A stretch of 64,000 bases of DNA from Magnetococcales bacterium. Its GTDB lineage: Bacteria; Pseudomonadota; Magnetococcia; Magnetococcales; JADFYX01. The translations under genes were made by a program, and so were the position numbers. Positions 1 through 64,000 of the stretch are shown one piece after another. The first letter of the stretch is position 1; each line of letters opens with the position of its first letter. The stretch is taken from assembly GCA_002753565.1 (NCBI GenBank), contig PEAM01000004.1:62001-126000 (forward strand). The letters are read 5' to 3'. The notes below the pieces were generated by a model. The model was given only the letters and a program-made list of their open reading frames with translations, was not told where the DNA came from and ran no database searches.

Positions 1-91
1 CCACCACCTCTCCTGCGGCAATCTGGTTGGCCAGCACCTCGGATAAAACATGAATTTCCGGTGGCTGCAGAGAGGAAGAGGGGTTATCCAT
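1..91 (-). CDS. mutL: DNA mismatch repair protein MutL, N-terminal fragment
   Basis: Only the first 30 codons are in the window; the gene continues past the left edge. The start is the ATG whose complement lies at 89-91. The translated residues include IHVLSEVLANQIAAGEVV, which matches the start of the GHKL ATPase domain of MutL: the hallmark IAAGEVV stretch comes just before the ATP-binding helix. MutL couples MutS mismatch recognition to strand incision. It follows rluB on the same strand across an 83-bp gap, so it may be the last gene of the lysS-lolCD-trpS-rluB train. Identification rests on this short but very characteristic motif. Confidence 0.85.
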   Translation of the reverse strand, partial: MDNPSSSLQPPEIHVLSEVLANQIAAGEVV

Positions 92-174
92 TCAAATAAT
101 CCTTATGATTTCGTTAGAAAGCCAGCATGAAAAAAGAAGGAGAGGAATCACCAACCACGGCCTATCAACCCAGC

Positions 175-906
175 CTACTTGCCAGCCATGCGCCATAACT
201 GTCTGATCTCTGTTTCAGTCAGGTTGCGCCACTGACCCCGAGGCACCTCCCCCAACTCAACCCCCCCAAACGAGACCCGAATCAGACGACCAACATCCAT
301 TTCAAAAACGTTGAAAATCCGTCTGATCAGCCGGTTTCTCCCCTCTCGCAGGGTGAGGGTCAACCAGCTATTGGCCCCCTGAACCCCATCCAAAGCGACG
401 GTCAACGGTCCGGTATGGCCATCTTCCAGAGCTACACCCTCCTTGAGTTTTTCTAAAAAGGTGCTACTCACCCGACCGTGAACCCGGACCCGATAGACTC
501 GGGGAACCTCACTGGAGGGGTGGGTCAGCTTATGGACCAGATCACCATCGTTGCTCAACAAAAGCAGCCCCTCCGAGTTGATATCCAACCGACCAATACT
601 GATCAACCGGGGATGACCCCGCCCCAGAAGTTCAAAGATGGTTGGTCGCCCTTCGGGATCTTTTCGGGTGCAGATTCGGCCTGTGGGTTTATTCAGCGCC
701 AAAACCATGGTCCGCTCCGCCCGTTTGGGGGGAATGGGGCGTCCATCCACCACAACCTTATCCCCCTTCTCCACCTTGGTACCCAGAATGGTCACCACCT
801 TACCGTTAACCTTCACCCGACCGGCCTCAATCCACCGCTCCCCCTCTCGGCGAGAGCAGAGTCCGGCTTCAGCCAACCATTTTTGCAGACGAATCGGCTC
901 AGACAT
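175..906 (-). CDS. rluB: RsuA/RluB-type pseudouridine synthase
   Basis: The product is 243 residues. An S4 RNA-binding domain comes first (RLQKWLAEAGLCSRREGERWI), followed by a pseudouridine synthase domain with the catalytic motif GRLDINSEGLLLLSNDG, where the Asp is the nucleophile, and the family-typical EGRNRLIRRIF stretch. Family members isomerise uridine in 23S or 16S rRNA; RluB, RluE, RluF and RsuA cannot be separated safely by eye, and RluB fits the length and S4 domain best. The ATG at 904-906 is chosen over an upstream in-frame start because it overlaps the trpS stop by 8 bases (ATGTCTGA), a usual translational coupling arrangement. It lies downstream of trpS in the same operon. Confidence 0.88.
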   Translation of the reverse strand: MSEPIRLQKWLAEAGLCSRREGERWIEAGRVKVNGKVVTILGTKVEKGDKVVVDGRPIPPKRAERTMVLALNKPTGRICTRKDPEGRPTIFELLGRGHPRLISIGRLDINSEGLLLLSNDGDLVHKLTHPSSEVPRVYRVRVHGRVSSTFLEKLKEGVALEDGHTGPLTVALDGVQGANSWLTLTLREGRNRLIRRIFNVFEMDVGRLIRVSFGGVELGEVPRGQWRNLTETEIRQLWRMAGK

Positions 907-1933
907 GGCTACGCCTGCTGTGTGCCGGAAGCCCCAAAGCATCCAGCACCTTGACCATCATCACTTCCGCCCGTTGATTGGCGGCATCGGCCCCCTGCTC
1001 CAGAATACGGACCAACTCGCCCCGGTCGTCACGGATACGCTTGTACTCCTCCTGAACCGGCACCAAAACCGCATTGACCGCCTCGGCCGTCTCCACTTTC
1101 AGTTTGCCATACAGGTTGTGGCTAAAATGGTCCAGCGCCTCATGGAGAGAGTGATCGGTGGCCGCAGCCCAGATGTTGAGCAGGTTGGCAACCCCCGGCT
1201 GAAGCTCTTCGTTATAGCGAATAACCCCTTCACTGTCGGTCACCGCTTTTTTAAATTTTTTCAAGATCGCCTTGGGATCATCCATCAGCATCACCTTGGC
1301 CAGGTCCGACTCGACACTCTTGGACATTTTTTTGGTCGGCTCTTGCAGATCCCTCACCCGAGCCGAACCCTCGGCAGCAATTAAAGGATCTGGTACTTGA
1401 AAAACCGGCTTGAAGGCACCGTTAAAACGGCTGGCCACATCTCGTGTCAACTCCAGATGCTGTTTTTGATCCGCCCCAACCGGTACTTTATGGGTGCCAT
1501 ACAGAAGAATGTCGGCAGCCATGAGGGTGGGATAGGTAAACAGCCCGGCATTGATGTTGTTGCGGTGCCGCTGGGACTTATCCTTAAACTGGGTCATCCG
1601 CTCCAACTCGCCCATCTGGGTAAAGGTAGAGAGAATCCAGGCCAACTCTGCATGGGCCGGAACCTGACTTTGAATAAAGACCGTGCTTTTCTCCGGGTCG
1701 ATCCCACAGGCGAGATAGATGGCAGCCAGGTCGAAAATCTGCTCCCTGAACAGCTTGGGATCCTGGCGAACCGTCAGGGCATGGAGGTCGACCACACAAA
1801 AAATACAGTCGTAGTCCGACTGCATGGCAACCCAGTTTTTCAGAGCGCCCAGATAGTTGCCCAGGGTCAACTGTCCGGTAGGTTGAGCGCCACTAAAGAC
1901 GATGGGGTGGGTGGTACCGTTTACTGCATTCAC
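899..1933 (-). CDS. trpS: Tryptophan-tRNA ligase
   Basis: This 344-residue class I aminoacyl-tRNA synthetase charges tRNA-Trp in the cytosol. The N-terminal signature FSGAQPTGQLTLGNYLGAL contains the HIGH-equivalent TLGN, and KKMSKSVESD carries the KMSKS loop that binds ATP. Length and domain order match bacterial TrpRS of about 330-350 residues. The gene starts 19 bases after the site-2 protease stop and overlaps the next gene by 8 bases, so it sits inside the lysS-to-rluB transcription unit. Confidence 0.96.
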   Translation of the reverse strand: MNAVNGTTHPIVFSGAQPTGQLTLGNYLGALKNWVAMQSDYDCIFCVVDLHALTVRQDPKLFREQIFDLAAIYLACGIDPEKSTVFIQSQVPAHAELAWILSTFTQMGELERMTQFKDKSQRHRNNINAGLFTYPTLMAADILLYGTHKVPVGADQKQHLELTRDVASRFNGAFKPVFQVPDPLIAAEGSARVRDLQEPTKKMSKSVESDLAKVMLMDDPKAILKKFKKAVTDSEGVIRYNEELQPGVANLLNIWAAATDHSLHEALDHFSHNLYGKLKVETAEAVNAVLVPVQEEYKRIRDDRGELVRILEQGADAANQRAEVMMVKVLDALGLPAHSRRSHV

Positions 1934-1952
1934 AATCAGATCCTTTCAAAAC

Positions 1953-2627
1953 CTACATAACACCAGCAAGTTGCATATAAAAAAACATAAGGTAGGACAT
2001 GGCAGGCAAAAGAATTTTACCCAATAATCCCGAAAAAGACAAAATCACCACAATAGGCAGACCATAGCGCTCCAAAGCCGCCATTTTATAGGCAAGAGCC
2101 GGCGGAAGAAGGGCCGCCAACACCCGCCCACCATCCAGGGGCAGGATGGGTAACATATTAAAAACCGCCAACAGCACATTCATCTGCAGAGCCGCCAGCA
2201 GCACCTTGATGGCCGGCTCCACCATAAACTCTGGGAGAAGAAGCGCTCCCTGCAGAGAAAAGGCACAGATCAGAGCCAGAAAAAGGTTCATCAGCGGACC
2301 CGCCACCGAGACCGAAAACATCGCCAACCGATAGTGGCTCGGCTTAAAGTTGCGAGGATTAATAGGGACCGGCTTGGCGCCACCAAAAACAAACGGCTTG
2401 CCCAGAGCAATCAGGGAGGTGACCAACATGACCGCCGGAACCATAATAGTCCAGACCGGGTCGATATGGGGAATGGGGTTTAAGGTGAGCCGTCCCATCA
2501 TCCCCGGAGTTGGATCACCAAAGCGGGTGGCCACATAGCCATGTGCCCACTCGTGGAGGGTGATGGCAAACAGAATCCCCGGACCCCAGGTCAGGATACC
2601 AATCAGAATGTCACCAACCGAGATCAT
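1953..2627 (-). CDS. Site-2 protease (M50) family integral membrane metalloprotease
   Basis: The 224-residue protein is strongly hydrophobic with about five to six membrane segments. It has the zinc-binding HEWAH motif (HExxH) in its first membrane helix and the distal MLPILPLDGGRVL motif, whose Asp supplies the third zinc ligand in M50 proteases. There is no PDZ domain, so it belongs to the minimal YwhC/Rv1417-like group rather than RseP. Substrates of this group are mostly unknown. Its ATG overlaps the lolD stop by four bases (ATGA), and trpS follows after 19 bases, which places it in the lipoprotein-export and aminoacylation operon. Confidence 0.9.
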   Translation of the reverse strand: MISVGDILIGILTWGPGILFAITLHEWAHGYVATRFGDPTPGMMGRLTLNPIPHIDPVWTIMVPAVMLVTSLIALGKPFVFGGAKPVPINPRNFKPSHYRLAMFSVSVAGPLMNLFLALICAFSLQGALLLPEFMVEPAIKVLLAALQMNVLLAVFNMLPILPLDGGRVLAALLPPALAYKMAALERYGLPIVVILSFSGLLGKILLPAMSYLMFFYMQLAGVM

Positions 2628-3343
2628 CCCCCCTCCTCCCCTTGGGCCAGCCGACCATCCACCATATGTACCTGACGATCCAGCCCTTCGGCAAGCTCCT
2701 GGTTATGGGTCACCATCAGGCAGGAGAGGCCCCGGTTTTTATTGAGACTTTTTAGCAGGTCAAAAACAACCACAGCGGTAGAACTATCCAGATTACCCGT
2801 TGGCTCGTCTGCCAGCAGAAGGTCGGGGTTGGTGACAATGGCTCGGGCAATAGCCACCCGCTGCTGTTCGCCACCAGAGAGTTGACCAGGACGATGGTCC
2901 AGCCGCTTATCAAGCCCCACCTCGGCCAAAACCTGTTTTGCCTGCTCCCGTGCTTGCTGGGATGGCTGACGACCGATCAACAGTGGCATCATGACATTTT
3001 CTATGGCAGAAAACTCTGGTAGAAGGCGGTGAGACTGATAGATAAAACCGATGCGTCGGTTACGTATGGCAGCCTGCTCCCTGGCCGAGAGGGCAAAAAG
3101 ATCCACCCCATCCAATAAAACCTCTCCCTCGGTGGGTCGATCCAGAGTGCCTAAAATTTGGATCAGGGTGCTTTTACCACTTCCAGAGTCCCCCAGCAGA
3201 GCAACCATCTCTCCTCGGTCGATGGAAAAATCGATCCCCTTCAATACCGCCAGACTATTGTTCCTGCCCAGGGAGAACGACCGGGTGACACGGGTGGCTT
3301 GCAACAGCAGGGAGGCTTTAGAGCCTTGACTCTCGTTACTCAT
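2624..3343 (-). CDS. lolD: Lipoprotein-releasing ABC transporter ATP-binding protein LolD
   Basis: This 239-residue ABC ATPase has Walker A (GDSGSGKST), the signature [14 protein letters not shown], Walker B ([12 protein letters not shown]) and the H-loop VTHNQ. The DEPTGNLDS string is typical of the LolD/MacB/FtsE subfamily. It energises extraction of outer-membrane lipoproteins from the inner membrane with LolC/E. The ATG at 3341-3343 is chosen because it overlaps the lolC stop (ATGAGTAA), indicating coupling; an in-frame start 27 bases upstream would overlap lolC further. The M50 protease gene follows with an ATGA overlap. Confidence 0.92.
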   Translation of the reverse strand: MSNESQGSKASLLLQATRVTRSFSLGRNNSLAVLKGIDFSIDRGEMVALLGDSGSGKSTLIQILGTLDRPTEGEVLLDGVDLFALSAREQAAIRNRRIGFIYQSHRLLPEFSAIENVMMPLLIGRQPSQQAREQAKQVLAEVGLDKRLDHRPGQLSGGEQQRVAIARAIVTNPDLLLADEPTGNLDSSTAVVVFDLLKSLNKNRGLSCLMVTHNQELAEGLDRQVHMVDGRLAQGEEGG

Positions 3344-4583
3344 AGCGCAGCCCCTCCACCGGATCGACACCCGCCGCCCGCCAAGCGGGATAGAGAGCCG
3401 CCAACAGGGTGATCATCAGACTGATCCCGGCAATCAACCCCACATCCGACCATAACACCACCGAGGGCAGATGGTCGATAAAGTACACCTCTCCGGAGAG
3501 AATCTGGATGCCAAACAGCCCCTCGACAAACCCCAAAGCGGCCTCCAGGTTAAAGGCCAGACTCAACCCAAGGGCCAAACCGGCCAATGTACCCACAATA
3601 CCGATCACCCCGCCGTTGATCAGAAAAATGGTTAAAATACTCCGAGGTGTCGCCCCCATGGTTTTAAGAATGGCAATCTCCCGCCCCTTCTCCATCACCA
3701 CCATCACCAGACTGGAGACAATGTTGAAGGCCGCCACCACCACCACCAAAAAAAGAATAACAAACATGGTGGCTTTTTCCATTTGAAGGGCACGGAAAAA
3801 GTTGCGGTTCATCTGCATCCAGTCCTGAATCCAATAACCGTGGCCCAACCTATCCTCCAGACGCTCCCGCACGGCAAAAGCCTGCTCGGCCTCTGGGGTC
3901 ATCACCTCAATGCCAGAGACACTCTCTTTGCCCATGCGCAGCAGTACCTGAGCATCTTCAATATGGATATAGGCCAGGGTGGTATCATACTCATACATGC
4001 CGGACTCGAAAATCCCCCCCACCGTAAACCGTTTCAGTCGGGGCAGGGTTCCCATGGCCGTCACGTTACCGGCAGCCACCATCACCGTCACCTTGTCGCC
4101 TACCTGGACCCCCATATTGGTCGCCAACCGCTTGCCGATAATAATGTGGAACCCCCCCAGATTGTGGATAGAGCCGATTTTCATATTCTTATCCAGAGAG
4201 GAGACCCGGCTTTCAGACTCCGGCACCACCCCCCGCAGACCCACACCCACAGCCCGCCCATGTCCGGTCAGCATGGCCTGCCCGGTAATAAAAGGGGTGG
4301 CAGCCACCACCCCTTGGGTGTGGATGACCTGATCCAATACCGACCGGTATCGATCCACCTTGCCGGTATAGGAGCGCACCGAAGCGTGACCGGTAATACC
4401 CAATATTTGCGACTGCAGCTCCTGCCGAAATCCGGTCATGACAGCCAACACCACAATCAGGGCCGCCACCCCCAGGGCAATCCCCCCCAAAGAGAAGAAG
4501 GTGATGATGGAGATAAAACTCTGATTGCGCTTGGCCCGCAGATAGCGCAGACCAATGAGCCACTCGTATCGGGCGCTCCACAT
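3336..4583 (-). CDS. lolC: Lipoprotein-releasing ABC transporter permease LolC/LolE
   Basis: The 415-residue permease has the MacB/FtsX topology: one N-terminal membrane helix (about 25-50), a large periplasmic domain and three C-terminal helices (about 270-400). The start YEWLIGLRYLRAKRNQSFISIITFFS and the end YPAWRAAGVDPVEGLRYE are characteristic of LolC/E. Only one permease gene is present, so the transporter is probably a LolC-type homodimer (LolF-like) with LolD rather than the LolCDE heterotrimer. It begins 5 bases after the lysS stop, and the stop overlaps lolD. Confidence 0.93.
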   Translation of the reverse strand: MWSARYEWLIGLRYLRAKRNQSFISIITFFSLGGIALGVAALIVVLAVMTGFRQELQSQILGITGHASVRSYTGKVDRYRSVLDQVIHTQGVVAATPFITGQAMLTGHGRAVGVGLRGVVPESESRVSSLDKNMKIGSIHNLGGFHIIIGKRLATNMGVQVGDKVTVMVAAGNVTAMGTLPRLKRFTVGGIFESGMYEYDTTLAYIHIEDAQVLLRMGKESVSGIEVMTPEAEQAFAVRERLEDRLGHGYWIQDWMQMNRNFFRALQMEKATMFVILFLVVVVAAFNIVSSLVMVVMEKGREIAILKTMGATPRSILTIFLINGGVIGIVGTLAGLALGLSLAFNLEAALGFVEGLFGIQILSGEVYFIDHLPSVVLWSDVGLIAGISLMITLLAALYPAWRAAGVDPVEGLRYE

Positions 4584-4588
4584 GGTGA

Positions 4589-6106
4589 CTATGACCCCTT
4601 GGCAGATGAACGCATTTGAGGAAAGAGCAGCACATCCCGAATGGCAGCCGAGTCGGTCAACAGCATCACCAACCGATCAATACCAATCCCCTCCCCTGCT
4701 GTTGGTGGCATGCCGTACTCCAAAGCCCGAATATAGTCCTCATCAAAATGCATGGCCTCCAGATCACCGGACTCTTTGGCATCCACCTGTTTTTGAAACC
4801 GGTCGGCCTGATCGGCCGGATCGTTCAACTCCGAGAAAGCGTTGGCAATCTCCCAGCCGCCGATAAACAGCTCAAACCGCTCTGCCACCTCCGGGTTGGT
4901 ATCGGAACGCCGAGAGAGGGGTGAGACCGAAACCGGATAGTCGAGGATAAAGGTGGGTTGAATCAGATTCTCCTCCACCAACGCCTCAAAAAGCTCAAGC
5001 AGTAGCTTGCCATCATCCCACTTGTCATCAACCTTGACCCCCTTCTCCTTGGCCAGAGCCAACAGATAGGCCCGTTCAGCAACCTGATGGACATCAGCCC
5101 CGGCGTAGTGAACCAACGACTCACCCAGAGTCAGCCGTTGCCAGGGAGAGCTGAAATCGATCTCCCGCTCTTGGTGGGTCACCTTCAGCGACCCGTCATG
5201 GGTCTCCCGAACCACATGGGTCACCAGAGCCTCGGTCAAATCCATCAGATCCCGATAGTCGGCAAAGGCCTGATAGAACTCCATCATGGTGAATTCTGGA
5301 TTGTGACGGGTAGAGAGCCCCTCATTACGGAAATTCCGGTTGATCTCAAAAACCCGTTCAAACCCTCCAACGATCAGCCGTTTCAGGTAGAGTTCCGGGG
5401 CGATACGCAAAAACAGCTCCCTGTCCAAAGCGTTGTGATGGGTCACAAAAGGCCGTGCCACCGCCCCACCGGGAATCGGGTGCATCATGGGTGTCTCCAC
5501 CTCCAGAAAACCTCGCTCTTCCATAAAGTGCCGAATCAGGCGGATAATCTGGGAGCGGGTGCGAAAAAGGTCTCGAACCTCCGGGTTGACGATCAGATCC
5601 AGATAGCGCTGACGATAGCGGGTCTCCAGATCTTCCAGACCGTGAAATTTTTCCGGCAGAGGTCGGACCGATTTAGCCAGCAGTTGAAACCGGTTGACCC
5701 GGATGGTCAACTCGCCGGTTTTGGTTAAAAAAAGGCTCCCCTCCACCCCGAGCCAATCTCCCACCTCCACTTTACGAAACACCTCCCGATAGAGGTCCGC
5801 ACCGATATGGTCCCGCTGGACCGCCACCTGCAGCCGTCCACTCTCATCCATCAGGGTGGCAAAAGTGAGCTTGCCAAAGTGGCGATGCAGTACCACCCGC
5901 CCGACACACTTGACCTCAGCCGCTGCCAGACGCTCTTCGTCCGCCACCTCTCCGTAACGCTGAACCACCTGTAGCAGGCTCTGTTCCGGTTTAAACTGAT
6001 TGGGATAGGGGTTCACCCCCCCTGCCAGAAGAGCGGATAATTTCTCTTTTCTGGCGGCAACCTGTGGGTTCTCTTTTACTTTTTTGCTTTTATTCTCGGT
6101 AGACAT
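4589..6106 (-). CDS. lysS: Lysine-tRNA ligase, class II
   Basis: This 505-residue class II synthetase has an N-terminal OB-fold anticodon-binding domain (about 60-160) and a catalytic core. Motif 2 is FEINRNFRNEGLSTRHNPEFT and motif 3 is GEGIGIDRLVMLLTD. The length agrees with bacterial LysS. It is the first gene of the minus-strand train: 414 bases of non-coding DNA lie upstream, so the operon promoter should be there, and lolC begins 5 bases after its stop. The pairing of lysS with lolCD is a common arrangement in Proteobacteria. Confidence 0.97.
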   Translation of the reverse strand: MSTENKSKKVKENPQVAARKEKLSALLAGGVNPYPNQFKPEQSLLQVVQRYGEVADEERLAAAEVKCVGRVVLHRHFGKLTFATLMDESGRLQVAVQRDHIGADLYREVFRKVEVGDWLGVEGSLFLTKTGELTIRVNRFQLLAKSVRPLPEKFHGLEDLETRYRQRYLDLIVNPEVRDLFRTRSQIIRLIRHFMEERGFLEVETPMMHPIPGGAVARPFVTHHNALDRELFLRIAPELYLKRLIVGGFERVFEINRNFRNEGLSTRHNPEFTMMEFYQAFADYRDLMDLTEALVTHVVRETHDGSLKVTHQEREIDFSSPWQRLTLGESLVHYAGADVHQVAERAYLLALAKEKGVKVDDKWDDGKLLLELFEALVEENLIQPTFILDYPVSVSPLSRRSDTNPEVAERFELFIGGWEIANAFSELNDPADQADRFQKQVDAKESGDLEAMHFDEDYIRALEYGMPPTAGEGIGIDRLVMLLTDSAAIRDVLLFPQMRSSAKGS

Positions 6107-6520
6107 GGGTTCCTCGACAAGAGATCGCAGCCCGGATGCTATGGCCTGACCTGACGTTCATGATCTTATTTTTAACTAAAAACAGTTGATTCTGCTCTCC
6201 CAGAAACAAAATTGCAAGCCCCAGCCTCGCCCTAGGGGAGAGAACCGCCAGGGGTTTGGTTGGAGTGAGCTGTGCAGCTGCTTTGAGTTGCGGCATTTAA
6301 GTTTTTGTTAACAACTCAACAGCAAAAAACAACCTCCCCTCCAGAGGCTGACAATCGGGGTTTAACAGCAAGATTTTGCCCTCTATTCACCTGTCCGGGT
6401 ATTTTGAAGTAGAGTTTCTCTCCTCCTTGATGGATAATGGCGACGTAAACACTATGAATGTCCTGACTTCCTTTCACGAAACAGAATGAAAGAGAATAAA
6501 AGAGAAGAGGAACACAAAAG
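6107..6520. other. Intergenic region between lysS and the HBM receptor gene
   Basis: This divergent 414-base spacer must hold the promoters of the lysS operon (leftward) and the HBM receptor (rightward). No convincing gene is seen: small open frames lack ribosome sites and recognisable residues. A weak hexamer pair for the rightward gene (TTGATG at 6427, 17-base spacer, CACTAT at 6450) is too poor to call. Confidence 0.5.
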
Positions 6521-8050
6521 ATGGTGCTGAAAAATTTATCTGTCAGTGGACGACTCGCCTTGGGTTTTGGCCTGACCGGCCTGCTCTTCACCCTGGTTGT
6601 CTGGCAGTATCACCAGACTCTTTTCAAGGTGATGAACCGTTTCGACACCCTGCAGACAACCCAAGCCGCCAAAAAAGATCACTACCTCAACATCCACCGT
6701 TACATGCTCGAAGCCCGCCGCAGCGAGAAGGATTTTCTCTCCCGAAAAAACCTGCTCTACCCCGAACAGGTGGCTGAGCTTGTTCAACTTATCGATGTAG
6801 AGACCAAAAATATCCAGTCTATCGAAGAGAAGACCGGCGGTCGACCCATTGGCGAAGAGATCGGCACCTTGATCCACGCCTATCATAATACCTTCAAGCA
6901 GATAGTGGCCGCCTGGAAGGTCAACGGGCTAGACCACAACACCGGCCTGCAGGGGCGTTTCCGCCAGACTATCCACACCACCGAAGAAGAAGCCAAAAAT
7001 TTCAACACCAACCGACTCTATCTTACCCTGCTGCAAATTCGCCGTGCCGAGAAAGATCTTGGCCTCAGAAAAGATCCGGATTATCGCAATAAGGTGCAAG
7101 GGCTGATCAGACAGTTCCGAAGCCAGATCAACCGCTCCACCTTGGACCCATCTTTTAAAAACCGGCTTGTTATCACCCTGGAGATGTATCAGGTCGACTT
7201 TGAGCGCTACGCCAACCAGGTGTTGGAAGGCGAAAACATTCACGGCGGCAAGGGACCCTTCCGAGACACCGCCCACACCTTGGAAAATCTTCTCACCCTC
7301 CATTATGTTCCCGATTTAGAGGAGGAGATTCTCACCCTGCGGCGTCGAGAGAAAGACTATCTGCTTCGAGGGGGAGAGAACTATGTCCAGGAGGTGCAAC
7401 AGACCGTTGCCCAGATTTTAATCAACATCAAAGCTTCGGCCCTGGCAGCCGATGACAAAAAAAGGCTGATCTCCGGCATCAAGCGCTACGAATCCGATTT
7501 TCTTGCTCTGGTCAACCATGACAAGGAGATCGTTCAGCTGACCGCCAAAATGGGTGAGGCGGTCCTCAAGATAGAGCCTCTCATCACCCTGGGGGTAGCC
7601 GAGGCGGTGACCGACATGACCATTGCCACCGAGACAACGCGGCAGAATGTCCAGCAAAAAACCACCATCGGCCTGATCGTTGCCCTTATCGCCATCCTGC
7701 TCAGCATTGGCTTTGCCTTCTATTTCAGCCGGCTGATCATCCGCCCCATCAACACCCTGACCCAACTGGCAGAGCTGTTTGCCCCACCCGAACAGGACCC
7801 TGGGGCCATCGACCCCAACCAGAAGGATGAGATCCTGATTTTAACCCATGCCATGGGCCGCATGACCGGCCACCTGCAAGATATCATTTACTATTTTGGT
7901 GATCACATCCAAGCGCTGAACCAGACAGCCAGCACACTGGAGAAACATGCCAACCAGCCCCTTTCCCAACTCGAAAAGGAGAAAATGGCCCTCTCTCTGC
8001 GCAGCATGTCAGAAAACCTGAAGAAAAAACTGGAGCAACTCAACGCCTAA
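6521..8050 (+). CDS. HBM-HAMP membrane receptor lacking a signalling domain
   Basis: The 509-residue protein has a first membrane helix (about 8-30), a long all-helical periplasmic region with two repeated motifs of the form RRxEKDFLxRK (near residues 66, 170 and 270), a second membrane helix (about 381-405), a HAMP domain (about 406-460) and a short C-terminal coil. The ARRSEKDFL and RRREKDYLLRG motifs are typical of helical bimodular (HBM) sensor domains, which in McpS-type chemoreceptors bind small organic acids. The protein stops about 50 residues after HAMP, with no methyl-accepting, kinase or cyclase domain and no recognisable remnant downstream. It may act as a ligand-binding partner of another receptor, or be a truncated one. 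The ligand cannot be inferred. Confidence 0.75.
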   Translation: MVLKNLSVSGRLALGFGLTGLLFTLVVWQYHQTLFKVMNRFDTLQTTQAAKKDHYLNIHRYMLEARRSEKDFLSRKNLLYPEQVAELVQLIDVETKNIQSIEEKTGGRPIGEEIGTLIHAYHNTFKQIVAAWKVNGLDHNTGLQGRFRQTIHTTEEEAKNFNTNRLYLTLLQIRRAEKDLGLRKDPDYRNKVQGLIRQFRSQINRSTLDPSFKNRLVITLEMYQVDFERYANQVLEGENIHGGKGPFRDTAHTLENLLTLHYVPDLEEEILTLRRREKDYLLRGGENYVQEVQQTVAQILINIKASALAADDKKRLISGIKRYESDFLALVNHDKEIVQLTAKMGEAVLKIEPLITLGVAEAVTDMTIATETTRQNVQQKTTIGLIVALIAILLSIGFAFYFSRLIIRPINTLTQLAELFAPPEQDPGAIDPNQKDEILILTHAMGRMTGHLQDIIYYFGDHIQALNQTASTLEKHANQPLSQLEKEKMALSLRSMSENLKKKLEQLNA

Positions 8051-8071
8051 CCCATAGGGTGGCTCTGGAAG

Positions 8072-8099
8072 GCTGATGTTAGCTTACGTTAACATCAGC
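8072..8099. repeat. Perfect stem-loop at the convergent end of the HBM receptor and prfB
   Basis: Arms GCTGATGTTA (8072-8081) and TAACATCAGC (8090-8099) are perfectly complementary across an 8-base loop. The structure overlaps the prfB stop codon. Neither strand shows a T tract after the stem, so it is not a standard intrinsic terminator, but it could protect or separate the two converging transcripts. Confidence 0.5.
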
Positions 8100-9192
8100 G
8101 ATCCGCTGAGCCAGTGCCGCCTTGATAAAATCATCCAGATCCCCATCCAGCACCCCATCGGTATTGCCCTTCTCGACCCCGGTACGCAGATCCTTGACCA
8201 TCCGGTAGGGGTGGAGAACATAGGAGCGGATTTGGTGGCCCCAGCCAATATCGGTTTTGGCGTCGGCGGTTGCTTGAGCCTCGGAGGCCCGTTTATCCAA
8301 CTCCAACTGATAAAGGCGCGCTTTCAACATGTTGAACGCCTCTTCTTTGTTGCGGTGCTGAGAACGACCACTCTGGCACTGAACCACAATACCGCTGGGG
8401 TGGTGGGTGATGCGAATGGCCGAGCTGGTTTTATTGATATGCTGCCCCCCGGCCCCGGAAGCCCGGTAGGTATCGATGCGGATATCCTTCTCGTTAATCT
8501 CCACCTGGATGGTATCGTCGATCTCTGGGTAGACATAGACCGAAGAGAAGGAGGTGTGGCGACGGGCTGCCGAATCGAAAGGGCTGATGCGAACCAGACG
8601 ATGCACCCCCCCTTCGGTCTTCAGATAGCCGTAAGCCAACTCCCCGACAATTCGCACAGAGACCGATTTACACCCCGCCTCATCCCCGGCCTGATAATCT
8701 TGAATTTCGGTTTTAAAGCCGTGGGATTCTGCCCAGCGCAGATACATGCGCAGCAGAATCTCTGCCCAATCCTGGGACTCCGTCCCTCCCGCACCGGGAT
8801 GGATCTCCAGGAAGGCGTTGTTACCGTCGGCCTCGTCGGAGAGCATTCGCTTAAGCTCCAGATCTTCAACCCGAGCCAACATGGCTGTCGACTGCTGGGC
8901 AATCTCGGTCAGCAGGTCCTGATCCTCCTCTTCGGTGGCCATTTCATGGAGATCCATGCTGTCTCGAAGCTCCTGATCCAGCACCTCCCACTCCCCGATG
9001 GTCTTCTCCAGCAGGCTCTTCTCCCGCATGATCTCCTTGGCCCGGTCAGGATCGGCCCACAAGGCGGGATCTTCGCTCAGAGCATTGATCTCCTCCAGCC
9101 TTTTTTTGCCATTTTCGTAGTCAAAGATGCCCCCTCAGGAGAACCAGTTTCTCCCGAATGGCATCAAAGTTCTTCTGGCTGTTTTCATCCAT
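8079..9192 (-). CDS. prfB: Peptide chain release factor 2, with programmed +1 frameshift
   Basis: The first frame runs from ATG at 9190-9192 for 23 codons to CTT followed by an in-frame TGA at 9121-9123; reading then shifts +1 to GAC and continues to 8079, giving about 370 residues. RF2 hallmarks are the SPF tripeptide (RISPFDSAARR) that reads UGA/UAA stop codons and the GGQ loop (SGAGGQHINKTSSAIR) that triggers peptide release. The length is close to E. coli RF2 (365). The early UGA is the known autoregulatory sensor: low RF2 stalls at UGA and favours frameshifting. A predictor that ignores the shift would start the gene late, at 9062. Confidence 0.97.
9120..9135 (-). promoter_or_regulatory. 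prfB: prfB programmed frameshift site
   Basis: On the coding strand the sequence reads AGGGGG-CAT-CTTTGAC. The Shine-Dalgarno-like AGGGGG (9130-9135) lies three bases before CTT, and the slippery CTT-TGA-C follows. This is nearly identical to the E. coli prfB element, where the internal ribosome-binding sequence promotes the +1 shift of tRNA-Leu from CUU to UUU. Confidence 0.96.
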
Positions 9193-9326
9193 GGTAATAA
9201 CCGTTAAACTGCGTATAGAATGTGAGTTGACTTGGTACATTAAACTTTCAATTGTAGCACCCCTTGTCCCAACAGTCATCCTCAATAAAGGGACTAAACG
9301 CCAGACAGAAGGGATATAGGCTTATC

Positions 9327-9779
9327 ATGAGCAACCCAGCACAAATGAGCCCGGAACAGATTACAAGCCTCCTCAACAAGGTGCCCTTTTTTAAAAAATT
9401 TACCCTTTACGAAAAAAAACGGGTTGCTGGCGACAGTGCCTGCTTCGAATCCTTCAGCCCCGGTACCAAAATTATCAAAGACGGTACCCGAGACACCTCT
9501 TTTTTCATTTTAATCAAGGGAGAGGTCTCGGTAGAGAAAAAAGGGGCGCCCATTGCCAGCTTGCAAACGGGAGATTTTTTCGGCGAAATGGCTTTTTTGA
9601 CCGACTCTCCTCGCAGTTCTGATATTATCGCCCAATCGCCCTGTTTGGTGGTTAAAGTCAACCAGGAGCTTCTCAACCGCCTAAGCGCTGATATTCGAGA
9701 AAAAATCAAAGATCAGATTATCGAAAAACTGGTGCAACGATTAAACAAGGTAACCGAGCGACTGCGGGTGCGGATGTGA
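9327..9779 (+). CDS. Cyclic nucleotide-binding domain protein
   Basis: The 150-residue protein is a single cNMP-binding (CRP-like) beta-roll: GTKIIKDGTRDTSFFILIKGEVSV, then a phosphate-binding cassette GDFFGEMAFLTDSPRSSDI. The cassette contains the GE...R pattern expected to hold the cyclic phosphate. There is no DNA-binding helix-turn-helix, so it is a stand-alone effector module, perhaps acting on a partner. The ATG at 9327 is preferred over an upstream frame start because TAGG lies six bases before it. The gene is divergent from prfB. Confidence 0.82.
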   Translation: MSNPAQMSPEQITSLLNKVPFFKKFTLYEKKRVAGDSACFESFSPGTKIIKDGTRDTSFFILIKGEVSVEKKGAPIASLQTGDFFGEMAFLTDSPRSSDIIAQSPCLVVKVNQELLNRLSADIREKIKDQIIEKLVQRLNKVTERLRVRM

Positions 9780-9929
9780 TTTTTTATTAACGAAAACTTG
9801 AATTTTTAACCAATAGCCCTTAAAAGGTTACCTGAAGTTGACTCATGACGGCAAAGACCCTCTAAAAAAGAGAGGGAAAACAGGCGTTGGATCATCCCAT
9901 TTCTTGATGGATAAGAATCGAGGAACATC

Positions 9930-10187
9930 ATGCTGAAAAATGCTATCAAACGCATCCTGAAAACATCCACGGTAGAGAAACAGGGTGACTGGTATATCGC
10001 CACCTGTCCGGCTCTCTCTCCCATTGGCGCGCAGGGCACGACAAAAAAAGATGCCATGAAAAATCTCCGCAATGTTCTGCGCATCTATATTGACGGCTGC
10101 TTTGATTCCATTATCTCCGAGCTGATCGAAGAGGCAAAAAATCAAGCAAAGAAGAAGAAGAGGAAGAAAAAGAAAAAGGCGAATTAA
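9930..10187 (+). CDS. HicB-like antitoxin-fold protein with polylysine tail, no HicA partner
   Basis: The 85-residue product contains a HicB/UPF0150-type fold: [37 protein letters not shown], which matches the family's W-x-A-x-CP-L...G.T..EA..NL..AL pattern. The C-terminus is extremely basic, with most of the last 18 residues Lys or Arg. A GAGGA ribosome site precedes the ATG. A hicA-type toxin gene (about 60 codons, usually upstream) is absent on either side. It may be a solitary antitoxin relative recruited as an RNA- or DNA-binding protein; the function is not known. Confidence 0.7.
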
Positions 10188-10213
10188 CTCCTGGTCACCG
10201 GAAGGATCCTACC

Positions 10214-10498
10214 GTGTATTTTGCCATTATCAGCCAAGATATCCCCGACAGCCTCTCCCGGCGCAAGAAGGCGCGCCCTGCCCACCTGCAACGGCTGGCG
10301 CTTCTACGGGATGAAAAGCGACTGCTGATTGCCGGCCCGTTTCCCGACCCAGAAAAAGAGGGCTTTACCGGTAGTTTGGTGGTGGCCGACTTTGGCTCCC
10401 CAGAGCAGGCCCAATCCTGGGCCGATGCCGACCCCTATGTGGCAGCCGGGGTCTATGCCGATGTTGTGGTGAAGCCTTTTAAACAGGTGCTGCCCTAA
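10214..10498 (+). CDS. YciI-family protein
   Basis: The 94-residue product starts with GTG and has the YciI ferredoxin-like fold: [37 protein letters not shown], and [17 protein letters not shown]. It keeps the family's conserved His (in RPAHLQRL) and the Asp of the ADPY motif. The biochemical role of YciI proteins is mostly unknown; some act as small hydrolases or dehalogenase-like enzymes. It lies 26 bases after the HicB-like gene on the same strand and overlaps the end of the convergent SLOG gene by 20 bases. Confidence 0.88.
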
Positions 10499-11018
10499 GG
10501 TTGGAGGAAACAGCCACCTCTCCTCCCCCTCTCCCCATTGGCTGGTCCCAATATCCCTTCAAAAAGGCATAGGTTTTTTTATAGACCCCCCTTTTATCCT
10601 GTTCACGGGGGCCAGCCACATTGAGTATGGCTATCTGGTGGGCTTCAATCCAGTCTGTCAACATATCCCAGGCGGCCTCCGGCCTGCCCTCCAGATAATC
10701 CAGATCGAGAATCAGGGTGGGTTTCCCCAGCTTGACAGCCAGACGGTGGGTCAGAGCGGTACCTCCCTTCAACACTCCACGACTGATGATCAGGGTTCCG
10801 TCCGAGTCACGGACATTCCACCGGGTTCGTTGCCGATAGGACGCCGATGGTGTCTCTTGCAGGGGATAGCTTTCGGGAATAGGGCCATCCAGAGCAAGGC
10901 GCCCCCTGGGGCACCACCCTCCCCGGCTCAGCCCACACCGGGCAGCAACGTCCAAGGCGGCCCGGTCCACGCCGGTCTGCCCGCCGGAGACCACTTTTTT
11001 AACGATTCTCTTAGTCAT
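10479..11018 (-). CDS. SLOG-fold putative molybdenum carrier protein
   Basis: The 179-residue protein resembles the putative molybdenum carrier family (Moco carrier-like, SLOG/Rossmann superfamily). [19 protein letters not shown] is the nucleotide- or ligand-binding loop, followed by [36 protein letters not shown] and [16 protein letters not shown]. Related proteins bind molybdenum cofactor or nucleotide-like ligands. The start at 11018 (MTKRIVKK) is favoured because the fold begins at once; an in-frame start at 11054 only adds an unstructured leader. It stands alone on the minus strand and is not next to the moa/mod cluster at 34-42 kb. Confidence 0.78.
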
Positions 11019-11151
11019 AACCAATACTATATATAATACTCTCCCTCCTGTCACCCACTCTCGATGAACTGCCGGTAGATTATGGTACGCCTTTTACGAT
11101 ATAGTGAGGAGATAACCTACTTTATCAGGTGCCATTACCGGGAGCCGGACC

Positions 11152-12054
11152 ATGAGTACATTGAACGATGACGAACTGATTGATGAGTTAAAACAGCGGT
11201 TTGATGCCACCAAGCAGGCGCTTTACGATGTAAAAATGGTGACAAACAAGCTCGAAGAGGTCAATAAAAAGCTCCAGGCTTCTGAACAGGTCAAGAGTAA
11301 CTTTGTCTCCCACATGAAAAATGAGATCAACAACCCGTTGACCTCCATCCTGGGGTTGACCGTACAGATCAAGACCGGCAACCTGGATCAGGAGACCATC
11401 CAGTCGGTGGCCACCATGATCCATGGTGAGGCTTTCAGCCTGGATTTTCAACTGCGCAACATTTTTGCCGCCGCCGAACTGGAGTCGGGTGAGACCGAGA
11501 TTCAGGTCTCCCTGGTCGATGTCCACAACCTGATCAAAGATGCCGTAGATACCTTCCAACACCTCATCGACGAAAAGCAGCTCAAGGTGCTATTCACTCC
11601 TCAACCTGCCGATGGAGAAGGGTTGCGGATTAAAACCGACACCGAAAAACTCTCCCTGGTGGTCCATAATTTGCTTTCCAATGCCATTGAGTTCAACCGG
11701 GAAGGGGGGACCATAACCATCGATGCCAAAATGTTGGAGGGCCGGCTCTCCCTCTCCTTCACCGATACCGGTGCCGGCCTGGAGCCTGACCAACTACACA
11801 AAATTTTCGACCGCTTCTCCCAGCTGGAGGTCGGTTATCGAAAAAGCCATAAAGGTCACGGCCTGGGGTTGAGCATCACCCAGGCCATCGTCGACCTGAT
11901 GGAGGGCGAGGTGATTGTAGACTCCACCAAAGAGAGAGGCTCCACCTTTACCATCCTGCTCCCGGAGATGGTGGCTGATGTGGATGCCGATGCCTTTTCG
12001 GTAGATGGAAGCGACTTCTTTTTTGATGATGACTCCGGGGCTGAGGCATTCTAG
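11152..12054 (+). CDS. Cytosolic sensor histidine kinase
   Basis: The 300-residue kinase has an N-terminal coiled coil (about 1-45), a dimerisation/phosphoacceptor helix with H-box FVSHMKNEINNPLTSI (His54), and a HATPase domain with N-box VHNLLSNAIEFNREGG, G1 DTGAGL, F-box DRFSQLE and G2 GHGLGLSIT. There is no membrane segment and no PAS or other sensory domain, so the input is probably through a partner. The C-terminal tail is rich in Asp and Phe. It ends three bases before the cheD start, so the two are almost certainly co-transcribed, which points to a role around chemoreceptors. No response regulator gene adjoins it. Confidence 0.88.
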   Translation: MSTLNDDELIDELKQRFDATKQALYDVKMVTNKLEEVNKKLQASEQVKSNFVSHMKNEINNPLTSILGLTVQIKTGNLDQETIQSVATMIHGEAFSLDFQLRNIFAAAELESGETEIQVSLVDVHNLIKDAVDTFQHLIDEKQLKVLFTPQPADGEGLRIKTDTEKLSLVVHNLLSNAIEFNREGGTITIDAKMLEGRLSLSFTDTGAGLEPDQLHKIFDRFSQLEVGYRKSHKGHGLGLSITQAIVDLMEGEVIVDSTKERGSTFTILLPEMVADVDADAFSVDGSDFFFDDDSGAEAF

Positions 12055-12057
12055 GCG

Positions 12058-12528
12058 ATGCAAACTGGAAATGAAAACCGCCCCTTTCTTCTGCCCGGCG
12101 CCCTGTTTGCCAAAAACGGGGATTATGTCATCACCACCGTTTTAGGCTCCTGTATCGCTGTCTGTCTGTGGGATCAAGCCCTCAAAAGAGGTGGCATGAA
12201 CCACTACAAGCTCCCTCTCTGGAATGGAGACGGCCTCCCCTCGCCTAAGTTTGGCAATATTGCCATCGAAAAGCTCATTGAACAGATGTTGAGCTTTGGC
12301 TGCCAGAAGAGAAACATGAAGGCCAAGGTGTTTGGTGGGGCTGCGGTGATCAAAAGCGCCAGCGGTCTGCTCAATGTTGGCGAGCGTAACATTGAGGTTT
12401 GCAAAGATCTGCTGGCAAGAGAGCGGATTCCCATTGCTGCGTCTGACGTCGGAGGGGAGCAGAGTCGAAAAATTCTTTTCAATACTGCCGATGGGGCCAT
12501 CCTCATGAAAAAGGCCAAACCCCAATAG
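12058..12528 (+). CDS. cheD: Chemoreceptor glutamine deamidase CheD
   Basis: This 156-residue CheD deamidates specific glutamines on chemoreceptors and in many bacteria also controls CheC. The catalytic Cys lies in VLGSCIAVCLWD (Cys32) and the catalytic His in GGMNHYKLP (His49); VFGGAAV and NVGERN are further family motifs. The gene follows the kinase gene by three bases. No other che gene is in the window, so the CheD-kinase pair is detached from a standard chemotaxis operon. Confidence 0.95.
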   Translation: MQTGNENRPFLLPGALFAKNGDYVITTVLGSCIAVCLWDQALKRGGMNHYKLPLWNGDGLPSPKFGNIAIEKLIEQMLSFGCQKRNMKAKVFGGAAVIKSASGLLNVGERNIEVCKDLLARERIPIAASDVGGEQSRKILFNTADGAILMKKAKPQ

Positions 12529-12539
12529 ATCCCTTTTAT

Positions 12540-15092
12540 TCATGACTCTCGCTCCAGCAACACCGCCATTACCGGACGCCCCAACTCCCGGTAGGCTCCC
12601 GCCAGCCCGGTCATAACCACCAACCCAACCCCAGCCGTGACGGCTAAAAAGCTCCAGAGGGGCAACCCCTGCCACTGGTCATCCATGACCCCCACCACCA
12701 CCACCGCCGAAAGCAGATGGGAGACCAGAAGCCCGGCAACCGAAGCGATCAAGCCCATCAGGGCAAATTCGATCAACACCACCTGTAACATCTCTCCACG
12801 GGTGGCCCCCTGCAGCCGACAGACCGCTGACTCCTTGGCCCTCCGCCGTCGGGATGCCGCCACATGGACCGCCAAAACCAACAGCCCCGACACCACCGCC
12901 ACCCCACCCAGAATACGCACCACCTGAGCCAACTGCAGCAGCAGTTGAGAGATGGAGAGCATCACCTTGCGGGAGGCGATGGCAGAGATATTGGTAAACT
13001 GCTCGGTTACGGCTGAAAAGAGGGCCTCTTCTGCCTCGGGCGGGGTCGCCACCGTAGCCAGATAGGTGAGCGGGGCACCGGATAAGACCGCAGGAGAGAA
13101 AACCACAAAAAAGTTCAAGCCCATATCCCGCCATCGTACCGCACGCAGGTTGATAAGGGGGGCGGTGATGGGGATGCCCTGAATATCGAAGGTAACGGTA
13201 TCCCCCACTTTCACCCCCAGGCCACGGGCCAACTCTGACTCCATACTGATCCCCTGCAGGCCCGCCTCCAGCTCGTTCTCCTGCCACCATCTCCCCTCAA
13301 CCAGTTGATTACCCGGCGGCAAGGTGGCCGAGGCGGTCAGGACATACTCTCGGGTAAACATCCAACGGTGAGAATGGCCGTGGTTCGATGCCCCCTCCTC
13401 TTCCACCTTGTTCATCAGATGCTGGGTCATCTTCTGTCCGTTGAGAGCGGTCAGTCGTCCTCGAATAACCGGAGTAAGACGAACCGACTGATCCTCTGTG
13501 GCAAAGGGGGAGACAACCTTTTTAAAGGGTTCGACCTGATGGGGTTGAATATCGATGAAGAAAAAACTGGGCACCTTATCCGGCAGTCGGTTGAGAATCT
13601 GATTGTCCAGGTTGCGACTGAGAAAAAAGAGGGTAAAGACCAACCCCAATCCCAACCCTAAGGAGACCAACACCGTCCCTCCACCCGAGCGACAGAGTCC
13701 GGCCAGAGCCAGCTGTCCGGCCACCTGAGCAGGCTGGAGTCGTTTGAGCAGAGCCATGCTAAGAAGAGAAAAGGTCCAAACAATCAGGAGGCTTAACAAC
13801 AGCGCGCCCACAAACATCCAACCCAATCTCCCCTCACCCATCAAGCGGGCCACCCAAAGAGCCGGGATAAGCGTCACAGCAGCGACGGTCAGCCAGAGAG
13901 CTTTATCGGAAAAAGTGCCGCCCCCTTCCCGACGAGAAAAAAGCAGGGCCGGTGAGATCTTGCGGGTTTGAAGCAGGGGACCCAGAGAGAAAATCAAGGC
14001 AAAAAACAGCCCCGCTCCCACCCCCACCAACCCCAAAAGGGGCGATGGCGTATAGGTGAGGGATGGCGGAAACAGCCCCGCCAACAAGGAGAGCAGCCCC
14101 CAAGGGAGGATCAACCCCACCAGCGCCCCCAAAAAGGCGGCAGGCAGGGTGATGATCACGGTTTGCCACCCATACAGAGCCATGATACTGCCACTGTCGG
14201 CCCCCAGACATTTCAAGGTGGCAATTTTATCGCGATTTTCTTGAATATGAACCCCCATGGCCCCGCCCATGCCCAACCCCGAAAGCAGCAGGGTCAACAG
14301 GCCGGTCAACCCCAGAAAAACCCCAAAACGACGCATGAATCGACGTACCGACGATTGACTCTCCGAAGGGGTCAGCAGGCGAATACCGGCTGTTTGCGCC
14401 CTCTCCTTTAGCTGCTCTGCCACCCCTGCCAGAGCCTCTCCTTCAGCCAGATTAACCCAGGCAATCTGTTTAACCCGGCTCCCTTTCTGGATCAGTTGCG
14501 TACCGGCCACCTCGGGCAGACCAATCATGACCCGAGGACCCAACGAGAAAAAGCGGGTTACCTGATCGCTCTCCTTCTCCAGGGTGTCTCGAATAGTGAA
14601 GATTCCCTTGCCCAACAGCAGCTTGTCCCCCCGTTGCAGCCCCATACGCAGGAGGAGATTTTTTTCCACGACAATACCACCATCCGCCAGAGCCGCCGCC
14701 AGGGTGCCACCAAGGCTCAACGCGACCGTCCCCCGCAGGGGATAGTGAGCGGAGACCCCTCTTACCTCAACCAGCAGCGTCTCTTGGGTGTCTGGGGTTC
14801 GGGCCATGGCAGAAAACTCCACCCCCCGATCAATCCGACGACCGGGTGCCACAACCTGACTTTCGATAAATGCCTCGAAGGGGTAGGAGGCCTGTAGCCG
14901 GAGGTCGGCTCCCAACAGAGCACGAGCCTCAAGGTCGACCGTTTTTTGCAAAAAGGAGGCGGTGGCGACAACACCGGTTAAGGTGGCCACCACCAGAAAG
15001 AGGGCGCTGACAAAAAAGAGGATATTGGCCCGGTCGGCCCAAACCCCCTGCCAGGCCAGGCTCAGGGTAACCCGCCAGGGAAGAGAACTCAC
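12540..15092 (-). CDS. ybbP: FtsX-like ABC transporter permease, YbbP type
   Basis: The 850-residue permease has an N-terminal membrane helix (about 20-45), two FtsX modules and two periplasmic domains. Hydrophobic clusters near 260-440 and 720-845 correspond to the 4+4-helix YbbP architecture. The pattern LRRFGVFLGLTGLLTLLLSGLGMGGAM is typical. With the adjacent ATPase it forms a MacB-like mechanotransmission or export complex. E. coli ybbAP likewise lies divergent to tesA, and the same arrangement occurs here. The start overlaps the ATPase stop by four bases (ATGA). Confidence 0.9.
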   Translation of the reverse strand: MSSLPWRVTLSLAWQGVWADRANILFFVSALFLVVATLTGVVATASFLQKTVDLEARALLGADLRLQASYPFEAFIESQVVAPGRRIDRGVEFSAMARTPDTQETLLVEVRGVSAHYPLRGTVALSLGGTLAAALADGGIVVEKNLLLRMGLQRGDKLLLGKGIFTIRDTLEKESDQVTRFFSLGPRVMIGLPEVAGTQLIQKGSRVKQIAWVNLAEGEALAGVAEQLKERAQTAGIRLLTPSESQSSVRRFMRRFGVFLGLTGLLTLLLSGLGMGGAMGVHIQENRDKIATLKCLGADSGSIMALYGWQTVIITLPAAFLGALVGLILPWGLLSLLAGLFPPSLTYTPSPLLGLVGVGAGLFFALIFSLGPLLQTRKISPALLFSRREGGGTFSDKALWLTVAAVTLIPALWVARLMGEGRLGWMFVGALLLSLLIVWTFSLLSMALLKRLQPAQVAGQLALAGLCRSGGGTVLVSLGLGLGLVFTLFFLSRNLDNQILNRLPDKVPSFFFIDIQPHQVEPFKKVVSPFATEDQSVRLTPVIRGRLTALNGQKMTQHLMNKVEEEGASNHGHSHRWMFTREYVLTASATLPPGNQLVEGRWWQENELEAGLQGISMESELARGLGVKVGDTVTFDIQGIPITAPLINLRAVRWRDMGLNFFVVFSPAVLSGAPLTYLATVATPPEAEEALFSAVTEQFTNISAIASRKVMLSISQLLLQLAQVVRILGGVAVVSGLLVLAVHVAASRRRRAKESAVCRLQGATRGEMLQVVLIEFALMGLIASVAGLLVSHLLSAVVVVGVMDDQWQGLPLWSFLAVTAGVGLVVMTGLAGAYRELGRPVMAVLLERES

Positions 15093-15769
15093 CGATCTCC
15101 CCCCTCTATCTCCTGCACCACCCCCCCCTGGGAGAGGCGAAACTGGCGATCCATCCGACCCACCAGTTCATTGTCGTGGGTAACCAGAAAAAAGGTGGTC
15201 TTCCAGCGTTGCACCATATCGAACAGGAGATCCATAATCCGTTGACTGGTATCCTGATCCAGGTTACCCGTGGGTTCATCGGCCAAAATCAACCCCGGCC
15301 GGGTGACAAAAGCTCGAGCGATGGCAACCCGCTGTTTTTCTCCACCAGAAAGCTCGCGGGGTCGGTGGCTCAATCGGTGGGAAAGGCCGACCCGCTCCAG
15401 CATCTCTTCCGCCTGTTGGCTGGCGTTTTTGGTCCCGGCAAGGGTGAGGGGAAGGGCGACATTTTCCAGAGCGGTCAGGGTGGAGACCAGATGAAAATCT
15501 TGAAAAACAATGCCGATATTTCGCCGCCGAAAGCGGGCCAAATCATCAGCAGATCGCCCATTGAAATCGTAGCCATTGACCCGTACCATCCCCCCAGTAG
15601 CCGCCTCCACACCGGCAATCAAAGCCAGCAACGTGCTTTTGCCACTGCCAGAGGGGCCAACCAAGGAGACAACCTGACCGGCAGATACCTGGAGATTGAC
15701 CCCCTTGAGGATGGTCAACGTTTGGCTGTCATGGATCAGGGAGTATTCAACATCTTTTATCGTTATCAT
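15089..15769 (-). CDS. ybbA: ABC transporter ATP-binding protein, YbbA type
   Basis: The 226-residue ATPase carries Walker A (GPSGSGKST), the signature [14 protein letters not shown], Walker B ([12 protein letters not shown]) and the H-loop LVTHD. The DEPTGNLD string and gene context place it in the MacB/LolD/YbbA group. The start at 15769 (MITIKDVEY) is preferred to one nine bases upstream. It is divergent from the tesA-type gene with only 26 bases between the start codons, so the two promoters must overlap each other or the opposite coding sequence. Confidence 0.92.
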
Positions 15770-15795
15770 TGTCCACACAGTGAGAAACCAACCCC

Positions 15796-16467
15796 ATGAT
15801 TACCCCTACCTTACCACTCAGGCTGCTGACTCTTCTGCTCTCTTTTCTCTATTTTACCACGACCGTTTATGGAGGTGATGCCGTGATTCTCTGTTATGGC
15901 GATAGTCTAACCGCCGGGTTTGGGGTGGATGCCCAGGAGGCCTATCCGGCCCGTCTGCAAAAACGGCTGCAGGCAGAGGGGTTTCCCCATCGGGTGGTCA
16001 ACGCCGGTGTGTCGGGAGACACCACCGCTGGTGCGTTGAGTCGACTCGGTTGGGCCATGCGCGCCAAACCAACCCTGGCCATTGTCACCCTGGGAGCCAA
16101 TGACGGTCTTCGAGGCCAGAGCATAACCGCCATGGAGGAGAACCTGGAGCAGATCATTCTACGTCTGCAAAAAGCCGGTGTACAGATTCTCTTGGGGGGC
16201 ATGAAAATTCCTCCCAACTATGGCAAAGAGTATACCACCGCTTTTGCAGAGGTCTACCCACGTCTGGCCAAAAAACATCATCTCCCCCTCCTGCCTTTTT
16301 TTCTGGCCGGGGTAGCTGGAGAACCGGCTTACACCCTGGAGGATGGCATCCACCCCAACGCCCAAGGCTATGGGCTGATTCTGGAGACGGTCTGGCGGGG
16401 GGTTCTTCCTCTGCTCAACAGGGAGGCTGCCCCCTCTTTTTTGGAAGATCAACATGAAAAACCGTGA
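15796..16467 (+). CDS. tesA: Periplasmic SGNH esterase, TesA-like
   Basis: The 223-residue protein has a signal peptide (hydrophobic 5-26) and the SGNH hydrolase blocks: block I YGDSLTAGFGV with the nucleophile Ser, the oxyanion Gly in VSGDTTAGAL, block III GANDGL and block V DGIHPNAQGY with the catalytic Asp and His. This is the TesA/arylesterase family (thioesterase I, protease I, lysophospholipase L1), active on acyl esters in the periplasm. Divergence from ybbAP matches the E. coli arrangement and supports the name. Confidence 0.92.
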   Translation: MITPTLPLRLLTLLLSFLYFTTTVYGGDAVILCYGDSLTAGFGVDAQEAYPARLQKRLQAEGFPHRVVNAGVSGDTTAGALSRLGWAMRAKPTLAIVTLGANDGLRGQSITAMEENLEQIILRLQKAGVQILLGGMKIPPNYGKEYTTAFAEVYPRLAKKHHLPLLPFFLAGVAGEPAYTLEDGIHPNAQGYGLILETVWRGVLPLLNREAAPSFLEDQHEKP

Positions 16468-16557
16468 GAATTTTCGTACAAAGAGATACTCTTTATAGTC
16501 AGAAAATACGATTTTGCAGGATATTCCTGATAAATACCACATAATAATAATGGGATT

Positions 16558-19305
16558 ATGACCATTTTTTCTACTATTAGAAGCCGATTTTTTACGCACC
16601 GATCCCTAAGCCGCAAGGTTCTAACCACCTCTGGCCTCATCGGTGCCTTCTGCCTGCTGGTTCTGGGTCTCTACCTCACCAACGCTTTGCGGGCGGAGTT
16701 GATCCGGCAGAACGATGAACAGATTAACAATCTGGCCCACAGTGTGCGCCACGGTCTGCACGCCATCATGCTCACCGGCAACGCCAACATTGCCCAAAAA
16801 TATGCTCAACATCTCAAAAAAACCGAAGGGGTAACCAACCTTCAAATTTTAAGAACAGACGGATCAGAAGCCTTCCAGAAGAACCGCCGGCAAAGCCCGC
16901 TTCTCTCGGGCCAACTTCAGACCCACTTTCGCCAAGCGGTTAAAGAGAAAACAAGCGTCTCCTTTGTCAAGATGGACGAGACCCTCAACCGAGAGAAGAA
17001 TTTTTTTATCCCCATCCCCTTCGAGGAGGGGTGTCAGCAGTGTCACACCGGCACCATCGGCGATGTTCGAGGTGTACTGGAGATTACCGTCTCCCTGGCT
17101 GCCATCGACAGCCAGGTCAAAGAGATCATGAAGGATTCCCTGCTGATCATCCTCATCTCTCTGTGCTTTTTTGTTCTAATCTTGGGCCTTGCCCTGCACC
17201 AGATCTTGACCAGCCCCCTGGAAGCCCTTACCGCCTCATTTCAACAGGTGGCCAGGGGGAAGCTGACCGATGTGGTGGTTGATCTAAAAAGAAAGGATGA
17301 GATTGGTCTGATTGGTCATGTTCTTGATCAACTGACATCCGGGCTTGAGGAGAGAATTCGTAAAATCAACCTGCAGTCCGGCAACATGGTCGCCTTTATC
17401 AAGGAGATCATCAAACTCCGTAACGCCATTGGTGAAAACACTCAGATTCTTTCCGAAACATCGAGCAACGTCACCACCGAAAACAGCACCCTGGGTCAGG
17501 AGATCAGCAAAATAAAAAGCCGCATCGACTTGGCTGCCAATAATGTCGTCAATATTTCCCAAGGGACAGAGGTAGTCTCTAAAAATACCGCCGAAATCTC
17601 CGAATCCCTCCTTCAAACCAACCGCAGCGTCAACGAGATGACCAAGCTGGTGGAGCAGATGGAGCAGAACCTGGGAACCGTCTGGAAAACCCTGGAAGAT
17701 AGCAACAAAGATACCGCCCAGCTAGCCACCTCTATCAACAAAATGACCAGCTCCCTGGGTGCGGTTCGGGAAAAATGCCAACGGGCATCACAAGACTCCC
17801 AGCACGGCACGAAGCTCTCTCTTGAAACCCTGGATCTGACCCAAAAACTGACCGAGGCCTCTCGAGAGATCGATCAGGTCACCACCCTCATCATGAATGT
17901 GGCAGAAGAGACCCATATGCTGGGCCTCAACGCTTTAATCGAAGCCGCCAGCGCCGGGGAGGCCGGCAAAGGGTTTGCCGTGGTCGCCAACGAGATCAAA
18001 GATCTGTCCCAGCGAACCCTGCTCGCCACCGAGAAGATCAGTACCGTTCTCCAGCGTATTCAAGACCATGCCCACGAGGTGAGCGTTTCGGTTCAAAAGA
18101 TCTCCAAAACCATCAACACCCTGGACCAGACCAACCAGTGGATCCACACCTCGGTAGAGAGCCAAGACCAGGCCATCCAAGACATCTCTCAAGCCACCAA
18201 AGAGCTGACCACCACCAACCTCTCTGTGACGGAGAGCACGGAGGTTCTAGAAAATGCCGCTACGGCCATCTCTCAAGCGGTGGTGGCTGTACGAGACCAG
18301 ACAGAGTCCATGAGCCTGGGCGCAAAAAAAGCCGCCGACTCCGCCGAGCAGATCGACCAGCAGAGCCGAGAGTCCCGAGATTTTTTGTTGTCCATCCACA
18401 ACTCCATCGAAAAAACCGACGCCTCATCCCAGCGGGTTCAGGAGAAGATGGCTATGACCAATCGGGTGGTCCATCAGGTGCAAAGCTCCGTCCACCACCT
18501 CCAAGGGCTCTCCGAAGTCGCCGCCTATCTGAGCGACGCCCTGCTATCGTCCAACACCAATATGGACATCGGCCCGGAACCCTTCGATATTCGCCAGCTC
18601 AAAGAGCCTCTGCTGGCTTTTTTGGGATCATTGGAAGAGGTGGTCTCGGGGGTTTCCAATCAGGATAGAGCATCCATTCAGACAAGCTGCCTGCTCTGTG
18701 GCTGGATTGAGGAGAAGCGGTCGACCTATGGTTCATTCTACCTGTTTGAAAAGCTGATCACCTCCCATGCGCAGCTTCACAAAACGGCGGATGAAATCTT
18801 TGACCTGACCGAGCAGGGATTGATCGACCCAGAGGCCCGTTCTGCCCTTCGGTTTTTCCGAGAGGTCCGGCGGACCCTCTTTGATCATCTCAACCACCTC
18901 TATCTGGGCCAAGAGCCACTCCAGCGTGGGCAACCTCTCATCCAGTGGCAGGCCTCCTACCAGTGTGGCCACCTAAAAAGTGACCAGGAGCATCAGCAGT
19001 TGGTCACAATGGCCAACGATCTTTTTTCTGGCACAGAAGAGGGCAGCATGCGCCACGCTCTGATACAGTTCTTGGATGTTGCCAGGCAACATTTTACCCA
19101 AGAGGAGCACTATTTACAGAGCGAAGGCAGCCCGGAGTTGGCGTGGCATACAGAGCAGAACAGACATTTTATCAACCATATGGAACAGGCACTCTTTCTC
19201 CACGAACGGGAGGATTTCCAGATTTCTCTGGATCTCTTTCTCTTTTTGCGAGAGTGGCTGCTTAAACATATGACCGGACAGGAAGAGAGCCCGTCAGCCC
19301 CCTAA
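16558..19305 (+). CDS. Chemoreceptor with haem-c motif, CZB-like domain and hemerythrin domain
   Basis: The 915-residue receptor has a first membrane helix (about 20-42), a periplasmic sensor ending in a CxxCH haem-c motif (Cys159, Cys162, His163), a second membrane helix (about 188-212), HAMP (about 213-265), and a methyl-accepting helical hairpin whose tip is near 450-480 (LNALIEAASAGEAGKGFAVVA). A CZB-like zinc domain follows at about 690-770 (CLLCGWIEEK..YG, then HAQLH), though the usual first His in an HxxWK motif is missing. The C-terminus (about 800-905) is a hemerythrin domain with DQEH, FTQEEH, H..QNRHF and REWLLKHM. It should signal to CheA in response to redox state or oxygen, and perhaps zinc or oxidants. 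The stop overlaps that of the convergent membrane gene. Confidence 0.88.
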   Translation: MTIFSTIRSRFFTHRSLSRKVLTTSGLIGAFCLLVLGLYLTNALRAELIRQNDEQINNLAHSVRHGLHAIMLTGNANIAQKYAQHLKKTEGVTNLQILRTDGSEAFQKNRRQSPLLSGQLQTHFRQAVKEKTSVSFVKMDETLNREKNFFIPIPFEEGCQQCHTGTIGDVRGVLEITVSLAAIDSQVKEIMKDSLLIILISLCFFVLILGLALHQILTSPLEALTASFQQVARGKLTDVVVDLKRKDEIGLIGHVLDQLTSGLEERIRKINLQSGNMVAFIKEIIKLRNAIGENTQILSETSSNVTTENSTLGQEISKIKSRIDLAANNVVNISQGTEVVSKNTAEISESLLQTNRSVNEMTKLVEQMEQNLGTVWKTLEDSNKDTAQLATSINKMTSSLGAVREKCQRASQDSQHGTKLSLETLDLTQKLTEASREIDQVTTLIMNVAEETHMLGLNALIEAASAGEAGKGFAVVANEIKDLSQRTLLATEKISTVLQRIQDHAHEVSVSVQKISKTINTLDQTNQWIHTSVESQDQAIQDISQATKELTTTNLSVTESTEVLENAATAISQAVVAVRDQTESMSLGAKKAADSAEQIDQQSRESRDFLLSIHNSIEKTDASSQRVQEKMAMTNRVVHQVQSSVHHLQGLSEVAAYLSDALLSSNTNMDIGPEPFDIRQLKEPLLAFLGSLEEVVSGVSNQDRASIQTSCLLCGWIEEKRSTYGSFYLFEKLITSHAQLHKTADEIFDLTEQGLIDPEARSALRFFREVRRTLFDHLNHLYLGQEPLQRGQPLIQWQASYQCGHLKSDQEHQQLVTMANDLFSGTEEGSMRHALIQFLDVARQHFTQEEHYLQSEGSPELAWHTEQNRHFINHMEQALFLHEREDFQISLDLFLFLREWLLKHMTGQEESPSAP

Positions 19306-19808
19306 ACCCTCTCATCCATCAGGGGGAGAGATGGCTTGGCAGACACCTCTTGTGCATAGCAGTCAAAAGGCTCGGCCAGTTCATCCTCCTGCCTTTGAGC
19401 CAGATAGCGCAAAAAGATCGTAATCCCCACCCCCACCTGGAGCACCACCAGAGCGATCAGAAAAAAGGCCCACTTATACTCGCCGGCCTGAATCGCCCCA
19501 ACAGCATTGGCCCGCAACAGGGGTGAGAAGAGCAGAACATTGAGGATATTGATAAGGATGGCGCCGAGGGAGAGGCCGATATAGTTGACCCGAACAAAAA
19601 AGAGCATCACACCACTGATCAGGGTCAGGTAGCCGCCAAAAAGGGGTATGAAGAGATAAAGAAGGGAGGCAAAAAAGGCAAAAAAAGCCCCACCGCCCCC
19701 TTTTCCCAGTCGATGAAGAGGAATAAAAATCATCAGGCTCAGCAGCACCATACCCAAGGCGAGAGGGATGGCATTGACTATCAAAAACTGGAGAATCGTA
19801 CTACTCAT
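19302..19808 (-). CDS. Four-helix integral membrane protein of unknown function
   Basis: The 168-residue protein has four predicted membrane helices (about 5-30, 40-68, 75-100 and 113-135) and a polar C-terminal tail of about 30 residues. A GGGGAFFAFFASLLYLFIPLFGGY stretch forms the second helix region. I recognise no family. A GGGAG-TAGGG purine run precedes the ATG, so translation is plausible. It is convergent with the large chemoreceptor (stops overlap by four bases) and has about 250 bases of non-coding DNA upstream, consistent with its own promoter. Confidence 0.7.
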   Translation of the reverse strand: MSSTILQFLIVNAIPLALGMVLLSLMIFIPLHRLGKGGGGAFFAFFASLLYLFIPLFGGYLTLISGVMLFFVRVNYIGLSLGAILINILNVLLFSPLLRANAVGAIQAGEYKWAFFLIALVVLQVGVGITIFLRYLAQRQEDELAEPFDCYAQEVSAKPSLPLMDERV

Positions 19809-20056
19809 CCCTACTCCCGCTTCGGGTTAAAGCGCTGGTTTCTCCGACGAGACTAACGGGCAAATGACACTTCAGACTACCGGAATCACTGAACAGTTGA
19901 AAGAGTCTATTGGCAAGATTATAAAAAAACATTTTTTCAATCCCCACCCTTAAGACTATACTGTCAGCATCAAAGAGCAGCCCAACCGATTGCAAACGGC
20001 CTCTCACTCCAGTTATTATCAAATGGATGAGAGGACTTACGTTTAATTAAAGAGAG

Positions 20057-21784
20057 ATGATGGCAAAAGACTCCCAGACACAGCAGCCCCATAAAGATGA
20101 TTTTCATCAGCTTGTTGAGGGCCACCCCGAAGGAATCGTCCTCCATCGAGAAGGAAAGATTCTCTACGCCAACGGCCAGGCCCATCTGATTTTTGGTGTC
20201 GACCGGGAAAAAGGGGTTCAGGGCACACCTCTGACCACCTTTTTTCCACCCGACTCCTGGCAACGTATCGAGCAGTCCATCGAGAGTGACAGCTCCGAGG
20301 CCGCCTATAGTGGCTGGCCCGCGGAAATGACCTGTATCCGCTTTGATGAGAAAGAGCTCCATCTAGAGACCATCACCACCAAGATCAACTTAACCTCAGG
20401 CCCAGCCCTATCCACTGTTTTTAAAGATATCTCTCAACGAAAACAGTCGGAGAAACGCATCCGTCATCAAGCCAACTACGACCACCTGACCGGCCTGCCC
20501 AACCGCACCCTTTTTCGGGATCGACTAACCCAGGAGTTAATCCGGGCCACACGACAAAACAGTCGGGTTGCCCTGATGTTTATCGATCTGGACCGTTTTA
20601 AATGGGTCAACGATACCTTGGGACACGGCGCCGGAGATCAACTGTTGAAGGAGGTTTCTCAGCGGCTTCAGGAGTCTCTGCGCAAATCTGATACCGTTGC
20701 TCGAATCGGAGGAGATGAGTTTACCGCCATTCTACCAGACATGGCCCGTGGCCCCCACGCCGAACGGGTGGCCGGCTCCGTCCTGACAGCCCTGGCCACC
20801 CCTTTCATCCTCGAAGGTCAGGAGGCCTTTATCTCTGGCTCGGTGGGCATTACGGTGTTCCCGGATGATGCCGAAGATATGGAAGCGCTGCTTAAAAATG
20901 CCGATATTGCCATGTATCGGGCCAAAAATGAGGGGCGTAACGCCTTTCGTTTCTACACCCCGGATATGCACGATGAGGCTCAGGAGCGGATGGCTCTGGA
21001 AAAAGATCTCCACCGGGCTTTGGAACGCCAGGAGTTGGTCATCCACTACCAACCCATCATCAACCTGCAAACCAAAACAGTGGTGGGGGCCGAAAGTTTT
21101 TTACGCTGGGAACACCCGACCCGAGGCTCCATTCCTCCCACTACCTTTATTCCCCTGGCTGAAGAGATCGGCCTGATCAGCGATATTACCGAGTGGACCA
21201 TCCGCACCGCCTGCAGCCAGGCCCAAGGGTGGCGAGAGCAAAAAAAGGTGGTTACCGACTTTATGATCTCGGTCAACCTCTCCTGCACCCGCTGTCGCGA
21301 CCTCTCCACCGATGAACGCATTAGCCAGATTTTACGAGAGTCCGGCCTGCCCCCCTCGGCTTTGGTGTTGGAGATTACCGAAAATATCCTCTCTGAGGAT
21401 GAAAACCGGGCCATGTCCATGTTGCGCCATCTGGTTAAGTTGGGGGTCAACCTCTGGTTGGACGACTTTGGTACCGGCTACTCCTCTCTGAGCGTTCTTA
21501 AAAAGCTACCGGTCAACGGCATCAAAATAGACCGGGCCTTTGTGCCGGATGTAACCAAAGATCCAGAGACCACCGTCCTGGTTGAGGCCATCATGTCTCT
21601 GGCCAAAAGCCTCAAACGTCGCGTTATTGGTGAGGGGGTTGAGCGGGAGGATCAGGCTGAATTTTTGCTGCATCATGGCTGTCTATGGGGCCAGGGCTTT
21701 CTCTACAGCAGGGCGGTAACCCACCAAGAATTTGAAGTTTTTTTACAAACAGACAGAGTGAACCGGCAACAGGAAGAGGGCTAA
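20057..21784 (+). CDS. PAS-GGDEF-EAL cyclic-di-GMP turnover protein
   Basis: The 575-residue protein has a PAS domain (about 12-130), a GGDEF domain (about 140-305) with an intact GGDEF signature near residue 218, and an EAL domain (about 325-570). The EAL signature reads AESFLRW, so the catalytic Glu346 is kept although the motif is not canonical. Other EAL residues are present (LEITENIL, LDDFGTGYSSL, KIDRAFV, GEGVE). It could both make and degrade c-di-GMP; which activity dominates cannot be read from sequence. There is no membrane segment, so PAS probably senses a cytosolic signal. Its end overlaps the convergent response regulator by four bases. Confidence 0.92.
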   Translation: MMAKDSQTQQPHKDDFHQLVEGHPEGIVLHREGKILYANGQAHLIFGVDREKGVQGTPLTTFFPPDSWQRIEQSIESDSSEAAYSGWPAEMTCIRFDEKELHLETITTKINLTSGPALSTVFKDISQRKQSEKRIRHQANYDHLTGLPNRTLFRDRLTQELIRATRQNSRVALMFIDLDRFKWVNDTLGHGAGDQLLKEVSQRLQESLRKSDTVARIGGDEFTAILPDMARGPHAERVAGSVLTALATPFILEGQEAFISGSVGITVFPDDAEDMEALLKNADIAMYRAKNEGRNAFRFYTPDMHDEAQERMALEKDLHRALERQELVIHYQPIINLQTKTVVGAESFLRWEHPTRGSIPPTTFIPLAEEIGLISDITEWTIRTACSQAQGWREQKKVVTDFMISVNLSCTRCRDLSTDERISQILRESGLPPSALVLEITENILSEDENRAMSMLRHLVKLGVNLWLDDFGTGYSSLSVLKKLPVNGIKIDRAFVPDVTKDPETTVLVEAIMSLAKSLKRRVIGEGVEREDQAEFLLHHGCLWGQGFLYSRAVTHQEFEVFLQTDRVNRQQEEG

Positions 21785-22266
21785 AACTTCTGCCTCAGGG
21801 AGAGAAGATCAAACAGCTCCTCTTCACTCAGATGGCTTTTACTAAACTGGGAGAGTCCTTTGGGAGGGGGGGGTTTTTTGTTCTCGTTGATCAACTTGAT
21901 GTTACGCTTCCAGGCCCGCAACTTGACCTCCAGCAGGTTTTCATTGAACGGCTTGCCGATCAGGTCGTCCCCACCCGAGTCGAGACACGCCACCAGTTCG
22001 TGGTCATCCCGAGAGCTGGTAAAAAAGATGATGGGGATAAAGATGCTGTTTTTTTCAGCAATCTTTTTCAGGATAGGGGCCACTTCACAACCGCTCATCT
22101 CCGGCATATGAACATCTAGAAGAACCAGATCTGGCAGGATCTCCTTAAACATTTCGATCCCATCTCGTGGTCCCGGTGCCCAAAAAAGGGTGTAGCCTGC
22201 CGGCTCCAACATCTCTTGAAGGAGCAGGGAAAACATTTCATCGTCATCAATCAATAAAATTCTCAT
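21781..22266 (-). CDS. Response regulator with short C-terminal extension
   Basis: This 161-residue protein is a receiver domain (1-122) with acidic pocket DDD at 7-9, the phospho-acceptor Asp51 in LVLLDVHMP, a switch Ser/Thr in FFTSS and Lys in GKPF. The roughly 40-residue tail (KPPPPKGLSQFSKSHLSEEELFDLL) is no known output domain. The ATG at 22264-22266 is chosen because a GGGGGG purine run lies just upstream and the receiver fold starts at once. Convergent overlap with the GGDEF-EAL gene suggests a functional link but does not prove one. Confidence 0.87.
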   Translation of the reverse strand: MRILLIDDDEMFSLLLQEMLEPAGYTLFWAPGPRDGIEMFKEILPDLVLLDVHMPEMSGCEVAPILKKIAEKNSIFIPIIFFTSSRDDHELVACLDSGGDDLIGKPFNENLLEVKLRAWKRNIKLINENKKPPPPKGLSQFSKSHLSEEELFDLLSLRQKF

Positions 22267-22406
22267 TCCGCCCCCCTTTAATCTTATCTCCTCGCAGTCA
22301 CGACTCCCGATAGCTTGTCCAGTGTAGCAGTTTGTAACATTTATGTAAAACAATTATCTTTTCATGCGGTTATATATCGTCAGCCAAAACCACATTTGTA
22401 TAAAGA

Positions 22407-22430
22407 TTAAAGACAAAGTCAAAGACTTGG
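22407..22430 (+). repeat. Dispersed 24-base intergenic repeat, copy 1
   Basis: A 24-base element beginning TTAAAGACAAAGTCAA and ending CTTGG lies in the spacer between the response regulator and the small Cys-rich gene. It matches 21 of 24 bases of the reverse complement of 30884-30907, including an exact 16-base core. Two copies in unrelated spacers suggest relics of a dispersed element. Confidence 0.5.
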
Positions 22431-22458
22431 AACCTTAGGCTCTTCCCAGACCCATCCG

Positions 22459-22734
22459 TTACTGTTTAGTGCCTATTTGGCTTGAAATCTCGATAGGATG
22501 AAAATGGGGACAGGAACCATCATCATTAAGCAGATCTTGGGTATAGATTTTCCGGCACTGGGCCAGATTGGCACACCACTCCCCCTCACGACAGTCGACC
22601 CCCACCTGGGGACGGCCTACCTGTTTTTTGGGGATGGCAGCCTGACTCTCTCGCAAGCAGGCCACACAACCGGTCGTATCAGGATGGAGCGGCAGTCCAT
22701 GGAGGGCACAGCGGGCGAGAGAGTCCTGACTCAC
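22459..22734 (-). CDS. Small Cys/His-rich protein coupled to the peptide permease
   Basis: The 91-residue protein has seven Cys, including a zinc-ribbon-like start (C-ALHGLPLHPDTTG-CVAC) and later Cys at about 48, 54, 60 and 75, the last within CPHFHP. I do not recognise a family. It is probably real because its ATG overlaps the yejB-like stop by four bases (ATGA), the usual sign of an operon gene. It occupies the position where yejE would be expected. Metal binding is an inference from the Cys/His spacing. Confidence 0.6.
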   Translation of the reverse strand: MSQDSLARCALHGLPLHPDTTGCVACLRESQAAIPKKQVGRPQVGVDCREGEWCANLAQCRKIYTQDLLNDDGSCPHFHPIEISSQIGTKQ

Positions 22735-23801
22735 TGAGCCTCATCAAAGGTGATGCGCGGATCAACCCAGACGTAGGTTAAATCGGTCAACAGCTTGGTC
22801 AACAGCCCCAACAACGTGTAGAAATAGAGCGTTGCCATCACCACCGGATAGTCCCGGTTGATAACCGACTCATACCCCAGCAACCCCAAACCATCCAGAC
22901 TGAAGATGGTCTCAATCAGCAGGCTACCGCTAAAAAAGGCCGAGACAAAAGAGCTGGGAAAACCGGTAACCAGGGGTATCATGGCGTTGCGAAAAACATG
23001 TCGATACAGCACCCCCTGCTCCGAGAGCCCTTTGGCCCGAGCCGTCAACACATACTGTTTGGAGATCTCCTCCAAAAAGCTGTTTTTGGTCAACATGGTC
23101 ATAATGGCAAAAGAGCCGATCACCGAGGCGGTAATGGGCAGGACCATATGCCAGAGATAGTCAGCTATTTTAGCGGGCCAAGAGAGGGCCTCCCAGCCAT
23201 CGGAGACAATGCCCCGCATGGGGAACAGATCCCAAAAACTCCCACCGCCAAACAGTACAATCAACAGCACGCCCAAGACAAAACCGGGAATGGAATAACC
23301 GGCCAGAATAAGGGTCGAGGTGACCGTATCAAAGCGGCTGCCGTGGCGGACCGCCTTGCGGATTCCCAGGGGGATACTGACCAGATAGGTGATAAAAAAG
23401 GTCCACATTCCCAAAGAGATAGAGACCGGAAGCTTATCGATGACCAGATCTACCACCCGTCGGTGGTGGTAGTAGGAGTCGCCAAAGTCGAAGCGAATAT
23501 AGTTGCTCAGCATGATAAAAAATCGTTCATGGGCCGGCTTGTCAAAACCGTAGAGCTTTTGCAACATCTCAATCTGCTCCGGATCCAACCCTTTGGAGCC
23601 CCGATAGCTGCTGAAACTGCTGCCTCCTGCGGTCTCTCCCCCACCCATACTTCCCCCCATATGGCTATCCTGCTCCAACAGGGAGATCATCCGTTCCACC
23701 GGTCCACCCGGAACAAATTGCAACACAAAAAAAGTCACCAACATGACCCCAAACAGCGTGGGTACCATGAGTAAGAGACGACGAACGATATAGGCGGCCA
23801 T
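22731..23801 (-). CDS. yejB: Oligopeptide ABC transporter permease, YejB type
   Basis: The 356-residue inner-membrane permease starts AAYIVRRLLLMVPTLFGVMLVTF and has six membrane segments. A Gly/Ser-rich insertion near residues 45-70 and the C-terminal DLTYVWVDPRITF are typical of YejB-like peptide permeases; LTARAKGLSEQGVLYRHVFRNAMIPL is the EAA-loop region that contacts the ATPase. It begins 8 bases after the binding-protein gene. The partner permease (YejE) and ATPase (YejF) genes do not follow, so the importer must be completed from elsewhere in the genome. Confidence 0.92.
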   Translation of the reverse strand: MAAYIVRRLLLMVPTLFGVMLVTFFVLQFVPGGPVERMISLLEQDSHMGGSMGGGETAGGSSFSSYRGSKGLDPEQIEMLQKLYGFDKPAHERFFIMLSNYIRFDFGDSYYHHRRVVDLVIDKLPVSISLGMWTFFITYLVSIPLGIRKAVRHGSRFDTVTSTLILAGYSIPGFVLGVLLIVLFGGGSFWDLFPMRGIVSDGWEALSWPAKIADYLWHMVLPITASVIGSFAIMTMLTKNSFLEEISKQYVLTARAKGLSEQGVLYRHVFRNAMIPLVTGFPSSFVSAFFSGSLLIETIFSLDGLGLLGYESVINRDYPVVMATLYFYTLLGLLTKLLTDLTYVWVDPRITFDEAQ

Positions 23802-23809
23802 GGTCTTCC

Positions 23810-25606
23810 CTATTGACTCCCCTCTTTAATCCACCAACTCCAGAGCCAACTGTCGGCGCTGTAATAGAGCGGTAGCTTGGTGGGACGATCAAACTTGTTC
23901 CAGTAGGCGATACGATGGGTGTTGAGGTACCAGTTGGGAACCAGATAATGGCCCGCAAGCAGAACCCGATCCAACGCACGACATGCCGCCAGCAGCTCAG
24001 AGCGGGAGGTGGAATATATAATGGCATCGACCAAGGCATCCACTACGGGATCTTTGATACCGATATAGTTTTTACTCCCCTTGGCATCGGCACTGGCCGA
24101 GTGCCACATATCCCGCTGTTCGTTACCGGGGGATTGGGATTGACCAAAAACCGTGACGATCATATCGAAATCGAAGGTGTCCAGCCGTCGTTTATAGAGG
24201 GCCAGATCTACCGTGCGGTAGTTGACCGCCACCCCAAGCCGTTTGAGGTTGGCCACATAGGGGGCAATAATCCGCTCGAAGGATGCCGAGGCCAGCATCA
24301 TATCGATTTGAAGAGGGGTTCCCCTGCTGTTACGCAAGATCCGATCTTTACCCACCTTCCACCCGGCCTCCTTGAGCAACTTCATGGCCCGACGCAGATT
24401 GTGGCGTATGGAGCCGGGCGGCAGGGTGGAGGGGGGCGGTTTTACCGCCTCGAAGACAGCCGGGTCCAGTTGATCCCGAAAGGGTTCAAGCAGGGCCAGC
24501 TCTGCCGGAGAGGGTTTCCCCTTCGCCGCCATTTCAGAGTTGGAAAAAAAGCTGTCGGAGCGAACATATTGACCATGAAAGAGGTTTTTATTGCTCCACT
24601 CAAAATCGAAAGCCAGGGTCAACGCCTCTCGGACCCGTTTATCCTGGAACTTTTCCCGACGCAGATTAAAAACAAACCCCTGCATCCCCGCCCCTCTTTT
24701 ATGGATAAGCTGCTCTTTTTTTATCAACCCCTCATCAAACTTATCCCCCTGATAGTCTCTGGCCCAATGTTTGGAGTTATGCTCCACCAGAAAATCAAAC
24801 TCCCCCGCCTTGAATCCCTCAAGCGCTACCACGGAATCTTTAAAATATTTTATCTCAATCCGCTCAAAGTTATACATTCCCCGATTGACAGCCCGTTTCC
24901 AGCCCCAATAATTGGGGTTGCGCTTGAAGGTGATGGTTTTCCCCGGCACCATGCTCTCCACCGTATAGGGGCCGGACCCCAAGGGTATGGTTAAATTGAG
25001 ACCTTCGAAGGAGTGTTTGGCAAAAAAGGCCCGGCTGAAAATGGGCATTTCACCAAAGATCAGGGGGAGTTCCCGGTTTTGTTGGGCAAAGTGAAAGATA
25101 ATCTGGTGAGGCCCTACCACCTCGGCCTGTTTGATATCGCGAAAATAGCCGGCATAAAAGGGGTGGGCCGCCTCGGACTGCAACACCTCCAGAGAGTATT
25201 TAACATCCTCTGCCGTCAGAGGGGAGCCATCGGAAAAGCGGGCGTCTGGGTCCAGGGTGCAGGCGACCGACAGGCCATCTTCTGCTACATGAATATCGGT
25301 CGCCAACAGTCCATACTGGGCAAACGGCTCATCCAGAGATTGTACCATCAGGGTATCAAAAAGCAGGCTGCCCAAATGGTCCGGGGCCACCCCCTTGAGG
25401 GTAAAGGGGTTCATCTTATCGAACCCACCCAGAGAGTAGAGGGTCACCTTACCCCCCACCTTGGCCCGCTCGGAGGTGTACTCAAACCCGGAAAACCCCT
25501 TGGGATATTTCAGATCACCATCCAGGCTGATACCGTGGGCGGCCCAAAGAGAGGGAGACCAAAGGAGAAGAAGTGCAAAAAAAGCGACAAAAAAGGTTTT
25601 TTTCAT
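23810..25606 (-). CDS. yejA: Periplasmic peptide-binding protein, YejA type
   Basis: The 598-residue solute-binding protein (family 5, DppA/OppA type) has a signal peptide (residues 1-22: KKTFFVAFFALLLLWSPSLWAA). The start FKYT-like FEYTSERAKVGGKVTLYSLGGFDKMNPFTLKG and later RREKFQDKRVREALTLAFDFEWSN are typical of YejA-group binding proteins. It would deliver peptides to YejB. The ATG at 25604-25606 is chosen because the signal peptide starts there; the longer frame adds 14 residues that would disrupt it. It is divergent from the MEMO1 fusion gene. Confidence 0.92.
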   Translation of the reverse strand: MKKTFFVAFFALLLLWSPSLWAAHGISLDGDLKYPKGFSGFEYTSERAKVGGKVTLYSLGGFDKMNPFTLKGVAPDHLGSLLFDTLMVQSLDEPFAQYGLLATDIHVAEDGLSVACTLDPDARFSDGSPLTAEDVKYSLEVLQSEAAHPFYAGYFRDIKQAEVVGPHQIIFHFAQQNRELPLIFGEMPIFSRAFFAKHSFEGLNLTIPLGSGPYTVESMVPGKTITFKRNPNYWGWKRAVNRGMYNFERIEIKYFKDSVVALEGFKAGEFDFLVEHNSKHWARDYQGDKFDEGLIKKEQLIHKRGAGMQGFVFNLRREKFQDKRVREALTLAFDFEWSNKNLFHGQYVRSDSFFSNSEMAAKGKPSPAELALLEPFRDQLDPAVFEAVKPPPSTLPPGSIRHNLRRAMKLLKEAGWKVGKDRILRNSRGTPLQIDMMLASASFERIIAPYVANLKRLGVAVNYRTVDLALYKRRLDTFDFDMIVTVFGQSQSPGNEQRDMWHSASADAKGSKNYIGIKDPVVDALVDAIIYSTSRSELLAACRALDRVLLAGHYLVPNWYLNTHRIAYWNKFDRPTKLPLYYSADSWLWSWWIKEGSQ

Positions 25607-25823
25607 TGTCTGACCCGTTAAACTGGCTAAAAATTGTGTCTGAACCATTCATCCATTAAAGAATGGCCTGATATCAACCTGTTTGCAAGCCTTATCCTAG
25701 AAATGGCACTTGGGCCTGTGTGAAGGGCGCAACCTGGTGGGTTGTGCCACGTAGCTAGGGACAACGGTCGTTTCCAGGGTAATAGCCCAATCGACCGAAA
25801 AGCGAATGAATAGGGAGCCAAAC

Positions 25824-27233
25824 ATGGAACAGCAAGGGGTTCGACCAGCCGCCGTAGCCGGAACATTCTACCCCCAAGATCCCCAGCAGTTGCGGGATAT
25901 GGTTCGGGGTTTCCTCATCCAGGCCCCTGCCTCTCCCCAAGGTGAACCAAAAGCCTTGATCTCCCCCCACGCTGGCTACATCTATTCGGGTCAGGTTGCG
26001 GCGTATGGCTATAAAAACCTCCCCCAGGCACCAGCGGATAATCCCCGGCGGGTTTTTGTGCTGGCTCCCAGCCATCGGGTCTATCTGGATGGGGTTTCGG
26101 TGGGCAACTTTTCCGCCTATCAGACCCCTCTGGGCGAGGTGGAGATTGATCAGGCCGTTGTCGACCGACTGGCAGCCCAGCCCGATGTCAGTCGAGATCC
26201 CCAATCCCATCAGTCAGACCACGCTCTGGAGGTGCAGATCCCCTTTCTTCAAGAGACCGTTGTCCATTTTAAACTGGTTCCCATCATGTTTGGTGATATC
26301 AGCGGTGGACAGTTGGCCGATCTGATCGATAGCTGCTGGCAGCCGGGGGATCTGATTATCATCTCCTCAGACCTCTCCCATTTTCACCCCTACCAGAAAG
26401 CCATGGCACTGGACCAACAAAGCCATCAGGCTGTTCTGTCTCAAAAGCCACGCGCCATTGAGTCTTGTGAAGCCTGTGGGCGGACCGGCATGTCGGCCCT
26501 TCTGGAGATAGCCCGTCGGCACAGGTGGTCCCCCTCTCTGAGCAACTATTGCAACTCTGGGGATACGGCGGGGGATAAAAACCGGGTGGTGGGTTATGCC
26601 ACCTATCTTTTCTACCCCAACCAGACCGCTGCCGTTTCCTCTCCACCCCCAACACCCAGACCAGATCAGACCACCCTGCCGGCCGCTCTACCCGCCTTGG
26701 TGCGTCGCCACCTCGAAGCCAAGCTGGCCGGTCAAGAGGGCAACACCCCCAACAACCTGATGGAACAGTTTCCCGACCTGAGCAGACAGGGCGCCACCTT
26801 TATCACCCTCACCAAAGCGGGGGTACTACGAGGCTGCATCGGCTCCCTGGTCGCCCACCGCTCCCTGGCAGAAGATCTGCTGGAAAACGGCCTCTCTGCT
26901 GCCAGACGCGACCCCCGTTTTCCTCCGGTTAGCCGAGAAGAGCTGGATCAGCTCAAGGTGGAAGTCTCCCTGCTCAGCTCCCCGGAACCCCTGCTCTACC
27001 GGGATTCGGACGATCTGCTCGCTTGCCTTAAACCGGGGGTGCATGGCGTAATTTTAAAAAAATCTGGGCGACAATCCACCTTTCTACCCCAAGTGTGGGA
27101 ACAGATTCCTGATAAGGTGACCTTTATGGAACATCTCTGTGCCAAGGCTGGGCTTGGCGGCTCCTGCTGGCAAGACAACCCACAAATTTTGACCTATACC
27201 GTCGAAAAAATAAAAGAGACATCGGTAGATTGA
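25824..27233 (+). CDS. MEMO1-AMMECR1 fusion protein (AmmeMemoRadiSam proteins B and A)
   Basis: The 469-residue protein joins two domains normally encoded separately. The N-terminal MEMO1-like domain (about 1-270) has the conserved metal-site motifs VAGTFYP, SPHAGYIYSG, SDHALEVQIPFLQ and SSDLSHF. The C-terminal AMMECR1 domain (about 290-465) has GATFITLTKAGVLRGCIGSL and the family end. The two domains usually neighbour a radical SAM enzyme in AmmeMemoRadiSam loci; none is seen here. The molecular function is not firmly known. The ATG at 25824 is preferred to 25806 because GGGAG lies six bases upstream. The stop overlaps the next gene's ATG. Confidence 0.9.
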   Translation: MEQQGVRPAAVAGTFYPQDPQQLRDMVRGFLIQAPASPQGEPKALISPHAGYIYSGQVAAYGYKNLPQAPADNPRRVFVLAPSHRVYLDGVSVGNFSAYQTPLGEVEIDQAVVDRLAAQPDVSRDPQSHQSDHALEVQIPFLQETVVHFKLVPIMFGDISGGQLADLIDSCWQPGDLIIISSDLSHFHPYQKAMALDQQSHQAVLSQKPRAIESCEACGRTGMSALLEIARRHRWSPSLSNYCNSGDTAGDKNRVVGYATYLFYPNQTAAVSSPPPTPRPDQTTLPAALPALVRRHLEAKLAGQEGNTPNNLMEQFPDLSRQGATFITLTKAGVLRGCIGSLVAHRSLAEDLLENGLSAARRDPRFPPVSREELDQLKVEVSLLSSPEPLLYRDSDDLLACLKPGVHGVILKKSGRQSTFLPQVWEQIPDKVTFMEHLCAKAGLGGSCWQDNPQILTYTVEKIKETSVD

Positions 27234-27976
27234 TGGCCGGTTTTAAAGCCCATTTTTCCTTTGCCGCCGTAACCGGTGGGGTTGGCGCCACCGCCCTGCT
27301 CTCTGCCGGTGTAATCGACACCAACAGCATGCTGTTCTGTTTTAGTGCTGCCATCTTGGGGGGGCTGCTGCCCGATATCGACTCCGACACCTCCACCCCC
27401 CTCCAGGTGAGCTTTACCCTTTTTGCTCTGATCTTCTCTTTTCTGGTTATGTTCAGCCAGGCGGCCACCCTGTCCACCCTGGAGCTGCTGATCATCTGGC
27501 TGGGGGCCTTTCTCTTTTTCAAGCTGATTATCTTTGAGCTTTTTACCCGACTGACGGTCCATCGGGGTATTTTCCACTCTATTCCCGCCGCTTTTCTCTC
27601 ACTTTTTCTTACTACTCTTTTTTTAAGGCAGCTCTTTCATCTGGATAACCAAACCGCCTGGATTGTCGGCTCTTTTGTGCTGATCGGTTTTATCAGCCAT
27701 CTGCTGCTGGACGAGTTGGCGAGCCTCAATTTTTTGGGGCTGGGTGGGGTCAAACACTCCTTTGGTACCGCCTTAAAGTTCTACTCACCCAGCTTTGTTG
27801 CCACCTTCTCCCTCTATCTGGCCCTGGCGTTTTTTTATCTGCTTGCCCCAAGCAGTGACGGCCTTGTCGATCAGCTCCTCTCAACTCAGTTCTGGTACAC
27901 TCTCGCCGATGGGCTGCTGCCAACCGGTGGCTGGTTTCGAATTAAGTTAAGCCTCTGGAGCTGGTGGAACCTGTAA
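27233..27976 (+). CDS. YdjM/DUF457-family membrane-bound metal-dependent hydrolase-like protein
   Basis: The 247-residue protein has about five membrane segments and the family motifs: His in FKAHFSFAAVTGG, GGLLPDIDSDTSTP, VHRGIFHSIPAAF and GFISHLLLDELAS. The conserved His and Asp residues suggest a metal site near the membrane face. E. coli YdjM is under LexA control; no LexA box was seen here. The ATG at 27233 shares a base with the TGA of the MEMO1 fusion gene, so the two are translated together. Substrate unknown. Confidence 0.85.
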   Translation: MAGFKAHFSFAAVTGGVGATALLSAGVIDTNSMLFCFSAAILGGLLPDIDSDTSTPLQVSFTLFALIFSFLVMFSQAATLSTLELLIIWLGAFLFFKLIIFELFTRLTVHRGIFHSIPAAFLSLFLTTLFLRQLFHLDNQTAWIVGSFVLIGFISHLLLDELASLNFLGLGGVKHSFGTALKFYSPSFVATFSLYLALAFFYLLAPSSDGLVDQLLSTQFWYTLADGLLPTGGWFRIKLSLWSWWNL

Positions 27977-27994
27977 CCTGACCCAATAAAGAGC

Positions 27995-28024
27995 TTGACT
28001 ATATTTGCCTAGGCAAATATAGTC
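27995..28024 (+). promoter_or_regulatory. arsR promoter embedded in a 28-bp perfect palindrome (ArsR operator)
   Basis: The palindrome covers 27997-28024; each half is GACTATATTTGCCT. A -35 hexamer TTGACT (27995-28000), a 17-base spacer and a -10 hexamer TATAGT (28018-28023) lie almost exactly on it, so a repressor dimer bound here would block RNA polymerase. The transcription start would fall about 7 bases after the -10, at or next to the arsR ATG (28031), implying a leaderless message. ArsR family repressors bind such palindromes and leave on arsenite binding. Confidence 0.85.
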
Positions 28025-28030
28025 TCTTTC

Positions 28031-28381
28031 ATGAACCGATTAACGGCGTGGTCCACCCAACATAAAGCCCTCTCCGAGCCACTGCGTATCCGCCTGCTCT
28101 CTTTGGTAGCGGCTGCGGGAGAGATGTGTGTCTGCGATCTGATCACCATCACCGGGGTCTCCCAGAGCATGGTCTCCCGACATCTGGCCTACCTTCGAAA
28201 CTCCGGCTGGCTGGTGGCCAGGCGGGATAAGCTCTGGATGCACTACCGATTAGCCGACCCCGAGGACCAAATGGCCAAAGCCATACTGGAGGCAATCAGA
28301 CAACATGGACCACAAAGCCAGCAAATACAAAACGATCTATCCGCCCTTGCCCAGTTGACAGAACCGGGCAGTAGCTGTTGA
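28031..28381 (+). CDS. arsR: ArsR/SmtB-family arsenic-responsive repressor
   Basis: The 116-residue winged-helix protein has KALSEPLRIRLLSLV, the metal-binding ELCVCDL-type motif EMCVCDLI and the recognition helix QSMVSRHLAYLRNSGWL. The two Cys in CVC are the arsenite ligands of ArsR; a C-terminal SSC may add a third thiol. It is the first gene of an arsR-GAPDH-arsJ operon and lies against its own palindromic promoter. No Shine-Dalgarno sequence precedes the ATG, in agreement with a leaderless start. Confidence 0.93.
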   Translation: MNRLTAWSTQHKALSEPLRIRLLSLVAAAGEMCVCDLITITGVSQSMVSRHLAYLRNSGWLVARRDKLWMHYRLADPEDQMAKAILEAIRQHGPQSQQIQNDLSALAQLTEPGSSC

Positions 28382-28433
28382 AAACAGCTCATAATAGTTT
28401 CCAATCCATTACCTGAACACAACAGGAGAAACC

Positions 28434-29444
28434 ATGTCTATTCGTATCGGAATCAACGGTTTTGGTCGTATGGGACGTTTGGGATTCCGGGCTGGATACA
28501 GCTCTACGGCATTCGAAATTGTCCATATCAACGAAATCCAAGGTGACGCCGCCTGTGCCGCCCATCTGTTAAAGTACGATTCAGTCCACGGTCGCTGGGA
28601 CCACGATGTCGCAGCTAAGGAGGGGACCATTCAGGTTGATGGCAACACCATCACCTACTCCTCCGCCGCCACACCCGGCGAGGTAGATTGGGCGGGAATG
28701 GGCATCGATCTGGTTTTGGAGTGCAGCGGAAAGTTCAAGAGCCAAACGGCCTTGCAGCCCTATTTTGATCAAGGGATCCCCAAAGTGGTGGTCTCAGCCC
28801 CGGTAAAAGAGGGCGGTTTGAATCTGGTTATGGGCGTCAATGATCATCTATACGATCCCGACACACACCACATTATCACCCCCGCCTCCTGCACCACCAA
28901 CTGTCTGGCGCCGGTGGTCAAGGTTATGTTGGAGGGGTTGGGAATCAAACACGCCTCCATGACCACCATCCACGATATCACCAACACCCAGACCATTATC
29001 GATCTTGGCCATAAAGATCTCCGAAGAGCCAGAGCCTGCTCCATGTCCCTGATTCCAACCTCCTCCGGCTCAGCCAAAGCCATCATCCAGATTTTCCCAG
29101 AGCTGGAAGGAAAAATGAACGGTTTGGCGGTACGGGTTCCACTGCTCAACGCCTCCCTGACCGATATGGTCTTTGAGGTCGAGCGCCCTACCACCGTGGA
29201 AGAGGTCAACGGCTTGATGAAAGCGGCCTCCCAGGGGGGGTTAAAGGATATTCTAGGCTATGAAGAGATCCCCTTGGTCTCGATTGACTACAAGGATGAC
29301 CCCCGCTCCTCCATCATTGACGCCCTCTCTACCATGGTTATTAACGAAACCCAAGTTAAACTGCTCGCCTGGTACGATAATGAATGGGGCTACGCCTGCC
29401 GAATGATGGAGCTGGTTGAAAAAGTAGCCAAGAGCATAAAATAG
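28434..29444 (+). CDS. ArsJ-associated glyceraldehyde-3-phosphate dehydrogenase
   Basis: The 336-residue GAPDH has the Rossmann motif [10 protein letters not shown], the catalytic Cys in [14 protein letters not shown] and the C-terminal [12 protein letters not shown]. Between arsR and arsJ its established role is arsenate detoxification: it uses arsenate in place of phosphate to form 1-arseno-3-phosphoglycerate, which ArsJ exports and which then hydrolyses outside. A GGAG ribosome site precedes the ATG. This specialised copy need not be the glycolytic enzyme of the cell. Confidence 0.93.
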
Positions 29445-29480
29445 CCCCCTTTTTTTTCTCTTACTAATAAAGAGCTAGCC

Positions 29481-30734
29481 ATGACCACCACCTCCCAAGC
29501 CGGAATACGCAACTATCTGTTGGTTACCCTGGCCTATTGGGCCTTTACCATCACCGATGGTGCCATCCACATGCTGGTGGTGCTCCATTTTCACAACCTG
29601 GGGTTCAAACCCCTGGATATTGCCTTTCTTTTTCTTTTTTATGAGGTGTTCGGCATCATCACCAACGGTGTTGGGGGCTATATTGGTGCCCGGCTGGGTC
29701 TGAACACCACCATGTTTTTGGGCATGGTTCTGCAGATTTTAGCTCTCACCATGCTGGCTGTAGACCCAAGCTGGCTCTCTATTCCCTACATTATGTCCTT
29801 TATGGCCCTGTCGGGAATTGCCAAAGATTTGAACAAAATGAGCGCCAAATCCAGTGTCAAGCTGATGGTGCCCGATGGTGAGGAGTCTGACAGCCGGCTG
29901 TTTAAGATGGTCGCTCTGCTCACCGGCTCCAAAAACTCCCTCAAGGGGGCCGGGTTTTTTCTGGGGGGGCTTCTGTTGGCACTCTGGGGATTTCAAATCG
30001 CCCTGCTTACCTTGGCTGGCGGACTTCTCATCACCATGATTTTAACCAGCTGGCTGCTACCCAAGGAGATGGGTAAGGCAAAAAGCAGCCTTAAATTTAA
30101 ACAGCTGTTTTCCAAAACCCCACAGATCAACCGCCTTTCTGCTGCCCGTTTTTTTCTGTTCGGCTCTCGAGACGTCTGGTTTACCGTGGCTCTTCCGGTC
30201 TTTTTTGCCGAACAGCTGGGCTGGTCCCATACCCAGGTTGGTACCTTCCTGGCGTTATGGGTAGTCGGATATGGGGTGGTTCAGGCCATTGCTCCCGGTC
30301 TGCTCCGAGGTAAACAGAAGGATCATGGACCCGATGGTCGCACCGCTCAGCTCTGGGCTTTTCTCCTGATTCTCTTCCCGGCCGGTATCGCCCTGGCTCT
30401 AACCCAAGGGTTTAACCCAGCCACCGCCATCGTCGTGGGGCTGGGGCTGTTCGGGGCTGTTTTTGCCATCAACTCATCGGTCCACTCTTTCCTCATCCTG
30501 CTCTATTCCGATCGGGATACGGTAGCCATGAATGTGGGGTTCTATTACATGGCCAATGCCGCCGGACGCCTGACGGGGACCGTCCTCTCTGGTGGGGTCT
30601 ATCAGCTCTATGGTCTCCAGGGCTGTCTCTGGACCTCGGTCGCCTTTATCACCGCCGCCGCTCTCATCTCCATGACCCTTCCCGACCACAACAAGTGGCA
30701 GGAGATCCGCCAGAAAATTGCCCCGGCTGATTAA
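29481..30734 (+). CDS. arsJ: Organoarsenical efflux MFS transporter ArsJ
   Basis: The 417-residue major facilitator protein has about 12 membrane segments. Its start IRNYLLVTLAYWAFTITDGAIHMLVVLHFHNLG and the early GVGGYIGARLG motif are typical of ArsJ. It exports 1-arseno-3-phosphoglycerate made by the adjacent GAPDH, giving arsenate resistance without arsenate reduction. It follows the GAPDH gene by 36 bases and is the last gene of the operon. Confidence 0.93.
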   Translation: MTTTSQAGIRNYLLVTLAYWAFTITDGAIHMLVVLHFHNLGFKPLDIAFLFLFYEVFGIITNGVGGYIGARLGLNTTMFLGMVLQILALTMLAVDPSWLSIPYIMSFMALSGIAKDLNKMSAKSSVKLMVPDGEESDSRLFKMVALLTGSKNSLKGAGFFLGGLLLALWGFQIALLTLAGGLLITMILTSWLLPKEMGKAKSSLKFKQLFSKTPQINRLSAARFFLFGSRDVWFTVALPVFFAEQLGWSHTQVGTFLALWVVGYGVVQAIAPGLLRGKQKDHGPDGRTAQLWAFLLILFPAGIALALTQGFNPATAIVVGLGLFGAVFAINSSVHSFLILLYSDRDTVAMNVGFYYMANAAGRLTGTVLSGGVYQLYGLQGCLWTSVAFITAAALISMTLPDHNKWQEIRQKIAPAD

Positions 30735-30777
30735 TGAGCGAGATTCCAAAACCCAATGGATACAAAACCGGATGGGC

Positions 30778-30803
30778 CTGGGAAGGCATGAATGCCTTCC
30801 CAG
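30778..30803. repeat. Palindrome downstream of arsJ
   Basis: Arms CTGGGAAGGCAT and ATGCCTTCCCAG (12 bases each, 2-base centre) are perfectly complementary. The following bases (CGGGTTTTGGC) form only a weak T tract, so a terminator role is possible but not clear. Confidence 0.6.
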
Positions 30804-30883
30804 CGGGTTTTGGCAGCGCCCAATGTTTTAAGCCTTTGTTTTTAAAATTAAAAAGTGTGGGGATTTGGGGCCTGCAAGGCCTC

Positions 30884-30907
30884 CCAAGGTGTTGACTTTG
30901 TCTTTAA
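30884..30907 (-). repeat. Dispersed 24-base intergenic repeat, copy 2
   Basis: The reverse complement of this stretch matches 22407-22430 at 21 of 24 positions. The neighbouring sequence GGCCTGCAAGGCCTCCC may belong to the same element. Confidence 0.5.
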
Positions 30908-30977
30908 CCATTGTCCAAATTTGGTTTTATCTGACAATATGTCTTTGACCTTGCCTTGTTTTTCTACCTTACCAGAC

Positions 30978-31014
30978 AAAAAAAGCCCCTGCTCTATAAG
31001 CAGGGGCTTTTTTT
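30978..31014. terminator. Bidirectional intrinsic terminator between arsJ and the Pro-rich protein gene
   Basis: The stem AGCCCCTGC (30984-30992) pairs with GCAGGGGCT (31000-31008) around a 7-base loop. It is flanked by seven A residues on the left and seven T residues on the right, so it should work in both directions, ending both converging transcripts. Confidence 0.93.
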
Positions 31015-31059
31015 ATCGTAGCAACCCTCTTTTGTGTCAGAGAGAGAGCATAACGTCAA

Positions 31060-31488
31060 CTACCACATAACCACAGGCTGCCCAAATCCCATGACCATGG
31101 GTGGATAGACCATGACAACCGGGTTATGGGGATAGATGTGGCGAGAGTAGATTTGAACATGGTCCTCTTTGGGCTGCACAGGGGGTTCTACCTCTACCTT
31201 CTCGGGAGGTGGCGGTACTGGAGCGCGCCTGGGAGCCATGGGGACCAGGCGTGTCTCTACCTGGTAGAGGGTGGGTGGAGGTGCGACGCGAACCGGTGCA
31301 ACGGGCACGTAGTAGGTTGTTGGCACCTGATAGGTGTAGACGGGAGCAACAGCGTGGTAAACTGGTGCAGCCGGGTGGGCCAAAAAGCTAAGGTCGAAAT
31401 CTGCCTGGGCCTGGGCTGGAGACAACAAACCGCCAGCCAGCAGAACGGCCCCTGCCAACAGAGTACGTGGGCTGCTTAAAAGTTTCAT
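31060..31488 (-). CDS. Exported Pro/Val/Tyr-rich protein of unknown function
   Basis: The 142-residue product has a clear signal peptide (residues 1-28, ending SPAQAQA). The mature part is low-complexity and rich in Pro, Val, Tyr and Met (APVYHAVAPVYTYQVPTTYYVPV, PVPPPPEKVEVEPPVQPKE) with no Cys. The composition suggests an extended surface or periplasmic protein, but I recognise no family. An upstream GGAG supports the ATG. It is a monocistronic gene bounded by a shared terminator and a 250-base AT-rich upstream spacer. Confidence 0.72.
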   Translation of the reverse strand: MKLLSSPRTLLAGAVLLAGGLLSPAQAQADFDLSFLAHPAAPVYHAVAPVYTYQVPTTYYVPVAPVRVAPPPTLYQVETRLVPMAPRRAPVPPPPEKVEVEPPVQPKEDHVQIYSRHIYPHNPVVMVYPPMVMGFGQPVVMW

Positions 31489-31738
31489 CTATTCTCCCTC
31501 CTGCAAAATAGCTAGTAACATATCAACTAAAGTCTGGGATAATTCTCTCACAAGTTCAAACTGAAAGCCAGAAACGAATCCCAGAATTGAGTATATTTTT
31601 ATAACTTACTACGATACATAGCATATAACAAAAAAGATTGTCGATCAAAACAGACCTGAAAGCAAATTAACGTAAGTTTGTCAATAGATTAACGATAGTT
31701 TGGTCACCCCAGTCTCCGGTATAAAGCAGCCGATTATC

Positions 31739-34315
31739 TTAATAATCCTCCTCTTGCAACGGGCCATCAACCTGGCTTTTTACGCAGCCAACAATCGCCT
31801 GAGCCAACTGGACCGCCCGTTGAAACCGTTTGGCGGGATCGACCTGAAGAGCCGTAGCAACCACCTCATCCAAACAGGGTGGCAGGGCCGGGTTGACGAG
31901 GGAGGGTTTTTTGAAAGAGGTGTAGTCCAGGTCATTGTCCCAATCGGAGTAGATAAGTTCGTCCCGATTAAAAGGGGCCAGGCCGGTCAGCAACCGATAG
32001 AAAAGCACTCCCAACGAGAAGATATCGGAGCAGGCATTCGGCGCAACCCCTGCAGCACACTCGGGAGCCAGATGGTAGGGAACAACCTGTGGGTGGACCG
32101 AGACAAGTCGCCCCCCCGCCATATTGATCAGGCTGGAGAGGGCAAAATTGGTCACCTTGGTCTCTCTGCTCTGTTTATCGTAGAGAATGTTGGACGGCTT
32201 CAAATCACCGTGGACCACCCCTTTATTATGGGCATAATCCAGTGCCATGGCCACTTTAACCGCCACCTGAAGAGCCAGGGCGGTGGGCAGAAGATGATCT
32301 TTGTCCACATATCGGATCAAACTTTTGGCTGGCAGATATTCCATGGAGAAGAAGGCTTTACCAAACTGCTCTCCCCCCTGTTGAACATGGATAATACTGG
32401 GATGTTCCAACTGGGTGCTGAGGGATAAAATTTCAAAAAAACGCCGACTGGCCTCCGGCAGCATCGATGTTTCAAAGATTTCGGTCAATGGAATCACCTT
32501 CACCGCCACCGGCAACAGATTATGCGGATCACGCCCCAAATAGACTGAACCAACGGAGCCTTGCCCCAGGATCTCTTTAAGCTGGAACTGGTCCAGGGTA
32601 AAAGGGGAACTGGTGGCAACAGGGGGTTGGGAGACGGGTTTGACAGGGGTTTTATCGTCGACAATCGATTGAGCCTGAAGCAACCGGGCAGGGAGGTCTC
32701 GGTACGCTGGATCAAAGGCCGACATATGCTGCCAAACCTCCAGGGCCAAGGCCGGTTTTTCTGCCTGTTCAAGCTCTGCTGCCAATGGGTAGAGAATCTT
32801 CATCATGGCCTCGTCCAGTCGGCACCCCTGAAACTTTTTAAAGGCCAACTCCAGCCGGCCCTCTCTTTGGAAAGCCAATCCCAAACGCAAATTGGACTCC
32901 TCCAACCCAACAGCCACCGGAGGCGGGAGACTCTTCTCCTCTCCTCGCATCAGAAGATGAAGCAACAGCGAGCCAACAAGCAGCAGCAAGAGGGGTCCTG
33001 CCAAAGGAAACCAAACACCCAAAAACCCCATCAACAGCCCATGGCCAGCCACCATTCCCAGACCAATAACCACGGTTGCCACCTTGCCAAAACGCCGACC
33101 CCAAGCCGTCGGAAGCCAAAGCAAAAACAGACCAACCCCAATATAGGTCGCACGCTTTAAAGAGCTGTGCCAGAACAGACGTCGGTAGTGATCTTGGTTG
33201 AGCAGGCTGGAAATCCGATAGCCCAACAGCTCAACCGGCGACAGAAATTCGGTGTCTGTGAGCATGACTTCAGGAAAAAGGGTTGGAGCCGTTCCGCCGA
33301 TCAAGACAATGTTATCCTTAAAAATATCGGCCTCGAAATGACCCGCCAAGATATCGGAGAAAGAGAGGGTCTTGAAAGGGGATAGATCTGGAGATTTTTG
33401 GTAGTGAGGAAGAAAGGTGAAATAGTCAGAATCCACCCCCAACGCCAGAGGACCTATTTGAAGAGCGCCATTCTCATAGCCGACTTCAGAGAGCTTCACC
33501 CCCTGACTTTTCGCCGCCACCGCCAAAGCCAGAGAGGGGAGTGCCGTCCCGTTATAGGACAACACCAGCCGACTTTGACGGACAAAACCGCTCTCTCCCT
33601 GCTCTGGCAGAAAAAAGCCCACCGCAGCCGCCCTTTGTCCCAACCCGGAAAAGACCGGCTTGATGGAGAGAATTTTGTTGGCAAGAGGTGCGGAGAGGGG
33701 CAGACGCAGCAGGTCGGCTCCACTCTCTCTTGTCAGGTAAGGCGGGGGTGGAGGAGGAGGAAGAATGATATAGTGTTCAGCCACCTTCACCACCATCCCC
33801 TGAATCACCGTGCCAGCCTGCAAAAAAGCCTGCTCCAACTGGCGGAACTCATCCTCCGGCTCCAGGCCGGAAGTGAGGATTTTTCGTAAATTGGAGAGAT
33901 GGTTACGACGCAGCAGAGGAGCGGATGGTTGTTGAGCCTCATCAACCCCCCCCTCCTCTTCCTCCGAGGCCTCTTTCAGATAGCGCTGCAGCCGTCCCAA
34001 CCCCTCTCCCTCCTGATCAGGAATGGTCTCGGAGAAAGGGATGGTGTTGACAATTGATCGGGCCCCTCCCTGGGAGAGGGTTGTGATCAGACGGGCAAAC
34101 TGTCTCTGAGACCAAGGCCAGGAGCCGAGAGCAGCCAGACTTTTTTCGTCGATGGAGACCACCACAATCCGTTCATCTGCCTGTTTGGGATTGAGAGCAG
34201 CCGTATAGTCAAAAACCCGATCTTCGATGGATTGGATCGGCTGTTTGGAATCGAAGAAGAGAAAGAGCGCAACCAATAGAGCTGCCAAAAGGTATTTTAT
34301 GATGATATTGACCAT
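31739..34315 (-). CDS. CHASE2-domain serine/threonine protein kinase with atypical DFG motif
   Basis: The 858-residue protein has an N-terminal membrane anchor, an extracytoplasmic CHASE2 sensor (about 25-370, with ERIVVVSIDEKSLAALGSWPWSQRQFARLI), three membrane helices (about 385-455), a helical linker (about 470-560) and a protein kinase domain (about 575-850). Kinase motifs are the Gly loop GQGSVGSV, VAVKV (ATP Lys), the catalytic loop HGDLKPSN and APECAAG. The DFG motif is replaced by NFA (in KVTNFALSS): the metal-binding Asp is Asn. The kinase may be weak or a pseudokinase. Its signal and substrates are unknown. It is divergent from the moaE-mogA gene. Confidence 0.88.
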   Translation of the reverse strand: MVNIIIKYLLAALLVALFLFFDSKQPIQSIEDRVFDYTAALNPKQADERIVVVSIDEKSLAALGSWPWSQRQFARLITTLSQGGARSIVNTIPFSETIPDQEGEGLGRLQRYLKEASEEEEGGVDEAQQPSAPLLRRNHLSNLRKILTSGLEPEDEFRQLEQAFLQAGTVIQGMVVKVAEHYIILPPPPPPPYLTRESGADLLRLPLSAPLANKILSIKPVFSGLGQRAAAVGFFLPEQGESGFVRQSRLVLSYNGTALPSLALAVAAKSQGVKLSEVGYENGALQIGPLALGVDSDYFTFLPHYQKSPDLSPFKTLSFSDILAGHFEADIFKDNIVLIGGTAPTLFPEVMLTDTEFLSPVELLGYRISSLLNQDHYRRLFWHSSLKRATYIGVGLFLLWLPTAWGRRFGKVATVVIGLGMVAGHGLLMGFLGVWFPLAGPLLLLLVGSLLLHLLMRGEEKSLPPPVAVGLEESNLRLGLAFQREGRLELAFKKFQGCRLDEAMMKILYPLAAELEQAEKPALALEVWQHMSAFDPAYRDLPARLLQAQSIVDDKTPVKPVSQPPVATSSPFTLDQFQLKEILGQGSVGSVYLGRDPHNLLPVAVKVIPLTEIFETSMLPEASRRFFEILSLSTQLEHPSIIHVQQGGEQFGKAFFSMEYLPAKSLIRYVDKDHLLPTALALQVAVKVAMALDYAHNKGVVHGDLKPSNILYDKQSRETKVTNFALSSLINMAGGRLVSVHPQVVPYHLAPECAAGVAPNACSDIFSLGVLFYRLLTGLAPFNRDELIYSDWDNDLDYTSFKKPSLVNPALPPCLDEVVATALQVDPAKRFQRAVQLAQAIVGCVKSQVDGPLQEEDY

Positions 34316-34438
34316 TGTTCCAGAGGAGGGAGACCAAGTGATCGCCCTTTTTGTATCAACCTTTTTGTTCCCGAGAGATTTATATGATAAACCATTGGGG
34401 AGTGTGGTGACAAATCAAACCTGTTCGAAAGCGCCAAA

Positions 34439-35491
34439 GTGATCAGAATCCAAACCGAAAATTTTTCCATTGAGGACGAAACAGCCCGACTGACCCAAAA
34501 GAGTGCGGTCATTGGCGGTATTGTCTCCTTTGTCGGAACCGTACGAGATTATACCGAAAAGGATGATGTCATCGCCATGATCCTGGAACACTATCCGGGG
34601 ATGACCGAGTCGGAGCTGGAAAAAATCGAGGTAGCGGCAAGAAACCGCTTTCCGGTTGAAGAGATCGGCGTTATCCACCGGGTTGGGCGGCTGGAGCCTG
34701 GGGAGAACATTGTGCTGGTCATTGCCACAGCCAGACATCGAGCCGCCGCTTTCGACGCCTGTCGCTACATGATAGACCACCTGAAGATTCACGCCACCTT
34801 CTGGAAAAAAGAGATTGTCAAAACCGGTGAGGAGAAGTGGGTCAAGGGGTGTCCCGGTTGTGAAGCGGCAGCCAGCCAGTGGGCCAGCCAGCGCCAGATC
34901 GCCCACACCCACCCCACCCAAGAAGGCCGTGATGTGAAGACCAATCCTGACCATGACCACCATAAGAACCACCACAGCAGCCACCACCACCACGGCAGCC
35001 ATCAAGCCGCCTGGGCTGGTCTTCAGGTGGGTATTCTTACCCTCTCCGACAGCCGGGACAGAGCCAGCGATAAAAGTGGCGACGCCTTGGAGGGGGAGGT
35101 AAGATCCCTGGGGGGTACCCTGGCTGTTCGGGAGATCATTGCCGATGAGCAAAAAACCATCGAGGCTCGGCTGATCCAATGGAGCGACGAGAAGCGAGTC
35201 GACCTGATTCTCACCACCGGCGGAACCGGTCCCGGCCCCAGAGACGTCACCCCGGAGGCGACCCGGGCGGTCTGCGAACGGGAGCTGCCGGGCTTTTCCG
35301 AACAGATCCGCTCCGAAGGGCTTAAACAGGTTCGAAGCGCCCTGCTGACCCGAGGGGTTGCCGCCTTCCGAGGGCTGACCCTGGTGGTCAACCTCCCCGG
35401 ATCAACCCGAGGGGCACTCCACAGCCTTCAGGCTGTCTCCGACCTGATTCCCCACGCTCTGCGCATGGCCCATGGGGGTGGGCACGGCTAA
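34439..35491 (+). CDS. MoaE-MogA/MoaB fusion with His-rich linker
   Basis: The 350-residue protein starts with GTG. Residues 1-145 are MoaE, the large subunit of molybdopterin synthase (GGIVSFVGTVRD, LEHYPGM, HRVGRLEPGE, ATARHRAAAFDACRYMIDHLK, and the catalytic Lys in FWKKE). Residues about 150-190 are a linker with around 14 His (HTHPTQ, DHDHHKNHHSSHHHHGSH). Residues 190-350 are MogA/MoaB (GILTLSDSR, TTGGTGPGPRDVTPEATRAV), which adenylates molybdopterin before MoeA inserts molybdate. The fusion joins two non-consecutive steps; the His tract could bind metal. It leads the moa/mod cluster; no Moco riboswitch was seen upstream. Confidence 0.92.
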   Translation: MIRIQTENFSIEDETARLTQKSAVIGGIVSFVGTVRDYTEKDDVIAMILEHYPGMTESELEKIEVAARNRFPVEEIGVIHRVGRLEPGENIVLVIATARHRAAAFDACRYMIDHLKIHATFWKKEIVKTGEEKWVKGCPGCEAAASQWASQRQIAHTHPTQEGRDVKTNPDHDHHKNHHSSHHHHGSHQAAWAGLQVGILTLSDSRDRASDKSGDALEGEVRSLGGTLAVREIIADEQKTIEARLIQWSDEKRVDLILTTGGTGPGPRDVTPEATRAVCERELPGFSEQIRSEGLKQVRSALLTRGVAAFRGLTLVVNLPGSTRGALHSLQAVSDLIPHALRMAHGGGHG

Positions 35492-35526
35492 GAGGGTGTT
35501 GTCATCCCTACTGTTAAGGAACCAGC

Positions 35527-36732
35527 ATGATCTCATTTCAACAGGCACAAAAAGAGGTTTTAGCACGGGTCAAACCGGTAACAGAGTGTGAAGGGGTCTC
35601 TCCTATTCACGGTCTGGGCCGGGTACTCTCCCACCCGGTTACGGCGCCGGCCAACGTGCCCAACCACGACAACTCGGCCATGGACGGCTATGCTTTGGGG
35701 TTCGACACCCTGCAAAAGGTTGGCACCACCTCCCTGACGGTCATTGCCGACCTGCCCGCCGGAGATCGCATCACCGATCCTGTCCAGGCCGGAGAGGCGA
35801 TTCGCATCATGACCGGCGCCCCCATCCCCCCAGGCTGCGACTGTGTGGTCATGCAAGAGGTGGTGGAGAGAGAGGGCGAGAAAATCACCATCCCCTCCGG
35901 GCAAAACCAGTATCAACACATCCGCAAAGCCGGAGAGGATATTCAAGAGGGGAGCGAAGTACTGCCGGCAGGTCGCCGACTGAAACCGGCAGATCTGGGG
36001 CTGCTCACCTCTCTGGGTATTGCCGAAATGTCGGTGTTGCGTCGCCCTGTTGTCGCCCTGCTCTCTTCAGGAAATGAGGTGATTGAGGCAGGCACTCCCA
36101 TCCAGCCCGGACAGGTCTACGATAGCAACAGAACCACCCTGCACACCGCCCTGATCGCTTTGGGGGTGGATGTGCTGGACCTGGGGGTGGTGAAGGATAA
36201 CCGTGCCATGATTGAACGGGCTCTCCACCGCGGAGGAGAGGAGGCCGATGCCATCATCTCTACCGGTGGGGTCTCGGTAGGAGATTACGACCTGATAAAA
36301 GAGGTTCTGCAAGAACGGGGGGATATCCACTTTTGGAAAGTGGCCATGAAGCCAGGCAAGCCCCAAGCCTATGGTCAGATCAACAACGCCCTCTTTTTTG
36401 GCCTGCCGGGTAACCCGGTCTCCGGTTTAACGGTTTTTCTTACCATTGTCCGCCCTGCCCTGCTCCGCTTGATGGGGGCGCAAGATGAACCGGTACCCCT
36501 GATGACCATGCCCTTTCGTGGCTCGCTGCACAAAAAACATCCGCGCATGGATTTTGTCCGTGCCATTGTCCACTACGACCCCGACGGTCCCTGGGTCGAG
36601 ACCACGGGCGCCCAGGGTTCCGGCATCCTCACCAGCCTCTCCAAAGCCAATGCCTTTCTTGTGCTTCCCGAAAAACCCCTCACCCTCAAGGATGGGGATC
36701 TGGTTAACGTCCAACGGATCGACTACTTTTAA
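35527..36732 (+). CDS. moeA: Molybdopterin molybdenumtransferase MoeA
   Basis: The 401-residue MoeA inserts molybdate into adenylylated molybdopterin. Motifs include NVPNHDNSAMDGYAL, MTGAPIPPGCDCVVMQE, VALLSSGNEV, YDSNRTTL, STGGVSVGDYD and FFGLPGNPVSG, in the usual four-domain order. AAGGA precedes the ATG by a proper distance. It follows the moaE-mogA fusion by 35 bases, so the adenylation and metal-insertion partners are adjacent. Confidence 0.96.
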   Translation: MISFQQAQKEVLARVKPVTECEGVSPIHGLGRVLSHPVTAPANVPNHDNSAMDGYALGFDTLQKVGTTSLTVIADLPAGDRITDPVQAGEAIRIMTGAPIPPGCDCVVMQEVVEREGEKITIPSGQNQYQHIRKAGEDIQEGSEVLPAGRRLKPADLGLLTSLGIAEMSVLRRPVVALLSSGNEVIEAGTPIQPGQVYDSNRTTLHTALIALGVDVLDLGVVKDNRAMIERALHRGGEEADAIISTGGVSVGDYDLIKEVLQERGDIHFWKVAMKPGKPQAYGQINNALFFGLPGNPVSGLTVFLTIVRPALLRLMGAQDEPVPLMTMPFRGSLHKKHPRMDFVRAIVHYDPDGPWVETTGAQGSGILTSLSKANAFLVLPEKPLTLKDGDLVNVQRIDYF

Positions 36733-36751
36733 GACTGAGGGATAAAGCGGG

Positions 36752-37243
36752 ATGAAACTGACACACTTCGATCAAGACGGCGCATCCCATATGGTGGATG
36801 TCTCCGCAAAAAAAGTGACGGAAAGAGTAGCAGTCGCCGGTGGAGAAATCGCTATGCAACCGGAGACCTTCCAGCTTATAATGGACAAGAAGATGGTCAA
36901 GGGAGATGTTCTGGAGATAGCGAGAATTGCGGGAATCATGGCGGCAAAACGGGTGGACAGCCTCATTCCCCTCTGCCATCAACTCAACCTCTCCTCAGTC
37001 AAGATCAGCTACCAGCCCGATCGTACCAACAGCCGAATCGCCTTTCGGGTCCGTGTTAAAACCACCGGCCAGACCGGCGTGGAGATGGAGGCCTTGACCG
37101 CAGCCAGCCTGACCGGCCTGACCATCTACGATATGTGCAAGGCCATCGATCGTGATATGATTATCGGTCGGATTCGCCTTCTGGAAAAAAAAGGTGGGAA
37201 AAGCGGCCATTATGTTCGAGATGAAAACCAGCATCAACCATAG
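36752..37243 (+). CDS. moaC: Cyclic pyranopterin monophosphate synthase MoaC
   Basis: The 163-residue MoaC converts the MoaA product 3',8-cyclo-GTP into cyclic pyranopterin monophosphate. Conserved stretches are [61 protein letters not shown] and the C-terminal KSGHY. It starts 19 bases after moeA and is followed directly by the hemerythrin gene. Confidence 0.96.
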
Positions 37244-37255
37244 GTGATCCTGACC

Positions 37256-37675
37256 ATGCTCTCTATCATCGCCCCACTCATGAAGGCCCAGCACGATGAA
37301 ATACTCAAGGTTTTTTCCGAGTATGATGCCCTTCTATCCCAAAAGGAGAGCGAACAACGCACCGAAAAAATGAAACAGATCCTCCATGAACTGGCTCGAC
37401 GATTGACCATCCACCTGGCTCAGGAAGATTGCCTTCTCTACCCGGCACTGACCCAGTCGGAGAATATCGCCCATCAAGAGCTGGCCGAGCAGTTTACCAG
37501 TGAGATGGGCGGGATGGCTGATCGGTTTGATGCGTTTGCCAACCATTGGCGACTTGGCAACACCATCCAAGAGAATGAACAGGCCTTTCAGGCTGAGTCC
37601 AAGGAGATCCTGGCGGCCCTGCGGTCACGCATTCAACGGGAAGAGCGAGAGATCTTCCCGCTTATTAAAGTCTAA
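37256..37675 (+). CDS. Hemerythrin-like (HHE) domain protein in the moa operon
   Basis: The 139-residue four-helix protein resembles HHE cation-binding proteins: KAQHDEILKVF near the start, LTIHLAQEDCLLYPAL in helix 2, and REEREIFPLIKV at the end. These provide several His and Glu ligands for a diiron site, though the set is not complete by eye. The ATG at 37256 is chosen because AGGTGA precedes it by 8 bases; an in-frame GTG at 37244 is possible. It lies between moaC and moaA. A role in oxygen or iron sensing, or protection of the oxygen-sensitive Fe-S enzyme MoaA, is conjecture. Confidence 0.78.
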   Translation: MLSIIAPLMKAQHDEILKVFSEYDALLSQKESEQRTEKMKQILHELARRLTIHLAQEDCLLYPALTQSENIAHQELAEQFTSEMGGMADRFDAFANHWRLGNTIQENEQAFQAESKEILAALRSRIQREEREIFPLIKV

Positions 37676-37734
37676 CCTCATTTCTCAAGCCAAGAAACCC
37701 TGGTGGCTGTTACGCTGTATTTGGAGTATCTTTT

Positions 37735-38727
37735 GTGGCCCTTGTAGACTCATTTGGACGAACCATCCGTTATCTGCGGGTGTCGGTAACGGATCGCTGC
37801 AATCTCAACTGTGACTATTGTCGATCGGCCGGGCAGGTTCTGCTACCCAACAACCACCGCCTGTTGAGCCTGGAAGAGATCGCCCGGCTGGTACGGATTT
37901 TTACCGAACTGGGGGTAGAACGCATCCGACTGACCGGCGGAGAGCCGCTGTTAAGGAAAAATATTTTAAGCCTCATCAAAGAGATAGGCTCTCTGCCCCA
38001 TCTGACCGAACTCTCCCTCTCCACCAATGCCCTGCTGCTGGCCCGCTATGCCCACGCCATGAAACAGGCGGGGGTCAGCCGGGTGAACATCTCTCTGGAT
38101 ACCCTGGACCCAGCACGTTTTGCAACCCTCACCCGTGGCGGGGATCTTGCCGGGGTTTTGTCGGGCATCTCTGCGGCTGTGGAGGCCGGCCTCCATCCGG
38201 TCAAGGTCAACATGGTGGTCATGAAGGGCATCAACGACCAGGAGATCCCCGAGATGGTCAGTTTTGCTCGTCAACACGGTCTGGTACTCCGTTTTATCGA
38301 GACCATGCCCATCGGAGAGGCGGGCCGAGAGATGGAGGACCGGTTTGTGCCGGCGGAGGAGATTTTAACCCAGATCCAAGCCCGTTTTGCATCCGATCTC
38401 ATCCCCGTCCACCAACCGAGAGGCTCCGGTCCGGCCCGCTACTACCGTATTGCCGGAACCGAGGCAGAAGTGGGCATCATCTCCGCCCGTTCCCGCCATT
38501 TTTGTGATACCTGCAACCGTATGCGACTTACCTCCACCGGAAAGCTGGTTCTCTGCCTGGGACGTGAAGATCGAATGGATCTACGGACAGCGATCAAAGG
38601 GGGGGCAGATGATGATCAACTCAAGGATCAGATCCGAGCGGCGGTCGACCTGAAACCGGAGAGGCACCAGTTCGACCAGGAAGAGAGCCATGGGAAGACC
38701 CATGCCATGTCCGCACTGGGGGGATGA
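37735..38727 (+). CDS. moaA: GTP 3',8-cyclase MoaA
   Basis: The 330-residue radical SAM enzyme has the N-terminal cluster motif CNLNCDYC, the SAM-binding GGEPLLR, the second cluster in CDTCNRMRLTSTGKLVLCL and the C-terminal double Gly (SALGG) that enters the active site. It starts with GTG, preceded by GGAG at 8 bases. It catalyses the first step of molybdenum cofactor synthesis from GTP with MoaC. Its TGA overlaps the modA start. Confidence 0.96.
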   Translation: MALVDSFGRTIRYLRVSVTDRCNLNCDYCRSAGQVLLPNNHRLLSLEEIARLVRIFTELGVERIRLTGGEPLLRKNILSLIKEIGSLPHLTELSLSTNALLLARYAHAMKQAGVSRVNISLDTLDPARFATLTRGGDLAGVLSGISAAVEAGLHPVKVNMVVMKGINDQEIPEMVSFARQHGLVLRFIETMPIGEAGREMEDRFVPAEEILTQIQARFASDLIPVHQPRGSGPARYYRIAGTEAEVGIISARSRHFCDTCNRMRLTSTGKLVLCLGREDRMDLRTAIKGGADDDQLKDQIRAAVDLKPERHQFDQEESHGKTHAMSALGG

Positions 38728-39488
38728 TGGGCTTTTTACGATCCAAGATTTTTCTTGTCACAACATTAAGCTCTCTTATGTTCCCTCTAATCGCCATGGG
38801 CGATCAGCTCCATGTGGCAGTAGCCGCCAACTTTAAAGCCACACTGCAGAAACTGGCCCCCCTCTTTGAAGCGCAAACCGGCCACCAACTGCTCATCAGT
38901 AGCGGCTCGACCGGCAAGCTCTATGCCCAGATCACCCACGGCGCCCCCTTTCAGGTGTTCTTATCAGCGGACCAGCAGCGACCCATACGGTTGGCTGAAT
39001 CCACACTGGCCCTCTCAGCGACTCGATTTACCTATGCGACCGGCCAGTTGGCACTCTATGTTCCGGACGGGTCTGATCGACCCATTGGGCCGGACTATCT
39101 GACCACTAACAACCCCCAACGGGTAGCCCTGTCCAATCCCAAAGTCGCCCCCTATGGTCGGGCTGCCAAGGAGACTTTGCACACTATTCAGCTCTGGGAG
39201 AGCTACCAGGGGAAGATGGCCTTTGGCGAAAATGTCGGACAGACCCTGGCCTTTGTCGCCAGCGGCAGTGTCGAAGCCGGATTTGTTGCCCTCTCTCAAC
39301 TGATGCGCCTCCAAGTCGACGCCAACCGCTACTGGATTATCCCCCAGACGCACTACGCCCCTCTTCACCAGGATGCCATACTCCTGACTCAGGGGGAGAA
39401 AAGCCCGGCGGCTTGGGAGTGGATGGCCTTTTTACGCTCCCCACTGGCCCGCACGACCATCCAACAGATGGGCTACACCTTGCCATGA
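38724..39488 (+). CDS. modA: Molybdate-binding periplasmic protein ModA
   Basis: The 254-residue protein has a signal peptide (about 1-26) and the ModA fold: LHVAVAANFKATLQKLAPLFEAQTGHQL, SSGSTGKLYAQI, FLSADQQRP and SNPKVAPYGRAAKETL. These contact the oxyanion in ModA family proteins. It captures molybdate (or tungstate) for ModBC. Its start overlaps the moaA stop and its stop overlaps modB (ATGA), which ties uptake to cofactor synthesis. An ATG three bases later is an equal choice of start. Confidence 0.94.
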   Translation: MMGFLRSKIFLVTTLSSLMFPLIAMGDQLHVAVAANFKATLQKLAPLFEAQTGHQLLISSGSTGKLYAQITHGAPFQVFLSADQQRPIRLAESTLALSATRFTYATGQLALYVPDGSDRPIGPDYLTTNNPQRVALSNPKVAPYGRAAKETLHTIQLWESYQGKMAFGENVGQTLAFVASGSVEAGFVALSQLMRLQVDANRYWIIPQTHYAPLHQDAILLTQGEKSPAAWEWMAFLRSPLARTTIQQMGYTLP

Positions 39489-40180
39489 CCAACCCGGCAG
39501 AGATCGGCAACCTGGATTGGCAGGCCTTGCAATTGAGCCTGCTACTGGCTGGGGTTACCACCCTGCTGCTGCTGATAATCGGCACCCCTCTGGCCTGGTG
39601 GCTGGCTCGGAGCAGAGGACGCAAAAAACAGTTGACCGAGGCGGTCGTCGCCCTCCCCCTGGTGCTGCCGCCGACGGTGTTGGGCTTTTATCTGCTCATT
39701 TTTCTAGGCCCCCATGGCTGGCTGGGGGGGGCGTGGGTCTCTCTAACCGGTCATGCCCTCACCTTTCGTTTTTCCGGGCTGGTCATCGCCTCCCTCCTCT
39801 ACTCCCTCCCTTTTGTGGTACAGCCGCTGCAGCGGGCCTTCGAGTCAATCGGAGCCAAACCAATGGAGGCCGCCGCCACCCTGGGAGCCGCCCCTTGGGA
39901 CGCTTTCATTCATGTTGCCTTTCCCCTGGCACGAGGGGGCTATCTTACAGCAGGAATCCTCGGCTTTGCCCATACCCTGGGAGAGTTTGGCGTCGTCTTG
40001 ATGGTGGGGGGGAATATTCCCGGACAGACCCAGGTGATCTCCATCGCTATCTATGACCATGTGGAGAGCCTGGAGTACAGCCAGGCACACACCCTGTCGG
40101 CTCTGTTACTGCTGCTCTCCTTCTCAGCACTCCTTCTGGTCAACCGGTTCAACCGTCACCATACCATCGGTACCCAATGA
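39485..40180 (+). CDS. modB: Molybdate ABC transporter permease ModB
   Basis: The 231-residue permease has five membrane segments and the EAA loop EAAATLGAAPWDAFIHVAFPLARGG that docks on ModC. The start TNPAEIGNLDWQALQLSLLLAGVTT and VVALPLVLPPTVLGFYLL are typical of ModB. The ATG at 39485 overlaps the modA stop (ATGA), so it is chosen over an in-frame start 72 bases earlier inside modA. Its stop overlaps modC in the same way. Confidence 0.95.
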   Translation: MTNPAEIGNLDWQALQLSLLLAGVTTLLLLIIGTPLAWWLARSRGRKKQLTEAVVALPLVLPPTVLGFYLLIFLGPHGWLGGAWVSLTGHALTFRFSGLVIASLLYSLPFVVQPLQRAFESIGAKPMEAAATLGAAPWDAFIHVAFPLARGGYLTAGILGFAHTLGEFGVVLMVGGNIPGQTQVISIAIYDHVESLEYSQAHTLSALLLLLSFSALLLVNRFNRHHTIGTQ

Positions 40181-41256
40181 GACTGGAAGCACAACTTTAT
40201 CATCAGCAAGGGGCCTTTTATCTGGATAGCCAGCTCTCTGCCGATCTATCCGGTGTGACCGGTCTGTTTGGACCATCGGGGAGTGGAAAAACCACCCTTT
40301 TACGCTGTCTGTCCGGCCTGGAGCGGGCCGAAAGGGGGGTGGTCTGTTTTGGCGATCAGATCTGGCAGGATGAATCCAAGGGAATTTTTCTCCCCCCCCA
40401 TCAACGCCCGGTCGGGGTTGTCTTCCAGGAGAGCCGCCTGTTTGACCATCTCACCATAAAAGAGAACCTCCAGTTTGGACACCAACGGGCCAAAAAAGCC
40501 CAGAGTCGGGTCTGCTGGGATGAGGTGATCGATATTCTCGAACTGGCCCCCCTTTTAACCAGGCATCCACAACGGCTGTCGGGGGGGGAGCAGCAGAGAG
40601 TCGCCATCGGACGGACCCTTTTAACCGGGCCGCAGTTGTTGATCATGGATGAGCCCCTGGCCTCTATGGATCATACCGGCAAAAAAAAGATTTTAGGTTT
40701 TATACACCGAGTGCAAACCCACCTGAAGCTCCCCATTCTCCATGTAAGCCATGATATGGGCGAGATTCTGCAACTGGCCGATTATCTGGCTCTCATGGAG
40801 AAGGGTCGAATTCTCGCTACAGGCCCCATCCACGAGATGATTACCCGACTGGACCTGCCCCTGGCCCATCGGGGGGATGCCAGCACCCTGCTGGCCGCCC
40901 AGGTGACCGAACAGGAGCTGGCGTATCATCTCAGCCATTTAACCTTTGGCAAGCCCAGTCAACAGCTCTTCATTCCCAATACCAGCCTCTCCCTCGGGGA
41001 GCAGGTCAGGGTCAGAATTTTTGCCCGAGACGTCAGCCTCACCTTGGAACAGCCCAAACAGACCAGCATTCTCAACCATTTTCCTGCCAAAGTGGTGGAG
41101 ATCATGCCGGAAAATCCTGCCCAATCCATGGTCAAACTGTCGGTATCCGGCAGCCCTATTCTCTCCCGAATTACCAAAAAATCCTTGGAATCTCTGGGCA
41201 TTGTAGAGGGGCTTTCGGTCATTGCCCAGGTCAAGAGTATTGCGCTGGAGAGATAA
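40177..41256 (+). CDS. modC: Molybdate ABC transporter ATP-binding protein ModC
   Basis: The 359-residue ATPase has Walker A (GPSGSGKTT), the signature LSGGEQQRVAIGR, Walker B (LLIMDEPLASMD) and the H-loop HVSHD. A C-terminal TOBE/Mop domain (about 290-355) is the molybdate-binding regulatory module of ModC. It powers molybdate import with ModAB. It ends two bases before the convergent moeB stop. Confidence 0.95.
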   Translation: MRLEAQLYHQQGAFYLDSQLSADLSGVTGLFGPSGSGKTTLLRCLSGLERAERGVVCFGDQIWQDESKGIFLPPHQRPVGVVFQESRLFDHLTIKENLQFGHQRAKKAQSRVCWDEVIDILELAPLLTRHPQRLSGGEQQRVAIGRTLLTGPQLLIMDEPLASMDHTGKKKILGFIHRVQTHLKLPILHVSHDMGEILQLADYLALMEKGRILATGPIHEMITRLDLPLAHRGDASTLLAAQVTEQELAYHLSHLTFGKPSQQLFIPNTSLSLGEQVRVRIFARDVSLTLEQPKQTSILNHFPAKVVEIMPENPAQSMVKLSVSGSPILSRITKKSLESLGIVEGLSVIAQVKSIALER

Positions 41257-41258
41257 GA

Positions 41259-42017
41259 CTAACGTGGAGAACTACAGGCAGGACATCCCTCTCGTTTTGG
41301 GATGGTAACTTGATGAAAAATACAATCAAATACATTAACCAGCAACAGAGTACCCGCCAAATTCCGACCGATTCCCAACAGGCTCTTCACCGCCTCTGCC
41401 GCCTGCAACGTGCCAACCGCGCCGACAACAGAGCCTAAGATGCCCGCCGAAGAGCAGGTAGGGGCCGACTGGGGAGGGGTGGGATAGAGGCAGCGGTAAC
41501 ACGGGGCCTTACCATCCACGCCGTGATGAAAGCTGGCAATCTGCCCTTCAAATCCCAGCACGGCAGCAGAGATCAGCTTTTTTTTCAGACGAAAGCAGGC
41601 ATCATTAAGCAGGTAACGGGTGGCAAAGTTATCGCTCCCATCCAAAACCAGATCCGCTGAAGCCAACATGCTCTCCACATTGGTTTCGGTAACCCGTTGA
41701 GAAAAAGTGGTTACCTGAACTTCTGGGTTGATGGCCTGGATGGCCTGCTTGGCAGAGGAGACCTTCAACGCCCCCACTCGGCACGTCGTATGGAGAATCT
41801 GACGCTGAAGGTTGGAAAGTTCCACCCGGTCACTGTCGGCAATGACCAGGTGCCCCACACCGGCAGCAGCCAGATAGAGGGCTGCCGGGGAGCCAAGCCC
41901 ACCAGCGCCAAGAATGAAAACCGTAGCGTCAAGCAGCTTGGCTTGACCAGCACCACCGATATCTTTGAGAATGATTTGGCGGGAGTACCGCTCAATCTGA
42001 TCTTCGGAGAGAGTCAT
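41259..42017 (-). CDS. moeB: MoeB/ThiF-type sulfur-carrier adenylyltransferase
   Basis: The 252-residue E1-like enzyme has the ATP-binding motif LGAGGLGSPAALYLAAAGVG, DSDRVELSNLQRQILH, the catalytic-type Cys in APTCSSAGILGSVVGAVGTLQA, and two CxxC zinc pairs (CYRC and CPAC). It would adenylate the C-terminal Gly of MoaD (or ThiS). It lies opposite the moa/mod operon, convergent with modC, which supports MoeB; no moaD gene is in the window. The ATG at 42017 begins the conserved LSEDQIERYSRQIIL; a longer frame adds 17 poorly conserved residues. Confidence 0.9.
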   Translation of the reverse strand: MTLSEDQIERYSRQIILKDIGGAGQAKLLDATVFILGAGGLGSPAALYLAAAGVGHLVIADSDRVELSNLQRQILHTTCRVGALKVSSAKQAIQAINPEVQVTTFSQRVTETNVESMLASADLVLDGSDNFATRYLLNDACFRLKKKLISAAVLGFEGQIASFHHGVDGKAPCYRCLYPTPPQSAPTCSSAGILGSVVGAVGTLQAAEAVKSLLGIGRNLAGTLLLVNVFDCIFHQVTIPKREGCPACSSPR

Positions 42018-42189
42018 GGAGAAAATATCCCACACACACCCGCTATGTGCAACCGGATAAACCAACACACAAAGCAGCGACAGCCAACTCTAATACGTAT
42101 GAATATATTTCTTTATGGTAAGTAGAGTATGAGCCAGATCCAATCAGCTACTGATACTAAAAGCAGATCTATTTCAACCAAAAAAAATA

Positions 42190-42867
42190 TCAATAGTCCT
42201 TATACTTACAGACAACCACACCACACACCTCCAATTTACCTTCAACCTCCATCAGGGGATAGCGGGCATTGAGGGGCTTGAGATAACGCCGATTACCCAA
42301 AACAATCAACTGCTTGAAGGTAGGACGGGAGTCTCCCTCCAATCGAGCCACCAGGAACCGGTTATGGCTACCCTCTGCGGTAGGATCAACAATGAGGATC
42401 TCCCCTTCAGAGAATTCCGGCTCCATGGAGTCATCGGGAACCGTCAAGGCAAAACACTGTTCGCTGGTTCTGGGAGCAACCGGAATCCAAGAGGTCGCTT
42501 CCGATTCAATCTGCTCAAAATCTTCACTGCCACACAACGTATCGACCAAAGTCCAAGGTATGAGAGGAACACGCGCAATCAGAGGAAACGGTCGGTAGGG
42601 TTGCCCCTCATCCTCCACACTGTACCCCCCCATACCACCACCGCCGGACCCAGGAAGAAGCATGTCACCACGCCCGGTATCCAACCAGATGGGGTCGACA
42701 CCACACGTCAAAGCAATGGTTACCGTCCGCCGAGAAGACCGGGACCTGCCACACTCCAGCTTGTGAACCGCTGTTTGGCTGATGCCGACCTTGTCTGCCA
42801 ACCCTTTTTGGGTCAGACCGGCATTCTTCCGAGCCAGCTGAATCCGATCACTTAAGGTCATGCTCAT
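42190..42867 (-). CDS. XRE-S24 (LexA/CI-like) transcriptional repressor
   Basis: The 225-residue protein has an N-terminal HTH (DRIQLARKNAGLTQKGLADKVGISQTAVHKLECGRSR) and a C-terminal S24 peptidase-like domain with the nucleophile Ser in DDSMEPEFSEGEILIVDP and a Lys in RPTFKQLIVLG. No clear Ala-Gly or Cys-Gly cleavage site is seen before the Ser, so self-cleavage is uncertain. Such proteins are phage CI relatives or stress regulators. There are no phage genes around it. AAGGA precedes the first ATG by 10 bases. A candidate operator lies 56-85 bases upstream. Confidence 0.85.
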   Translation of the reverse strand: MSMTLSDRIQLARKNAGLTQKGLADKVGISQTAVHKLECGRSRSSRRTVTIALTCGVDPIWLDTGRGDMLLPGSGGGGMGGYSVEDEGQPYRPFPLIARVPLIPWTLVDTLCGSEDFEQIESEATSWIPVAPRTSEQCFALTVPDDSMEPEFSEGEILIVDPTAEGSHNRFLVARLEGDSRPTFKQLIVLGNRRYLKPLNARYPLMEVEGKLEVCGVVVCKYKDY

Positions 42868-43255
42868 GAAATTTCATTCCTTAATGTTAGATGTAAACGC
42901 AAGGCAGTCAGACTCTTTTTTAACACCTTTTTTGCAAGCGCAAAAAGAGTGTAGCATCCCTTACATTGAAATTACGTTAATTTTTACTAAAACCAAGTGC
43001 TTACCAATAAACCCAGACCAAACATGAAAAGGGGGCAAAACCGATCAACGATTAAATCGTCCATGCGCTACCACCCTGAAAACAAATAAACCGGGTCTCG
43101 AACAAAAAAACAACCCAATTCAATTTTATTTTTCGCCATCAATCGAGTACTATTTAAAGAGAGGAAGATTAGCGCCTACGAAGAGCAGTTGAAGTCAAAC
43201 CTTTTAACAAACCCGAGCAGCTCTTCCCATCCATCCCTTTTGCAGGATTATCATA
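42868..43255. other. AT-rich intergenic region between the S24 repressor and the HNH gene
   Basis: The 388-base divergent spacer is AT-rich compared with its surroundings and carries no gene. It holds an operator-like imperfect palindrome (42923-42952) and a 13-base palindrome ACGATTAAATCGT (43048-43060). Promoters of both flanking genes should lie here. Confidence 0.6.
42923..42952. promoter_or_regulatory. Candidate operator of the S24 repressor
   Basis: Two 13-base arms, ACACCTTTTTTGC and GCAAAAAGAGTGT, face each other across AAGC; 11 of 13 positions are complementary. Size and position upstream of a CI-like gene suit an autoregulatory operator. The binding protein is inferred. Confidence 0.5.
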
Positions 43256-43678
43256 ATGGCTACAGAACGGTCATACAGACCCAAAAAAACAGCCCCTAAA
43301 CCAACCAAAACGGCGGAAGAGCGCCAAGCGGCCATGGAGAAAATTGTCTCGATGGCCCGTCGCAACCAAGATAGTCGGGCCGCTGGCTACCGTGAAAAAT
43401 CACTCCGCATCCATCCTCATGTCTGTGGTCGGTGTGGCCGAGAATTTTCCCAAGATAACCTCACCGAACTGACCGTTCACCATAAAGACCACAACCACGA
43501 CAACAATCCAGAAGATGGTAGTAATTGGGAAAATTTATGTATTTACTGTCATGACAACGAACATAGTCGTTATACGGAACATCTTGCCTCCAAAACCCAG
43601 GCCCTTCAAGCAGAGGAAGAGCCAAAACCGGCTACCCACAACCCTTTCGCAGACCTTGGAAAGCTGTTCAACAAATGA
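43256..43678 (+). CDS. HNH nuclease-domain protein, YajD-like
   Basis: The 140-residue protein has a basic N-terminal part and a zinc-finger HNH domain: CGRCGREFSQDNLTELTVHHKDHNHDNNPEDGSNWENLCIYCHDNEHSRY. Two CxxC pairs (CGRC and CIYC) bind the structural zinc, and HH...N...H form the nuclease centre. YajD-type proteins occur widely outside mobile elements, with unknown substrates. AGGA precedes the ATG by nine bases. A C-terminal FADLGKLFNK tail resembles that of YajD. Confidence 0.88.
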   Translation: MATERSYRPKKTAPKPTKTAEERQAAMEKIVSMARRNQDSRAAGYREKSLRIHPHVCGRCGREFSQDNLTELTVHHKDHNHDNNPEDGSNWENLCIYCHDNEHSRYTEHLASKTQALQAEEEPKPATHNPFADLGKLFNK

Positions 43679-44179
43679 GAAGAACAACCATCGTTCAAAA
43701 CCGCCTCCCTGATAGGACATGTTATAAACAGCCTGTTTAAGACAACAATACCAATTTTCCATCTCTTAATGAAGAACAATTTTAACACAACATTAACTTC
43801 TCCCACCACAGAAAAAATTTCCTTTAATTCAAAATAGTTACAATATCTCTATACGAAAACTTCCTCTCCAGACAGAGCGTTTGAGATCCAGTTGGCTGCT
43901 GTCTTGTCTACCATTTAAAAAGGGTATGCTGGTTTCAACTTAACATGGGTCAAGTTCATGATTAAAAGCCAACGCACCCCATAGCCCGGCAAGGGGGGAT
44001 GGGGCCGAGGGCAGATGAGTATGCTATTTTGAATGGGAGGGACCACAAAAGAGAGAGCATGGCTCAACAGGAGGAAAAGAAGGGGTCATTCTTCTGTTCA
44101 ACCTGGAAACGGGTGTTGGCGGTGCATGCTGACAACTGCCGTTTCCAGGTTAGATGAACAAAATTAAACTCAGAGGTTA
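43679..44179. other. Intergenic region after the HNH gene, with a strong stem-loop
   Basis: The 501-base stretch between two convergent genes is AT-rich at first, then has G-rich pieces (43993-44040). Its only clear structure is the stem-loop at 44100-44151. A 32-codon frame (ATG at 44059) runs through the stem-loop; it has no recognisable residues and no good ribosome site, so it is not called. Confidence 0.6.
44100..44151. repeat. Long stem-loop with perfect 13-bp arms
   Basis: Arms AACCTGGAAACGG (44100-44112) and CCGTTTCCAGGTT (44139-44151) match perfectly around a 26-base loop, in which GTTG (44115-44118) and CAAC (44133-44136) can extend the stem. No T tract follows on either strand. 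It could be a transcript-end structure for the convergent genes, a small-RNA hairpin or an element remnant. Confidence 0.65.
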
Positions 44180-45118
44180 CTAACCGTCTGCTGTTATCTG
44201 ATTGATCAACTCTTGAAGTTTTTCCATCGCTTCATCGTTATCAATCTGACAGGTTCCCGCATTTTGATGGCCGCCACCGCCATATTTGAGGGCCAACTCA
44301 CCTACATTGGTCTTGGAGTCACGCTTGAGAATCGACTTACCGATGGCAAAAACCGTATTCTGTTTTTTAAACCCCCAGAGTACGTGAATGGAAATATTGG
44401 TTTCGGGGAAGAGAGCGTAGATCATGAAGCGATTACCGGCAAAGATGGTCTCTTCGTTACGCAGGTCCAACACCACCAAATTACCGTGAACCGTGGTGCA
44501 GCGTTTGATCTGCTCGACAAACTTGGTCTCGTGTTCAAAGTAGAGGTCGACCCGCTCTTTGACATCCGGCATCTGCAGAATCTGTTCAATGGTGTGATCT
44601 CGGCAACTGTCGATCAACTGCATCATCAGTTGATAGTTGGAGACCTTGAACTCTCTAAAACGTCCCAGTCCGGTACGGGCATCCATCAGGAAGTTCATCA
44701 GTACCCAACCGGTCGGGTGGAGAATTTCATCCTTGTTGAAACGGGCCGCATCCCCCTTATCCACCGCTTCCATCATCTCGGTCGAGACATTGGGATAACC
44801 TTTTTTGCCCCCATAATAGTCATAGACCACCCGAGCCGCTGATGGGGCCTTGGGATCAATGATATGGTTATCGGGTTTTTCCCCACCTTGGCGAATGACC
44901 TCGCTCAAATGGTGATCAAAAGCCAGAGAGACGCCCTTCACATAAGGGAGGTTGGTGGTAATATCCCGACTGGTAATGTCAATTTTGCCATCTTGCATAT
45001 CCTTGGGATGAACAAACTTGATCTCATCGATCATGTCCAACTCTTTTAACAAAACAGCACAAACCAAACCGTCGAAGTCACTCCGGGTAACAAGCCGGAA
45101 TTTCTTTTTTTGTGTCAT
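44180..45118 (-). CDS. DHH-family phosphoesterase
   Basis: The 312-residue protein has an N-terminal DHH domain (LVTRSDFDGLVCAVLLKEL, then AFDHHLSE with the DHH motif) and a C-terminal DHHA1-like region ending KYGGGGHQNAGTCQI, where GGGGHxxA binds the substrate. Relatives are exopolyphosphatases, nanoRNases and c-di-nucleotide phosphodiesterases; the sequence does not allow a choice. An upstream GAGGGATGTTG region provides a ribosome site. The gene stands alone, convergent with the HNH gene across a long spacer. Confidence 0.9.
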   Translation of the reverse strand: MTQKKKFRLVTRSDFDGLVCAVLLKELDMIDEIKFVHPKDMQDGKIDITSRDITTNLPYVKGVSLAFDHHLSEVIRQGGEKPDNHIIDPKAPSAARVVYDYYGGKKGYPNVSTEMMEAVDKGDAARFNKDEILHPTGWVLMNFLMDARTGLGRFREFKVSNYQLMMQLIDSCRDHTIEQILQMPDVKERVDLYFEHETKFVEQIKRCTTVHGNLVVLDLRNEETIFAGNRFMIYALFPETNISIHVLWGFKKQNTVFAIGKSILKRDSKTNVGELALKYGGGGHQNAGTCQIDNDEAMEKLQELINQITADG

Positions 45119-45237
45119 CTCAACATCCCTCCGAGATTATTCTTAATCGTTGAATATCTGCATTTTGAATACGTTATTTTTCAGTACAACTTCACTAACC
45201 TACAGGAAATCACCACCATTTTGAACAAAATTCTGAT

Positions 45238-47361
45238 CTATTTTTTCTGAATATGCCAACAATTATGGATTTTTCGGTTTCTCTTAAAGTCGGGATCAAA
45301 GGTCTGATCGGTTATTTCGGTGAGAGTCAGCGTGGAATCAATCCAGCTGTCATCCATCTTAAAGCGCTGAAGATTATTGGAGAAAATCAACTCTCCACCC
45401 GGCTCTAGAAGGGTGACCACCGAACGAATCAGAGCGCCATGGTCACGCTGGAGATCAAAGGTATCGCTCATGCTTTTGGAGTTGGAAAAGGTGGGAGGGT
45501 CCAGAAAAATCAGGCCAAACCGGCTGTGGCACCGCTCTACCCATCCCAAACAGTCAGCCGAGATAAAGGTGTGGGCAGAACCTTCAAAACCGTTAAGGGC
45601 CATGTTCTGTCTGGCCCAGTTCAGGTAGGTGTTGGAGAGATCCACCGTCATGGTCTCCACTGCCCCCCCATCTGCGGCATACACGGAGGACGCCCCGGTA
45701 TAACCAAACAAATTTAAAAACCGACGGCCCATGGCCTTCTGGCGGATGATCCGCCGAGTGGGTGCGTGGTCCAGAAAAAGGCCGGTATCCAGATAGTCGC
45801 TCAAGTTGACCAAAAATTTCAGCCCCCCCTCCCGAACCTCCCGCTGCACCCCTCGTTGATCCATCTTGCCATATTGAGAGCCGCCGGAACGTTTGCGACG
45901 CACCTTTAAAAACAGGTTGTCCGCCGGCAGGTCCAGAACCGAAGGAATCACCGATAGTGCCGCATTCAGCCGATCCCTTGCCTTCTCCGGGTCGATGGTG
46001 TCCGGAGCCTGATACTCCTGAACATGGACCCAGCGCTCGTAGATATCCACCGCCATGGCATATTCCGGCATGTCTGCATCATAGAGGCGATAACAGGAGA
46101 CCCCCTCTTTTTTCAACCAACGCCTGAGCTGCTTATGGTTTTTCTTCAGCCGATTGGCAAACATCTCCACCTGGGTATGGGCCGAGTGGGAGATCTGACG
46201 CTCTGGCCTGATATCGGGGAGAAAAGATAACAGGGAGCAGGCCAAGGGACCGTTATACAGGGTGGTACTCTTTTTGGGTGTAACCCCCAGAGCCTTGGCA
46301 GCATTGGGCAAGCCGGTAAAGACAGTCCGATGCCAATCGACAAACCGAAAACGGACAACCTCACCCAACGCACGGTAGAGTGGCTGTAATCCGGCTACGG
46401 TTCCCTGGCGTTCACCATACGGGGGGTTAAAGGCCAACAGCCCTCTCCCCTCCCGTGTTGGTTGCACCTCCAGGGCCTCCCCCTCCTTAAAATGGATGTA
46501 CCCCTCCAGCCCGGCCTGAATACAGTTCTGTTGGGCGGCTCGGATCATGCTGGGGTTGGTATCGAAACCAAGAATGGCAGGCAGTTTTTCCTTGCCGACT
46601 CGAGACCGCTCTTTCGCCTCTGCCAGCAGATCGTACCAAGCCTGGGCATCATGGCCCAACCATCCTAAAAAGCCAAAATAGTCCCGAGTCAAACCGGGAG
46701 CCGTATCACTGGCCAGCAGAGCCGCTTCAATGGGCAGGGTGCCAGAGCCGCACATGGGATCGATAAAAGGGCCACCCCGCCGGGCGATGGCGGCCCAATC
46801 GGAAAAGAGCAGAATGGCTGCCGCCAGGTTCTGTTTTAACGGGGCGTTGCCGGCATGGACGCGATAACCACGACGGTGGAGACTTTCACCGGAGAGGTCC
46901 AGGTTGACAGCAACCCGGTCTGTTCTCAGGCGGACATTGATGCGTATATCCGGTTGATCGGTATCCACCGAAGGGCGTACCCCGGTCAGATCCCGAAAGC
47001 GATCCACAATGGCATCTTTAACCTTGCGAGCTGCAAATCCGGTATGTTTGATCTCTTCGTTGGTGCCGGTAAAGTCGACGGCCAGGGTCCCCCCCTTATC
47101 CAGATGCTCCTCCCACGGAATCTGATAAACCCCCTCATAAAGCCCCTGCTGATCAGAGGCATGGAACCGAGCAAGGGGATAGATGACCCGGCTGGCCGTC
47201 CGAGACCAGAGGCAAACGGCATAGGCCAGTCGAACAGGGCCTCGAAAAGCCACCCCTGCCCGAGCCGGTCGAACACCCTGAGCACCCAGATCTTTTAGTT
47301 CCTGAGCGAGAAGGGGCTCCATACCAAAGGCAGTTGTGGCAAAAAAATCAATGTTATTCAA
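45238..47361 (-). CDS. rlmL: Bifunctional 23S rRNA methyltransferase RlmKL
   Basis: The product of about 707 residues has a THUMP domain (about 45-155), an N-terminal N2-guanine methyltransferase domain (RlmL; DPMCGSGTLPIEAALLA, FNPPYGER) and a C-terminal N7-guanine domain (RlmK; LNLFGYTGASSVYAADGGA, DPPTFSNSKSM). It modifies G2445 and G2069 of 23S rRNA (E. coli numbering). The start is uncertain: no ATG precedes the conserved FFATTAFGMEPLL, so a TTG at 47361 or 47373 is needed; the first ATG would remove conserved residues. It lies downstream of gapR on the same strand. Confidence 0.93.
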   Translation of the reverse strand: MNNIDFFATTAFGMEPLLAQELKDLGAQGVRPARAGVAFRGPVRLAYAVCLWSRTASRVIYPLARFHASDQQGLYEGVYQIPWEEHLDKGGTLAVDFTGTNEEIKHTGFAARKVKDAIVDRFRDLTGVRPSVDTDQPDIRINVRLRTDRVAVNLDLSGESLHRRGYRVHAGNAPLKQNLAAAILLFSDWAAIARRGGPFIDPMCGSGTLPIEAALLASDTAPGLTRDYFGFLGWLGHDAQAWYDLLAEAKERSRVGKEKLPAILGFDTNPSMIRAAQQNCIQAGLEGYIHFKEGEALEVQPTREGRGLLAFNPPYGERQGTVAGLQPLYRALGEVVRFRFVDWHRTVFTGLPNAAKALGVTPKKSTTLYNGPLACSLLSFLPDIRPERQISHSAHTQVEMFANRLKKNHKQLRRWLKKEGVSCYRLYDADMPEYAMAVDIYERWVHVQEYQAPDTIDPEKARDRLNAALSVIPSVLDLPADNLFLKVRRKRSGGSQYGKMDQRGVQREVREGGLKFLVNLSDYLDTGLFLDHAPTRRIIRQKAMGRRFLNLFGYTGASSVYAADGGAVETMTVDLSNTYLNWARQNMALNGFEGSAHTFISADCLGWVERCHSRFGLIFLDPPTFSNSKSMSDTFDLQRDHGALIRSVVTLLEPGGELIFSNNLQRFKMDDSWIDSTLTLTEITDQTFDPDFKRNRKIHNCWHIQKK

Positions 47362-47457
47362 TAGATAAACCAAGCTAAGAGAAAAAGATCGGCTTCAACA
47401 ACCAAAACCGTAACCCCACCAAAAGAGAGAGGGGGTTGGAAAAGAGGCACTCAGGCT

Positions 47458-47751
47458 CTATTTCATGCCTAAAGCCTGTTTGTAGAGGTGAATCATCGCC
47501 TCTTCTTCATCCACTTCATGAGGGTCCATGGTTCTCAATCGCACGATTTTACGCATGATTTTGGGATCAAAACCCTGGGACTTGGCCTCGGCGTACACCT
47601 CTTTCACATTGGTGGCAATGGCCGATTTTTCCTCCTCCAACCGTTCAATCCGATCGATAAACCGCCCCAACTGCTCAGCGGCAATCCCCTCCCCATCGAC
47701 AATCTCACCGGCTTTTTCGTCCGGTTCCTCATTTTGGCCCACCAATTCCAT
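47458..47751 (-). CDS. gapR: GapR nucleoid-associated protein (DUF2312)
   Basis: The 97-residue protein matches Gap[55 protein letters not shown]. In Caulobacter GapR is a chromosome-coating protein that binds overtwisted AT-rich DNA and supports topoisomerases during replication. The family is almost restricted to Alphaproteobacteria and their phages, so it is a taxonomic marker. The ATG at 47751 is favoured over 47766 because AGGAAGAG lies just upstream of it. The N-terminal acidic extension of about 20 residues is longer than usual. Confidence 0.93.
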
Positions 47752-47850
47752 GATTCTCTTCCTCATACTCCATGGGTGTTAAACAATATCCTGCAAGGGT
47801 ATACGCATCGATGCGATTTGCCAATCCATAATCCACCCGACAGATGGATC

Positions 47851-49923
47851 TTAATGTAGCTCCAGAGGGGCCAGATACTGCTCCAGATCCCTCTGCGCCT
47901 TCTCCAATTGGTGCTGGTGGTTTTGGTACTCTCTCTGTTTCTCTTCCAGGAGGGTCTCCTTGTCATCCAACTTTTTCATCATACGTCCATAAAAGGGGCT
48001 TTGAGCATTGACCGTTTTCAAATTGGCCCGAATTCTCTCCTGCTCACGCCCCAACGCCCCGATCTGCTGCTTGGCTTGATTCAACAAACGGCGAAATTTT
48101 TCCACCTCTCCGTGCAGCATCACCACCCGGTTCAGACCTTTTTTTACCGAAGGGGAGAGAGCCCCCTGCTTGGTATACTCCAACAGTTGCCCTATCCGGC
48201 CCCGCAACAGAACAATACGGGACTCCAAAACCCGCTCCTGTGCGACCTTCAACTCAGACTGGCTCTTGGGCGCCAGCTCGGTGCGAAAACGGTAGAGCCT
48301 ATTGGTCGACTCAAAGGGTTGAACCTCTCCCACCACGGCCCAGCCTTGGCGCTTGGGTAGCTCAACAATCAGTTTTTTTAACTCATCAGACCGATTATCC
48401 AACACAAACGTCTGGCTGGATTGCTGTTTTTGAGAATAATAGAATACCCCTTTGACAATCCGTCCGCTGGTAATGTTCATCTCTTGTGGGGAGTGGCTGG
48501 TATTAACCCGCACATCCAGGTCAATACCATAGCTCAACAGCCTTTTCTCTCCTGCCGGTAGATTATCCAGCAGCGCATCCCCACCATAAAGCCCACCATC
48601 AAACAGGGTAACCGGTCCCGGCGGGAGGTGGGTTGCGGTGCTGTTTTCTAAAAAGAGTCCATTCAAGGGGTGGTCTGCCAGAACCTGTTGATTATACAGA
48701 CTCACCTTCTCCAGCTTGATGGGCTTGGAGATAAAGGGAATCATGGCCCCTCGCCGTCTGGGAAGGTCAACCCCATTAACCGTAAAATGGAACAGAGCCC
48801 CCGCCTCCTCGGAGCTGGCCGCAGAGATAAGGGAGGGCTGAATTGACTCCTGCTGCCAATGGTCGTCCGCCACCCTACCATCCTCCTGGGCCTCCCTGGC
48901 CATCATCGGCGCCATGGCCATCCGACTACTCTTTCCACGCACCATCTGACCTGCCGATGGAGCGACCCCCCCAGTATAGCGTTGCGGCTGGATGGCGGCA
49001 TGGTTTTCGGGTTGGATGGTTGGTCGGGTAATGTAGCGGGGTTTGTAGAGATCTTGTATAAAGGAGATGGGACGACCACTAACCAACGAGAGCTGCACAT
49101 CCTGCCAATCGTTATCCGACTGGTTTTCCACCACCGCCCAACCCTGAATCCGCCCCTCCCCCGACCCCTTGGCCCCCTCTTTTTGGGCAGGCAGGATTAA
49201 GCGGTAGGAGCTTTTCCAGACCGGGGTCTCCACCACATAGCCCAGACGGACCTTCCGAACCCCCTGGCCGGGAAAGTGAAGTACCATTTTTTTACTGTTC
49301 TTACTGCGCATCTCATCCAGAGCCTCCAGGGCCTTGGCCAAATCCCGCCGATCCCCTCCCTGGTCTAGTGAGAGCTGTTCCAACTCACGGAGTGGCACCA
49401 CCCGAAACCCCGCCGTCGTAGCCAGGTTTAAAAACCAATCAACAACCGGCTCCTCGCTCCCCTCAACGGAGACCGGACGTTGCTCTACACCCAACAGGCG
49501 ACCTGAAAGGGCTTTTCCCTGATGGTGGGCGGTTATCTGGCTACCCCGTAACTGGGTGAGTATGTCAGCAAGAGAGGGGTTATCGGAAAGATCGACCTGA
49601 AAGCCGGAGAGAATTCTATTTTTTGAGTTTTCTGATGGGTAGAGCACAAAACCGGGCACCCCCCCATCCAGATCTTCCATAACCAGAGATTTGAGCACAT
49701 CGCTAATCTGCTGAGCAGAGAAGGGAAGCTGAACCTCCGAGCCGCCTTCAAGGGAGCCCGCATGTTGAAAATAGCCAACCCCACTGGAAAACAGAGCCAC
49801 CGACCGAACCGGCAGGGCGTTCTCCTCCCCGGTGGAATCTTGGGCAAAGAGGGCTGCTGGAAACAGAAAAACCCAAACCAAAACGTCAATAAAAGGCCGT
49901 GTTAGGGCGGATCGCAAACCCAT
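47851..49923 (-). CDS. DUF4139 domain-containing exported protein
   Basis: The 690-residue protein has a signal peptide (1-27, ending AALFAQD) and then the DUF4139-type start LPVRSVALFSSGVGYFQHAG, a mixed beta region with YVVETPVWKSSYRLIL and WAVVENQSDNDWQDVQLSLVSGRPISF, and a long C-terminal coiled coil (about 570-685). This architecture is shared by mucoidy-inhibitor-like proteins of unknown activity. The ATG at 49923 is chosen because GGGAGAAAAGAG precedes it and the signal peptide starts there. It probably acts in the periplasm or cell envelope. Confidence 0.85.
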   Translation of the reverse strand: MGLRSALTRPFIDVLVWVFLFPAALFAQDSTGEENALPVRSVALFSSGVGYFQHAGSLEGGSEVQLPFSAQQISDVLKSLVMEDLDGGVPGFVLYPSENSKNRILSGFQVDLSDNPSLADILTQLRGSQITAHHQGKALSGRLLGVEQRPVSVEGSEEPVVDWFLNLATTAGFRVVPLRELEQLSLDQGGDRRDLAKALEALDEMRSKNSKKMVLHFPGQGVRKVRLGYVVETPVWKSSYRLILPAQKEGAKGSGEGRIQGWAVVENQSDNDWQDVQLSLVSGRPISFIQDLYKPRYITRPTIQPENHAAIQPQRYTGGVAPSAGQMVRGKSSRMAMAPMMAREAQEDGRVADDHWQQESIQPSLISAASSEEAGALFHFTVNGVDLPRRRGAMIPFISKPIKLEKVSLYNQQVLADHPLNGLFLENSTATHLPPGPVTLFDGGLYGGDALLDNLPAGEKRLLSYGIDLDVRVNTSHSPQEMNITSGRIVKGVFYYSQKQQSSQTFVLDNRSDELKKLIVELPKRQGWAVVGEVQPFESTNRLYRFRTELAPKSQSELKVAQERVLESRIVLLRGRIGQLLEYTKQGALSPSVKKGLNRVVMLHGEVEKFRRLLNQAKQQIGALGREQERIRANLKTVNAQSPFYGRMMKKLDDKETLLEEKQREYQNHQHQLEKAQRDLEQYLAPLELH

Positions 49924-50053
49924 CTCTTTTCTCCCAGAAATTATAACTGACTTTTCACTACCACAGCCAACACGGTAGCCCATCAAGGAGGGGGTTTCAA
50001 TTGCTGTTGAAAAATGTCAGCTTTCCATCGCAAAGATAAAAAGCCGGTCTGCT

Positions 50054-50749
50054 TCAGGGGGAGGATGTGGGAAGATAGCCGCACGACTCAAGCAGAGGCA
50101 GCATATGGGCAGGGGGAGGTGCCGTCACCACAATAGGGGGGCGTCTTTTGGAGAGTGGAATCGCCACCTCTCGGGCATGAAGCTGCAGAGAGAGAGACTG
50201 TCCGGGCTGTCTCTCACCATAGAGGGTATCCCCCACAAGGGGAAACCCCATCTGGGCACAGTGGACCCGGAGCTGGTGCGTACGACCGGTGCGGGGCTTT
50301 AGCTCCAGCCAAAAACCCGCCGCTCCCCGTCCCAGCAGACGATAGTCGGTCTGAGAGGGCTTTCCCTCGTCATCTACCACCATACGCCACTGATGCCGTT
50401 CTCCGGTTATTTTTTGCAGCGGCAGATCAATCAGCCCCTCTTCCTCGGGTGGCTCTGAGGAGGCCATCGCCCAATAGCGTTTATGAATCTGCCCAGAAGC
50501 AAACAGCCGGCCTACCTTGCGCAACGCCTTGGGGTGGCGCCCCAACACCAGACAACCACTGGTTGCCCGATCAAGACGGTGGGCCAGAGATGGCCTTCTT
50601 GGCAGACCAAAACGCAGGGCATCAAAATAGTTTTCCAATGCCTCTCCACCACCCGGCGGCCCATGAACGGCGATACCGGCTGGCTTATTGATCACCAAAA
50701 TCAAGCCGTCTCGATAGAGGATGCGCTCCTGCAGTTCGGCTTTGGTCAT
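50054..50749 (-). CDS. RluA-family pseudouridine synthase
   Basis: The 231-residue enzyme lacks an S4 domain and has motif I LVINKPAGIAVHGPPG, the catalytic motif HRLDRATSGCLVLGR (Asp nucleophile) and LKPRTGRTHQLRVHCAQMGFPLVGDTLYG. It is a RluA/RluC/TruC-type RNA pseudouridine synthase; the exact RNA target is not resolved. It follows the small unknown gene by 14 bases on the same strand, and both are probably co-transcribed. Confidence 0.9.
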   Translation of the reverse strand: MTKAELQERILYRDGLILVINKPAGIAVHGPPGGGEALENYFDALRFGLPRRPSLAHRLDRATSGCLVLGRHPKALRKVGRLFASGQIHKRYWAMASSEPPEEEGLIDLPLQKITGERHQWRMVVDDEGKPSQTDYRLLGRGAAGFWLELKPRTGRTHQLRVHCAQMGFPLVGDTLYGERQPGQSLSLQLHAREVAIPLSKRRPPIVVTAPPPAHMLPLLESCGYLPTSSP

Positions 50750-50763
50750 GCAACCATCCTAAA

Positions 50764-51009
50764 CTAGCAGGCCATGCGCATGCGCTGTTGGTACTCTTCT
50801 GTTGTCTCTTGTTGCAGATCATGCATTTCAGAGGCCTCTCTCTTCTCACGAAAAACCTGGGTCTTTCTTGCCGCAACGACCAGAGACTCCATACACTGCA
50901 TCAGCTCCTCGTCCATCCGGGTTCGCCCCTCTTGCACTTCAAGAACCAGTTCTCCGGCCATCTGTTCTAAAATAGATTCCATCGCAACGAGTTTAGCAAT
51001 ACTGGCCAT
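50764..51009 (-). CDS. Small helical protein of unknown function
   Basis: The 81-residue product is almost wholly helical and charged: MASIAKLVAMESILEQMAGELVLEVQEG, then a Glu/Gln-rich half (EKREASEMHDLQQETTEEYQQRM). No family is recognised. The ATG at 51009 is chosen because AAGGAG precedes it. It lies 14 bases upstream of the RluA-family gene. Short coiled-coil length suggests a partner-binding role, which is only a guess. Confidence 0.65.
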   Translation of the reverse strand: MASIAKLVAMESILEQMAGELVLEVQEGRTRMDEELMQCMESLVVAARKTQVFREKREASEMHDLQQETTEEYQQRMRMAC

Positions 51010-51449
51010 CGGATACGCTCCTTCAAAGGATAAATAAAAATAGATCCGGGTCTTCTCAACGAAAATACCCTTGTTCGTTCTTGTTAGCCTCATTACTTCA
51101 ATATGCGTGCCACAAAAAGAGATCCATACGCTATTTATGTGAGCCTTTCCACCTGGATTGATGAATTTATATTTATTTACAACTAATTATACAATAATAA
51201 TCCAACAACAAGGGGGGGTGAAATGGTTTGCCAAACAGCAGAAAACAGGGATAGTCCACAAGCCAGGTTTTAATAAACGGGAGGGCGTGGTAGGAAAAAA
51301 ATGCACTTCTGAACCAGTGAGGGGGAAAAAATGGCTACATTCCGGGTGGGGAGTCCAACAAGAGGGGTAAAAAAGTCATCGAAGAGAGGGGTAGTAGAAA
51401 AATCCACCCCTCTCCCGACTCTTGGCTATCAACAACCGTTTTCAGAGAT
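51010..51449. other. Intergenic region between the small helical gene and the SPOR gene
   Basis: The 440-base spacer is AT-rich in its first half and purine-rich in its second. Short plus-strand frames within it look like chance. A stem-loop at 51384-51414 is the only clear structure. Confidence 0.5.
51384..51414 (-). terminator. Candidate terminator after the SPOR gene
   Basis: Arms GAGAGGGGT (51384-51392) and ACCCCTCTC (51406-51414) are perfectly complementary around a 13-base loop. On the minus strand the T run comes about 11 bases after the stem, so termination would be imperfect. It lies 35 bases past the SPOR gene stop. Confidence 0.45.
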
Positions 51450-52214
51450 TCAGCTACCGGACTCCCAGCTCTCAATCTTGGGAATGGCAAGGCCAATGGT
51501 ACTCATCCGATCACTGACCTCCTGAGCCTTGGCCTTGCTATTATAAGGCCCCATGAAAACCATGTGAATCTGCTCCTTGGCCTCAACCTTGATCAGCTTT
51601 AAGGGAGAGACCCCCATCGCCTCAATACGGTCCATTTCAAAGATGGCATCCGATAGGTTGATGGTCTCAACCAGCGGGATCACATACCCCTCTTCACCCG
51701 GCGTCACCCAGACATCCAACCCGCTGGCCCGAAGTTTAACTTCAGCCTCTCGGGCCGACTCCAAGCTACTGAACGGACCGGCCTGGACACTGTTCCTCAA
51801 CACTTTCTCTTCAATAGCCCGAACCCTGGGATTATAGCCCTGGTTACGCAGACGATCGACCAGTGGTGCAACCCCCTCCTTGGAGGTAAACTGACCTAGA
51901 TGAACAATAAATTTAGAGGAGACAACGGCCGGCTTGACGGGAGCTTTCGATGCCACCACAGGCTTGGCCACTTTTAACTGTTGGGGTTTGTTGGCTTGGG
52001 CCGGGACAATGCGTTCACCCGTGGCCTGGACAATTTTAGCGGTTGCAGGATCGGGAAGGGCAAACCGTTTTCCCGGCATGAGAGCCCCCTCCCAAAGCCC
52101 GCTATCCTCCTCAGAGGTAAAACCAGAGATCAATACGGCACTGTTCATGGTGGCTAAAAGCACCACCAATACCAGCGGAACAATGCCAGAAATGGCTGGG
52201 AGACGAAGAGCCAC
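51450..52214 (-). CDS. Membrane-anchored SPOR-domain protein
   Basis: The 254-residue protein has one N-terminal membrane helix (about 8-30), a Pro/Ala/Lys-rich linker (about 60-100) and a SPOR domain (about 101-180: SKFIVHLGQFTSKEGVAPLVDRLRNQGYNPRV, VQAGPFSSLESAREAEVKLRASG). A second SPOR-like repeat (QIHMVFMGPYNSKAKAQEVSDRM) lies near the end. SPOR domains bind denuded peptidoglycan at division sites. It is the last gene of the valS-nadC-birA-coaX train, 38 bases after coaX. Confidence 0.85.
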   Translation of the reverse strand: MALRLPAISGIVPLVLVVLLATMNSAVLISGFTSEEDSGLWEGALMPGKRFALPDPATAKIVQATGERIVPAQANKPQQLKVAKPVVASKAPVKPAVVSSKFIVHLGQFTSKEGVAPLVDRLRNQGYNPRVRAIEEKVLRNSVQAGPFSSLESAREAEVKLRASGLDVWVTPGEEGYVIPLVETINLSDAIFEMDRIEAMGVSPLKLIKVEAKEQIHMVFMGPYNSKAKAQEVSDRMSTIGLAIPKIESWESGS

Positions 52215-52252
52215 GATACCCCCTTTGTCAAACTAAAACCAACTAGGTTACG

Positions 52253-53020
52253 TTAATTATTGCGTTCAAACAGCAAGCGCAGACCGTCAAGCGTAAGAAA
52301 TTCATCAATCAAATCAATTCGTTCACTCTCTGCCGTCATCAATCTTGCCAATCCACCGGTTGCCAGCACCTTGACGGGGTCAAACCCCGACTCGGCAATA
52401 ATACGGGCAATGAGGGCATCAACCAGCCCTACATAGCCAAAATAGAGCCCGGATTGCATGGAGGAGACCGTATCACGACCGACCACTTTTTTGGGTCGGA
52501 CCAGCTCAATCCGGGGCAACTTGGCTGTCTTCTCGAACAGGGCATTCATAGAGAGCCCCAAACCCGGCGCAATCGATCCCCCCAGATAGTCCCCTTCCGG
52601 GCTGATGAGATCAAAGGTGGTTGCTGTGCCAAAATCCACCACAACCACCGCATCACCAACCCGCTCATAGGCGGCCACCCCATTGACAATGCGATCCGCC
52701 CCGACATCTCGGGGGTTGTCATACCGTATCGACATATTGGTTTTCAGCCCTGGCCCCACCACCAGAGGTGAAATCTTCAAGTAGCGTTTTAACGAGCGAA
52801 CAATCGCCGATTGGATGGGCGGAACCACACTCGCCACAATCACCCCAGAGATCTTATTGAGGGGAATTTCAGCCAGATGGAACAGGTTGGCAATGAGGAT
52901 ACCATACTCATCACCCGTTTGATGAATCTGGGTGGCAAGGCGCCAGTGACGAATCAGTTTTTTTTTCTTGTAGACACCCAAGACCAGATTGGTATTTCCA
53001 ATATCGACAACCAAGAGCAT
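52253..53020 (-). CDS. coaX: Type III pantothenate kinase CoaX
   Basis: The 255-residue ASKHA-fold kinase has phosphate-1 motif LVVDIGNTNLVLGVY, GADRIVNGVAAY, phosphate-2 motif VVDFGTATTFDLI and ATGGLARL. It performs the first step of coenzyme A synthesis and, unlike CoaA, needs a monovalent cation and is not feedback inhibited. The ATG at 53020 is chosen because the fold begins immediately and birA ends 10 bases upstream. The birA-coaX pairing is common. Confidence 0.95.
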   Translation of the reverse strand: MLLVVDIGNTNLVLGVYKKKKLIRHWRLATQIHQTGDEYGILIANLFHLAEIPLNKISGVIVASVVPPIQSAIVRSLKRYLKISPLVVGPGLKTNMSIRYDNPRDVGADRIVNGVAAYERVGDAVVVVDFGTATTFDLISPEGDYLGGSIAPGLGLSMNALFEKTAKLPRIELVRPKKVVGRDTVSSMQSGLYFGYVGLVDALIARIIAESGFDPVKVLATGGLARLMTAESERIDLIDEFLTLDGLRLLFERNN

Positions 53021-53030
53021 AGCACAATCC

Positions 53031-54062
53031 TTATGAAGAACAGTCCGAAGCATCCAGCAACATCACATCACCTGCCAGAACTCGAGTCTCCTGACCCGAC
53101 TCCTCTTTTTTAACAATCAAAAACCCTTCTGAATCCAGATCCACCGCAAAAGCTGTAAAAGAGTCAGCCACCAAATTAACCTGAACTCGACGGCCTGCTA
53201 TTCGGGAACGCTGTAGCCAGGTTGTTCGAATGGGCGCAAAACCATCGGCCAGGTAGTGACGATACCAAACTCGGAACCTGTTTAAAAAATCGGCTAAAAA
53301 GGCCGATCTCTTAACCTTTTTTTTCAGATGATCCCATAAAGTTGCCGCAATTCCAGAAACTTCCGGAGCTAAATCGGCCAGCGCCACATTGACATTGACC
53401 CCCACACCCACCACCACAAATTGAATACGGCTCTCCTCCACCGCCATTTCGGTCAGGATACCCGCCAGCTTTTTTCCGCCCAGCAGCAGATCGTTGGGCC
53501 ACTTGATCTCAACGGAGTCAGCACCAAAGCTGCTCACCGTCTCCGCCAAGGCCAGCCCGGTCAGGAGAGTAAGCTGGGCGGCAAAACGGGGCTCTATGGT
53601 GGGACGTAGAATCAGGGAAAAATAGAGGTTAACCCCAGCCGGAGAGTCCCAAACCCGCCCCAACCGACCTTTTCCTCGGCTCTGATGGTCCGCCACCACC
53701 ACTGTCCCATCCAACGCCCCCCCTCTGGCCAGGGCACCTGCTTTCTCGTTGGTGGAGTCCAGCGTGGTAAAAAAGTGAAATTTATCCTCAACAAAAAGCC
53801 CGTCTGAAAGGGTCTCTTGGTTAAGTTCAAGAGCAACCGCCTGGGCTGAAGGGGTATCCGGCTCTGCAACCAACACATACCCCTGCCTTGGAATGGACTC
53901 GATATGAAAGCCAGACTTTCGTAAGCTCTCCACCCGCTTCCAGACCGCAGCCCGAGAGATAGACAGCGCCCGACCAATCAGCCGACCCGACACCGGCTCA
54001 CCCTGAGCTTGACTCAGGATATCGACCAGCTGCCGGTTAGGTGGTGATAAGGAGGGAGACAT
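53031..54062 (-). CDS. birA: Biotin-protein ligase and biotin operon repressor BirA
   Basis: The 343-residue protein has an N-terminal winged helix (about 5-65: SGRLIGRALSISRAAVWKRVESLRKSG), so it can act as a repressor as well as a ligase. The catalytic domain has TTLDSTNEKA, the biotinyl-AMP loop RGKGRLGRVWDSPAG, and VEIKWPNDLLLGGKKLAGILTE. The ATG at 54062 is preferred over a GTG at 54077; both overlap the end of nadC. No biotin synthesis gene is nearby. Confidence 0.93.
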   Translation of the reverse strand: MSPSLSPPNRQLVDILSQAQGEPVSGRLIGRALSISRAAVWKRVESLRKSGFHIESIPRQGYVLVAEPDTPSAQAVALELNQETLSDGLFVEDKFHFFTTLDSTNEKAGALARGGALDGTVVVADHQSRGKGRLGRVWDSPAGVNLYFSLILRPTIEPRFAAQLTLLTGLALAETVSSFGADSVEIKWPNDLLLGGKKLAGILTEMAVEESRIQFVVVGVGVNVNVALADLAPEVSGIAATLWDHLKKKVKRSAFLADFLNRFRVWYRHYLADGFAPIRTTWLQRSRIAGRRVQVNLVADSFTAFAVDLDSEGFLIVKKEESGQETRVLAGDVMLLDASDCSS

Positions 54063-54867
54063 CCCGGCTTCCGGCACTGTGGGTGATGGCCCCGACCGAG
54101 ATCAGGTCCACTCCGGTCTCGGCAATGGCTCGGACACTCTCCAGGGTCACGTTGCCACTGGCCTCCAGCAGCGCTTTTCCCCCGGCAATGGCCACCGCCT
54201 TTTCAAGGGTGGGAATATCCATGTTATCCAATAAAATAGCCTGGGCGCCTGCATCCAACGCCTCGCGGACCTGATCGAGGTTTTCAACCTCAACCTCAAT
54301 CCGGTGGAGATGGCTGGCAGACTCCTCCATCCGCTTGACGGCTGCCGTAATCCCACCAGCCAGGGTAATATGGTTCTCTTTGATCAAAACCCCATCATCC
54401 AGCCCCATCCGATGGTTGTATCCCCCACCGACCCGAACCGCATATTTTTGCAGCTGACGCAGACCAGGGGTTGTTTTACGGGTGTCGACAATACGGGCGT
54501 TGGTCCCATCGATCTTCTCGACATAGTTCTGGGTCAGGCTGGCGACGGCAGAGAGGTTTTGTAAAAAATTCAGGGCGACCCGCTCCCCGGTTAAAATCCC
54601 CCGAGCCGGACCGGTAATGGTACAGATCCGGTTGCCCGCCCGCACCCCCTCACCGTCGGGCTTATCCGGCATCATGCGGATGCGAGGATCCACCAAGCGG
54701 AAAACCTCCACCATCACCGGCAGACCACAGACGATAAAATCCTCCTTGGCAACCATCTCTGCTTCAGCCTTTTGACCGGCAGGAACCAAGGTGTTGGTGG
54801 TGATATCCCCCCGCCCCAGATCCTGGGCAAGGGCATTTTTACAAATATCGGCCCATAGTGGAATCAT
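54037..54867 (-). CDS. nadC: Nicotinate-nucleotide pyrophosphorylase (carboxylating) NadC
   Basis: The 276-residue NadC converts quinolinate and PRPP to nicotinate mononucleotide in NAD synthesis. Typical motifs are [53 protein letters not shown] and ILLDNMD. Its ATG overlaps the valS stop by four bases (ATGA), and it overlaps birA by 26 bases, so translation of the train is coupled throughout. Confidence 0.96.
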
Positions 54868-57671
54868 GTCACACTCCGTAGTTTTTCCATTCGTTCTAAC
54901 GCCCGGCTTAAGCCAGCCTTTTTCTCTTCCATCTCCTGCTGCTTGCCTCGCTCTTTTTCAACCACCTCCGGCTTGGCTTTGGCTAAAAAGTTGGGGTTGG
55001 AGAGTTTTCCGGTTACCCGCAACAGATCTTTTTCCAGCTTTTGCAGCCCCTTCAATAGCCGAGCCGTCTCCGCATCCACATCAATCAGCCCAGCCAGGGG
55101 AATAAAAATCTGCATCTCCTCCACCACCCCAGTAGCCGCCCCCTCCGGGGCCTCCCCAGAGAGAATATCCCAGGAGTCCAGACGGGCCAAGACAGAGATC
55201 AACCCTTCATGACGCTTAAGTCGCTCAACCATGGTTTGGGAGCCTGAAACCAACACAACCAACCGCTTACCCGGCGAGAGATCCATCTCGGCTCGAACCG
55301 TACGAACCGCCGTCACAAAGGACATCACCCAGGCCATCTCTTTTTCCAGAGCCGGATCAACCCGATCCGCATCAACCTCCGGCCAGGAAGAGATCATGAT
55401 CGACGGCCCTTCTCGCCCAACCAGAGGGGCCACCTTCTGCCACAGCTCTTCGGTAATAAACGGCATCAGAGGGTGCAGAAGCCGCAACGACTCCTCCAAA
55501 ACCCCGACCATGCAGTGACGAGCTGCTATCTTGCTGGCTTCGGAAACCTCATCCCCATAGATGACCGGCTTGACCATCTCCAGATACCAGTCACAGTAGC
55601 CCCCCCAGATAAATTGATAGGCCACGCTGGAAGCATCGTTGAATCGATACTCCTCGATGGCTGTCGCCACCTCTTTTTTTACCTGCTGCAGTCGAGAGAG
55701 AATCCAGCGATCCGCGGCCGAATCGTTCAGACTGTCCGAATCGGCTCCACAGGTTTGACCTTCGGTATTCATCAACACAAAACGGGTGGCGTTCCAGAGC
55801 TTATTGCAAAAGTTCCGATACCCCTCAATACGCCCCAGATCAAACTTGATATCCCGACCCTGGGTCGCCAAACTGGCCATGGTAAAACGCAGCGCATCGG
55901 CTCCAAAGGGGGGGATGCCGTCCGGGAACTCCTTTCGGGTAGCCGCAGCAATTTTTTCAGCCAGGTGAGGCTGCATCATATCCTTGGTCCGTTTGGCAAC
56001 CAAAGCCTCTAAATCAATGCCGTCGATCAGATCCAAGGGGTCCAGAATATTCCCTTTGGACTTGCTCATCTTATGCCCCTCACCATCCCGAACCAGACCG
56101 GTAATGTAGACATCGTGAAAAGGGACCTGATCGGTAAATTTAAGCCCCATCATTACCATTCTAGCCACCCAGAAAAAGATGATGTCAAAGGCGGTAACCA
56201 GTACGTTGGTTGGATAGAAGTCGATCATCTCCTGGGTATTTTTCGGCCAGCCCAAGGTGGCAAAGGGCCAAAGAGCCGAGGAAAACCAGGTATCCAGAAC
56301 ATCCGGATCACGGGTCAATGTGACCAACTTGCCGTAATGTTCCGCCGCCAGTTCATAGACCTCCTCTTCACAGTTGCAGACAAACAGATGGCCATCGGGA
56401 CCATACCAGGCGGGAATTTGATGTCCCCACCAAATTTGTCGGGAGATACACCAATCCTGGATATTACGCATCCACTCAAAATAGGTTTTATCCCAGTTTG
56501 CCGGTACAAAACGAATCCGCCCATCTTCCACCGCCTTAATCGCCTCCTCAGCCAGCGGAGCGGTTTTCACATACCATTGGTCGGTCAGATAAGGCTCGAT
56601 AACCGCCTTGGAGCGGTCACCACGAGGTACCATGAGTTTATGAGGCTCCACCTTTTCCAGCAAGCCCAACGCATCCAGATCGGCCACCACTTTCTTGCGG
56701 GCGACATAACGGTCAAGCCCCCGATAGGGTTCGGGCGCCTCATCGACTATGGCGGCATCTTTGGTGAAAATATTGATGAGGGGCAGGTTGTGTCGGCTCC
56801 CCACCTCATGATCGTTAAAGTCGTGGGCAGGGGTGATTTTTACACAGCCGGACCCAAACTCCGGGTCCACATAGTCATCGGCAATAATGGGAATGGTTCG
56901 CAAGGTAAGGGGTAGCTGTACCGATTGACCAACCAGATGCCGATACCGTTCATCTTCCGGATGAACCGCAACAGCACAATCTCCCAGCATGGTTTCCGGG
57001 CGGGTGGTGGCAACGGTTAAAAAGCCGGAGCCATCTGTCAGAGGGTAGCGCATATGCCACATAAACCCCTCTTCCTGCTCAGAGAGCACCTCCAGGTCGG
57101 AGACCGCCGTATGCAGCACCGGGTCCCAGTTGACCAATCTTTTTCCTCGATAGATCAACCCTTCATTATAGAGCCGGACAAACTCCTCCTGAACCGCATG
57201 GGAAAGCTCCCGATCCATGGTGAACTTTTCCCGACTCCAGTCACAAGAGGCACCCAAACGGCGCAACTGATGCACAATCGTCCCGCCCGAGCTCTCTTTC
57301 CACGCCCAAACCCGGTCGATAAACGCCTCACGGCCTAAATCGTGGCGGGTTTTCCCCTCTGCCTCCAACTGTCTCTCCACCACCATCTGGGTAGCAATAC
57401 CGGCATGATCGGTACCCACCTGCCACAGAGTCTGTTTGCCTTTCATCCGGTGGTAGCGAATCAGGGCATCCATGATGGTATCCTGAAAAGCATGACCCAT
57501 ATGGAGATTTCCGGTCACATTGGGAGGAGGAATCATTAAACTATAGGAGTCCCGCCCGGCCTTGGGACCAGGAGAAAAATAGCCGCTCTGTTCCCACATG
57601 GCATAACGGCGTTTTTCAACATGGGTGGGATCATACGTTTTGGGAAGGGTGGTATCGTCCAAATCCGACAT
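54864..57671 (-). CDS. valS: Valine-tRNA ligase
   Basis: The 935-residue class I synthetase has the HIGH motif NLHMGHAF, the KMSKS motif [11 protein letters not shown], the CP1 editing domain (about 200-380) with [10 protein letters not shown], and a C-terminal coiled-coil arm (about 870-935). The ATG at 57671 begins [20 protein letters not shown]; a longer frame adds 15 residues not typical of ValRS. It follows the PopZ-like gene, from which a stem-loop separates it. Confidence 0.97.
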
Positions 57672-57717
57672 CTTAGTTATTCGTTCCGCTTCTAGATAAA
57701 AAAAGAGATAAACCAAA

Positions 57718-57750
57718 CGGCAAGAGGCACCCAGATTGTACCTCTTGCCG
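57718..57750 (-). terminator. Stem-loop between the PopZ-like gene and valS
   Basis: Arms CGGCAAGAGG (57718-57727) and CCTCTTGCCG (57741-57750) pair perfectly around a 13-base loop. On the minus strand TTTGGTTTATC follows the stem, a moderate T tract. It could terminate popZ-like transcripts or attenuate read-through into valS. Confidence 0.65.
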
Positions 57751-57777
57751 ACATGTGCATGCTCTGATGAAAAAGGG

Positions 57778-60132
57778 CTATTGGCCGTTTTTGATACGCT
57801 CCAACTCCAGACGAATCGCCTCTTCCAACAGTTGAGGCAGCACCTCTTCCAGAACAGAGCGGGTCATCTCACGCGTTAATGATTCTACTTGTGGCCCATA
57901 GTTCTCCCGCAGAAAGTCCGGGGTTAATCCCTCCCATTCTGGCTCGGGTTCTGCTTCAACCTCGGGTTCTGGCTCAACCTCGGGCTCGGGCTCTGCTTCA
58001 ACCTCGGGCTCTGGCTCTGCTTCAACCTCGGGTTCTGGCTCAACCTCGGGTTCTGGCTCAACCTCGGGTTCTGGCTCAACCTCGGGCTCTGCTTCAACCT
58101 CGGGTTCTGGCTCAACCTCGGGCTCTGCTTCAACCTCGGGTTCTGGCTCAACCTCGGGTTCTGGCTCAACCTCGGGCTCTGGCTCAACCTCGGGTTCTGC
58201 TTCAACCTCGGGCTCTGCTTCAACCTCGGGCTCTGGCTCAACCTCGGGCTCTGCTTCAACCTCGGGCTCTGCTTCAACCTCGGGCTCTGGCTCAACCTCG
58301 GGTTCTGCTTCAACCTCGGGCTCTGCTTCAACCTCGGGCTCTGGCTCAACCTCGGGTTCTGCTTCAACCTCGGGTTCTGGCTCAACCTCGGGTTCTGGCT
58401 CAACCTCAGGTTCTGGCTCAACCTCGGGTTCTGGCTCAACCTCGGGTTCTGGCTCAACCTCGGGTTCTGGCTCAACCTCGGGTTCTGCTTCAACCTCGGG
58501 CTCAACCTCAGGCTCTGGCTCAACCTCAGGCTCTGGCTCAACCTCTGGCTCAACCTCTGGCTCTGGCTCAACCTCGGGTTCTGCTTCAACCTCGGGTTCT
58601 GGCTCAACCTCGGGCTCGGGCTCTGGCTCAACCTCGGGCTCAACCTCGGGCTCTGCTTCAACCTCGGGCTCAACCTCGGGCTCGGGCTCGGGCTCAACCT
58701 CGGGCTCTGCTTCAACCTCGGGTTCTGGCTCAACCTCAGGCTCGGGCTCAACCTCGGGTTCTGGCTCAACCTCGGGCTCGGGCTCAACCTTGGGCTCCTC
58801 TTCCAGCTTGGCTTTCAAAGAGGCTACCGCATCTTTGGGAATCTCCATTCCACTCAAATCAAGAAAATCTTCTTCCTCTTCCAACATCTCTTCCGATAGT
58901 GGGTCAAGATCAGATCCGCTCTCCTCTTCAGGATCAGGCTGTTGATCGGGAGAAGAGTCATCCTCTATCTGAGCCTCTGTCTCAAAATCGGCAATATCCG
59001 TTTCTGAGATCAAATCATCCGTAACAGCCGACTCCTCCTCATCCTCCTCCTCAAAAAAGCCCGCCTCATCCAGATCATCCAGAGAGAGCTCTTCTTCTTC
59101 CGCCTCCGGCTCTTGAGGAGCGTTTAACGCCTGAAGCTCCGCTTCCAAGGCAGCATCCGAGTCATCTCCATCCCAATCTTCAGAAGAGACCTCCTCCTCA
59201 ACCAGATCTTCCAGCGCGGTTTCATCTTCTGGGTTCAAGGTGTCAGAGAGGCCATCTTCCTCCTGCTCCAACTCTTCCAGGGTGTGACCACCCAGCCCCA
59301 ACTCTTCCAGAGATACCTCCTCATCAGAACCATCGGCTGATCTCTCTTCTGACCCATCCAGAGTAGAGTCGTCCCCTTCTATCTTACCCAGAGAGTCTTC
59401 CTCATCCAAACTATCCAGAAAGGCCTCATCCTCTTCCACCTCTTCCAAAGAATCTTCCTCATCCAGTCCATCCAGAAAGGCCTCATCCTCTTCCACCTCT
59501 TCCAAAGAATCTTCCTCATCCAGTCCATCCAGAGAGGCCTCATCCTCTTCCACCTCTTCCAAAGAATCTTCCTCATCCAGTCCATCCAGAGAGGCCTCAT
59601 CCTCTTCCACCTCTTCCAAACCATCCAGAGAATCTTCCTCATCCAGGCTCTCTTCCATGGAGGGCTCTTCTCGGCCTTGCTCTTCCAAAGAGGTGCTTGA
59701 CGCTTCGGCTTCATCCAGAGAGGGCTCTTCTCTTCCCGACTCATCCAGAAAACTCTCCTCCCCAGGCAGATCATCCAGAGAGGGCTCTTCTCTTCCTGAC
59801 GGGTCGGAAGAGGTGTTTACACCAGCCAGCCGTTGTTCCAACTCTTCCAGAGCCACATTGTCTGAATCCTCCTGCAGCTCGTCCGTTTCTCCCCCCTCCT
59901 CTGCCAAGGAGTCATCTTCACCCGAGATAGCCCCCAAAAGCTCATCACTCCCCTCACCATCGAGAATATCTTCCAGAGAAGAGAGGATATCCTCCATGGA
60001 GGGGCTGACCGTTTCCGGCTGCTGTTTTGCAGATGGAGAAACCATCTCATCGTCAGACAGGCCAACCTCATCACCGATAAGCAGGTCGGACTCCTGAGAC
60101 AGTTTATCGTTACTGGATTTACTTTGCGCCAT
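57778..60132 (-). CDS. PopZ-like polar organizing protein with greatly expanded acidic repeats
   Basis: The 784-residue protein is intensely acidic. Near the N-terminus [18 protein letters not shown] resembles the SMEEILASIRRII motif of PopZ (DUF2497). Next come GREEPS repeats, then four copies of a 19-residue unit ([19 protein letters not shown]), more acidic sequence, and about 280 residues of EPEVEP/EAEPEV repeats. The C-terminal 49 residues (about 736-784) are helical and end [20 protein letters not shown], like the PopZ oligomerisation region. Caulobacter PopZ is about 177 residues with an acidic Pro/Glu/Asp linker, and the gene lies by valS in many Alphaproteobacteria, as here. The identification rests on ends and context; the middle cannot be aligned. 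Confidence 0.65.
57944..58796 (-). repeat. Degenerate 18-bp tandem repeats encoding EPEVEP/EAEPEV
   Basis: About 850 bp are built from 18-base units with some 12- and 6-base variants, for example GGTTCTGGCTCAACCTCG on the plus strand. Differences are mostly GGTTCT/GGCTCT and GGCTC/GCTTC, which change codon third positions or swap Pro for Ala. Unit number is likely to vary between strains by slippage or unequal exchange. Confidence 0.95.
59399..59626 (-). repeat. Four tandem 57-bp repeats encoding an acidic 19-residue unit
   Basis: Four consecutive 57-base units encode [19 protein letters not shown]-type peptides. They are nearly identical; the main differences are A/F (GAGAGG versus GAAAGG on the plus strand) and G/S. 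High identity means recent duplication. They lie in the PopZ-like gene but are unrelated to its 18-bp array. Confidence 0.92.
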
Positions 60133-60189
60133 GTTCCCTCATCTCTCTTTCAACTGGGTCTAAAATGGGAGCCAGGGGAAAAAACCGGG

Positions 60190-61347
60190 TTACCAGCCAA
60201 TATAAAGGCGACCCGAATCAAGCAAATTGTTGAAAATACCACCGGCTGGAACCGTTGTTCCGGCAACGGCTGGACGACTGAGAATCTCTTTATCTCCCAG
60301 TTTTACCACTATTTTTCCAACCTCTTGCCCAGCCTGTATGGGAGCGATCAATGGCTCGTTAAACAGCAGTCCCACATCCAAAGAGCCTCGCTCTTTACGC
60401 GGAACCGTCACCGTCAACGACTCTTTGACAACAACGTCAATATGATCCTGCTCACCCTTCCAGATTCGCAAAGTACGAACCACCGCATTGGCATTAAAAA
60501 GCCGGACTGTCTCAAACATACGGTTGCCATAACGCAACAGCCGAAGCGCCTCCTCTTCCCGAATCTTACGCCCTTTGGTTCCCATAATAACCGCAGAGAG
60601 CCGCTGCCCCTCTTTTTCATTGGTGGCAACCAGACAATAGCCGGCCGCTTTGGTATGTCCGGTTTTCAGTCCGGTTATGGAGGGGTCTCGCCACAACAGT
60701 CGATTACGGTTGTACTGACGTATACCATTGAAGGTATACTGTTTTTCCTTAACAAAATGGCTGTACTGAGGAAAGTTTCTCATGATGGCGGCAGAGAGGA
60801 GGAACATATCCATTGCCGTGGTGTAGTGGTCGGAATGGGGCATGCCGGTCGGGTTGGCAAAGTGGGTACCAATCATCCCCAACTCTCTGGCTTTGTTGTT
60901 CATCATCTCCGCAAAACCGGCCTCGGATCCGCCCAAAAACTCGGCAACCACCAAACAGGCATCATTGCCACTCTGGACAGCAATGCCACGGATCAGATCT
61001 TCAACCCGAACCTGATCGTTAACCCGAACAAAGGTTTTGGAGCCACCCATCCGCCAAGCCTTCTCCGAAACCGGCAGTCGTGCGTCCAGCTTGAGGTCGC
61101 CATTGGCCAACGCCTCATAGACCAGATAAAGGGTCATTATCTTGGTCAGGGAGGCCGGCTCAACCTGGAGGTCACCCCCTTGGTTAAAGAGAATCTCTCC
61201 TGAGTCAATATCACCTAGAATCGCTGCAGTACCGCGAACAGTGAAAGTAGAGTTTGATCCTGCCGCTTCAAGCCCAACAGTCAAAAACAGACTGGAAGCC
61301 ATAGCAAGAAAAAGAAATAACGTTTTTCTGATCCATACAATTTTCAC
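60190..61347 (-). CDS. dacA: D-alanyl-D-alanine carboxypeptidase, PBP5/6 type
   Basis: The 385-residue protein has a signal peptide (1-29) and the three penicillin-binding motifs: SxxK at Ser66-Lys69 (ASLTK), SxN (QSGND) and KTG (LKTGHTKAAGYC). The C-terminal beta domain (about 275-385) is the PBP5_C domain, followed by a short possibly amphipathic end. It trims the terminal D-Ala of peptidoglycan stem peptides in the periplasm. It lies 57 bases after the start side of the PopZ-like gene on the same strand and upstream of it. Confidence 0.94.
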   Translation of the reverse strand: MKIVWIRKTLFLFLAMASSLFLTVGLEAAGSNSTFTVRGTAAILGDIDSGEILFNQGGDLQVEPASLTKIMTLYLVYEALANGDLKLDARLPVSEKAWRMGGSKTFVRVNDQVRVEDLIRGIAVQSGNDACLVVAEFLGGSEAGFAEMMNNKARELGMIGTHFANPTGMPHSDHYTTAMDMFLLSAAIMRNFPQYSHFVKEKQYTFNGIRQYNRNRLLWRDPSITGLKTGHTKAAGYCLVATNEKEGQRLSAVIMGTKGRKIREEEALRLLRYGNRMFETVRLFNANAVVRTLRIWKGEQDHIDVVVKESLTVTVPRKERGSLDVGLLFNEPLIAPIQAGQEVGKIVVKLGDKEILSRPAVAGTTVPAGGIFNNLLDSGRLYIGW

Positions 61348-61517
61348 GTTGGAAACAGTCCCTAATGGTTAAGAATAATAAAAAAAGCCCGATAGGATAC
61401 TTTGCACCGTTTATCCCAATCCTTCAACGGTCTATATCCTAAAAAAGAGCATCAATCCGAAGATAGAATAAAAACTTTCCTCAAAATGGACACCCATTGC
61501 TCACCGTTCATCCCCTC

Positions 61518-62441
61518 TTATCTGAGTACCAGACGAGGTGTGATGACCCCCATCTTGACCAGTTTTTTCACGACGCCATCCGCCTTTTCAGGGGAGGAAT
61601 AAGGGCCAACCAAGACCCGAAAGAAGGTAGCACCATTCACCTTTCGACTGACAATCCTTGCCCGACCCAACGACCCCGCCCTTTCTGACATTTTCTTGGC
61701 ATTGGTAAAGGACTGAAAAGAGCCTGCCTGGATATACATACCCCCAGGTGACCACATCTCGCCGAGAGGCCACTTGGGCTTTTTAATGACTGTTTTTTTA
61801 TGCAGAATCTTTTTTGGCCCCGGTTTGGCTATCTGCTGGCTGGAAAGGGGCTTTGAGACCTTTTGAGAATAAGAGAAGGTTTTGCCTGGCTTTAACAGAG
61901 CAGGATTGTTTCTGGCCTGCTCTGTCAGACGTTTCTGTTCGTCAGACGGCAGAGCTTCAACCTTCACCCTGACGGTCCCCTGGCGGAAAAATCCCAACAC
62001 CTTGGCCGCCGCATAGGAGAGATCGATGACCCGATCTCCCACAAAAGGGCCGCGATCGTTCACCCGCAAAACAATACTACGCCAGTTTTCCAGGTTGGTC
62101 ACCCGGACCCAGGTAGGGAGGGGCAGGGTCTTATGGGCCGCAGAGAAAGCGTACATGTCATATCGCTCCCCATTGGCTGTAGGCCGATGGTGAAATTTTT
62201 TTCCATACCAGGAGGCGATCCCCTCCTCTACAAACCCCTCTGAGGTAGCCAGCGGGTAGTAGGTTACCCCAAAAATCTCATAGGGCTTGCCGGTTTTTAC
62301 ATGCCCACCACCAATTGTTTTCGGTGGCGGCTTGGCAACTTGACTGCAGGCAGAAAAAAAAAGGCTGGCCACCAGCACCACCGCCCACCATCGCCCTTGC
62401 TCCGCTTTTTGCTCAAATCGACTCAACGTATTGACTATCAA
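61518..62441 (-). CDS. rlpA: RlpA septal lipoprotein with SPOR domain
   Basis: The 307-residue protein has a lipobox (LFFSAC, Cys32) and a double-psi barrel RlpA domain (about 70-165) with GIASWYGKKFHHRPTANGERYDMYAFSAAHKTLP and VLRVNDRGPFVGDRVIDLS; Glu/Asp of the cleft are kept. A C-terminal SPOR domain (about 225-305) targets denuded glycan at the septum. RlpA cleaves glycan strands without stem peptides. The start is probably the TTG at 62439-62441, two bases after the transglycosylase stop; no ATG is available before the lipobox. Confidence 0.92.
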   Translation of the reverse strand: MIVNTLSRFEQKAEQGRWWAVVLVASLFFSACSQVAKPPPKTIGGGHVKTGKPYEIFGVTYYPLATSEGFVEEGIASWYGKKFHHRPTANGERYDMYAFSAAHKTLPLPTWVRVTNLENWRSIVLRVNDRGPFVGDRVIDLSYAAAKVLGFFRQGTVRVKVEALPSDEQKRLTEQARNNPALLKPGKTFSYSQKVSKPLSSQQIAKPGPKKILHKKTVIKKPKWPLGEMWSPGGMYIQAGSFQSFTNAKKMSERAGSLGRARIVSRKVNGATFFRVLVGPYSSPEKADGVVKKLVKMGVITPRLVLR

Positions 62442-62443
62442 TG

Positions 62444-63526
62444 TTACACCCGAATCTGCTCTGCCAACTCATGAACCACCATGGCAAATCGTGAGGATCG
62501 GTTCCATCGGGTAATCACCCGAAAATTGGTAAAAACCAAATGGTACCGAAGACCATTTTTCTCTTTCAGACGCACCAATCCCACCGACTGATTGGGGTCG
62601 GGAGGTGAGACCCCTTCCGGCAATTGAACCTGCTGAGCCTGCCACCAGTGCCACGGTTTCATCTTGTCCAACGAGGGGGAGACCAGGTTTTTGAGGTTGG
62701 GGGTTTGAACCGGAAGCAGTGTGTATCTCTCCCCGGCCTTCCAGCCATGGCCCGCCAAAAAAGAGGCGATAGAGGCCAGAACATCCACCGGCGTATGAAA
62801 AATATCCCGCCGACCATCACCGTCAAAATCCACTGCGTAGCGCCGCATGGTCTCGGGTATCATCTGCGCCTGTCCCATCGCCCCGGCATAGGAGCCTTTC
62901 AGGGTGTGAGGCGCAAATCCCTCTTCCTGGCAGAGCAACAGAAAGTGGCGTAACTGGGTCCGAAAAAAGCTGGCCCGTCTGGGGTAGCCGGTAGAGAGGG
63001 TAAACAGGGTGCGCAACACCGAAAACCCCCCGGTATTCTTACCATAGCTACTCTCAATACCCCACAAAGCCACCACCACTTCCGCCGGAACCTGATACTT
63101 CTCTTCCACAGCCTGGAGCGTCTTGGCATAGCGTTTAAGCCGATTTTTTCCGCCCTTTATCCTGTTTTCGCTGATAAAAAGTGTCCGATATTGGTTGTAG
63201 GGCTTTGCCTCGGCCTGATGGTTCATCCATTTAACGACCCGTTTGTCCGGCTTAATCCTGGCAAGCAGGTCGTAGAGCCGGTCAGACTCAAACAGCCCCC
63301 TCTCCACCCAGGCCTGCAGCCAGGGGTGTTCGGAAAAAAAGCGTTGCCGGGAGGGGGCTTTGGATGCCGCAAAAACAGCCAAAGGGTGCGATAGCAGGGC
63401 CACCCCCATCATACCCTGCAGAAACAGTCGTCGCTGGGAAGGGGGCGAACGGAAACAGGGAAAAGAGTCTCGCCCTTGATCTGGAAAGGAAGCGGGTCCA
63501 TCATTACGGTCGATGCCGTCACTCAT
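62444..63526 (-). CDS. Lytic murein transglycosylase, MltB type
   Basis: The 360-residue enzyme has the slt-like fold with catalytic Glu in ALWGIESSYGKNTGGF and the typical SYAGAMGQAQMIPETMRRYAVDFDGDGRRDIF and DVLASIASFLAGHGW motifs. The N-terminus has an SQRRLFLQG stretch before a hydrophobic segment, like a twin-arginine signal peptide, rather than a lipobox, so the enzyme is probably soluble in the periplasm. The ATG at 63526 is favoured because AAGG precedes it. RlpA follows at once, so the two glycan-cleaving enzymes are co-expressed. Confidence 0.9.
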   Translation of the reverse strand: MSDGIDRNDGPASFPDQGRDSFPCFRSPPSQRRLFLQGMMGVALLSHPLAVFAASKAPSRQRFFSEHPWLQAWVERGLFESDRLYDLLARIKPDKRVVKWMNHQAEAKPYNQYRTLFISENRIKGGKNRLKRYAKTLQAVEEKYQVPAEVVVALWGIESSYGKNTGGFSVLRTLFTLSTGYPRRASFFRTQLRHFLLLCQEEGFAPHTLKGSYAGAMGQAQMIPETMRRYAVDFDGDGRRDIFHTPVDVLASIASFLAGHGWKAGERYTLLPVQTPNLKNLVSPSLDKMKPWHWWQAQQVQLPEGVSPPDPNQSVGLVRLKEKNGLRYHLVFTNFRVITRWNRSSRFAMVVHELAEQIRV

Positions 63527-63713
63527 CACGCAGGCCTTTTTAGTGTTGCCGGGTCTGGTCGTGATCACCAGAGGGCCACCTTGCTATAGGTTGATTAAGT
63601 TTCAAAACCGCTATTCTAACCGTATTTTCCCACTGCTCCAAGGATGGGATAAAAAAAAAGAGTGAATGGTATGATCACACCCCCTTTTATTGTTGTTGTT
63701 TCAGGTCGAAATC

Positions 63714-64000
63714 ATGGGTAAAACCGGCTCCTGGATGGTCAAGCTCCGCCATCTGCTTCCCTTCTATCGTCAACACGCTCTCTCTTTCGGCATCGGGTTT
63801 TTGCTTCTGGCCGCCACCGCCCTCACCACAGCCGCCATCCCCTATGTCATGAAGCTGGCTATCGATACCCTCACCCAACCGGTTGGCCAACAGGAGCTGG
63901 GCTATCTCACTCTGACTCTTATTGGCCTGGCCCTGCTCAATGCGGTCACCCGTGTGAAGGCCCGAACCCATATTTTTGGCATTGGTCGTCGGGTGGAGTA
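63714..64000 (+). CDS. ABC exporter (membrane-ATPase fusion), N-terminal fragment
   Basis: The visible 95 codons encode a basic start and two membrane helices (about 25-45 and 65-82), then NAVTRVKARTHIFGIGRRVEY, which is typical of the transmembrane domain of MsbA/MdlB-type exporters (FxxGxRVEYDLR). The ATPase part lies beyond the window. Only a weak ribosome site (AGGT) precedes the ATG. It is divergent from the transglycosylase. Substrate unknown. Confidence 0.82.
   Translation, partial: MGKTGSWMVKLRHLLPFYRQHALSFGIGFLLLAATALTTAAIPYVMKLAIDTLTQPVGQQELGYLTLTLIGLALLNAVTRVKARTHIFGIGRRVE

Follow-up and report, generated by a model that had tools for sequence, protein, structure and literature searches.

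A putative redox-taxis chemoreceptor family of Magnetococcales combining a periplasmic c-haem sensor with CZB-like and hemerythrin domains

Magnetotactic bacteria carry many chemoreceptor genes (PMC12442639), and one such gene from a Magnetococcales bacterium, a member of the order of magnetotactic cocci, raises the question of what a single receptor may read when three candidate sensor domains are strung along one chain. The gene lies in the 64,000-nucleotide stretch of DNA that was analysed here, referred to as the window (contig PEAM01000004.1, positions 62,001 to 126,000 of the forward strand). An initial annotation had placed a periplasmic CxxCH motif, a CZB-like domain and a hemerythrin (Hr) domain around a methyl-accepting chemotaxis protein (MCP) hairpin, and this layout is borne out by Pfam, NCBIfam and hydropathy, which give the order transmembrane stretch, periplasmic c-haem sensor, transmembrane stretch, HAMP, MCP hairpin, CZB-like domain and C-terminal Hr domain (Table 1). 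An MCPsignal hairpin and a HAMP domain, both above their cut-offs, together with two hydrophobic stretches identify the product as a methyl-accepting chemotaxis protein. Profile matches to CZB and Hr are likewise present, as had been supposed, and both fall below their Pfam cut-offs (for Hr, PF01814 gives 18.6 bits against 25.3), with the Hr domain lying above the cut-off of the NCBIfam model hemeryth_dom, TIGR02481. Standard annotation would miss the layout, since the CZB domain goes undetected by Pfam in several family members. We consider it probable that the window protein is a transmembrane redox-taxis chemoreceptor, one of an orthologous family that has so far been seen only in Magnetococcales and that was made by domain shuffling.

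Table 1. Features of the receptor gene and its neighbours, with positions counted from the first letter of the window.
Feature	Positions	Strand	Residues and evidence
ABC-type ATPase	15089-15778	-	upstream; counterparts beside orthologues in L052 and L297
TesA-like hydrolase	15796-16467	+	upstream; counterparts beside orthologues in L052 and L297
Whole receptor gene	16558-19305	+	ATG start, 915 aa, no internal stop; domains by Pfam and NCBIfam
First transmembrane stretch	16615-16695	+	residues about 20-46; hydropathy
Periplasmic c-haem sensor domain PF21563 (Mcp40H-20_sensor)	16744-17097	+	residues 63-180; 27.3 bits, cut-off 27
Met71, predicted second axial haem ligand	16768-16770	+	invariant in 21 relatives; aligned with Met60 of GSU0935
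CQQCH, predicted haem c attachment motif	17032-17046	+	residues 159-163; CxxCH invariant in 21 relatives
Second transmembrane stretch	17119-17193	+	residues about 188-212; hydropathy
HAMP domain	17197-17349	+	residues 214-264; PF00672 34.6 bits, cut-off 25, E 2.4e-8
MCP signalling hairpin, best Pfam stretch	17773-18246	+	residues 406-563; PF00015 96.1 bits, cut-off 34.6, E 2.8e-27
CZB-like four-helix domain	18592-18903	+	residues about 679-782; PF13682 19.4 bits, cut-off 29.4; profile match to DgcZ 3t9o; AF2 helices
Leu685 at first Zn-ligand His position	18610-18612	+	Leu/Ile/Val in 8/8 family members, His in canonical paralogues
Cys711-Leu-Leu-Cys714	18688-18699	+	conserved Zn-ligand Cys and extra Cys replacing Gly; CxxC in 8/8 family members
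His737-x-x-x-His741, retained Zn-ligand histidines	18766-18780	+	present in 8/8 family members
Hemerythrin (Hr) domain	18943-19284	+	residues 796-909; TIGR02481 63.2 bits, cut-off 51.75; Foldseek to DcrH-Hr 2avk
Asn868 replacing conserved Hr ligand His	19159-19161	+	codon AAC; sole case among 125 compared Hr domains
Glu909 replacing conserved Hr ligand Asp	19282-19284	+	codon GAG; sole case among 125 compared Hr domains
Short unnamed membrane ORF	19302-19808	-	downstream; counterparts in L052 and L297, 31-36% identity
PAS-GGDEF-EAL protein	20057-21784	+	downstream; counterparts in L052 and L297, GGDEF-EAL 63-64% identity

In a search of relatives, six homologues (L014-L019, 32-35% identity) were recovered at full length, all with the N-terminal sensor of the window protein. 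The contig-end pieces L043 and L044 were counted as parts of a single seventh gene, and G047 contains another N-terminal fragment, L046. The combination of three domains, which the initial annotation had thought unfamiliar, is indeed rare, with the layout present in eight of 48 Magnetococcales genomes (plus the one fragment); it is not a one-off, as seven genomes other than that of the window hold orthologues. Across the same 48 genomes a C-terminal profile separates the family, at 418 bits or more, from the rest, at 290 bits or less, and L014 scores below this gap because its Hr domain has decayed. Orthology is supported by the neighbours common to the window, L052 and L297: the counterparts of the ATPase and the TesA-like hydrolase are 53-61% identical, a range that becomes 53-64% when the GGDEF-EAL gene is included. 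The restriction of the family to Magnetococcales is provisional, because other phyla were reached only through a search of an 84,980-species collection with narrow query patterns, in which the closest named matches are Magnetococcales MAGs. In a 398-genome sample of the phylum, none of the matches listed from outside Magnetococcales carried the two-domain CZB-Hr tandem, and the strongest matches outside the order, checked in 20 genomes, covered the Hr part alone. Hr fusions in Magnetococcales are not new, because several Hr chimeras had already been counted in Magnetococcus MC-1 (PMC2556348), and MCP-CZB-Hr receptors are common in the order. In open-licence papers, no description was found of CZB with Hr, or of haem c with both. 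The family is small, apparently undescribed and assembled from known parts; its most interesting feature is the change in its CZB ligands.

The N-terminal sensor passes the curated Pfam cut-off only marginally, and a profile of 21 related N-terminal domains matches two Geobacter c-haem sensors, PDB 3b47 (E 3e-11) and 3b42 (E 1.2e-8). Both CxxCH and Met71 are invariant across the 21 domains. The motif stands between the two hydrophobic stretches, and by composition alone 0.002 occurrences would be expected per protein of this make-up. Genes for cytochrome c assembly (PF01578) and CheW are present in the host genome. By homology, covalent haem attachment and ligation by Met71 are predicted; in GSU0935 the corresponding Met60 is a ligand of the reduced haem and is let go upon oxidation (PMC8396549). 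The sensor family has been described as a haem-bearing Cache domain, sCache_heme, of which one member shows slow NO dissociation, like known NO sensors (preprint, PMC12889525). The Geobacter chemoreceptors GSU0582 and GSU0935 (3b47, 3b42) share the sensor fold, CxxCH, the Met position, HAMP and MCP output with the window protein, but no report was found of either having a CZB or Hr domain. The cytosolic CLLC (residues 711-714) was also considered as a haem c site and was ruled out, there being no His after the motif. Next to the three-sensor gene, L052:3550-5106 (- strand) encodes another c-haem chemoreceptor, of about 520 aa and simpler in layout, with a haem sensor, HAMP and MCP but neither CZB nor Hr; similar genes lie beside the orthologues in G024 and G032, and none is found at that place in the window.

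At the other end of the protein, an AF2 model of the C-terminal 276 aa adopts the four-helix Hr fold and matches DcrH-Hr (2avk) with a Foldseek probability of 1.00 and a TM score of 0.78. Five of the seven ligands H-H-E-H-H-H-D are kept; the other two are replaced by Asn868 and Glu909, at what we take to be diiron ligand positions of hemerythrins. Among 125 Hr-bearing receptors the ligand strings are HHEHHHD (103), HHEQHHD (20), HQEHHHD (one) and HHEHNHE (the window protein only). Every Hr ligand is gone in the sister protein L014, and the full seven-ligand site is present in six orthologues (L015-L019, L044). DcrH of Desulfovibrio vulgaris, an Hr-MCP, is likewise a membrane MCP with HAMP and a C-terminal Hr domain, the structure of which matches the window model; its description includes neither a CZB domain nor a c-haem sensor, and its diiron site binds O2, whereas two ligands are changed in the window protein (PMC9388753).

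The initial annotation had suggested that the Hr domain could read cytosolic oxygen, and had overlooked the two ligand changes as well as the extra Cys714 discussed below. For the family, with its six full sites, such O2 sensing is plausible; for the window protein it is doubtful, because Asn stands for His and Glu for Asp, and because L014 is without all of the ligands. The window domain, with these residues, is probably impaired, or else serves a structural role alone. The alternative of a receptor with all three inputs working, in which the altered domain still binds O2 via a modified diiron centre, would accord with the retained fold and five ligands, the NCBIfam score, the match of the model to DcrH-Hr and the intact sites of the six orthologues. 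However, the pairing of H868N with D909E is unique among the 125 domains, and the sister protein has no Hr ligand left, so that the site appears to be decaying in this lineage; we regard this explanation as improbable. It might also be asked whether the two changes are sequencing or assembly errors, in which case the window protein would be no less intact than its orthologues. A single base separates each variant codon from the usual one, and the genome is a 92-contig draft with no second copy for comparison, but two separate errors falling exactly at ligand codons without a frameshift would be unlikely, and Hr decay is also seen in the sister lineage L014; we give this explanation almost no credence.

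How the three domains came together was addressed with a tree of the HAMP-MCP-CZB region of 67 proteins, a quick tree under a simple model in which L013 and L014 have rather long branches. The seven family members included cluster together (SH-aLRT 95). Their group is nested inside the MCP-CZB-Hr receptors (SH-aLRT 99), and the haem-MCP-CZB receptors of Magnetococcales branch separately (100). A topology in which the family is constrained to group with the haem-MCP-CZB receptors fails the AU test (p-AU 1.5e-4). Given this result and the nesting, it would seem that domain shuffling placed the haem sensor on a pre-existing MCP-CZB-Hr receptor; the opposite route, addition of Hr to a haem-MCP-CZB receptor, is ruled out by the same test. 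A tree of the haem domain only does not recover the family as one group, and the haem module may have been acquired more than once. The MCP-CZB-Hr receptors (e.g. L020, L021, L023, L047), the nearest clade by sequence, have HAMP, MCP, CZB and Hr as in the window protein; unlike it, they have no CxxCH sensor, and their CZB ligands range from canonical to absent. The haem-MCP-CZB receptors (L022, L024, L025, L028-L032, L034, L037, L051) share the haem sensor and the domain order up to CZB, but form a separate clade without Hr, and all of those compared carry the canonical ligand string HCGHH.

The CZB-like domain requires closer attention. A profile of 68 related CZB domains, that of the window protein included, matches the CZB domain of E. 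coli DgcZ (PDB 3t9o, E 1.1e-9), and the ligand positions of the two line up. The homology is therefore real though the standard Pfam model misses it. A helical bundle is predicted for the region by AF2 (pLDDT 89); when a CZB-only model was compared by Foldseek, the best 50 matches listed held generic helical bundles and no CZB entry. A survey of CZB domains found the 3His/1Cys zinc core to be ubiquitous and position 4 of the motif CX(L/F)GXW(Y/L) to be almost universally Gly, which was explained by a clash of any C-beta at that position with the residue just before the Cys (PMC8262984). Because the survey (PMC8262984) searched only for domains with the 3His/1Cys core, it could have missed variants. 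In the window protein, Cys711, His737 and His741 of the core are retained and Leu685 takes the place of the first His; the motif reads CLLCGWI, with Cys and Trp retained and Cys at position 4. The absence of the first His had been recognised in the initial annotation, which suggested a changed ligand, and this suggestion gains support from the invariance of the change in the family. In all eight members that have the CZB region the first His is Leu, Ile or Val, a second Cys follows three residues after the zinc Cys in place of the near-universal Gly, and the HxxxH pair is retained. Compared with canonical relatives, these members lack about two residues of the loop that leads into the zinc Cys.

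The new Cys of the family thus adjoins the old zinc Cys. In AF2 models Cys711 caps the following helix and Cys714 lies in its first turn, a predicted placement in which the CxxC could bind metal or form a disulfide. The fixed change fits a 2Cys-2His site or a dithiol switch replacing 3His-1Cys, with Cys711, Cys714, His737 and His741 as candidate metal ligands. Absence of the first His is associated with Cys or Asp at motif position 4 (11 of 13 against 6 of 55, Fisher p 5e-7), in counts that are not independent; because this His was lost only about twice on the tree, the association is not usable as proof, and the loss of the His and gain of the Cys reflect very few evolutionary events. CxxC also occurs with the first His kept (HCCHH, five candidate ligands) in L174, L175, L177, L201, L222 and L224, at three or more separate places among the MCP-CZB-Hr receptors, and the Gly-to-Cys change is therefore tolerated elsewhere in the order. 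In three related MCP-CZB-Hr receptors (L021, L049, L050) the first CZB His is absent and Asp occupies motif position 4 (CPVD), a possible alternative replacement ligand.

The domain may instead be a metal-free structural linker, as it seemingly is in many Hr-bearing receptors of the order, with a stabilising or residual CxxC and the haem sensor alone live in the window protein. Two observations could count in this way against our explanation: CZB Cys or His ligands are missing from the majority of the 125 Hr-bearing receptors, and the Pfam CZB match is below cut-off in the window and absent in L016-L018. Against a linker, Cys711, Cys714, His737 and His741 are invariant across family members that are only about 32% identical in the CZB region. 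Furthermore, L014 keeps the CxxC pair despite the loss of its Hr ligands and with only five Cys in all (the haem pair, the CZB pair and one other), which argues for selection on the pair. We hold the linker to be unlikely, while taking it more seriously than an error in the sequence, and continue to favour a sensory CZB variant.

Canonical CZB proteins suggest what such a variant might do. The zinc ligands of TlpD are His315 on alpha5, Cys340 on alpha6, and His368 and His372 on alpha8, and a lost His315-Zn bond marks the zinc-disrupted state, with changes reaching the kinase tip (PMC12871147). As the equivalent of His315 is gone, the family lacks the residue linking zinc to the helix that extends the MCP hairpin. 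A C-terminal CZB domain on an MCP hairpin is also found in H. pylori TlpD and Salmonella McpA (PMC12871147, PMC13370339), and the zinc Cys and HxxxH are common to these two, E. coli DgcZ (PMC8262984) and the window protein; the latter differs from all three in its missing first His, in Cys for Gly at position 4, in the Hr domain after CZB and in being membrane-bound with a haem sensor. The sensing mechanism of CZB domains is debated, with direct Cys oxidation or zinc availability as the alternatives, and a natural family that lacks the first His, whose zinc bond is linked to the conformational switch of TlpD, and has a second Cys is a ready-made test of this debate. Tentatively, and with slightly more doubt than confidence, we suggest that these domains form a novel type of CZB sensor: a second Cys would stand in for the helix-borne His, and the resulting CxxC/HxxxH (2Cys-2His) zinc-dithiol switch could form a disulfide on oxidation and would be coupled, within one receptor, to a periplasmic haem redox sensor. 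If this is true, one kinase-controlling hairpin reads the redox state on both sides of the membrane.

In the mechanism that we propose, the periplasmic haem c, held by His163 of CQQCH with Met71 on the opposite face, would change coordination with periplasmic redox state or NO, and the signal would pass through the second transmembrane stretch and HAMP to the MCP hairpin. The CZB variant would act on the same hairpin by metal occupancy or thiol oxidation at its four conserved Cys and His residues, and in the six orthologues an intact diiron Hr domain would add an O2 input. In the window protein it is probably haem c and CZB that still act as sensors, and it is reasonable to suppose that this one receptor compares periplasmic with cytosolic state. 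The direction of the signal is inferred, as is the idea that the receptor helps the cell to keep its place within a redox gradient. In most of the 125 Hr-bearing receptors (Magnetococcales loci L020-L246) the CZB zinc ligands are lost to varying degrees and the Hr ligands are nearly always intact. Together with the loss of Hr ligands in one haem-sensor branch, this CZB ligand loss represents sensor turnover on one receptor scaffold.

Some smaller features of the locus may be recorded. Cys407 of the window protein (17776-17778) lies in the MCP hairpin, and a similarly placed Cys occurs in full-length family members (405-479, own numbering). At the hairpin tip, IEAASAGEAGKG (window about 17936-17971), Ser is found where well-known MCPs carry Arg, and Gly in other family members; in those well-known MCPs the Arg lies at a receptor trimer contact. 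About 4 kb upstream of the receptor, a protein resembling a histidine kinase fragment (HATPase_c, weak HisKA; 11152-12054, + strand) is immediately followed by CheD (12058-12528, + strand).
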